Below are positions 1 to 32,153 of a stretch of DNA of 32,153 bases, piece after piece. The translations under genes were made by a program, and so were the position numbers. The notes beneath the pieces were generated by a model that ran no database searches, was not told where the DNA came from, and was given only the letters and a program-made list of their open reading frames with translations. The DNA is from Solirubrobacterales bacterium (GTDB lineage: Bacteria; Actinomycetota; Thermoleophilia; Solirubrobacterales; 70-9): the NCBI GenBank assembly GCA_020438445.1, contig JAGQUO010000016.1:1-32153 (forward strand). Direction: 5' to 3'. How positions within the stretch are numbered: position 1 is the stretch's first letter; each line of letters opens with the position of its first letter.

Positions 1-1
1 C

Positions 2-61
2 GAGGCGATCGACCGGACCTGCGCGGCGGCCGCGGACGGGTTCCGCGAGGCGCTGGGGTGA
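2..61 (+). CDS. C-terminal end of an unidentified upstream gene (partial)
   Basis: An open frame enters from the left edge and ends at TGA 59-61. It gives about 19 residues, ending DGFREALG, with G/C-rich third positions like its neighbours. Its stop overlaps the GTG start candidate of the next gene (GTGA), which supports a real translationally coupled gene. Too little is visible to assign a function; the context suggests it belongs to the same transcription unit as the Rieske/cytochrome b genes. Confidence 0.5.
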   Translation, partial: EAIDRTCAAAADGFREALG

Positions 62-666
62 CGATGGCGGCCGAGACGACCCGCCCCGAGGACGCGCTCG
101 CCGGCCTCGCCGCCCAGCTCCGCGACGAGGGACCGGTCATCGCCGCGCACGTCGCCGAGACCGCCGAGGCACCCGCGCTCGGCCTGCTCGTCGCCGCGGG
201 GCCGCGCTGCGCCGAGGATCCGGGCGGCTACGCGGCGGTCGTCGAGCTCGTCCGCGAGGGCTACCTCTGCCACTACCGCGAGCCGCGGCTGCTCGGGCGC
301 CTCGACGCCGACCTGCGGCTGCTCGTCGGCGACCATCTCTACGCCCGCGGCATCGAGAAGCTCGCCCTCCTCGGTGATCTCCTGGCCGTCGCCGAGCTCT
401 CCGACCTGATCTCGACCGCCGCCCAGCTCGACGCCGACCCCGGCGCCGACCCCGCCGCGCCGGAGATCGCCTGGCTCGCCGCGACGGTAGCGATCGCGGC
501 CGGGGCCGGCGACCCGCATCGGGAGGCCAAGGCGACCCTGCGCGACAGCGGCGACCCGGTCCCGCTCTGGAGCGCGGCCGCCGAGCGGGCGGAGCGTGCC
601 GGGCTCTCCGAGCAACTGTCCCTCGCTTCCGAAGCAGTAGGATTCGCCGCCCCGAACCGTGGCTGA
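58..666 (+). CDS. Hypothetical protein leading the cytochrome bc gene group
   Basis: This 202-residue protein was not recognised. It is Ala/Leu/Glu-rich and looks all-helical, with no membrane span, signal peptide or metal motif. A segment around residues 65-120 (VREGYLCHYREPRLL, then DHLYARGIEKLALLGDL) has the most distinctive composition. It may start at GTG 58, overlapping the previous stop as GTGA, or at ATG 64. Its 3' end overlaps the Rieske start by 8 nt, so it should be co-transcribed with the quinol:cytochrome c reductase genes. A cytoplasmic assembly or quinone-related role is a guess from position only. Confidence 0.75.
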   Translation: MTMAAETTRPEDALAGLAAQLRDEGPVIAAHVAETAEAPALGLLVAAGPRCAEDPGGYAAVVELVREGYLCHYREPRLLGRLDADLRLLVGDHLYARGIEKLALLGDLLAVAELSDLISTAAQLDADPGADPAAPEIAWLAATVAIAAGAGDPHREAKATLRDSGDPVPLWSAAAERAERAGLSEQLSLASEAVGFAAPNRG

Positions 667-1345
667 ATCAGGCGAAGACAAGACGACCGCTGCGGCCGGC
701 GAAAGCCGTGCCGATCAACTCCCTCCGATGAAGCCCGTGGGCTACTTCGAGGGCGAGTCGATGACCCGTCGCCGCGTCTTCACGCTTGCCGGCGGAGCCC
801 TCGGCGGGCTCGCCGGCGCCGGCATCATCCTGCCCGCCCTCGGCTTCGCGGTCGCGCCGATCTTCGACCAGCCCGAGGAGGACTGGCAGCCGGTCGGCCC
901 GCTCGACGACTTCGTCCCCGAGACCTACGTCCCGCGGGTGATCACGATCGTCCAGGGCATCGGCGAGGCCGGCAAGACGACCGTCTACGTCCGCCGCGGC
1001 AGCACCGATCTCGGCGAGGACCCCGACTCCTACGTCGCGATCTCGACCCGCTGCGCCCACCTCGGCTGCCCGGTCCGGTTCGTGCAGGCCGCCGGCAACT
1101 TCATCTGCCCGTGCCACGGCGGCGTCTACGGCTTCCAGGGCGAGGTCATCGGCGGCCCGCCGGTGCGCCCGCTCGACCGCTTCCAGACGCGGGTGACCGA
1201 CGACCTCGTCGAGATCGGCCCGCGCTACAGCGTCACCTCGCAGCTCGAGCCGGTTCGCGCGCGCGACCCGGGCGAGTTCACGGGTGGCGTCTGGGAGTAC
1301 CTCTACCCGCCCCGTCCGTCCACCGCCGCTCCTCCGTCCTCGTAG
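659..1345 (+). CDS. qcrA: Rieske [2Fe-2S] subunit of a menaquinol:cytochrome c reductase
   Basis: The product is the iron-sulphur subunit that passes one electron from quinol at the Qo site towards cytochrome c. Both cluster boxes are present: C132-A-H134-L-G-C137 and C150-P-C152-H153-G-G. By family knowledge C132, H134, C150 and H153 bind the cluster and C137/C152 form the disulphide. A twin-arginine-like TRRRVF at residues 36-41 precedes a hydrophobic segment (about 43-66), fitting a Tat-inserted N-terminal anchor with the cluster domain outside. The GTG start overlaps the previous gene by 8 nt; M24 or M35 are alternative starts. Cytochrome b follows after 10 nt. Length 228 aa. Confidence 0.95.
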   Translation: MAESGEDKTTAAAGESRADQLPPMKPVGYFEGESMTRRRVFTLAGGALGGLAGAGIILPALGFAVAPIFDQPEEDWQPVGPLDDFVPETYVPRVITIVQGIGEAGKTTVYVRRGSTDLGEDPDSYVAISTRCAHLGCPVRFVQAAGNFICPCHGGVYGFQGEVIGGPPVRPLDRFQTRVTDDLVEIGPRYSVTSQLEPVRARDPGEFTGGVWEYLYPPRPSTAAPPSS

Positions 1346-1355
1346 GCCCTGAGCG

Positions 1356-2270
1356 ATGCCAGATCTCCAGAAGCTGCTTCCCCCACCGATGCGCCGGCCC
1401 CCGAAGCCGGGGCACTCGAACGGCAACGGCGACGCGCCGGCGGCGCTCGAGAACGGCGACGCGCCCTCGCCGGTCACCGACAACCCCGGCAAGCGCCTGA
1501 CGACCGGTGCCAAGGACGCCCCGGCCGATCTCGTCGGCTGGGTCGACGAGCGGATGGGAGCGACCAGCTTCCTGACCGCGATGCTGATGCGGAAGGTCCC
1601 GAAGGGGACCAACTGGTTCTACACGCTGGGCTCGGCGACGCTGTTCGCCTTCGTCGTCCAGGCGATCACCGGCGTCTTCCTCGCGATGTACTACACGCCC
1701 TCGCCGGTCGAGGCCTACGCCTCGATCACCCACCTGACCAACGACGTCTTCCTCGGCGAGTTCGTCCGCGGGATGCACAAGTGGGGCGCGTCGGTCATGG
1801 TCATCCTCGTCTTCGTCCACATGGCGCGGACGTTCTTCTTCGGCGCCTACAAGTACCCGCGCGAGCTCAACTGGGTGATCGGGGTCGTGCTGCTGATCCT
1901 GACCATGGTCATGGGCTTCACCGGCTACCTGCTGCCGTTCGACCAGCGCTCCTACTGGGCGACGATCGTCGGCGTCAACATCAACGGCACCGGCCCGATC
2001 GTCGGCCCGTACCTCTCCGACTTCCTCCGGGCCGGGCCCGAGTTCGGGGCGACGACCCTGTCCCGCTTCTACGCGATCCACATGCTGCTGGTGCCCGGCG
2101 CGATCATCGCGATGATCGGCGCCCACCTCTACCTCGTCGTCAAGATGGGGACGACAGCGCCCCCGTGGATGCGCGCCGACCTCAAGCCCAAGGACGCGCG
2201 CCGTGAGCCCGTCGAGGCGATCGCCGACGGCTCGGCCAACGGTGCCTCCGAGAACGGGAACGCCTCGTGA
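1356..2270 (+). CDS. qcrB: Cytochrome b, N-terminal (cytochrome b6-like) subunit
   Basis: The product is the di-haem membrane core of the bc complex. After a hydrophilic Pro/Gly-rich N-terminus of about 80 residues come the cytochrome b helices. Haem ligands are visible as H141 and H155 in GMHKWGASVMVILVFVHM and as H242 and H257 in the later helix. The first pair has 13 intervening residues and the second has 14, the spacing typical of cytochrome b6 rather than mitochondrial cytochrome b. The protein stops after the fourth helix, and the missing C-terminal helices are encoded by the next gene, so the cytochrome is split as in b6/subunit IV systems. The TGA overlaps the next GTG start (GTGA). 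Confidence 0.95.
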   Translation: MPDLQKLLPPPMRRPPKPGHSNGNGDAPAALENGDAPSPVTDNPGKRLTTGAKDAPADLVGWVDERMGATSFLTAMLMRKVPKGTNWFYTLGSATLFAFVVQAITGVFLAMYYTPSPVEAYASITHLTNDVFLGEFVRGMHKWGASVMVILVFVHMARTFFFGAYKYPRELNWVIGVVLLILTMVMGFTGYLLPFDQRSYWATIVGVNINGTGPIVGPYLSDFLRAGPEFGATTLSRFYAIHMLLVPGAIIAMIGAHLYLVVKMGTTAPPWMRADLKPKDARREPVEAIADGSANGASENGNAS

Positions 2271-3124
2271 ACAACCGCGAGAAGGAGCAGTACCTCCGCG
2301 AGTACGAGGTGATGAAGAAGAAGGGGAAGCCCTTCTTCCCGTACGCCGTGATGAAGGACTCGGTGATGGCCTGCGTGGTCGTCGGCGTGATCATCTTCAT
2401 GTCGCTCTACCTCGGCGCCGAGCAGGGCCCGAAGGCGGACCCGACGACGACCACCTACGTGCCCCGGCCCGAGTGGTACTTCTTCTTCCTGTTCGAGTTG
2501 CTGCGCGTGATCAAGCCGCCCGAGCTCGTCCCGATCGCGACGATCGGCGTGCCGACGATCGCGATGGTCCTGCTGCTCCTGCTGCCGTTCTACGACCGCA
2601 ACCCCGAGCGCAACCCGCTGAAGCGGCCGATCGCCTCGATCGCCGGGATCATGACCATCATCGCGATGGCGTTCCTGACCTTCCTCGGCGCCAACGCCGG
2701 CTCGCCGACCGACATCGAGATCGACGTCGCCCCCGAATACGAGGCGGGCAAGCTCGTCGCCGCGCAGTCCGGCTGTCTGGCCTGTCACCAGTTCGGCGAG
2801 AACGGCAACAACGGACCGGGGCCGAAGCTGACCGAGATCGGCGCCCGCCTGAATCCGGCGGCGATCGCCCGCTCGCTCGAGATCGGCCCCGGGATCATGC
2901 CCTCCTACGCGACGATGGCCGAGGACGAGCCCGAGAAGTTCCGCGACCTGGTCGCGTTCCTGGCCTCGCTCAACGGCGAGGAGGAGGCGAGCACGGGCGA
3001 GGTGGGCGTCGCCGGGTCCGGCTCGGTCGAGAGCTCCGGCGGCAATCCCGCCGTGGTCGAGCCCGATGCCGGCAGCTCGGCTGACGGAGCGGGGGCGACC
3101 ACCGACTCCGGCGCGACCCCCTGA
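2267..3124 (+). CDS. qcrC: Cytochrome b C-terminal (subunit IV-like) domain fused to a c-type cytochrome
   Basis: The first 145 or so residues are the C-terminal part of cytochrome b, with about three membrane spans and the Qo-site P68-E-W-Y71 motif. A monohaem cytochrome c domain follows, with C170-L-A-C173-H174 and a plausible distal ligand M211 in GIMPSYATM. A Ser/Gly/Asp-rich tail of about 50 residues ends the protein. One polypeptide therefore supplies both the end of cytochrome b and the electron-accepting cytochrome c; no separate cytochrome c gene is seen here. The GTG start overlaps the preceding TGA by 4 nt. Similar subunit IV-cytochrome c fusions are known in Gram-positive bc complexes. 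Length 285 aa. Confidence 0.94.
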   Translation: MNNREKEQYLREYEVMKKKGKPFFPYAVMKDSVMACVVVGVIIFMSLYLGAEQGPKADPTTTTYVPRPEWYFFFLFELLRVIKPPELVPIATIGVPTIAMVLLLLLPFYDRNPERNPLKRPIASIAGIMTIIAMAFLTFLGANAGSPTDIEIDVAPEYEAGKLVAAQSGCLACHQFGENGNNGPGPKLTEIGARLNPAAIARSLEIGPGIMPSYATMAEDEPEKFRDLVAFLASLNGEEEASTGEVGVAGSGSVESSGGNPAVVEPDAGSSADGAGATTDSGATP

Positions 3125-3183
3125 CCACCGCCGAGAGCAAGCCCTCACGGGACTCGGAGCAGTTCGCCTCCGAGGTCCGCGGC

Positions 3184-3855
3184 ATGTTCGACCGCATCGC
3201 GGGCGTCTACGACGTCATGAACTCGGCGATGACGGCGGGCATGCACCACCGCTGGCGCGAGCGTGCCGTCGACCGGGCCGAGCTCAGCCCCGGCGACGCC
3301 GCCCTCGACGTCTGCTGCGGCACCGGCGATCTCACCCTCGAGCTGGCCCGCCGGACCGGGCCGGGCGGGCGCGTCGTCGGCTCCGACTTCGCCGAGCGCA
3401 TGCTCGACCTCGCCCGCGACAAGCAGGTGCCGGCGGGTGCGGCGAAGCCGATCTTCGAGTGGGCCGACGCCCTCGATCTGCCCTACGACGACGAGAGCTT
3501 CGACGCCGTAACCGTCGGGTTCGGGGTCCGCAACCTGGCCGAGCTCGACCGCGGCATCGGCGAGATGGCGCGGGTGCTGAAACCGGGCGGCCGGCTCGTC
3601 ATCCTCGAGATCACGCAACCGACGCGGCCGCCGCTCTCGACCTTCTTCTCGATCTGGTTCGACCGGCTGGTGCCGCTGATCGGTCGCGCGGCGGGCGACA
3701 GCGCCGCCTACTCGTACCTGCCCGAGTCCGTCAAGCGCTTTCCCTCGCCGCAGGGACTCGCCGAGATCATGGACGGGGCCGGCCTCGAGGACATCCGCTG
3801 GACGATCCTCGCCGGCGGCATCATCGCCATCCATTCGGGACGGCGTTCCTCCTGA
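3184..3855 (+). CDS. menG: Demethylmenaquinone C-methyltransferase (UbiE/MenG family)
   Basis: This is a SAM-dependent methyltransferase that performs the last step of menaquinone synthesis. SAM-binding motif I is LDVCCGTGDLT. Family marks include YDVMNSAMTAGMHHRWR near the N-terminus, VGFGVRNL in the middle and LKPGGRLVILE. ATG 3184 gives 223 aa but begins inside a helix that UbiE/MenG proteins normally carry. The frame stays open upstream to CTG 3121, which overlaps the preceding TGA and would add 21 residues (ending FASEVRG); there is no ATG, GTG or TTG in between. The true start may therefore be CTG 3121. The gene lies between the bc complex and the prenyl synthase. Confidence 0.93.
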   Translation: MFDRIAGVYDVMNSAMTAGMHHRWRERAVDRAELSPGDAALDVCCGTGDLTLELARRTGPGGRVVGSDFAERMLDLARDKQVPAGAAKPIFEWADALDLPYDDESFDAVTVGFGVRNLAELDRGIGEMARVLKPGGRLVILEITQPTRPPLSTFFSIWFDRLVPLIGRAAGDSAAYSYLPESVKRFPSPQGLAEIMDGAGLEDIRWTILAGGIIAIHSGRRSS

Positions 3856-3860
3856 CGACC

Positions 3861-4868
3861 ATGATGAGCCGCTCGTCCTCGCCCGAGCCGGTGACCGCCG
3901 TCACGGACCTCGCCTCCGCCTGGTTGCCGGCGCGGATGACCGAGGTCGAGCGCCGCCTCGGCGAGACCGTCGCCGGGTGGGGATCCGAGCTCGGCTCCGA
4001 CACGGGCGAGACGCTGGCGGCGGGCGGCAAGCGGATGCGCCCGCTGCTCGTCCTGCTCTGCGCCGGCCGCTCCGCCGGGCCGGAGGCGATCCGCGCCGCC
4101 ACCGCGATCGAGCTGGTCCACATGGCGACGCTCGTCCACGACGACGTCCTCGACGACGCGCCGCTCCGCCGCGGGGTCCCGACCGTGGTCGCGAGCTCGG
4201 GCCGCCGTCGCGCCGTCGCCGCCGGCGACCTCCTCTTCTCGCGCGCCTTCGCGGTGCTCGCCGACGACGGCGGCCCGGAGGGCACGAGCCGACCCGCGAC
4301 CGATCGCCAGGTCGAGCTCCTCGCCCGCGCCTCGGTCGCCCTCGCCCGCGGCGAGCTCGCCCAGCGCCGCGACGCCTACGACACGGGCGTCTCGATCGAC
4401 CGCTACCGGCTCCGCTGCGAGCTGAAGACGGCGGCGCTGTTCGAGTGCGCCTGCGTCATCGGCGCCTCCCGGCCACCGGCCGAGGAGGCCTCCCTGCTCG
4501 CCTTCGGACGCGCGATCGGCCTCGCCTTCCAGCTCCTCGACGACGTCCTCGACGTCCTCGGCCCTCCCGAGCGCACCGGCAAGGCCCGCGGCACCGACCT
4601 GCTCGACGGCACCGTCACCCTTCCCTTCATCCTCGCCCGCGACGCCGACCCGTCCCTCCGCGAGATTGACCTCCGCTCCCTCGACGCCTCCTCGGCCGAG
4701 GAGGTCTGCGACCGGATCGCCGCCACCGGCTCACCGGAGACGGTGCGGGCCGAGGCCCGGGACCGGGTCGACCGCGCCAAGCGCGAGCTCCGCGACTCCG
4801 GCCTCGGCGGCGAGGAGCTGCAGATGCTCGAGCTCGTAGCCGACGGGGTCGTCGAGCGCTACAGCTAG
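3861..4868 (+). CDS. Long-chain trans-polyprenyl diphosphate synthase (menaquinone side chain)
   Basis: The enzyme condenses isopentenyl diphosphate onto an allylic primer to build the menaquinone tail. Both aspartate-rich motifs are present: H93-D-D-V-L-D-D99 (first DDxxD) and L226-D-D-V-L-D231 (second), plus G55-G-K-R58 for pyrophosphate binding and K189-T190. At 335 aa it has the size of hepta- to octaprenyl synthase catalytic subunits. Residues around the first motif do not let me fix chain length. ATG 3861, followed directly by a second ATG, begins 5 nt after the methyltransferase stop. It closes the quinone/bc group; repeat copy A begins 78 nt beyond its stop. Confidence 0.93.
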   Translation: MMSRSSSPEPVTAVTDLASAWLPARMTEVERRLGETVAGWGSELGSDTGETLAAGGKRMRPLLVLLCAGRSAGPEAIRAATAIELVHMATLVHDDVLDDAPLRRGVPTVVASSGRRRAVAAGDLLFSRAFAVLADDGGPEGTSRPATDRQVELLARASVALARGELAQRRDAYDTGVSIDRYRLRCELKTAALFECACVIGASRPPAEEASLLAFGRAIGLAFQLLDDVLDVLGPPERTGKARGTDLLDGTVTLPFILARDADPSLREIDLRSLDASSAEEVCDRIAATGSPETVRAEARDRVDRAKRELRDSGLGGEELQMLELVADGVVERYS

Positions 4869-4896
4869 GCGGAGGTCGTCCGCAAGCGATCCAGGC

Positions 4897-4911
4897 GCGG
4901 AGTTGCTCCGC
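4897..4911 (+). terminator. Short GC hairpin after the prenyl synthase gene
   Basis: GCGGAG-TTG-CTCCGC is a perfect 6-bp stem with a 3-nt loop, 29 nt beyond the synthase stop. No T-tract follows, so intrinsic termination is uncertain. Nothing else is recognised between 4869 and repeat copy A. Confidence 0.3.
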
Positions 4912-4989
4912 TCGCTCGGGACCGGTCGCCGGGCGAGGGTCTATGAGGCTGGGGAGGGGGGATGGATCGGTGGGTCCCGTCCCCGCTTC

Positions 4990-5042
4990 GAGCTCGGATG
5001 CAGATTTCGACCACGAGGTGGTCGTTTTCTGCATCCCAGCTC
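4990..5042 (+). other. Repeat A, hairpin 1
   Basis: Outer arms 4990-5004 (gagctcggatgcaga) and 5028-5042 pair over 15 bp with one C/C mismatch. A symmetric TTT/TTT internal loop follows, then a 7-bp stem CGACCAC/GTGGTCG with loop GAG. The equivalent in copy B is 30088-30140, where the outer C/C mismatch becomes a C-G pair while two other outer pairs are weakened. Confidence 0.8.
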
Positions 5043-5047
5043 GCCTG

Positions 5048-5088
5048 GATGGCAAGAAGCGTCCAACTGCTCGTCGCTTCTTGCCATC
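5048..5088 (+). other. Repeat A, hairpin 2 (perfect 14-bp stem)
   Basis: Arms gatggcaagaagcg (5048-5061) and cgcttcttgccatc (5075-5088) are perfectly complementary around a 13-nt loop. In copy B (30042-30082) the stem and the 13-nt loop length are kept, with two stem changes. The stretch CGACCACCT at 5088-5096 is also complementary to AGGTGGTCG at 5016-5024 in hairpin 1, so the two folds could compete. Confidence 0.8.
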
Positions 5089-5157
5089 GACCACCTGATC
5101 GGGCCGCTCGCCGCCTCTACGGCCGCAGCCTTCCCCTCCCCAGCCGATACCCCCGTT

Positions 5158-5171
5158 CGCCTGCCTAGGCG
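5158..5171 (+). other. Repeat A, flanking hairpin with a compensatory change
   Basis: CGCCT-GCCT-AGGCG forms a 5-bp stem 12 nt outside the right terminal repeat. In copy B the same place reads CACCT-GGC-AGGTG (29960-29972). One G-C pair has become A-T with both sides changed, so pairing is kept. Confidence 0.6.
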
Positions 5172-5191
5172 TCCGTGCCCCGGACACCGGC

Positions 5192-5291
5192 TCAGTCCCC
5201 CCGGGCGAGCCTGAGCGCCCGCAGATCAAGGAAGAGGTCGGCGTAGCGGCCTTCGGCCGTGAGCCGGCCGATGACGCCGAGCTGCGCGCGC
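5192..5291 (-). other. Protein-like open frame just beyond the HD-domain gene stop
   Basis: On the minus strand, a frame running from about 5293 to TGA 5194-5192 reads as a credible C-terminus (ERAQLGVIGRL, then YADLFLDLRALRLARGD) with GC-rich third positions. It is +1 relative to the HD-domain gene, whose TGA lies at 5294-5292, and it has no start codon of its own near that point. It could be chance in GC-rich DNA, an old gene end, or a frameshifted extension. Homologues of the HD protein normally end about where this gene's stop lies, which argues against a needed extension. Confidence 0.3.
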
Positions 5292-6311
5292 TCAGGCCGC
5301 CCGGCGGTCGCGGAAGTAGGCGGGTCCGCTGATCCCTCGGTCGAACCCCGACCAGGCCTGGCCGTCGGCGAGCGTGCGCTCGATCCGGTCGAAGCTGCCG
5401 AGCTTGCCGCCGAGGTTGTCCATCATGTGGACGAGGACGGCCTCGCGGGTGGCGGGCGCGACCGGGGAGCCGTGCTCGAGGGTGCCGTGGTGGGCGAGGA
5501 TGATGTGCAGGACGGCCCAGCCGAGGTCGGCGTCGAAGCCGTCGATCGACTCGATCTCGCGGCGGACGCGGTAGTAGCCGAGGGGGATCTCGCCGATCAG
5601 CCGGCCGAGGTCGGTCATGTCGATCGCGAGCGGGTTGTCGTTGTAGGCCTCGAGCTTGCCGATGTCGTGCAGGAGCGCTCCGGTCACCGCCACGTCGCGA
5701 TCGATGCCGGGGAAGAACGAGGCGGCGGCGCTCACGCCCTGCGCGACCGAGAGCGTGTGCTCGAGGAGGCCGTGACGGTAGGCCTGGTGGAAGTGCTTGG
5801 CGGCCGGGGCGTCCCGGAAGCGCTCCCAGAGCTCGCCGCCGGGGGCGACGAGCCGGCCGAGGAGCGTGCGGAGGTCCTCGTTCTGGATCGTGTCGAGGAG
5901 AGCCAGCAGGTCCTCCTCCATCCGCGCGAGCGGGATCGGCGAGCTCTCCAGCAGGTGGGCGGGGTCGTAGTCGCCCTCGGCGGCAGGCTCGATCGACTCG
6001 ACGATGAGCGCGTCGCCCCACTGAGCGCTGCGCTCGAAGCGCCCGACGATGCGGACGACGGTGCCCGGCTCGGCGGCCGCGAAGCGCGCATCGATGTCGT
6101 CCCAGGACTTGCCGTCGACGGTCGCGGAACGGTCGGCGAGCTTCAGCGCCAGCCATTCGCCCCCGCGCTTCGTCGGCCGGCGACTGCGATCGCGGACCGC
6201 GTAGCAGCTCTCGACCCGATCGCCGTCGGCGAGGCCGTTCAGGTGCTGGTGGGCGGGCGGCGCCGGCGCCTCACCGGCGAGATCGCCGAGCTGTGACTGC
6301 AGCTGATCCAT
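5292..6311 (-). CDS. YhaM-like 3'-5' exoribonuclease (OB-fold + HD domain)
   Basis: 339 aa. Residues about 30-110 look like an OB-fold nucleic-acid-binding domain (VESCYAVRDRS, then WLALKLADRS). An HD phosphohydrolase domain follows, with H180/H185 in HGLLEHT, H215-D216 in LLHDIGK, H274/H275 in ILAHHG and a late D298 in HMMDNLGG, the usual metal ligands. The combination and size match the YhaM/CBF1 family of 3'-5' exonucleases acting on RNA or single-stranded DNA. The gene begins 48 nt after the S2P protease gene on the same strand and may be the last member of that operon. Its 3' end faces repeat copy A and the prenyl synthase. Confidence 0.88.
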   Translation of the reverse strand: MDQLQSQLGDLAGEAPAPPAHQHLNGLADGDRVESCYAVRDRSRRPTKRGGEWLALKLADRSATVDGKSWDDIDARFAAAEPGTVVRIVGRFERSAQWGDALIVESIEPAAEGDYDPAHLLESSPIPLARMEEDLLALLDTIQNEDLRTLLGRLVAPGGELWERFRDAPAAKHFHQAYRHGLLEHTLSVAQGVSAAASFFPGIDRDVAVTGALLHDIGKLEAYNDNPLAIDMTDLGRLIGEIPLGYYRVRREIESIDGFDADLGWAVLHIILAHHGTLEHGSPVAPATREAVLVHMMDNLGGKLGSFDRIERTLADGQAWSGFDRGISGPAYFRDRRAA

Positions 6312-6359
6312 CGCCCGAGGGAAGGTAGGGAAGGGTGCGGACGGCGTTCCCGGCCCGGA

Positions 6360-7577
6360 TCAGCGCCGCAACGGTGCCGCGCCGCCGATCGCCGCCGCCC
6401 CCGGGCGGCCCGAATCGGTGCCCGACCGCAGCTCGATCAGGCGCGAGACATCGGTCATCGAGAGCAGGCCCACGAGCCGGTCCCCGTCGAGGACGAGTGC
6501 CCTCCCGAGCTCGTCCTGGACGAGCTCGACCGTCGCGTCGCCGAGGTTCGCGTCAGGCGCGAAGGTGAGCACCCGGTCGAGCGGGCGGGCGATGCTCTCG
6601 ATCCGCGTGTCCTCCCACTCCGCCGTCGGGATCGCGGAGAGGTCGCGGAAGCCGAGCATCCCCGCCACCCGGTCCCCGTCGAGCACCGGGTAGGCGGCGT
6701 GGCGGCTGCCGCTGAAGCGGTTCTCGATGAACTCGGCGACGCTCGATCCGGCCGCCGCCGAGATCGGCTCCCTGGCCATCGCGTCCCGGACCCGGAGCGG
6801 ACCGAGGGCCACGGCGATCGTGGCCATTCGCGTCTCGGCCGTCGCCGCCGCGATCAGGAACCAGCCGATCAGCGCGAGCCAGAGGCCGCCCGGGGCCGCG
6901 AGCAGCAACAGCAGCACGATTCCGCCGCCGATCATGACCTGCCCGAAGAGCCGCCCGAGCGAGCCGGCGATCTGCGTCGCCCGGGTGAAGTCGCCGGTCC
7001 GCTTCCAGATCAGCGCCCGGAAGACCCGCCCGCCGTCGAGCGGCAGCGCCGGCAGCATGTTGAAGGCGAGCAGGAGCAGGTTGATGCTCCCGAGCCAGGC
7101 GACGACCGCGTCGACGGAGTCGGGGAGCGGCGCCGCGGCCAAGGCGAGCATCGAGGTCCCGATCGCGAGGCTGACCAGCGGCCCGGCGATCGCGATCCGC
7201 AGCTCGGCCCCCGCCGACGGGAAGAGGCCCTTGAACTTGGCGACGCCGCCGAACAGCCAGAGGACGATCCCGTCGATCTCCATTCCCTCCCGGCGGGCGA
7301 CCACGGCATGCCCGAGCTCGTGCAGGAGCAGCGACGTGAAGAACAGCACGGCGCCGACCGCCGCCATCGCCGCATAGGCGCCGGTGCCCAGGCCCGGGCT
7401 CGCGTCGGGGAAGACGACCGCCGTCAGCGACCAGCAGATCAGCAGGAAGATGACCACCCAGCTCCAGTTGACGCCGATCTCCACCCCGGCCCAGCGGCCG
7501 AGGCTGAAGCTGGCGTGCATCGGACCGCCGTCGTTGCGCGACGCCGGCCGCCCGGCCGGCTGCCCCGACGCCTCCAT
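6360..7577 (-). CDS. Site-2 protease-family zinc metalloprotease with CBS domains
   Basis: 405-aa intramembrane protease of peptidase family M50. H86-E-L-G-H90 is the zinc/catalytic motif on a membrane helix, and the third ligand lies in LPLDGGRV with D181. Two further hydrophobic segments follow, then a cytoplasmic region of two CBS motifs (about 265-390) that probably senses a nucleotide. This arrangement fits the CBS-containing SpoIVFB/Rip3-like group. ATG 7577 overlaps the previous stop by one base (TGATG), which decides the start; an internal ATG at 7520 is an alternative. Coupling to the esterase-like and PRT-hydrolase genes suggests a shared stress role; the substrate is unknown. Confidence 0.9.
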   Translation of the reverse strand: MEASGQPAGRPASRNDGGPMHASFSLGRWAGVEIGVNWSWVVIFLLICWSLTAVVFPDASPGLGTGAYAAMAAVGAVLFFTSLLLHELGHAVVARREGMEIDGIVLWLFGGVAKFKGLFPSAGAELRIAIAGPLVSLAIGTSMLALAAAPLPDSVDAVVAWLGSINLLLLAFNMLPALPLDGGRVFRALIWKRTGDFTRATQIAGSLGRLFGQVMIGGGIVLLLLLAAPGGLWLALIGWFLIAAATAETRMATIAVALGPLRVRDAMAREPISAAAGSSVAEFIENRFSGSRHAAYPVLDGDRVAGMLGFRDLSAIPTAEWEDTRIESIARPLDRVLTFAPDANLGDATVELVQDELGRALVLDGDRLVGLLSMTDVSRLIELRSGTDSGRPGAAAIGGAAPLRR

Positions 7578-8920
7578 CAGAGCGACGTCGGGTAGGTCTC
7601 CGGCGGCTCGCCCCGCTTCCACTCGACCGTGCGCTCGAGCGGCTCGACCGCCCGCGTCTCGTCGAAGTGGATCACGTAGTCGAACTGCTCGGAGACATGC
7701 GCTTCGAAGTAGTGGCTGACGAGCTCGTTCTCGGGGCGGTAGATCACGCCGATCGCCCGCTCCAGCCGCGCCGGGAAGAGCTCGCCGGCCGCGCGACCGT
7801 CGTCGCGCAGCCGCAGCCAGAAGGCCTCCCGGTCGGCCTCGCCGAAGAGTGCCTCGATGCTGCCGCGGCGCGGCGGGCGCACGCGCTTGCGCTCGACGCC
7901 GGCTCCCCAGTCGGAGGCGGCGCTGACCGTGCCGGTGCAGGTCGTGAAGCCGATCAGCACGGCGCCGAGGCCGAACCGCTCGCGGGCGAGCTGACCGATG
8001 TTGTGCTCGCCCCGGCGCCCCATCGACGTCCGGCGGGCGTCGCCGATGTGGGAGTTGTGAGCCCAGACGACCGTCCGCGCCTCGCCGCGGCCCTCGAGAT
8101 GGGAGATCAGCCGCTCCAGCGTCCCGGCCATGTGGCTGTCACGCAGGTTCCAGGACGAGATCGGGCCGGTGAACATCGACCGGTAGTACTCCTCCGCGTC
8201 GACGACGAGCCGGGCGTTCTCCTCCGCGTAGAACTGCTCGTCCTCGGCAGCGATCCCGTCCCGGCGCAGGTAGGCGTCGCCGGCGTTGCGGAGGTCGATC
8301 AGCTGGCGGACGACACCCTGCCGGCACGACGGCGTCAGCCCGCGCGCGGCCGAGTAGCCGTACGCCTGGCTCTCCTCGAATCGCTCGAGACAGGCGTACC
8401 GCTCCCGGGCCCGGGCGGCGGCCGGTGGATCCATCTTGTCCAGGTAGGCGACCACAGCCTCGATCGACCGGTAGAGGCTGTAGAGGTCGAGCCCGTAGAA
8501 GCCGGTCGGCCGGTCGGCGCGCTCGTTGTGGCTGCGCAGCCAGCCGACGAAGTCGAGGACGTCGGCGTTGCGCCACATCCAGGTCGGAAACCGCTCGAAG
8601 CCGGCCAGCGCCCGTTCGGCATCGGGGTCGTCGTCGGCACCGTGGACCCAGCGGTTGACGCGGTAGGCGTCGGGCCAATCCGCCTCGACCGCCACCGCCG
8701 TGAATCCCTTCTCCTCGATCAGCCGCTTGGTGATCACGGCCCGGTGCCGGTAGAACTCGTGCGTCCCGTGGGTCGCCTCGCCGATCATCACGACGCGGGC
8801 GTCGCCGACCTGGTCGATCAGCTCGTCGTAGTCCCCGGGCGCTCCCGTCACCGGCCGGGCCTCGGCGTCGACCGCCGCAATCGCGGACGCCTCCGATCCG
8901 GCGATCGCCGAGAGGTTCAC
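7577..8920 (-). CDS. Erythromycin esterase family protein
   Basis: 447 aa. It carries the Ere signature GEATHGTHEF with E48, H51 and H54, and a distal V-V-W-A-H288-N-S-H291-I-G-D. The Glu/His set matches the catalytic residues described for EreB. Many actinobacterial members are not resistance enzymes and are often linked to phosphoribosyltransferase genes; the true substrate here is unknown. GTG 8920 overlaps the TGA of the upstream fusion gene (GTGA), and the stop is coupled to the S2P gene by TGATG. The frame stays open further upstream, but that part overlaps the fusion gene and has no family similarity. Probably cytoplasmic, with no signal peptide. Confidence 0.9.
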   Translation of the reverse strand: MNLSAIAGSEASAIAAVDAEARPVTGAPGDYDELIDQVGDARVVMIGEATHGTHEFYRHRAVITKRLIEEKGFTAVAVEADWPDAYRVNRWVHGADDDPDAERALAGFERFPTWMWRNADVLDFVGWLRSHNERADRPTGFYGLDLYSLYRSIEAVVAYLDKMDPPAAARARERYACLERFEESQAYGYSAARGLTPSCRQGVVRQLIDLRNAGDAYLRRDGIAAEDEQFYAEENARLVVDAEEYYRSMFTGPISSWNLRDSHMAGTLERLISHLEGRGEARTVVWAHNSHIGDARRTSMGRRGEHNIGQLARERFGLGAVLIGFTTCTGTVSAASDWGAGVERKRVRPPRRGSIEALFGEADREAFWLRLRDDGRAAGELFPARLERAIGVIYRPENELVSHYFEAHVSEQFDYVIHFDETRAVEPLERTVEWKRGEPPETYPTSL

Positions 8921-10338
8921 CGGCCTCCCCCGCCGCCGGCCCACCGATGGGCCCCGAGCTCGCCGATCCTGGTCTCGAGGAAATCGGCTGCCACCCGGGC
9001 CGCCCGCCCCAGCGTGCCCGGCTCCTCGAACAGGTGCCCGGCACCGGGAATGACGGCGAGCCGGCACGGCCCGGCGATCTCCGCCGCCGCCGCCCGGTTG
9101 AGGGCGAGCACCTCGCGATCGTCGCCGCCGACGATCAGAAGCGTCGGGGCGGTCACCCGTGCGAGGGCGTCGCCCGCGAGGTCGGGGCGGCCGCCGCGCG
9201 AGACGACGGCGCCGACGCCGGCCTGAGGATCGGCCGCTGCCCGGAGGGCGGCGGCTGCACCGGTCGAGGCGCCGAAGAGCCCGAGGGGCAGCCCGGCGAG
9301 CGGCCCCTGCCGGCGCGCCCACGCGGTCACGTCGACCAGCCGGCGGGTGAGCAGCTCGATGTCGAAGACGTTGCGGCGGTCAGCCGCCTCCTCCGGCGTC
9401 AGGAGGTCGAAGAGCAGGGTCGCGAACCCGCGGCCCTCGAGGTAGCGGGCGACGGAGTTGTTGCGGGGGCTGTGGCGGCTCGACCCGCTGCCGTGGACGA
9501 AGACGACGAGCCCCCGGGCGTCGGGCGGGATCCGGATCAGCCCCCCGAGCTCGGCTCCGTCGGCGGTCGGGATGCTGACCTCGCCGTCGGCGTCGACGGC
9601 ATCCCTCTCGGCGGTGTCCCGCTCGCCGCGCGCCGCGTCGAGCAGGGCGATGACCTCGTCGTCGCCGGTCTGGGAGAAGTCGTCGTACCAGGCGCCGACG
9701 CTGCTGAAGTTCCGCGGTGAGGAGACGCTGACGACATCGTCGATGTCCCCATCGATCCGATCCTCGGTGCCTTCCGGGCAGACCGGGACGGCGAGGACCA
9801 CCCTGCTCGCGCCGCGCGCCTTGAGGACGTGGGACGCCGCCGATGCGGTGACCCCGGTGGCGATGCCGTCGTCGACGACGATCACGGTCCGCCCGGCCAC
9901 CGCGACCGGCGCAACGTCGCCGCGATAGAGCCGGCGGCGGCGGTCGAGCTCCTCGCCTTCGCGGACCGCGATCGGCTCGATCTGCTCGCGGGTGATCCCG
10001 AAGGCCTGCATCGCCCGTTGGTCCAGCACGACGGTGCCGTCCTCGCCCATGGCGCCGAGCCCGAGCTCGGGCTGGGAGGGATGCCCGAGCTTGCGGACCA
10101 GGCCGATGTCCAGCGGCGCGTCGAGTGCCTTCGCCACCTCGTAGGCGACCGGAACTCCGCCGCGCGGAAGCGCGATCACCACCGGATCGACGAGATCGAG
10201 CTCGCGCAGCCGGGCCGCCAGCGCCCGTCCGGCCTCGCGCCGATCGCTGAAGGTGCTGCGGCGGGTCAACGGCACCGGCGGCCGCCGGTCCGGGAGTGGT
10301 CTCGGCAGGGCTTCATCGCATCCTCCTCGGATAGCCAT
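8917..10338 (-). CDS. Phosphoribosyltransferase-alpha/beta-hydrolase fusion protein
   Basis: 473 aa from ATG 10338. Residues about 28-235 form a type I phosphoribosyltransferase: ALPRGGVPVA near the start and the PRPP loop VIVVDDGIATGVTA at 152-165. Residues about 255-465 form a dienelactone-hydrolase-like alpha/beta hydrolase with oxyanion segment VFVHGSGSS, nucleophile elbow G356-A-S358-T-G, acid D406/D407 and H435. Start uncertain: family members begin near FSDRREAGRA, and the strong GAGGAGG site at 10328-10322 serves an out-of-frame ATG at 10316. TTG 10269 or GTG 10275 are possible starts. It heads the gene set with the Ere-like and S2P proteins. Substrates are not predictable. Confidence 0.88.
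   Translation of the reverse strand: MAIRGGCDEALPRPLPDRRPPVPLTRRSTFSDRREAGRALAARLRELDLVDPVVIALPRGGVPVAYEVAKALDAPLDIGLVRKLGHPSQPELGLGAMGEDGTVVLDQRAMQAFGITREQIEPIAVREGEELDRRRRLYRGDVAPVAVAGRTVIVVDDGIATGVTASAASHVLKARGASRVVLAVPVCPEGTEDRIDGDIDDVVSVSSPRNFSSVGAWYDDFSQTGDDEVIALLDAARGERDTAERDAVDADGEVSIPTADGAELGGLIRIPPDARGLVVFVHGSGSSRHSPRNNSVARYLEGRGFATLLFDLLTPEEAADRRNVFDIELLTRRLVDVTAWARRQGPLAGLPLGLFGASTGAAAALRAAADPQAGVGAVVSRGGRPDLAGDALARVTAPTLLIVGGDDREVLALNRAAAAEIAGPCRLAVIPGAGHLFEEPGTLGRAARVAADFLETRIGELGAHRWAGGGGGR
10266..10316 (-). other. Possible 16-codon leader ORF before the PRT-hydrolase gene
   Basis: GAGGAGG at 10328-10322 lies 5 nt before ATG 10316, which opens a 16-codon frame (MKPCRDHSRTGGRRCR) ending at TGA 10268-10266. 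That stop overlaps TTG 10269 in the frame of the fusion gene (TTGA). The leader could couple ribosomes to the real start. Alternatively the arrangement marks a single-base indel in the sequence. Confidence 0.35.
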
Positions 10339-10444
10339 ACCCAGGCTACGAGGGCCCGAACGCGAGGTCATGGGCAACCCGCACCAGTCGCCGTCGGTGG
10401 TCGCTACGGATCGCCGCTCGCACGCATAACATACGGGCGTTCGC

Positions 10445-10450
10445 TATTGT
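10445..10450 (+). promoter_or_regulatory. -10 box for the MBL-fold gene (leaderless)
   Basis: TATTGT sits 6 nt before ATG 10457. Transcription would start at or next to the start codon, and there is no Shine-Dalgarno. No clear -35 match was found. Confidence 0.5.
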
Positions 10451-10456
10451 CGCGCC

Positions 10457-11263
10457 ATGGAGATCCGCGCGAAGTCACTCGGATGGGCCGGAGTCGAGCT
10501 GACCGCCGGCGGAGCGTCGATCGTGATCGACCCGCTCGCCGATCCCGCGGCCGTCTTCGCGCCGCTCGGCGACGCTGCGGACGCGATCTCACAGCCGGAG
10601 GTGACCGCTGCCGGGGCCGGGGCGGTCGCGGGGCTGCTGACCCACCTGCACCGCGATCACGCCGACGCCGGCGCCCTCACCGCGAGTCTCGCCCCGGGCG
10701 CTCCCGTGCTCGAGCCGGGCACCGGGGGCGGCGAAGGCCTCGAGGAGCTCGGCCTCGCCCAGGCCGACCAGGAGCTCGACGCGGCGGGAATCGACCGTCG
10801 GCGGGTCACGGTCTGGGAGCGGACCGAGATCGGCCCGTTCGCCGTCACGGCGCTGCCGGCGGCGGACGGCACCGGCGACCCGCAGGTCTCCTGGCTGGTC
10901 GAGTCCGGCGAGACCCGGATCGTCCATCTCGGCGACACGATGTTCCACGGCTGGTGGTGGCGGATCGCGCTCCGGGCCGGAGGAATCGACGCCGCGTTCG
11001 TTCCGATCAACGGGGCGATCCTCGACTTCCCCCACCGTCGGCCCGCCAGCCCCATTCCGGGAGTCATGGACCCGGCTCAGGCCGCCGAGGCGGTGCGGCT
11101 GCTCGGTGCCCGGGTCGCCGTGCCGATGCACTACGGCGGCTACGAGGGCGGTCCGTGGTACCGGCCCGCCGACCGGCCGCTCGAACGCTTCGTCGATGGG
11201 GTGGGCGGCGACGCGCAGGTGCGGCCGCTCGGCGCGGGCGAGGAGACCGTCATCGGTCGCTGA
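10457..11263 (+). CDS. MBL-fold (UlaG/YtnP-like) metal-dependent hydrolase
   Basis: 268-aa metallo-beta-lactamase-fold protein. The metal motif is T62-H63-L-H65-R-D67-H68, followed by a later HLGDTMFHG (Asp bridge) and VPMHYGGYE (third His). This pattern fits the UlaG-like branch, which hydrolyses phosphoester or lactone substrates; the actual substrate cannot be read from sequence. ATG 10457 follows a -10-like box by 6 nt with no ribosome-binding site, so the mRNA is probably leaderless. Divergent from the PRT-hydrolase operon. Its last 14 bp overlap the 3' end of the convergent TetR gene. Confidence 0.88.
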   Translation: MEIRAKSLGWAGVELTAGGASIVIDPLADPAAVFAPLGDAADAISQPEVTAAGAGAVAGLLTHLHRDHADAGALTASLAPGAPVLEPGTGGGEGLEELGLAQADQELDAAGIDRRRVTVWERTEIGPFAVTALPAADGTGDPQVSWLVESGETRIVHLGDTMFHGWWWRIALRAGGIDAAFVPINGAILDFPHRRPASPIPGVMDPAQAAEAVRLLGARVAVPMHYGGYEGGPWYRPADRPLERFVDGVGGDAQVRPLGAGEETVIGR

Positions 11264-11852
11264 GCCCGGTCGCGCGGCGCATGGCCCTCCGCCCGCGCTC
11301 CACCGCGTCGCGGTCGCGATGGAGCTGGATCGCCTGGTTGACCCCCTGCGCGATGGCGTTGACCTCGAACGCCGCCTGCTCGGGATCGACGCCGGCGATC
11401 TCGCCGCTCTCGATTGCGGCCCGGACCTCGCCCGCGAGCGTCCGCTCCCAGAGCCGGCCGATCCGCTGCACGGCGTCGCGGACCTCCCCCGGCCGCGCGT
11501 CGAAGTCCGCCGCAGCCTGGGTGAGGAAGCACCCGCCCGGGAACGCCGGGCGCGCGAGATGGCTGAGCCAGGCCTCGATCAGCGCCGCGAGCCGTGCCCG
11601 CCCCGCGGGCTCGCGGGCGGCCGGCTCCCAGACGTCGGCGCGGAAGATCGCAGCCGCCCGCCCGAGGGCCTCGAGCTGGAGGCTCTCCTTGCTGCCGAAC
11701 GGGCCGATCACGCCCGCCTTGCTCATCCCGAGATGCTCGGCGAGGGTGCCGATCGTGATCCCGTCGAGGCCGCTGACGGACGCCTCGTCCACCACCTCGC
11801 CGAGGATCGACTCCCGGGTCCTGGCTGCCTGTTCTCGCGAGCTGCGGGGCAT
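11250..11852 (-). CDS. TetR/AcrR-family transcriptional regulator
   Basis: 200 aa. The N-terminal helix-turn-helix spans about residues 33-58 (TIGTLAEHLGMSKAGVIG, then SKESL). The C-terminal ligand-binding domain has FPGGCFLTQAAADFDARPG, typical of a TetR subgroup. ATG 11852 is preceded 6 nt upstream by TAGATT and lacks a Shine-Dalgarno, so the transcript is probably leaderless. An 18-bp near-palindrome overlaps the edge of that box. The divergent neighbour is the NTF2-like gene, a natural regulatory target along with the regulator itself. The 3' end overlaps the MBL-fold gene by 14 bp. Confidence 0.92.
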   Translation of the reverse strand: MPRSSREQAARTRESILGEVVDEASVSGLDGITIGTLAEHLGMSKAGVIGPFGSKESLQLEALGRAAAIFRADVWEPAAREPAGRARLAALIEAWLSHLARPAFPGGCFLTQAAADFDARPGEVRDAVQRIGRLWERTLAGEVRAAIESGEIAGVDPEQAAFEVNAIAQGVNQAIQLHRDRDAVERGRRAMRRATGLSDR

Positions 11853-11858
11853 CAACCA

Positions 11859-11864
11859 AATCTA
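11859..11864 (-). promoter_or_regulatory. -10 box for the TetR gene
   Basis: TAGATT on the minus strand lies 6 nt before ATG 11852 and shares its outermost base with the 18-bp near-palindrome at 11864-11881. Confidence 0.45.
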
Positions 11865-11881
11865 GCGGACGGCCGTTCGCT
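11864..11881. promoter_or_regulatory. Candidate TetR operator (near-perfect palindrome)
   Basis: AGCGGACGGCCGTTCGCT pairs with itself at 8 of 9 positions, with one G/T mismatch. It lies between the divergent TetR and NTF2-like genes and touches the TetR -10 box, as expected for an autoregulated TetR operator. Confidence 0.5.
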
Positions 11882-11915
11882 GTCCGTGTGGACGACCCGC
11901 GCCGGGCCGAGCGCG

Positions 11916-11921
11916 TACCGT
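11916..11921 (+). promoter_or_regulatory. -10-like box for the NTF2-like gene
   Basis: TACCGT would start transcription near 11928, giving a leader of about 20 nt that contains GGAAGGA just before GTG 11950. Confidence 0.4.
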
Positions 11922-11949
11922 GGCCGTGCGAACCAACCGGAAGGACGAC

Positions 11950-12450
11950 GTGAAGCTCAAGAGCCTCCTCGCCGGCGCCGCTCTCGCGCTCGCCGCCCGT
12001 GCCCTGTTCCCGCGACTGCTCCTGGCGAAGTTCTCCAGCGACGTCGAGAAGCTCAACGCCGGCGACCACAGGAGCCTGCTCGATGCCTACGGGGACGACT
12101 TCGTCCTCCATTTCGCGGAGGGAGACCACCGCTGGTCGGGCGACTGGGTCGGGAAGGCCGGGATGGACCGGTTCCTGCAGAACTTCACGGCCGCAGGGAT
12201 CAAGGGGGAGATCCGCGGGATCGCGACCAGCGGCCCGCTGTGGGCGCTGACGATGTGGGTCCGCTTCGACGACCACGCGGACGCGCCCGACGGCACCAGG
12301 ATCTACGAGAACTCCACCGTGCTCGTCCTCCGCACGCGCTGGGGGAAGGTCGTCGAGCAGCACGACTTCTACGCCGACACCGAGCGGATCGCGGCTTTCG
12401 ACCGCAAGCTCACGGAGCTCGGGGTAGAGGGCGTCGCACGGACCGCCTGA
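11950..12450 (+). CDS. NTF2-like / SnoaL-fold protein
   Basis: 166 aa. A hydrophobic N-terminus (MKLKSLLAGAALALAARALF) could be an anchor or signal. It is followed by a SnoaL-like alpha+beta domain (LNAGDHRSLLDAYGDDFVLHF, then W.G.W.GK..M..FL and a final VVEQHDFYAD). Such folds serve as small isomerases, cyclases or binding proteins; the function here is unknown. The start is set by GGAAGGA 5-6 nt before GTG 11950; GTG 11920 is an in-frame alternative that would overlap the probable promoter. Divergent from the TetR gene and likely controlled by it. Confidence 0.8.
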   Translation: MKLKSLLAGAALALAARALFPRLLLAKFSSDVEKLNAGDHRSLLDAYGDDFVLHFAEGDHRWSGDWVGKAGMDRFLQNFTAAGIKGEIRGIATSGPLWALTMWVRFDDHADAPDGTRIYENSTVLVLRTRWGKVVEQHDFYADTERIAAFDRKLTELGVEGVARTA

Positions 12451-12536
12451 CGGCGGCCGTCCCGTCACGCCGCGCCCGTTAACATTGCCCGTCGCAGGGT
12501 CCGGATTCCCGCTTCTCCATGCGGTTTCCAGCGCCT

Positions 12537-12609
12537 GGCGAGGTAGCTCAGTTGGTAGAGCACACGACTGAAAATCGTGGTGTCGCGGGTTCGATTCCCG
12601 CCCTCGCCA
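12537..12609 (+). tRNA. tRNA-Phe (GAA)
   Basis: A 73-nt cloverleaf. The acceptor stem GGCGAGG/CCTCGCC is perfect with discriminator A. The D-arm contains AGCTCAGTTGGTAGAGC. The anticodon stem is CACGA/TCGTG with 7-nt loop CTGAAAA (anticodon GAA), and the T-arm is GCGGG-TTCGATT-CCCGC. The 3' CCA is not encoded. Confidence 0.97.
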
Positions 12610-12624
12610 CTCCTCTCGCGGCTC

Positions 12625-12637
12625 GCGGCTGAGCCGC
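12625..12637 (+). terminator. GC hairpin after tRNA-Phe
   Basis: GCGGC-TGA-GCCGC (extendable as palindrome GCGGCT-G-AGCCGC) lies 16 nt after the tRNA. No T-run follows, so the role is tentative. Confidence 0.3.
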
Positions 12638-12691
12638 CTCGAGCCCGTTCCGCCGACCGGTGGCGCCGCCCGCCGGATCGGCGGGCTGCCC

Positions 12692-12719
12692 TTGCGCAGC
12701 GGCGAGATAGTGATATAGT
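12692..12719 (+). promoter_or_regulatory. Promoter of the MFS-MarR-DUF4386 operon
   Basis: TTGCGC (12692-12697) and TATAGT (12714-12719) are separated by 16 bp. Predicted initiation near 12725-12730 is at or just before ATG 12730, where no ribosome-binding site exists, so the mRNA is probably leaderless. Confidence 0.55.
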
Positions 12720-12735
12720 CATAACTGTTATGACT
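12717..12735. promoter_or_regulatory. Perfect palindromic operator over the MFS start codon
   Basis: AGTCATAACTGTTATGACT is a perfect 9-1-9 palindrome and is AT-rich against a GC-rich background. It overlaps the end of the -10 box, the predicted transcription start and the ATG. A MarR regulator is encoded in the same operon, and palindromes of this kind are typical MarR sites, so autorepression is the natural reading. Confidence 0.7.
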
Positions 12736-14196
12736 GTGAAACTAACTCGCGCACGGTCCGGGCGGGCGCTCCCGGCCATCGACCGCCTCGACCGCGGGCG
12801 CCGGCTCGGGCTGCTGGCGATCTGCTCCGCCAGCCTGTTCATCGTCGGCGTCGACATCACCGCTGTGAACGTCGCCCTGCCCGCGCTCGAGCGCGATCTC
12901 GGGGCCGGCGTCTCGGGCCTGCAGTGGACCGTCGACGCGTACACGGTCGTGATGGCGAGCCTGCTGATGCTCGGCGGCTCGATCGCTGACCGGTTCGGCC
13001 GGAGGCGCATCTTCGTCACCGGCCTGACCGTCTTCACCCTCGCCTCGCTGCTCTGCAGCGTGGCGCCGAGCCTCGACGCGCTGATCGCCGCCCGGGTGCT
13101 GCAGGCGGTCGGGGCGTCGATGATGAACCCGGTCGCGATGTCGATCATCACCAACGCGTTCACCGACCCGCGTGAGCGCGCGCAGGCGGTGGGGGTGTGG
13201 GGCGCCGTGTTCGGCCTCTCGATGGCGCTCGGCCCGATCATCGGCGGCGTGCTGCTCGCAGCGGCCGACTGGCGTGCGATCTTCCTCATCAACCTGCCGA
13301 TGGGCATCGCCGCGATCGTGCTGACCATGCGCTTCATCCCCGAGTCGCGGGCCCCGCACCCGCGGCGGTTCGACCCCGTCGGGCAGCTCGCGGTCGTCGC
13401 CCTCCTGGCCGCGCTCACCTTCGCGATCATCGAGGGGCCGCACCTGGGCTGGGCCTCGGCGCCGATCGCCGCAGCGTTCGCGGTCGCGGGTGCGGCCGGC
13501 GTGACGCTGGTCGCCTACGAGGCCGGGCGCCGCGAGCCGCTGATCGACCCGCGGTTCTTCCGCTCGGTCCCGTTCGCCTCGGCCACCGTGATCTCGGTCG
13601 CCGCCTTCGCGGCCTTCGGCGGCTTCCTGTTCCTGAACACGCTGTTCCTGCAGGGCGCGCGCGGCTTCTCGCCGCTGGAGGCGGGCCTGGCGACCGTGCC
13701 GATGGCGCTGATGATGGTCGTCGCGGCGCCGATCTCGGGGCGGATCGTCGGCCGCCGCGGCCCGCGGGTACCGCTGGTCGTCGCCGGCCTGCTGCTGGCA
13801 GCCGGCAGCGGCATGATGATCGGCGTCGCGACCGACGTCCCGCTGGGGTGGCTGCTCGGCGCCTACGCGATCTTCGGAACCGGCTTCGGCCTCGTCAACG
13901 CGCCGATCACCAACACCGCCGTCTCCGGGATGCCTCGCGCACAGGCGGGCACCGCTTCGGCGATCGCGACGACCTCCCGCCAGGTCGGGCAGGCGCTCGG
14001 CGTTGCGGTCGCGGGCGCGGTCATCGCCTCGAGCGCCGGCGGTGGCGCCGCCGCGCTCCATCCGCCGGCCTGGTGGCTGCTGGCCGGCGGCGGCGTGCTC
14101 GTCACGGTCCTGGGCGTCCTCGCCACGACCGACCGCGCGTCGGCCTCCGCCCGGGCGACCGCCCGGATGCTCAACCCGGAGGCCCTGACCGCATGA
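12730..14196 (+). CDS. DHA2-family MFS multidrug exporter (EmrB/QacA type)
   Basis: 488 aa, about 14 membrane spans. The MFS motif A appears as G82-G-S-I-A-D-R-F-G-R-R-R93. The antiporter motif region is GLSMALGPIIGGVL, followed by WRAIFLINLPMG, and motif D1 is VDITAVNVALP near residue 41. This is the drug:H+ antiporter-2 pattern, so the protein should export hydrophobic or cationic compounds by proton exchange at the inner membrane. ATG 12730 lies inside the palindromic operator and has no ribosome-binding site. Its stop overlaps the MarR start (ATGA). The substrate is unknown. Confidence 0.93.
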   Translation: MTVKLTRARSGRALPAIDRLDRGRRLGLLAICSASLFIVGVDITAVNVALPALERDLGAGVSGLQWTVDAYTVVMASLLMLGGSIADRFGRRRIFVTGLTVFTLASLLCSVAPSLDALIAARVLQAVGASMMNPVAMSIITNAFTDPRERAQAVGVWGAVFGLSMALGPIIGGVLLAAADWRAIFLINLPMGIAAIVLTMRFIPESRAPHPRRFDPVGQLAVVALLAALTFAIIEGPHLGWASAPIAAAFAVAGAAGVTLVAYEAGRREPLIDPRFFRSVPFASATVISVAAFAAFGGFLFLNTLFLQGARGFSPLEAGLATVPMALMMVVAAPISGRIVGRRGPRVPLVVAGLLLAAGSGMMIGVATDVPLGWLLGAYAIFGTGFGLVNAPITNTAVSGMPRAQAGTASAIATTSRQVGQALGVAVAGAVIASSAGGGAAALHPPAWWLLAGGGVLVTVLGVLATTDRASASARATARMLNPEALTA

Positions 14197-14654
14197 GCCG
14201 GCGACGGAGCGAGAGCGGCGATCCCGCGCGTGACGCATGGCTCTTGATGTCCGACATGGTCCTCGACGAGAGCCGGCGACATCGGGTCGAGGACGAGCTC
14301 GGCATGAGCTTCGGCCGCACCCGCGCGATCCGGAGGATCGCCGGCCAGCCGATGTCGATGGGCGAGCTCGCCGCGAAGTTGCGGATCGAGCGCCCGAACG
14401 CAACCGTCCTCGTCGACGATCTCGAGTCCCGCGGCCTCGTCCGCAGGCGCCCGCACCCCACCGACCGCAGGGCGAAGATCGTCGAGGCGACGGCGAAGGG
14501 CGCTCGGCTGGCTCGCCGTGCCGAGGAGATCCTCGCCACACCGCCGCCGGGCATCACCGGCCTGCCCGCCGCCGACCTCGAAGCGCTTCACCGAATCCTC
14601 TCCGGCGCCGCCGGAGACAGCGAGTCAGACGACGACCGAGGGGAGAGACCATGA
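14193..14654 (+). CDS. MarR-family transcriptional regulator
   Basis: 153 aa. A winged helix-turn-helix occupies about residues 45-100: MSMGELAAKLRIERPNATVL as helix-turn-helix, then LESRGLVRRRP and the wing HPTDRRAKIVEAT with the classic DxR motif. It probably binds the palindrome at 12717-12735 and represses the operon until a ligand, perhaps a substrate of the exporter, releases it. ATG 14193 overlaps the MFS stop and its own TGA overlaps the next ATG; both are ATGA overlaps. A short acidic tail ends the protein. Confidence 0.93.
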   Translation: MSRRRSESGDPARDAWLLMSDMVLDESRRHRVEDELGMSFGRTRAIRRIAGQPMSMGELAAKLRIERPNATVLVDDLESRGLVRRRPHPTDRRAKIVEATAKGARLARRAEEILATPPPGITGLPAADLEALHRILSGAAGDSESDDDRGERP

Positions 14655-15379
14655 CCGACGCAATCGCAGCCGGGCCGGGGGTGCCCACAGGACCGGACCA
14701 GTGGAGGAGGACGTCGCTGATCGCGGGGCTGCTCTTCATCGGCACCTTCGTGACATCGATCGCCGGGCTGCTGCTGTACGACCCGATCCTCAACGACACC
14801 GATTACGTCCTCGGCGGCGGCCTCGATTCGCAGATCTCGCTCGGGGCCCTGTTCGAGGTCTTCCTCGTGATCACCAACATCGGGACGGCGGTCGTGCTGT
14901 TCCCACTGCTCAAGCGCCAGAGCGAGGCCATGTCGCTCGGCTACGTCGCCAGCCGCGTGGTCGAGTCGACGATCATCGCGGTCGGCCTGATCAGCTTGAT
15001 GGCGCTCGTCACCCTGCGCGACGAGGCGGGCGGCGCGGATCCGGCCTCGTTGACCCTCGCCGGGCAGTCGCTGGTCGCGCTCCACGACTGGACCTTCCTG
15101 CTCGGGCCCGGTTTCTGCGTCGGCATCGGCAACGGGCTCATCCTCGGCTGGCTGATGTACCGCTCGGGGTTGATGCCGCCGAAGCTGGCCATGTTCGGGC
15201 TCGTCGGCGGGCCGCTGATCTTCCTCTCGTCGATCGCCATCCTCTTCGGCGCGTACGAGCAGACCGACGGGATTGCATTCCTGTTCTCGATCCCCGAGAT
15301 CGTCTGGGAGCTCTCGCTCGCGATCTACCTGACCTTCAGGGGGTTCAGGAGCGAGTCGCCGCTGCTCGCCGCAAGCTAG
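14651..15379 (+). CDS. DUF4386-type integral membrane protein
   Basis: 242 aa with six to seven predicted membrane spans, the first at about 23-43 (TSLIAGLLFIGTFVTSIAG). LYDPILNDTDY and a final SIPEIVWELSLAIYLTFRGF fit the DUF4386 family, whose function is not established. GGGAGAGA precedes ATG 14651, and the start overlaps the MarR stop (ATGA). Co-expression with the exporter suggests an accessory or detoxification role. Its TAG shares the palindrome CTAG with the stop of the convergent chromate transporter gene. Confidence 0.82.
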   Translation: MTDAIAAGPGVPTGPDQWRRTSLIAGLLFIGTFVTSIAGLLLYDPILNDTDYVLGGGLDSQISLGALFEVFLVITNIGTAVVLFPLLKRQSEAMSLGYVASRVVESTIIAVGLISLMALVTLRDEAGGADPASLTLAGQSLVALHDWTFLLGPGFCVGIGNGLILGWLMYRSGLMPPKLAMFGLVGGPLIFLSSIAILFGAYEQTDGIAFLFSIPEIVWELSLAIYLTFRGFRSESPLLAAS

Positions 15380-16545
15380 CCCGGCAGCTGCGCGCCGAGA
15401 AGCGCGGCGGCCGCACCGCCGGCACCCGCGGCAAGGAGCGTCCAGAGGACGCCGAGCCGAAGGACGAACAGGGCGCCGGCGGCGATGGCCAGGAATGCCC
15501 ACTGCCACGGCTCGCCGAGCGCCAGCGCGAGCGGCACCGCCGAACCGAGGATGGCGCCGATCGCCGCCGGCCCGGCGCCGTCGAGGAAGGCCCGCGGGCG
15601 GGGGTTGGTGCGGAGGCGGTCGAAGCGCTCGGCCCCGAGGGCGATGAACCAGAAGGACGGGGCGAAGGCGATGACCGAGGCGAGGATCGCGCCACCGAGG
15701 CCGGCCGCGGCGTAACCGACGACGGCGACGGTCTGGACGACCGGTCCCGGCGTCGCCTGCCCGAGCGCGACCGCGTTGAGGAAGTCACCGTCGGTCATCC
15801 ATCCGTAGCGGTCGACGGCGTCGGCCTGCATCAGCGGGATGATCACGAACCCGCCGCCGTAGGAGAGGGCGCCGACCTTGAAGGCGGTCCAGCAGAGCGC
15901 GGCCAGCCCGCCGGTGCCGGCGACCGCTACGAGGACCAGCGGAAGGGCGTCGAGTCGCGCGACCCGGGCGATGGCCGGGCGGCGGATCAGCAGCTCGACG
16001 ATCCCGCAGCCGAGCAGGACGACGACGAGCCACGGGCCGATGAGGATCGTGGCGAGCAGGCCGGCCAGCAGGTAGGCGAGCCACCGGCGCGCGGCCGCCC
16101 GGTCTCCCACCCGGGCCCGGCTCGCCGGCACCAGCGCGAGACCGGCCTGCACGGCGACCGCCGCGACGACCGCGCCCGCCCCCGCTCCGACGCCGAGCAC
16201 CCAATCCGGCGCCGACGTCGAGAGGAAGGCGGCGGCCAGGGCGATGATCAGGATCAGCCCGGGGACGATGAATGCGACTCCCCCGACGAGGGCGCCGGGG
16301 ATCCCGCGCAGCCGCCAGGCGCAGTAGATCGCGAGCTGGGTCGAGGCCGGGCCGGGCAGGAGGTTGGTCGCGGCGATCCCGTGCTCGAACTCCTCCTCGC
16401 TGATCCACCCCCTGCGATCGATGCAGAGCTCCCGCAGCAGGGCGATGTGGGCGGGCGGTCCTCCGAACCCGATGCACCCGAGCCGGCCCCACTCGCGAAG
16501 GATCTCCAGCAGTGGCGGATCGGCCGTCTCCCGGTGCGGGCTCAT
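15376..16545 (-). CDS. chrA: Chromate transporter, CHR (ChrA) family
   Basis: 389 aa, two homologous membrane halves as in long-chain ChrA. The N-terminal half has the CHR marks GRLGCIGFGGPPAHIALL and LLPGPASTQLAIY; the second half has FKVGALSYGGGFVIIPLMQ and ALGQATPGP. Family members export chromate driven by the proton gradient, but many chromosomal members are untested. ATG 16545 lies 55 nt after the SHOCT protein gene on the same strand, so the two may be co-transcribed. Its TAG overlaps the DUF4386 stop within CTAG. Confidence 0.92.
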   Translation of the reverse strand: MSPHRETADPPLLEILREWGRLGCIGFGGPPAHIALLRELCIDRRGWISEEEFEHGIAATNLLPGPASTQLAIYCAWRLRGIPGALVGGVAFIVPGLILIIALAAAFLSTSAPDWVLGVGAGAGAVVAAVAVQAGLALVPASRARVGDRAAARRWLAYLLAGLLATILIGPWLVVVLLGCGIVELLIRRPAIARVARLDALPLVLVAVAGTGGLAALCWTAFKVGALSYGGGFVIIPLMQADAVDRYGWMTDGDFLNAVALGQATPGPVVQTVAVVGYAAAGLGGAILASVIAFAPSFWFIALGAERFDRLRTNPRPRAFLDGAGPAAIGAILGSAVPLALALGEPWQWAFLAIAAGALFVLRLGVLWTLLAAGAGGAAAALLGAQLPG

Positions 16546-16600
16546 CGGCGGCCGATCCTAGTGCCGCATCACCGTCCCGGTGAATCCATTCTCCGGTGGA

Positions 16601-17233
16601 TCAGTCGCCGAGCACGTGGCGCTTCGCCGCGGCGAACTCGCCGTCGGTGAGAGCGCCGGCAGCGTGCAGGGCGGCGAGGCGCTCGAGGGTGTCGGCCAGG
16701 CCCTCCGCAGCGGCCGTCTCCTCGCTCGCCTCCTCGGTCGCCGGACCGTCGCTCGCCGGGGCGAAGGCGGCCGCGATGTCGGTGACCGATGCGAGGGAGT
16801 CGGCGGCCACCGGCTCGGGAACCGGCGCGACCCGGGCGGGGCGACGGCGCGCGAAATGGTCCGGGTCGAGCTCCTCGACGGCGGCACGGACCTTCGTGAC
16901 CGGGACCGGGACGCCGGGCTCGGTCACCTGGCGGATCACCTGCCGGTGCGAGTTCAGCTCCTCACGGGTCCGGCTCCAGTCGATCGCGATCCGGTAGCGG
17001 TTTCGCGGATCGATCGCGACGTGGAGCTGGTCGCCCACCGCCAGGCCCTCGTCGCCGTTGACGAGCCAGCGGTCGCTGACCTCGTAGGGCGCCGAGTCGC
17101 AGGGATCGATCCGGAGGACCATCGCCGCGTGGACGGGGCCGGTGCGCCCCTCGAGCGAGGGCATGTCGACGACCGTCGCGATCGCTCGCTCGCCGCGCTT
17201 GAGGACCTTCCGGTTGGAGAACGGGTTGAGCAT
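16601..17233 (-). CDS. SHOCT-domain protein 1 (MLNPF family)
   Basis: 210 aa, paralogous to the protein at 25067-25810. A shared N-terminal module (about 1-86) begins MLNPFSNRKVLKRG and contains PYEVSDRWLV, GDQLHVAIDP and IAIDW. A divergent Ala/Glu-rich middle follows, then a C-terminal SHOCT motif (about 183-209, LERLAALHAAGALTDGEF). SHOCT segments are short oligomerisation modules found at the ends of many proteins. No membrane span or catalytic motif is seen. ATG 17233 is chosen because both paralogues start MLNPF. Function unknown. Confidence 0.85.
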   Translation of the reverse strand: MLNPFSNRKVLKRGERAIATVVDMPSLEGRTGPVHAAMVLRIDPCDSAPYEVSDRWLVNGDEGLAVGDQLHVAIDPRNRYRIAIDWSRTREELNSHRQVIRQVTEPGVPVPVTKVRAAVEELDPDHFARRRPARVAPVPEPVAADSLASVTDIAAAFAPASDGPATEEASEETAAAEGLADTLERLAALHAAGALTDGEFAAAKRHVLGD

Positions 17234-17338
17234 CTGCTGCACCCTTCGGCCGGCGTCCGGCGGCGCTTTACCGGCGTCCAGCGATCGCGGCAGGATTCGT
17301 GCCCTCGCGCGCCCGGCGGCGTCTGCTACAGGTGTGCC

Positions 17339-17701
17339 ATGGAGATCAGACGGACGATGCCGGTGGTCCGCACCGAGGAGCCGGAACGGGCGCGGGACTT
17401 CTACGTCGGCTTCCTCGGCTTCCGCGTGGCGATGGAGGAGGACGGGCTGCTGATGCTGGCCTCGCCGACGACGCCGACGACGCAGCTGATCGTCGCCTGG
17501 CCGAGCCCGACCGCCATGGACCCCGAGGTGCTGGGAAACGACGTGTCGATCGAGGTCGCCGACGTGGACCGGGCATATGCCGAAGCCGAGTCGGAGGGCC
17601 TCGAGATCGTCCGCGAGCTGCGCGACGAGGCCTGGGGGATCCGCCGGTTCTTCGTCCGCGATCCGAGCGGCCGGACGATCAACGTCGCCATGCACCTCTA
17701 G
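17339..17701 (+). CDS. VOC (glyoxalase/bleomycin-resistance fold) protein
   Basis: 120 aa. One vicinal-oxygen-chelate unit set: VVRTEEPERARDFYVGFLGF at the start, the middle strand DVSIEVADVDRAYAEAE and the terminal FFVRDPSGRTINVAMH. The usual first metal His is not evident, so it may bind a ligand rather than catalyse. ATG 17339 is divergent from the SHOCT protein gene with 105 bp between. Its TAG is shared within CTAG with the stop of the convergent helicase gene. Confidence 0.87.
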   Translation: MEIRRTMPVVRTEEPERARDFYVGFLGFRVAMEEDGLLMLASPTTPTTQLIVAWPSPTAMDPEVLGNDVSIEVADVDRAYAEAESEGLEIVRELRDEAWGIRRFFVRDPSGRTINVAMHL

Positions 17702-20016
17702 CCGAGCATCCGCCGCATCAGCTCGATCGCCCCGCCCTTGTGGAGGTGGTCGTTGAGGTTGCCGCACTTCGGGCTCTGCACGCACGAGGGACAGCCCTCA
17801 GCGCACGGGCACTCGCCGACCAGCCGGGCGGCGTCGCCGACGAGCCGCTCGAACTCGTCGTAGCCGCGGCGGGAGATCCCGACCCCGCCGGGGTGGCCGT
17901 CGTAGATGAAGATCGTCGGCCGCCCGGTCTGCATGTGCACGTTCGTCGACAGGCCGCCGATGTCCCAGCGATCGCACATCGCGAGCAGCGGCAGCACCGC
18001 GATCTGGGTGTGCTCGGAGGCGTGGAGCGCGCCGAGCTGGACTTCCGAGGGGAACACGGCGGGACCGGCCAGCTCGTCGGGAAGGACGTACCAGAGGGCC
18101 TGGGTCGGATAGCTCTGCTCGGGAAGGTCGAGGGCGACGAAGTCGAAGGCCTCGTCGCCGTGCCCGTCGCCGATCCGCTTGCGCTGGAAGGCGATCACCT
18201 GCTCGCTGACCGAGACGGTCCCGAAGTGGAGCTCGACGCCGAGCGTCTCGCGCTTCGCCTCGATCCGCTCGATGTAGATCTCGGTCTCCTCCCGCGGCTG
18301 CGTGTACCAGTCGCCCCGGAACGGCTCGACGATCGCGCGCCGCTGGTCGAGGTCGAGCTCGCGGACCTCGTAGGAGCGGCCGAGGTGCAGGTAGACGGCG
18401 CCGGGATGGACGGTCGAGAACGCGCGCTCGGCCTCGACGGTTCCGAGGAGCTCGCCGCTTTCGGCGTCGACGACGGTCACCGCGTCGGCCGACGCCGATC
18501 GCAGGCTGACGCCGCCGGCCGGGTACTCGGAGCCGCGCGCCGCGAGCAACCCCGCCCTGCCGGCTCGCAGGTAGCCGTGGCGGACGAGCGTGTCGGCCCG
18601 CTCCCGCCAGCCCTCGCCGAGGATCTCGTCGTCGCCGGCCGCGCCGAGCGGCGCCTCGAACGCAGCCGCGAGCAGGTGCGCCGACTGGATCCGCTCGTTC
18701 CGGTGATCGAGGATCGCGGCTTCCACCGGCCGGGTCAGGAACTCGGTCGGATGCCGGCAGAAGAACTGGTCGAGCCCGTCGATCCCGGCGAGGTAGACCG
18801 CGAGACCGTCCCGGCGCCGACCCGCCCTCCCCCACATCTGCCGGAGACTCGCCACGGTGCCGGGGAAGCCGACGCAGATCGCGGCGTCGAGCTCGCCGAT
18901 GTCGATGCCGAGCTCGAGTGCGTTGGTGGCGACGACGGCGCGGAGCTCGCCCGCCGCCAGGCGGGCCTCGATCTCGCGCCGCTGCTGCGGCGTGTAGCCG
19001 GCCCGGTAGGGGGCGATCGCATCGGCGAGGTCGCGGCGGCCGCGCTCGACCAGCTGGTCCCGGGTGAACTTGTGGATCAGCTCGGCACCACGGCGGCTGC
19101 CGACGAAGCAGATCGTCCGGGTGCCCGCGAGCGTCAGGTCGCAGAGCATGTCGGCGGCCTCCGCGAGCGCCGAGCGGCGGGCGCCGGCCTCGCGGTCGGT
19201 CAATGGCGGGTTCCAGATCGCGATCCGGCGGCCGGCCCGCGGCGCCGCATCGGTGTCGACCGCATGGAAGGGGGTGCCCACGAGGCGCTCCGCGAGCTCG
19301 AGCGGGTTGGCGATCGTCGCCGAGGTGAGGATGAAGCGGGGATCGGAGCCGTAGCGCCCGGCGATCCGGCGCAGACGGCGCAGGACGTTGGCGACGTGGG
19401 AGCCGAAGACGCCCCGGTAGACGTGGGCCTCGTCGACGACGACGAAGCGGAGGTTCGCGAAGACGTCACCCCAGTTGCGGTGGTGGGGGATGACGCCGAC
19501 GTGGAGCATGTCCGGGTTGGTGAGGATCAGGTTCGACGACCGGCGGATCGCGGGCCGCTCCTCGCGCGGCGTGTCCCCGTCGTAGATCGCGGGCCGGAGC
19601 GCGCCGGGGGCGATCTCGGCGAGCTTGCGCGCCTGATCCTGGGCGAGGGCCTTCGTCGGATAGAGGTAGAGCGCCCTCGCCTTCGGGTCGCGGGCGATCG
19701 CGTCGAGGACCGGCATGTTGAAGGCGAGTGACTTCCCGGAGGCGGTGCCGCTCGTCACGATCACGTTCGCGGTCTCACTCGCCCGCAGCGCCTCGAGCTG
19801 GTGGGCGTAGAGGGTCGTGATGCCGGCGCGCTCGAGCGCCTCCCGCAGATCGGGGTGGAGCTGCACGGGCAGGGGCACCTCGCTCGCCTCCTGCTCGCGC
19901 TCGGCGCTCTCGGCGACCAGCCGCCCGTCGGCGCGCCCGGGATCGATCGCCGCCCGCCAGGCCTCATCGACGACCGACCCCCAGGGCAGGTCCGCGGTCT
20001 CCGCCGCGCCGCTCAA
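17698..20016 (-). CDS. DExH-box helicase with C-terminal four-Cys (DUF1998/MrfA-type) domain
   Basis: 772 aa. Motifs in order: Walker A G90-T-A-S-G-K-S96, D195-E-A-H198, TSAT(I), and motif VI (MWGRAGRRRDG). The C-terminus carries a zinc/iron-binding four-Cys cluster, C-P-C-A-E-G-C-P-S-C-V-Q-S-P-K-C, typical of the DUF1998 domain. This matches MrfA/Hrq1-like 3'-5' DNA helicases involved in mitomycin-type cross-link repair. TTG 20016 overlaps the FolP stop (TTGA) and is chosen as the start because no ATG or GTG is available between it and the conserved region; the frame remains open upstream inside folP. Confidence 0.9.
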   Translation of the reverse strand: MSGAAETADLPWGSVVDEAWRAAIDPGRADGRLVAESAEREQEASEVPLPVQLHPDLREALERAGITTLYAHQLEALRASETANVIVTSGTASGKSLAFNMPVLDAIARDPKARALYLYPTKALAQDQARKLAEIAPGALRPAIYDGDTPREERPAIRRSSNLILTNPDMLHVGVIPHHRNWGDVFANLRFVVVDEAHVYRGVFGSHVANVLRRLRRIAGRYGSDPRFILTSATIANPLELAERLVGTPFHAVDTDAAPRAGRRIAIWNPPLTDREAGARRSALAEAADMLCDLTLAGTRTICFVGSRRGAELIHKFTRDQLVERGRRDLADAIAPYRAGYTPQQRREIEARLAAGELRAVVATNALELGIDIGELDAAICVGFPGTVASLRQMWGRAGRRRDGLAVYLAGIDGLDQFFCRHPTEFLTRPVEAAILDHRNERIQSAHLLAAAFEAPLGAAGDDEILGEGWRERADTLVRHGYLRAGRAGLLAARGSEYPAGGVSLRSASADAVTVVDAESGELLGTVEAERAFSTVHPGAVYLHLGRSYEVRELDLDQRRAIVEPFRGDWYTQPREETEIYIERIEAKRETLGVELHFGTVSVSEQVIAFQRKRIGDGHGDEAFDFVALDLPEQSYPTQALWYVLPDELAGPAVFPSEVQLGALHASEHTQIAVLPLLAMCDRWDIGGLSTNVHMQTGRPTIFIYDGHPGGVGISRRGYDEFERLVGDAARLVGECPCAEGCPSCVQSPKCGNLNDHLHKGGAIELMRRMLG

Positions 20017-20861
20017 GTCCCGCCCGCCGCGGCGATCCGCGCCGCCATCCGGACCGCATCGAGCGACTCGGCGTCGTGGAGACGGTGGACCTGCGCTCCC
20101 GCCGCGGCGGCCAGCGCCGCGGCGGCCATCGTTCCCGGGCCGCGGCGCTCGGCGGGCAGCCGCCGCTCCCACGACCCGGCCAGGAGGGCCCCGATGAAGT
20201 CCTTCCGTGAGAGCGACACGTAGACCGGGCGGCCGAGCTGGTGGAGCTCATCGAGGCGGCGGAGAACCTCGACGTCGTCGGCGACCGTGAGGTCGAAGTC
20301 GAGGCCGGGATCGATCGCGATCGACTCCTCGCTGACGCCGAGGCCGACCGCGCGCTCGATCCGCTCCGAGAAGAACCCCTTGAGCCGGTCGACGACGTCC
20401 GCGTATCGCGGCGCGGGCCGGTCGACCCGCGGCGGCCCCTCGATGTGCATCAGCACGTAGCCGCAACCCGCCTCCGCGACCGCCTCCAGCATCGCGTCGG
20501 TGCCGCCGCCGATGTCGTTCACCGCCTCCGCACCGGCCGCGACGGCCGCGCCCGCCACCGCGGGATCGAACGTGTCGGCGCTGACCGGCACCCCGGCCCG
20601 CTCGCAGAGGCCGGCGACGGCGGGGAGGAGGCGCTCGATCTCGTCCGCCTGCTCGACCGGCGGGCCCGAGCGGGCGGCGACAGCGCCGACGTCCAGCATC
20701 TCGAATCCCCGGCCCACCAGCTCGAGGCCGTCGATCACCGCCTGCTCCGGGGTGCCGCTGCGCGCCCCCGGGTGCATCGAGTCGACGGTGACGTTGACGA
20801 TCCCCGCGCCGATCGGCTCGTCGAGGTCGAGTGTGCGTCCGGCGAGGCGCCAGGCGGGCAT
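20013..20861 (-). CDS. Dihydropteroate synthase-family protein, atypical (FolP-like)
   Basis: 282 aa TIM-barrel pterin-binding protein. Kept DHPS marks: GIVNVTVDS (canonical NVTPDS), AVNDIGGG, SRKDFIGAL and a late HRLHD. Altered marks: the ESTRPG loop reads VAARSGPPV, and the DPGIGFGK loop reads IDPGLDFDLT without the usual Lys. It may be a divergent DHPS or a FolP2-like paralogue with another role. It begins 3 nt after the cupin stop, and its TGA overlaps the helicase start. No other folate gene is visible nearby. Confidence 0.85.
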   Translation of the reverse strand: MPAWRLAGRTLDLDEPIGAGIVNVTVDSMHPGARSGTPEQAVIDGLELVGRGFEMLDVGAVAARSGPPVEQADEIERLLPAVAGLCERAGVPVSADTFDPAVAGAAVAAGAEAVNDIGGGTDAMLEAVAEAGCGYVLMHIEGPPRVDRPAPRYADVVDRLKGFFSERIERAVGLGVSEESIAIDPGLDFDLTVADDVEVLRRLDELHQLGRPVYVSLSRKDFIGALLAGSWERRLPAERRGPGTMAAAALAAAAGAQVHRLHDAESLDAVRMAARIAAAGGT

Positions 20862-20864
20862 CGC

Positions 20865-21275
20865 TCAGGCGAGCCGGAAGACGTCGTCGTAGTCGGCGAC
20901 GTCGAAGCCGGCCTCGTCACCGCGCCCGTCGGCGTGTGCCTGCAGCGAACCGAAGAGGCCCTCGAAGAACTCCCAGGTACGAAGCGGCGGGCGGACCTCC
21001 CACCGCACCCGCGCCGGCTCCTCGGGATGACCGCCGAAGTCGTGCGGCGTGCCTGCGGGGACGACCAGCACGTCGCCCTCGCGCAGGATCCGCTCCTCGC
21101 CCCCGACGCCGGCCCGAACGGCTCCCGAGATCACGGTGAACCGCTCCTCCTGCGCCGGATGGAAATGAGCCGGCGCCTGCGCCCCGCCGGCCGCGTAGGT
21201 GGTCTCCATGACGAGCACCTCGTCGTCCTCGGAGACGCGCTCGAGCGTCTGACCGGTGAAGGGGTTCTTGAGCAC
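20865..21275 (-). CDS. Small cupin-domain protein
   Basis: 136-aa single-domain cupin. Motif 1 is HFHPAQEERFTVISG, with His/His/Glu metal ligands, and motif 2 is GDVLVVPAGTPHDFGG. Such proteins are metal-binding enzymes or sensors with widely varying substrates. GTG 21275 is chosen since the protein then starts MLKNPFTGQTLERV, a common cupin N-terminus. It is the first gene of the cupin-FolP-helicase string and diverges from the DUF1772-like gene. Confidence 0.85.
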   Translation of the reverse strand: MLKNPFTGQTLERVSEDDEVLVMETTYAAGGAQAPAHFHPAQEERFTVISGAVRAGVGGEERILREGDVLVVPAGTPHDFGGHPEEPARVRWEVRPPLRTWEFFEGLFGSLQAHADGRGDEAGFDVADYDDVFRLA

Positions 21276-21359
21276 CCGGCAACTATCGCAGGGGTGATCG
21301 CATCCGCGCAGGACCGGTTTGCGGTTAACGTGCCCGTGGAGTCGGCAAAGGAGCCTCGG

Positions 21360-21833
21360 GTGTCGGTTGGGGAGTGGGCGCTGATCGCGAGCGTGGTGTT
21401 CGCCGGGCTGTGGTCGGGATTGCTGGCGATGGTGACCACGGTCCTGCATCCGATGATGAAGCCGATGGACGGATCGGACTTCGCACGGTTCCTCCGCGCC
21501 TTCCTGCCGACCGCACGTAAGGCGCCGTTCAACTTCATCGCCGTGATCGGGATGATCGTCGCGCCGCTCGTCGCGCTGTTCGCGCTCGACACCGGATCGG
21601 ACCCGTTCCTGCTGACGGCGGTCGGGCTTGCGTTCGTGCTGATCGGCCCACTGGCCGTCTCGAACCGGATGGCCGAGCCCCTCTACGACGAGATGCTCTC
21701 CTGGGATCCGGCCCGGCCTCCCGGCGGCTGGGAGGCCGGGCGGCGCCGGTACTTCACGATCAACTGGATCCGCGCCGGAGCCACCTGGTCGGCGTTCGGC
21801 CTCTTCCTGGCCGCCCTCGTCGACCGCGCGTGA
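21360..21833 (+). CDS. DUF1772-like membrane protein
   Basis: 157 aa with four predicted membrane spans, e.g. WALIASVVFAGLWSGLLAMV near the start and ATWSAFGLFLAALV at the end. Between them are HPMMKPMDGSDFARFLRAFLP, an R-K-A-P-F-N motif and N(R)MAEPLYDEM, suggestive of the anthrone-oxygenase/DUF1772 family. GTG 21360 is favoured because AAAGGAG lies 6 nt upstream; GTG 21339 is possible. Function unknown. Confidence 0.78.
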   Translation: MSVGEWALIASVVFAGLWSGLLAMVTTVLHPMMKPMDGSDFARFLRAFLPTARKAPFNFIAVIGMIVAPLVALFALDTGSDPFLLTAVGLAFVLIGPLAVSNRMAEPLYDEMLSWDPARPPGGWEAGRRRYFTINWIRAGATWSAFGLFLAALVDRA

Positions 21834-21846
21834 CGAAGTCGGTCAA

Positions 21847-21852
21847 TACGCT
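21847..21852 (+). promoter_or_regulatory. -10 box for the HAD gene (leaderless)
   Basis: TACGCT lies 6 nt before ATG 21859 with no Shine-Dalgarno. The same hexamer precedes the MntR-like gene by 7 nt. Confidence 0.5.
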
Positions 21853-21858
21853 CCTGGC

Positions 21859-22674
21859 ATGGCGCTCCGATGCCTCTACACGGACCTCGACGGGACCCTG
21901 CTGGGGAAGTTCGGGTCGTTGTTCGCCGATGCCGAGGGGAACTTCTCGCGGAATCAGGCGTTGATGCTCGAGGCGTGCGACCGCGCCGGCGTCGAGGTGG
22001 TCGTGATGTCGGGTCGGCGCGAGGCGCAGGTTCAGTCCGACTCGCGGCTGATGGGCCAGAGCTCCTACATCTACGAGGCCGGCTGCGGGATGGTCATCGA
22101 CCGCGAGCGGACGTTCCTGACCGGAGAGGAATGGGTGCCCGGCGAGAACGGGAGCCCCGCGGACCGGATCGTCGCGAGCGGCATCCCCGACCTGCTGTTC
22201 GAGCACTTCGGCGAGCGGCTCGAGTGGCACGCACCCTGGCACGAGGGCCGGGTGCTCTCGCTGCTGTTCCGCGGCAAGGTCGACGTCGCCGAGGCCAACG
22301 ACCTGATCTCGTCGCATTCCGCCGGAGCGGACCTGCGGTTCCTCGACAACGGCGCGATCGGCCGCCCGATGCCGGGTCTCGAGGTGACCCACGCCTACCA
22401 CCTCGTGCCGGGCGGGGCAAGCAAGGGGCGGGCCGTCGGCGCGCACATGCGGGCGCGCGGTTACGCGCGCGAGGAGTGCATCGCCGCCGGCGACTCGATC
22501 GAGGACCTCGGGGCGGCGGAGTACGTCGGCCGGTTCTTCTGCATGGCGAACGGCTACGAAAAGGATGCCGAGCTGCGCACTGCGATCGGCGCCTTCGACA
22601 ACGTCACGGTCACCGAGGGACGGATGGGCGACGGCGTCTACGAGGCCGTCGTCGCGACCCTCGCCCGGCGCTGA
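21859..22674 (+). CDS. HAD-superfamily phosphatase
   Basis: 271 aa. Motif I is D9-L-D11-G-T near the N-terminus (LYTDLDGTLLG), motif II is VVVMSGRRE, and the C-terminal motif is GASKGRAV, then AAGDSIEDL with its acidic pair. A type IIB (Cof-like) cap appears to lie between motifs II and III, as in sugar-phosphate phosphatases (sucrose-phosphate or mannosyl-3-phosphoglycerate phosphatase group). The exact sugar phosphate cannot be read. ATG 21859 follows TACGCT by 6 nt with no ribosome-binding site. Confidence 0.88.
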   Translation: MALRCLYTDLDGTLLGKFGSLFADAEGNFSRNQALMLEACDRAGVEVVVMSGRREAQVQSDSRLMGQSSYIYEAGCGMVIDRERTFLTGEEWVPGENGSPADRIVASGIPDLLFEHFGERLEWHAPWHEGRVLSLLFRGKVDVAEANDLISSHSAGADLRFLDNGAIGRPMPGLEVTHAYHLVPGGASKGRAVGAHMRARGYAREECIAAGDSIEDLGAAEYVGRFFCMANGYEKDAELRTAIGAFDNVTVTEGRMGDGVYEAVVATLARR

Positions 22675-22786
22675 GCCCCGCAATCGGCGAACCGGCATCG
22701 AGCCGTCCCGGTTCCGATACGCTCGGATACGGAGTGCGGATCCGGGACCCTGGGTCTGCGGGGAGAGCCAGGACAGGAGAGACTCA

Positions 22787-25021
22787 TTGATCGGATGTGA
22801 CCGGGTCAGCAAGAAGCTGATCGTCTTCGCCGCCTTCGCCGCCGCGTTGGTCGCACCCCAGGCTGCGCAGGCGACGATCTCATCCGTCTTCGACGGGGAT
22901 GTCGCGTGCACGGTCCAGGGCGACGGAGTCCGATTCTGTGGATCGTCCACCCCCCGCAGCACCTCCGAAGCCTGGGACGGAGTTCCGATCGACGTCAACG
23001 TCGCCTTCCCGCCCGAGCCCGCGTCCGGGCCCGACGGAGACTTCCCGCTCGTCATGATGTTCCACGGCTACGGCGGCGGCAAGATTGGCCTGGGTGGAAT
23101 GCAGCATTGGCTCGACAAGGGCTATGCCACGTTCTCTATGACCGATCGCGGCTTTCGCGAGTCCTGCGGATCGGCGGCATCGAAGGCCGCCGACCCGAGC
23201 GGGTGCGCGAACGGCTACGTGCGTCTGATCGACAACCGCTACGAGGTCCGCGACGCGCAGGAATTCGCGGGCCGGCTCGCCGACGAGGGTGCAGGGCTGA
23301 TCGACCCGCAGCGGATCGCTGCGATCGGCGGCTCCTACGGCGGCGGCATGTCGATGGCGCTCGGCGCGCTCAAGGATCGAATGGTGATGCCCGACTACAG
23401 CGTCGTTCCCTGGAAGAGCCCCGCCGGCAAGGCGCTCGAGATCGCCGCAACCGCCCCAAACATCCCTTGGACCGACCTCGCCTACTCGTTGGCACCCAAT
23501 GGCTCGACCCTCGACTACGTCACCGATGCTCCCTACACCGGCCGCGTGGGCGTATCCAAGCAGTCGTACGTCAGCGGGCTCTTCCTGAGCGGGCTCGGCG
23601 CGCCCGGCTTCTACGCACCGGAGGGATCAGATCCGACCGCGGACCTGATCGGATGGCGCGACCGCCTCAACGAAGGTGAGCCGTACGGACCCGAATCGCA
23701 GGCGATCATCGACGAGCTCACCCAGCACCACTCGTCCTACTACATCGATCACTCCGAGAAGCCCGCGCCGATGCTGATGTCGAGCGGCTTCACCGACGAC
23801 CTGTTCCCGGCCGACGAGACGATCCGCTATTACAACCGGACGAAGGCCGAGTACCCGGATGCAGATCTGGCTCTCTTCTTCGGCGACTTCGGCCACCCTC
23901 GCGCCCAGAACAAGCCCGACGTGACGGGCGCCCTCGACGACCGCCAGGACGCCTGGATCGACTACTACCTGAAGGGAGAGGGGACGGAACCGCGACAGGG
24001 TGTCGAGGCCTACACCGAGACCTGCCCCGGGAGCGAGCCGTCCGGCGGCCCCTACACCGCCAAGAATTGGGCCTCGATCGCTCCTGGCGAGGTCCGCTAC
24101 TCGGACCCGGCGGAGCACACGATCGCGGCCGACTCGTCGACCGGCGGAGCATTCAACCCGACCAGCACCGGCGCCTGCGCGACGACACCTTCCGCCGACA
24201 CCGAGGGCGCCGCCATCTACGAGCTCGATCCGGCTCCGGACGAGGGTTACACGCTGATGGGTGCCGTTTCCGTGGTCGCGAAGTTCGAGCTTTCCGGCGA
24301 CACCTCGCAGGTTGCCGCCCGCCTCCTCGACATGGCTCCCGACGGCACGGAGAGCCTCGTCGACCGCGGACTCTGGCGGCCCGCCGAAGGCGGGCCGACC
24401 AAACAGGTCTTCCAACTCCATCCGAACGGATGGACGTTTGCCGGTGGCCATGTGCCGAAGCTGGAGCTGATCGCAGCCGACGGCACGGTCGTCAACACGG
24501 AGCCCTTCCTGACCTCATACGGACGGCCGTCGAATGATCAACAGGACGTGACGGTCTCGGACTTGGAGATGCGGATGCCGGTCCTCGAGAAGCCGGGTAC
24601 GCTCGGCGGTCTCGTCGGGGCACCCGCGCCGAAGTACGTGCCGCAGGGCTACGACCTTGCGCCCGACTTCGCCGCGCTGCGCCACCCCAATCCCCGGCTG
24701 CTGAACCGGAAGCTCAGGGTCTCAGGGAAGGGGAAGATCGTGAAGCCCCGGGTCAAGTGCCCTAAGAAATTCGATTCCTGCCACGCCGGCAGGCTGACCC
24801 TGAAGGCCAGGGACGCCGGATTCAAGATGGGCAGCGCGAAGTTCGGCACGGTCGACGGTGGCGGCACGCCGAAGCTGACAATCCGTTTGACCAAGCGGGC
24901 CCGCAAGTACATCAAGACCAAGCACCGCCGGCTCGCATTCGAGTCGACGACGTCCGTGGCCGAGGTCGCAAAGGCGAACCACCAGCGCGGCAAGATCATC
25001 GGGAAGAAGATCAGGCGCTGA
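22787..25021 (+). CDS. Secreted S15/CocE-type serine hydrolase with basic C-terminal module
   Basis: 744 aa from TTG 22787, preceded by AGGAGAG. A signal peptide is clear: KKLIVFAAFAAALVAP ending AQA (about residue 29). The alpha/beta-hydrolase core has FHGYGGG, nucleophile S183 in GGSYGG, acid D337/D338 in SGFTDDLFP and H370 in GDFGHP. A beta-sandwich region as in X-Pro dipeptidyl-peptidase/CocE follows (about 450-640). The last 95 or so residues form a Lys/Arg-rich beta-like module with one Cys pair (CPKKFDSC), which may bind cell wall. An acyl or proline-peptide ester substrate is likely but unproven. Confidence 0.85.
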   Translation: MIGCDRVSKKLIVFAAFAAALVAPQAAQATISSVFDGDVACTVQGDGVRFCGSSTPRSTSEAWDGVPIDVNVAFPPEPASGPDGDFPLVMMFHGYGGGKIGLGGMQHWLDKGYATFSMTDRGFRESCGSAASKAADPSGCANGYVRLIDNRYEVRDAQEFAGRLADEGAGLIDPQRIAAIGGSYGGGMSMALGALKDRMVMPDYSVVPWKSPAGKALEIAATAPNIPWTDLAYSLAPNGSTLDYVTDAPYTGRVGVSKQSYVSGLFLSGLGAPGFYAPEGSDPTADLIGWRDRLNEGEPYGPESQAIIDELTQHHSSYYIDHSEKPAPMLMSSGFTDDLFPADETIRYYNRTKAEYPDADLALFFGDFGHPRAQNKPDVTGALDDRQDAWIDYYLKGEGTEPRQGVEAYTETCPGSEPSGGPYTAKNWASIAPGEVRYSDPAEHTIAADSSTGGAFNPTSTGACATTPSADTEGAAIYELDPAPDEGYTLMGAVSVVAKFELSGDTSQVAARLLDMAPDGTESLVDRGLWRPAEGGPTKQVFQLHPNGWTFAGGHVPKLELIAADGTVVNTEPFLTSYGRPSNDQQDVTVSDLEMRMPVLEKPGTLGGLVGAPAPKYVPQGYDLAPDFAALRHPNPRLLNRKLRVSGKGKIVKPRVKCPKKFDSCHAGRLTLKARDAGFKMGSAKFGTVDGGGTPKLTIRLTKRARKYIKTKHRRLAFESTTSVAEVAKANHQRGKIIGKKIRR

Positions 25022-25066
25022 GCCGATCCGAAGGGCGGCAGGGGGCCGGAGGGGGATCTTCGGCTC

Positions 25067-25810
25067 TCAGCCGAGCAGCTTCCGCTTCTGCTCCTCGAAC
25101 TCCTCCTGGCTGAGGGCTCCGCTCTGGCGCAGGGCGTCGAGGCGCTCGATCTGCGAGAGGACGTCCCCGGCGTCCCCGGCGCCGGATGCGGCCGCCGCCG
25201 GGTTCGCGGCCCGCATCTGCAGCTCCGCCTGGTGCTGGGCGATCACCTGCATAACGGCGGCGCCCATCTGCGGGTCGGAGGTGAAGTCGAGGCGTTCGGT
25301 CGTGCCCGGGGTCAGCTCGCGCCCGATCACCTTCTCGATCTTCTCGCGCAGCTCGGGATCGTTCCGCAGGTCGATCGACGGCTCGGCGGGGGCGGCGAAT
25401 CCCTGGTGGTCGCCGAGAGCGCCCCCGAAGACCGAATCGCCTCCGAGCGGGTCGAAGATCGGCGCCGCCCCCGCGCCGCCGACCGGGCCCTCGGCGGCGA
25501 GGGCCGCGCGGCGGGCGGTGGTCTCGGCCGCGTGCCGGTCCTGGGCGGCGTCCCAGTCGATCGCAACCTTGTGCGGCTTCTCGGGATCGACCTTGACCGG
25601 CAGCTCCATCCCGAACCCGAGGGTCTGCTTGGAGGAGACCATCCACTGATCCTCGACCTCGTAGGGCGTCATGCCCTCGACCCGGATCTGCAGCGTCATC
25701 GCGACGTTCTGCGAAGAGGAGCCGGATTCGCGGTTCGACATCGCGACGATCGTTCCGGTGCCGGGACGGCCCTTCTTGAGGATCTTGCGGTGGGTGAACG
25801 GGTTGAGCAT
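25067..25810 (-). CDS. SHOCT-domain protein 2 (MLNPF family)
   Basis: 247 aa. The N-terminal module (about 1-86) is shared with the protein at 16601-17233: MLNPFTHRKILKKG, PYEVEDQWMV, DP, VAIDW. The middle differs from its paralogue and includes a segment (about 145-200, DPELREKIEKVIG) that may be helical. A SHOCT motif ends the protein (221-247, IERLDALRQSGALSQEEFEE). ATG 25810 has GGAGGAG just upstream. Convergent with the secreted hydrolase gene and divergent from cydA. No enzymatic motif; function unknown. Confidence 0.87.
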   Translation of the reverse strand: MLNPFTHRKILKKGRPGTGTIVAMSNRESGSSSQNVAMTLQIRVEGMTPYEVEDQWMVSSKQTLGFGMELPVKVDPEKPHKVAIDWDAAQDRHAAETTARRAALAAEGPVGGAGAAPIFDPLGGDSVFGGALGDHQGFAAPAEPSIDLRNDPELREKIEKVIGRELTPGTTERLDFTSDPQMGAAVMQVIAQHQAELQMRAANPAAAASGAGDAGDVLSQIERLDALRQSGALSQEEFEEQKRKLLG

Positions 25811-25936
25811 CGTCTCCTCCTCTGTCTGCGGGCGCGCGATCGACCGGTCGATCGTGTCAAGCATCGCGCTTCCGGTCCAGCGTATCGCCGCCGTCGCCGG
25901 TGCACGGGAGGGCGCGGACCCGCCTGCTCCCGGGGA

Positions 25937-25942
25937 TAGGCT
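25937..25942 (+). promoter_or_regulatory. -10 box for cydA (leaderless)
   Basis: TAGGCT lies 8 nt before GTG 25951 with no Shine-Dalgarno. A short-leader or leaderless mRNA is implied. Confidence 0.45.
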
Positions 25943-25950
25943 CTGCGGCA

Positions 25951-27366
25951 GTGGGCGAGCTCACCAGCCTTCTCCCGTCGGTGCCCGTCGCCGACAACCT
26001 GCTTGCGGCGCGCGAGCTGATGGCGTTCACGCTCGGCTTCCACATCATCCTCGCGTGCGTCGGAGTCGCGCTGCCGGCGATGATGCTGATCGCCGAGTTC
26101 AAGGGCCGGCGCAACGACGACGAGGTCGCCCTTGATCTCGCCAAGCGGTGGTCGAAGGCGGCGGCCGTCCTGTTCGCCGTGGGCGCCGTCACCGGCACGG
26201 TGCTGTCGTTCGAGATGGGCCTGCTCTGGCCACGCTTCATGGAGCGGTTCGGCGACGTCTTCGGGACCGGCTTCGCGATCGAGGGGATCTTCTTCTTCAC
26301 CGAGGCGATCTTCATCGCGATCTACATCTACGGCTGGAAGCGGATCGAGGGCTGGAAGCACTGGTGGACGGGGGTGCCGATCTTCATCGCCGGGATCGGT
26401 GGTGCGTTCAGCGTCGTCGCCGTCAACTCGTGGATGAACCAGCCCCGGGGCTACGAGCTCGACGCGGCCGGCAACCCGATCAACGTCGAGCCTCTCGGTG
26501 CCCTCTTCAACCCCGCGACGGCGTACGAGTTCCCGCACATGCTCCTCGCCGCCTACATGGTCGTCGGCTTCGGGCTCGCCTCCGTCTACGCGATCGGGAT
26601 GCTGCGCAACCCGGCCAAGCGCAGCGACCGGCGCCATCGTCTCGGGCTGCTGATCCCGCTGACCGTGGCCTGCGTCCTCACGCCGGTCCAGCTCTTCGTC
26701 GGCGACACCGCCGCCCGCGGCGTCGCCGACCATCAGCCCTCGAAGTTCGCCGGCTTCGAGTGCATCCAGGAGACCGGCCCCGACCAGACGGAGTGGATCG
26801 GCGGCATCTGCACCGAGGACGGGGTCAAGTACGGGATCGGGATCCCCGGGCTGGACTCGTTCCTCGTCGGCTTCAGCACCGACACCGTCGTCACCGGCCT
26901 GGACCAGATCCCCGAGGACGAGCAGCCGCCGGCGAAGACGCTTCTGCACCTGGCGTTCGACGCGATGGTCGGGATCGGCTTCGCCCTGCTCGCGCTCGCG
27001 GCCTGGCTGGGCTTCGCCTGGTGGCGGAAGCGGGACATCCCGAAGACGAAGTGGTTCCTGCGGGCGGTCGCGCTGAGCGGCATCGGCGCCGTGATCGCGA
27101 TGGAGGCGGGATGGGTCGTGACCGAGGTCGGCCGCCAGCCCTGGATCGTCTATGAGGTGATGCGGACCGAGGACGCCGTCACGAGCGCCGGCGGCCTCTG
27201 GTTCTGGTTCGGCGGGGCGATCCTGCTCTACGCGACGCTCGGCACCGTCGCCGTCTTCGCGCTGCGCCGGATCGCGCGCCGGCAGGAGGCCGGCGGTGAC
27301 ATCGACCGGGGCGGCCCCTATGCGCCCCCGCCGGAAGCCGGCACGACCACGGGGGCGGCGCGATGA
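25951..27366 (+). CDS. cydA: Cytochrome bd-type quinol oxidase subunit I
   Basis: 471 aa, about nine membrane spans. Haem ligands are seen as H31 (LGFHIIL), H196 (EFPHMLL) and M339 (DAMVGIGF). E111 and E118 lie in IEGIFFFTEAIF, and the quinol-loop mark is G394-R-Q-P-W398. The length is short compared with E. coli CydA (522), as in short Q-loop members. The enzyme reduces oxygen to water with electrons from menaquinol, giving a second respiratory branch beside the bc complex. GTG 25951 follows TAGGCT by 8 nt. The stop overlaps the cydB start (ATGA). Confidence 0.95.
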   Translation: MGELTSLLPSVPVADNLLAARELMAFTLGFHIILACVGVALPAMMLIAEFKGRRNDDEVALDLAKRWSKAAAVLFAVGAVTGTVLSFEMGLLWPRFMERFGDVFGTGFAIEGIFFFTEAIFIAIYIYGWKRIEGWKHWWTGVPIFIAGIGGAFSVVAVNSWMNQPRGYELDAAGNPINVEPLGALFNPATAYEFPHMLLAAYMVVGFGLASVYAIGMLRNPAKRSDRRHRLGLLIPLTVACVLTPVQLFVGDTAARGVADHQPSKFAGFECIQETGPDQTEWIGGICTEDGVKYGIGIPGLDSFLVGFSTDTVVTGLDQIPEDEQPPAKTLLHLAFDAMVGIGFALLALAAWLGFAWWRKRDIPKTKWFLRAVALSGIGAVIAMEAGWVVTEVGRQPWIVYEVMRTEDAVTSAGGLWFWFGGAILLYATLGTVAVFALRRIARRQEAGGDIDRGGPYAPPPEAGTTTGAAR

Positions 27367-28361
27367 GCAAGGCCGATGCGGTCGCCGCGATCCTCGTCGC
27401 CGGAGCGACGCTCTACGCGGTCTTCGGCGGCGCCGACTTCGGCGCGGGCGTCTGGGAGCTGCTGGCGCTGCGCTCTCGCGACCGGGCGCTGCGGGAGCGG
27501 ATCGAGCGCCGGGTGATGCTCTCGCTCGGCCCGGTCTGGGAGGCCAACCACGTCTGGCTGATCTTCACGCTGGTCGTCCTCTGGACCGGCTTCCCGGAGG
27601 CGTTCGCGGCCATCATGGAGACGCTCTATCTGCCGCTCGCGCTCGCCGCCCTCGGCATCGTCCTCCGCGGCTCCGGCTTCGCCTTCGGCCACACGTTCAC
27701 GGCCGCGGGGGCGCAGCGGGCGAACGCCGTCTTCGCCGTCTCCTCGCTCATCACCCCCTTCTTCCTCGGCTGCGTGGTCGGGGCGATCGCCGCCGGCGAG
27801 GTCGAGGCCGGGGGAACCGGCTCGCCGTTCGGCTGGGTCGGGCCGCTGCCGATCGTGATCGGCGTCCTGTTCGTGTCGAGCTGCGCCTACGTCGCCTCGG
27901 TCTTCCTGCTCGACGACTGCCGGCGTGCCGGCGAGGACGATCTCGAGGCCTACTTCCTGAAGCGATCGATCGCCGCCGCCGTGCTCGCCGGAGCCCTGGC
28001 CGCCGCCGGCCTGATCGTCCTCCGCTCCGATGCGAGGGCGATCTTCGACGGCCTCTTCGACGAGGGTCTGCCCTTCGTGATCGCTTCCGCCCTGCTCGGC
28101 CTGCTGACGCTGGGAGGGCTGGTGCGCGGCTGGTCGCGGGCGTTGCGTCCGCTCGCGATCGGCGCCGTCGTCGCCGTCGTCGCCGGCTGGGCCGTGGCGC
28201 AGTACCCCTATCTGCTGCCGGAGACGCTGACCGTCGATCAGGGTGCCGGCGACGACGCCACGCTGACGGCGCTGATCGTCGTCTTCGTCCTCGCCCTTGC
28301 GATCGTCGGCCCGGCGCTCGTCCTGCTGTTCCGGCTCGCGCAGCGGCAGGCGCTCGACTGA
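27363..28361 (+). CDS. cydB: Cytochrome bd-type quinol oxidase subunit II
   Basis: 332 aa hydrophobic partner of CydA, with about eight membrane spans. Family marks: GGADFGAGVWELL near the N-terminus and LGPVWEANHVWLIFTLVVLW, then FPEAF. It needs no cofactor-binding ligands of its own beyond supporting the CydA haems. ATG 27363 overlaps the cydA stop. The cydCD transporter genes usually needed for haem d assembly are not in the window. Confidence 0.95.
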   Translation: MSKADAVAAILVAGATLYAVFGGADFGAGVWELLALRSRDRALRERIERRVMLSLGPVWEANHVWLIFTLVVLWTGFPEAFAAIMETLYLPLALAALGIVLRGSGFAFGHTFTAAGAQRANAVFAVSSLITPFFLGCVVGAIAAGEVEAGGTGSPFGWVGPLPIVIGVLFVSSCAYVASVFLLDDCRRAGEDDLEAYFLKRSIAAAVLAGALAAAGLIVLRSDARAIFDGLFDEGLPFVIASALLGLLTLGGLVRGWSRALRPLAIGAVVAVVAGWAVAQYPYLLPETLTVDQGAGDDATLTALIVVFVLALAIVGPALVLLFRLAQRQALD

Positions 28362-28397
28362 GCCCAGGATCGGCTCCCGCCGGTGGCCGCGGGGAGG

Positions 28398-28403
28398 TAC
28401 GCT
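28398..28403 (+). promoter_or_regulatory. -10 box for the MntR-like gene
   Basis: TACGCT lies 7 nt before ATG 28411, the same hexamer as upstream of the HAD gene. GGGGAGG (28391-28397) is too far from the ATG for a good ribosome-binding site. Confidence 0.45.
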
Positions 28404-28410
28404 GGACGCG

Positions 28411-29124
28411 ATGAGCAGCACCCACGCCACCGACGCCGAAGAGGAGTACCTGCAGGCGCTGTTCTGGCTGCACGAGGCGGAGCTGCCGATGACCGGCGCC
28501 AACGTCGCCCGGGCGATGCAGCTCTCGCCGCCGACGGTCCACGAGATGATCGGTCGTCTCGTCGAGGACGGCTACGTCGCCCGCAAGGCCGACAAGTCGC
28601 TCGAGTTCACCGAGGACGGCCGGCGCCACGCCGAGGCGATCGTCAGCCGCCACCGGCTGATCGAGCGCTTCCTCACCGACGTCCTCGGGATCCCTTGGGA
28701 CGAGGTCCACGAGGAGGCCGAGCGGATGGAGCACGCGATGTCGCCGCGGATGGAAGAGCGGATGATGGCCGCCATCGGCGACGCCAAGACCTGCCCGCAC
28801 GGCCATCCGATCATCCTCTCCGACCGCATCCGGGGCTCGCTGCTCGCCGACTGCGAGGTCGGTGCGAAGGTCCGGATCCTCCGGTTCGAGAACGAGGCCG
28901 AGGAGCTGCTGCACTACCTGCGCGAGGCGGGCTTCGAGCCCGGCATGGAGGCGACCGTCAAGAGCTCGGACGAGGAGGAGGTCGTGATCTCCTCCGGCGA
29001 CGGCGACCACATCGTCTCCCACAGCGTCGCCGAGACGGTCTCGGTCGAGGCCGATCCCGCTCCGCCGCCGCGGGCGGCGCTGCCCGAGCAGCTCGTCCTC
29101 TCGCGCGACAAGTACGGCCGCTGA
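28411..29124 (+). CDS. DtxR/MntR-family metal-dependent repressor (manganese-type ligands)
   Basis: 237 aa with the three-part DtxR layout: wHTH (about 8-72), dimer/metal domain (73-140) and SH3-like C-terminal domain (about 145-220). Aligned to DtxR, the ligands H81, E85, H100, E107 and H108 are kept, but DtxR M10 corresponds to E12 and C102 to E104. Acidic groups at both places are typical of the manganese sensor MntR, so Mn2+ rather than Fe2+ sensing is inferred. A Cys/His pair (CPHGH, about 128-132) follows. It lies 49 nt after cydB and has its own TACGCT box. Its targets are not visible in the window. Confidence 0.9.
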   Translation: MSSTHATDAEEEYLQALFWLHEAELPMTGANVARAMQLSPPTVHEMIGRLVEDGYVARKADKSLEFTEDGRRHAEAIVSRHRLIERFLTDVLGIPWDEVHEEAERMEHAMSPRMEERMMAAIGDAKTCPHGHPIILSDRIRGSLLADCEVGAKVRILRFENEAEELLHYLREAGFEPGMEATVKSSDEEEVVISSGDGDHIVSHSVAETVSVEADPAPPPRAALPEQLVLSRDKYGR

Positions 29125-29160
29125 TCGACCGCACCGCGGGTCGTCCCGGCGGCGTCTACG

Positions 29161-29379
29161 TCAGGAGATCCAGCGGTGGGAGGAGCCCGGTTCGCTGCAG
29201 ATCTCGCGGACCCGGCGGTAGAGCCGGTCGTCGCGGGGCCTGTTCGGCCGCGGGCCGCGACGCGTTCGCTCCTCGTGCTCGCGCACAGCTGCGACCAGGG
29301 CCACGAACCGGACCCGATCGGTCTGCGCCCGGCCTTCGCGGCCGCTCTCCCGCGTTCCCTCGATGATCGTCACTGGCAT
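29161..29379 (-). CDS. Small unknown protein 1 (tandem paralogue)
   Basis: 72 aa from ATG 29379, with GAGGAGG seven nt upstream deciding the start. Paralogous to the next gene: MPVTIIEG, then RFVALVAAVREHE, then RPRDDRLYRRVREIC. It is basic and probably helical, with one Cys and no known domain. It faces the MntR-like gene (3' ends 36 nt apart). TAGCGT at 29413-29408 is a plausible -10 box. The same-strand paralogue lies 206 nt away. Confidence 0.7.
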   Translation of the reverse strand: MPVTIIEGTRESGREGRAQTDRVRFVALVAAVREHEERTRRGPRPNRPRDDRLYRRVREICSEPGSSHRWIS

Positions 29380-29429
29380 CTCGTCCCTCCTCGTTCGACT
29401 GGGCTCGACGCTACGCCCGGGCGCTAACC

Positions 29430-29445
29430 GCCGGCTAAGGCCGGC
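29430..29445. other. Short inverted repeat before small gene 1
   Basis: GCCGGC-TAAG-GCCGGC lies about 50 nt upstream of small gene 1. Low weight in GC-rich DNA. Confidence 0.25.
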
Positions 29446-29519
29446 CATCAGATCCGAGAAAGACCCGAGCCCGCCGAACGGTGGCGGGCCCTGGGGCTTC
29501 CTGTGGGGCAGGAGTGCGA

Positions 29520-29548
29520 GCGCCGGCCGGGAGAGGAGGTGCCGGCGC
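29520..29548 (-). terminator. GC hairpin after small gene 2
   Basis: GCGCCGGC (29520-29527) and GCCGGCGC (29541-29548) form a perfect 8-bp stem with a 13-nt loop, starting 37 nt beyond the small gene 2 stop. There is no T-run. The rest of 29380-29585 shows only the probable promoter of small gene 1. Confidence 0.35.
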
Positions 29549-29585
29549 CGCGGCCTCGGCGCCCGGGGGCGCCAAGCTCGTCAAG

Positions 29586-29807
29586 TCAGGCGACCCGCTG
29601 CTCCTCGGTCGGCGACTCGCCGCAGATCTGCCGCAGGCGGCGGTAGAGGCGCTCGTCGCGGGGCTTGCTGGCGGGCGTCGTGCGGCGGGCGGATGCCTCG
29701 TGGTCCCGCACGGCTGCGGCCAGGGCGAAGAAGCGTCGTTCCATGTTGCGCCTCGTCACCTCGGCGCGCTGGTCCTCGGGGATCCCCTCGAAGAAACTGA
29801 TCGGCAT
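29586..29807 (-). CDS. Small unknown protein 2 (tandem paralogue)
   Basis: 73 aa: MPISFFEGIPEDQRAEV, then RRFFALAAAVRDHEASARR, then KPRDERLYRRLRQICGE. It aligns end to end with small protein 1, which shows that both are real. ATG 29807 is preceded by a GAGGAGGA tract; an upstream ATG 29849 would turn that Shine-Dalgarno-like tract into a poly-Glu run, so it is less likely. Basic, helical, one Cys, no recognised domain. Possibly nucleic-acid binding, without direct evidence. Confidence 0.7.
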   Translation of the reverse strand: MPISFFEGIPEDQRAEVTRRNMERRFFALAAAVRDHEASARRTTPASKPRDERLYRRLRQICGESPTEEQRVA

Positions 29808-29959
29808 TACCTCTTCCTCCTCCTCTGCGCCTTGCGGCGTCTCCGCCATTGTTTACCGGAGCACTCGACATTAGCGCGCCATTCTTAAGATTCGCTAACA
29901 AGTTGCGAACCGCAGGTTATTTTTCGGTGAACGGGTTCAGCGGCCATGCGGGGCGACGG
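29808..29959 (-). promoter_or_regulatory. AT-rich upstream region of small gene 2
   Basis: About 60 bp (29870-29930) are much richer in A+T than the rest of the window, with ATTCTTAAGAT, TTGTTA and TAAACA patterns that could carry a promoter for the small genes. At 29926-29937 the sequence ggtgaacgggtt matches the start of the SHOCT protein 2 gene (25793-25804). In that frame it reads LNPFTEK then stop, possibly a decayed gene end. Confidence 0.4.
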
Positions 29960-30041
29960 CACCTGGCAGGTGACCGGGGGTTGTGGCTGGGGAAGGGGAG
30001 GGTTCGGCGGCTGTAGCGGCGGCGGGGCAGATCGGGTGGTC

Positions 30042-30082
30042 GGTGGCAAGAAGCGACGACTGATTGGACGCTTCCTGCCATC
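30042..30082 (-). other. Repeat B, hairpin 2
   Basis: Arms at 30042-30055 (ggtggcaagaagcg) and 30069-30082 pair at 12 positions plus one G/T, with one A/C mismatch. The loop is 13 nt as in copy A. Confidence 0.7.
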
Positions 30083-30087
30083 CAGGC

Positions 30088-30140
30088 GAGCTCGGATGCG
30101 GAAAACGACCACGTCGTGGTCGAAATCGGCGTCCGAGCTG
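30088..30140 (-). other. Repeat B, hairpin 1
   Basis: Outer arms AGCTCGGA (30089-30096) and TCCGAGCT (30132-30139) are perfectly complementary. The inner stem is CGACCAC/GTGGTCG at 30106-30122. It aligns base for base with 4990-5042. Confidence 0.7.
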
Positions 30141-30253
30141 ACGAAGACCTGTGGCCGGCCCGATTCATCCCCCCTCCCCGGCCCAGCCGACGGTGCCCGC
30201 CGGGAATCGTGGCCCGTACCGAGGGGACGCCGGCCGGAGCCGGGCGGCCGAAG

Positions 30254-31351
30254 CTACGCCCGGACGGCTTCCAGGGCCCGGGCCAGGCGGGAGACGCCCT
30301 CGGCGACCTCGCCCGGCGGGACCGGAGCGAAGGAGAGGCGCATGCTGTTCTCGCCGCCCTCGAGGGTGAAGTCGGGGCCGGCGACGAACGCGACGCCCTG
30401 CTCCTTGGCGGGAGCGAGCATCTCGCGGGTGTCGGTTCCCTCGGCGAGGTCGAGCCAGAGGAAGTAGCCGCCGCCGGGGACGACGAACTCCGCCTCGGGG
30501 ATCTGCTTGCCGAGCTCGAGCACGAGGGCGTCGCGGCGCTCCGCCAGCGACTCGTTGACGAACTCGATGTTGCGGTCGAGATCGCCCGAGCGGCAGAGCT
30601 CGAGGACGATCGACTCGGCCAGCATGTTCGGCGAGATGTAGGTCTCGTTGGCGGTCTTGGCCAGCGCCTTGATCTCGTCACCGGGCCCGATCAGGTAACC
30701 GACCCGGACGCCCGGCCCGACCGTCTTCGAGAAAGAGGAGGCGTGAACGACCTTGGCGTCGGTTCCCTCGGCGAGGTCGAGCATCGTCGGAGCGGCTGCG
30801 CCGCCGAAGCGGACCTCCCGGTAGGGATCGTCCTCGAAGATCCAGAAGCCGTGCTCGGCCGAGAGCTCGACGAGCCGCCGCCGCTTGCCGTCGGCGAGCG
30901 TGCAGCCGGCGGGGTTGTGGAAGTTGGGGATGACGTGCACGAGCTTCGGGCGGTGGCCGTCGGCGAGCGCCTGCTCGAGCCCGGCGACGTCGATTCCGTC
31001 GGCTTCGAGCTGAATGCCGATCCGGTCGACGCCGAGCTTGTCGAGCATCAGCAGCGTCCGGTCGTAGGAGGGCTGCTCGACGACGACCTCGTCGCCCGCC
31101 TCGAGCAGGTGGCTGAAGAGCATCCATCCCGCCTCGAGGGAGCCGTTGGTGACCATCACCCGGGCCGGGTCGATGCCGCCGTGGCGGTGGCCGATCCACT
31201 CGCAGAGGCCGGGATGGCCGATGCCCGTCCCGTACGAGAGGGCCCGCGTCGCGTCCTCGTTCAGCGCGGTCTCGGCGGCGAGCCGCACCGCGTCGACCGG
31301 CAGCAGGTCGGCGCTGGGCGCGCCGCGGGCGAATGAGATCGTGTCGGGCAT
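30254..31351 (-). CDS. PLP-dependent class I/II aminotransferase (MocR/LysN-like)
   Basis: 365 aa. PLP marks: K209 in ASSFSKTVGPGVRVGY as Schiff-base Lys, N147 in NFHNPAG, D175 and Y177 in EDDPY, and a late Arg in MRLSFA. The overall pattern resembles 2-aminoadipate/aromatic aminotransferases and the catalytic half of MocR regulators, but there is no helix-turn-helix domain, so it acts as an enzyme. Amino-acid specificity is not readable. ATG 31351 lies 9 nt after TATACT, so the transcript is probably leaderless. Repeat copy B lies 70 nt past its stop. Confidence 0.92.
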   Translation of the reverse strand: MPDTISFARGAPSADLLPVDAVRLAAETALNEDATRALSYGTGIGHPGLCEWIGHRHGGIDPARVMVTNGSLEAGWMLFSHLLEAGDEVVVEQPSYDRTLLMLDKLGVDRIGIQLEADGIDVAGLEQALADGHRPKLVHVIPNFHNPAGCTLADGKRRRLVELSAEHGFWIFEDDPYREVRFGGAAAPTMLDLAEGTDAKVVHASSFSKTVGPGVRVGYLIGPGDEIKALAKTANETYISPNMLAESIVLELCRSGDLDRNIEFVNESLAERRDALVLELGKQIPEAEFVVPGGGYFLWLDLAEGTDTREMLAPAKEQGVAFVAGPDFTLEGGENSMRLSFAPVPPGEVAEGVSRLARALEAVRA

Positions 31352-31360
31352 CGGGGGGCG

Positions 31361-31366
31361 AGTATA
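31361..31366 (-). promoter_or_regulatory. -10 box for the aminotransferase gene
   Basis: TATACT on the minus strand, 9 nt before ATG 31351. The intervening bases are C-rich with no Shine-Dalgarno. Confidence 0.5.
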
Positions 31367-31450
31367 GGCGGGAGCGGCCGAGGCCCCGGCGATGAGTTCT
31401 CGGGCCTCGTACGGTCTCAAGATCCGTAAGCACGAGCGAAGGAGGCAAGG

Positions 31451-32041
31451 ATGGGAAGGATCGTCATAACCGAGTTCATCTCGATGGACGGGGTGATGCA
31501 GGCTCCCGGCGGCGAGAAGTTCAAGTACGAGGGCTGGACCTTCGATTTCGACCGCGGCGAGGACGGCGGCAGGTTCAAGGCGGAGGAGCTCTTCGACGCC
31601 GAGGCCCAGCTGATCGGCCGGGTCACCTACGAGAGCTTCGCCGGTGCGTGGCCGCAGTACGAGGAGGAGTGGGAGGGCGACATGAAGGAGTTCGCGCGCC
31701 GCTTCAACTCGATGCCGAAGTACGTGGTCTCGTCGACCCTCGTGGATCCGGAGTGGACCAACTGCACGGTCATCGACGGCAGCGGCGACGTCCCGGGCCA
31801 GGTCGCGAAGCTGAAGGAGGAGATCGACGGGAACATCCTGCTCGCCGGCAGCCGCCGGCTCGCTCAGGAGCTTCTCGAGCACGATCTCGTCGACGAGCTG
31901 CGGCTGATGGTCTTCCCCGTGGTCCTCGGCACCGGGGACAGGCTGTTCGGCGAGTTCAGCGACAAGTCCGTCTGGAAGCTCGCGGCGAGCAACCCGGTCG
32001 GATCCGACGGGGTCCTGACTCTGGTCTACCGGCGGGCTTGA
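31451..32041 (+). CDS. RibD-C/dihydrofolate-reductase-fold family protein
   Basis: 196 aa. Family marks: VITEFISMDGVMQAPGG at the start, GRVTYESFAGAWP (usual G.Y..F), a strand with KYVVSSTL, GNILLAGSRRLAQELLEHDLVDEL and FPVVLGTGDRLF. This is the stand-alone RibD_C/DHFR-like pattern widespread in actinobacteria, probably an NADPH-dependent reductase of unknown substrate. AAGGAGG lies 6 nt before ATG 31451. It diverges from the aminotransferase gene with about 100 bp between. Confidence 0.92.
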   Translation: MGRIVITEFISMDGVMQAPGGEKFKYEGWTFDFDRGEDGGRFKAEELFDAEAQLIGRVTYESFAGAWPQYEEEWEGDMKEFARRFNSMPKYVVSSTLVDPEWTNCTVIDGSGDVPGQVAKLKEEIDGNILLAGSRRLAQELLEHDLVDELRLMVFPVVLGTGDRLFGEFSDKSVWKLAASNPVGSDGVLTLVYRRA

Positions 32042-32053
32042 GCCGAGCCGGCG

Positions 32054-32153
32054 TCAGCCGAGGGTCTCGGCGGCGATCTGGGCGGCCTCGCTCGGGCTGC
32101 GCCCGACCTGGACGCCCTTCGCCTCGAAGGCCTTCTTCTTCGCCTCGGCCGTG
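32054..32153 (-). CDS. sucD: Succinyl-CoA synthetase alpha subunit, C-terminal part (partial)
   Basis: The reverse strand reads TAEAKKKAFEAKGVQVGRS, then PSEAAQIAAETLG and TGA. This matches the SucD C-terminus (usual GTA..K..AL...G). The rest lies beyond the right edge. The enzyme makes ATP or GTP from succinyl-CoA in the TCA cycle. Its 3' end is 12 nt from the convergent DHFR-like gene. Confidence 0.85.
   Translation of the reverse strand, partial: TAEAKKKAFEAKGVQVGRSPSEAAQIAAETLG

Follow-up and report, generated by a model that had tools for sequence, protein, structure and literature searches.

The 32,153-bp window analysed here, positions 1 to 32,153 of contig JAGQUO010000016.1 from a Solirubrobacterales bacterium, contains two copies of an intergenic repeat that we take, with a probability of roughly 70%, to be a non-autonomous, species-restricted mobile element in which inverted tips enclose two REP-like imperfect hairpins and which spread after the host lineage split from its sequenced congeners. 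The dispersal of the copies, the element-free orthologous sites, the conservation of tips and hairpins, the intergenic bias, and the presence of other hairpins within the same type of tip in a sister genome all point to this reading.

The element has a G-rich tip, GGCTGGGGARGGG, that is inverted at its two ends. Copy 1 has a 200-bp body (4947-5146, plus strand) ordered as tip, hairpin A, hairpin B, and inverted tip, and copy 2 lies reversed relative to it (body 29985-30183, or 29985..30189 on the minus strand through its degenerate tip). Both bodies end in inverted GGCTGGGGA(A/G)GGG tips and the copies are 81% identical across a 199-bp body, which confirms the structured repeat that the preliminary description placed at two sites of the window. 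The outer limits given there, 5171 and 29960, lie beyond the body ends at 5146 and 29985, within a weakly conserved outer arm, and the inverted symmetry of the outer arms is weak (p = 0.06). Eleven full copies in the genome carry inverted 13-bp tips at both sides with at most two mismatches, and the right tip of locus L016 is unclear. A home-made codon-usage gene caller placed no gene over either copy, open reading frames such as 4903-5214 overlap copy 1 mechanically, and no credible Rfam family was found for the copies at gathering or permissive thresholds, so the earlier statement that neither a gene nor a family is recognizable stands. The sole Rfam match in the window is a tRNA gene at 12537-12609. 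A second intergenic repeat family adjoins copy 1 at 5204-5303 and recurs dozens of times in this genome and both congeners, with identities of about 75-94%.

Table 1. Positions of the element parts and of the associated breakpoint in the window.
Feature	Position	Strand
Copy 1 outer 5' arm, conservation weak	4902..4946	+
Copy 1 5' tip, G-rich inverted repeat GGCTGGGGAGGGG	4947..4959	+
Copy 1 hairpin A, with a long outer stem joined through a symmetric TTT/TTT internal loop to a 7-bp inner stem that ends in a 3-nt loop	4990..5042	+
Copy 1 hairpin B: 14-bp stem GATGGCAAGAAGCG / CGCTTCTTGCCATC, 13-nt loop	5048..5088	+
Copy 1 3' tip, G-rich inverted repeat	5133..5145	-
Copy 1 outer 3' arm (..GGCGTCCGTGCCCCG..), weakly conserved; element end not sharp	5147..5188	+
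Copy 2 G-rich tip GGCTGGGGAAGGG	29985..29997	+
Copy 2 hairpin B	30042..30082	-
Copy 2 hairpin A	30088..30139	-
Copy 2 outer tip, degenerate (GGCTGGGCCGGGGAGGGG)	about 30172..30189	-
Spacer occupied by copy 1, apparent breakpoint of an inversion with respect to both congeners	4879..5189	

The window's own genome (G000), a 2.69-Mb MAG in 259 contigs, holds about 28 copies, which consist of 12 full ~200-bp bodies, A+B pairs without clear tips, and a few single hairpins (hairpin B at L023, L025, L026, and L028; hairpin A at L027). The label "two-copy" in the preliminary description is therefore correct for the window but not for the genome. R1, a covariance model built on the A+B core of 22 copies, recovers the G000 copies; it gave no matches at E ≤ 0.01 in 40 close relatives, both congeners (G001 and G002) included, and none at E ≤ 0.001 in 299 genomes of the class, where 13 candidates per genome were scored and weak relatives could consequently be missed. 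The covariance-model search that had been proposed as a check thus yielded further copies in the home genome and, with the models used, none elsewhere in the class. The element had no match among phages, plasmids, or viral contigs. A 19-base pattern from hairpin A had 23 single matches in genome contigs of scattered taxa, which were read as chance. By these searches, the element is restricted to one species among those sequenced, where it occupies about 28 intergenic sites.

Wherever long matches to G001 and G002 exist, the DNA of the flanking genes is 85 to 88% identical. The flanks of 21 loci were queried, with copy 1 (L001) treated separately, and counterparts were fetched for 19 loci. Both flanks were located in one congener for 15 loci (L003-L008, L012, L014, L016-L019, L021, L022, and L028), and 14 of these 15 counterparts lack the element, with no alignment or hairpin match in the spacer. 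Ten of the 14 spacers were read as letters, and the remaining four (L005, L006, L016, where the G001 spacer is ~800 bp, and L017) were judged from the alignment alone. At the fifteenth locus, L028, a different hairpin pair is present in the G002 counterpart and the G001 counterpart holds neither. The clearest element-free pairs are L003 versus L142 and L012 versus L130; L007 has a right flank of only about 110-150 bp, and at L025 a single G001 alignment block, in which the two flanks were not aligned separately, spans the site and contains no hairpin B. One flank only was recovered at L011 and L015, from which we draw nothing, no usable counterpart was available for L010, L013, and L024, and L002, L009, L020, L023, L026, and L027 lay outside the flank query. 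Both flanks of copy 1 were found but far apart, indicating a rearrangement. At the site of copy 2 (L009) the G001 spacer is ~200 bp shorter, and an exact alignment of this site to G001 was rejected because the shorter spacer does not align cleanly. Because the spacers are poorly conserved, insertion points are mostly approximate. The flank comparison suggested in the preliminary description produced the element-free sites but no target-site duplications; matching flanks were not in excess over permuted pairs, and the element ends are not sharp. The best reading of these alignments is that the element spread in the G000 lineage after its split from the two sequenced congeners.

Folding and substitution patterns suggest that parts of the element are constrained. 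Copy 1 folds far more stably than dinucleotide shuffles (z = -9.2 as RNA and -10.0 as DNA), as does copy 2 as RNA (z = -5.5), and no shuffle folded as well in either case. Mean pairwise identity among the 12 full copies is 0.84-0.89 in hairpin columns versus 0.66-0.75 in linkers, which agrees with the earlier observation that hairpins are better kept than linkers. Copy-private substitutions per cell in the same copies amount to 0.022-0.027 in tips and 0.016-0.024 in hairpins, versus 0.042-0.059 in linkers and 0.057-0.066 in outer arms. Private changes are thus ~2.5 times rarer in tips and hairpins than in linkers, in a set of copies that is not a star tree and with a less certain linker alignment. 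Uniform neutral decay would not produce this pattern, and the sequence comparison supports constraint on hairpins and tips. It bears on the proposal that the copies descend from one ancient element or gene-conversion family and have decayed, losing function and mobility. Copies diverge from each other by about 20% and no mobilizing enzyme was found, both in keeping with such an origin, but the non-uniform private substitutions and the examined orthologous sites of two congeners (85-88% identical), which lack the element, make it rather unlikely.

Selection acting on an RNA is less evident. Covariation in the stems is weak, with four double-change pairs versus 1.9 in shuffles and 96.5% of cells paired, and G-U mismatches (12) are about as frequent as A-C mismatches (15, hand count), which gives no sign of selection on one RNA strand. 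These data provide weak evidence for RNA-level selection and lead us to suppose that the element is recognized as DNA. The selection on architecture put forward in the preliminary description is borne out as a constraint on hairpins and tips, with RNA covariation being weak.

The placement of the copies relative to genes is strongly biased. Among 25 scorable copies, 13 sit in convergent spacers; the corresponding figure for element-free spacers (minimum length 60 bp, 0.4 Mb of G000) is 17 of 145 (Fisher p = 1.7e-5, genes called with the home-made codon-usage caller). Divergent spacers account for 3 of 25 copies and 58 of 145 element-free spacers, and no copy is inside a gene. Copy 1 is flanked by convergent polyprenyl synthetase and HD-domain genes, and copy 2 is downstream of an aminotransferase gene and upstream of a small unnamed ORF. 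REPs are known to sit between convergent or same-direction genes (PMC3733652). The bias toward convergent genes and 3' ends, and the constraint on hairpins after spread, would also fit a cis-acting RNA or a bidirectional terminator or attenuator at 3' gene ends, kept for ending or stabilizing transcripts, and copy 1 contains one predicted terminator-like match, in which TTTTC follows the inner stem of hairpin A. We consider this explanation improbable, since copy 2 contains no terminator-like match, hairpin B has no T-run, the stems show weak covariation and balanced G-U and A-C mismatches, and the same sites in congeners lack the element. Moreover, the tips are constrained as strongly as the hairpins, which is not expected of a terminator.

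The mobile-element reading is further informed by the tips, which recur in G002 around other hairpins. Exact matches to the tip pattern GGCTGGGGANGGG number 17 in G000, 7 in G002, and 2 in G001, compared with 0, 2, and 5, respectively, for a reversed control. Both G001 matches are in apparent coding sequence, as judged by eye, and the tip frequency is near background in 58 other relatives. All 17 matches in G000 belong to hairpin elements, and none of the exact tip matches in this fragmented MAG marks a gene-bearing element with the same tips. In G002, the tips, some with up to two mismatches, bound the hairpin combinations D, D+F, E, E+D, C+C+b, b, and H+b (module letters are our own). Module D (TGATCGGGATT..AATCCCGATCA) is present there in many copies and module b in about ten, and the ortholog of the single-hairpin-B site L028 (L139:2290-2500) holds b and H modules. 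D-like hairpins also occur in G000, one beside a tip at C250:10646 (L238), with the contig ending just beyond, and a second on C193 near 19519 beside a tip with two mismatches. Separately, an E-like hairpin, GGGCGGGATCACGCCCGGATACGGGCGAAATCACGCCC, was noted in G000 at L198 near 7950 (C215). G001 carries yet another repeated hairpin, GGTGGGGCATTCTCCGGCCGCATACGGTGCTCAGAATGCCCCACC, often in tandem pairs (L184, L185, and L187). Several hairpin elements of G002 (L163, L166, and L168) have next to them a recurring stretch that contains ACACATATGTCATCCCG or ACACACATGTCATCCCG, possibly another repeat family. An nhmmer profile of the G000 ends gave individually weak matches in G002 (E 0.008-2), nearly all at element ends, and none in the 400 kb of G001 scanned. 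A test of whether the outer arms of G000 and G002 are homologous gave no support (p = 0.09-0.35).

Most modules, those of the congeners included, share one plan: an outer and a short inner stem separated by an internal loop, often a symmetric one, and closed by a loop of 3-6 nt; hairpin B departs from this form by its open 13-nt loop. Many copies in G000 are A+B without tips and a few are single hairpins, which indicates either that tips decay or that hairpins can move without tips. This counts against the favored reading, as do the negative results for target-site duplications, for a Y1 transposase in the genus, and for a gene-bearing element among the exact tip matches, and the fragmentation of the MAG. 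It is possible, although we hold it only tentatively, that hairpins A and B are the mobile units, moving like REPs as folded single strands, and that the body between the tips arose secondarily, as a composite or as a place where they land. The tipless and single-hairpin copies, the recurrence of one structural plan in most modules, and the presence of different modules within the same tips would suit this explanation, whereas the nearly constant A-to-B spacing across all paired copies, the lack of a GTAG or CGTC tag, and a genus without a Y1 transposase speak against it.

Comparison with known repeat classes places the element between two of them. Bacterial MITEs (RUP, NEMIS, ERIC, and Nezha; PMC3733652) are likewise 70-300 bp, non-coding, dispersed, and gene-adjacent, with inverted termini and a robust fold, and by the broader description the element falls within 70-500 bp, is multicopy, has terminal inverted repeats, and shows insertion into orthologous sites. 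The MITE-like character originally proposed is therefore sustained by dispersed copies, element-free congener sites, inverted termini, and non-coding intergenic sequence. The element differs from MITEs in that no target-site duplication or TIR-matched transposase was detected, the exact tip matches of G000 include no related autonomous element with the same TIRs, and the inner hairpins vary inside the same tips. With REPs and BIMEs (PMC3733652, PMC2817692) it shares ~40-nt imperfect palindromes with internal mismatches, species specificity, mosaic combinations, and a location mostly in spacers of convergent or same-direction genes; imperfect palindromes of 20-40 bp in intergenic space are present. 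In contrast to REPs and BIMEs, there are about 28 copies rather than >100, the hairpins lie inside G-rich inverted tips, and the GTAG or CGTC end tag of REPs was not found on the copies. The CGTC-tagged REPs (PMC3733652) are also palindromic, often paired, and devoid of a dedicated transposase, but CGTC precedes hairpin A in a minority of copies rather than forming a conserved end, and the stems of the element are longer. The TIR repeats of TIRYT tyrosine transposases (PMC3733652) are families of G-rich inverted terminal repeats as well; their reported motif, GGGGWSAS (PMC3733652), does not fit the tip GGGGARGGG, and the genus has no tyrosine (Y1) transposase. Neither an Rfam match nor clear covariation, the marks of a structured RNA family, was found. 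The element is best read as working like a MITE that carries REP-like hairpins, with incomplete membership in both classes.

An enzyme acting in trans would recognize the tips and/or the folded hairpins as DNA and would have copied or moved the element. The Y1 (RAYT-type) transposase PF01797 is absent from G000, G001, and G002 and was rejected as the mobilizer, and the mobilizing enzyme may be gone. Copies would be kept mainly between convergent genes and could offer homology for recombination.

The site of copy 1 may provide an example of the latter. Window positions 1-4878 match G001 C1:28.3-33.1 kb, and positions 5190-32153 match G001 C1:102.3-73.8 kb reversed. G001 and G002 agree across both ancestral junctions, which suggests that the G000 arrangement is derived. 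The gene past the other G001 breakpoint is found in G000 on contig C41, next to L020, a copy truncated where that contig ends, and the orientation there is what recombination between inverted copies would give. As far as can be read from the assembly, this fits an inversion produced by recombination between inverted element copies. A misassembly may also account for the apparent inversion, because a misjoin at a repeat would look identical in a MAG of 259 contigs with L020 cut at the contig end.

A bolder extension of the mobile-element reading, which we offer as speculative, is that of a modular system in which one type of G-rich inverted tip is combined with interchangeable REP-like modules (A+B and a D-like hairpin here; D, D+F, E, E+D, C+C+b, b, and H+b in G002). 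The recombinase moving them would be neither of the Y1 kind nor TIR-matched, hairpin families would turn over nearly completely between species with 85-88% identity, and inverted copies would drive chromosomal inversions. How REP- or MITE-like repeats without a dedicated transposase originate and spread is an open question, raised for the CGTC REPs (PMC3733652). The elements may also be the reason why contigs break, and are possibly misjoined, in these MAGs. In the close species compared here, the hairpin families appear to be mostly unrelated and to have spread recently, and two of the families lie within inverted tips of the same kind. Together with the element-free orthologous sites in sister genomes, this allows direct tests of how elements are gained, how modules are exchanged, and how the elements serve as recombination substrates.
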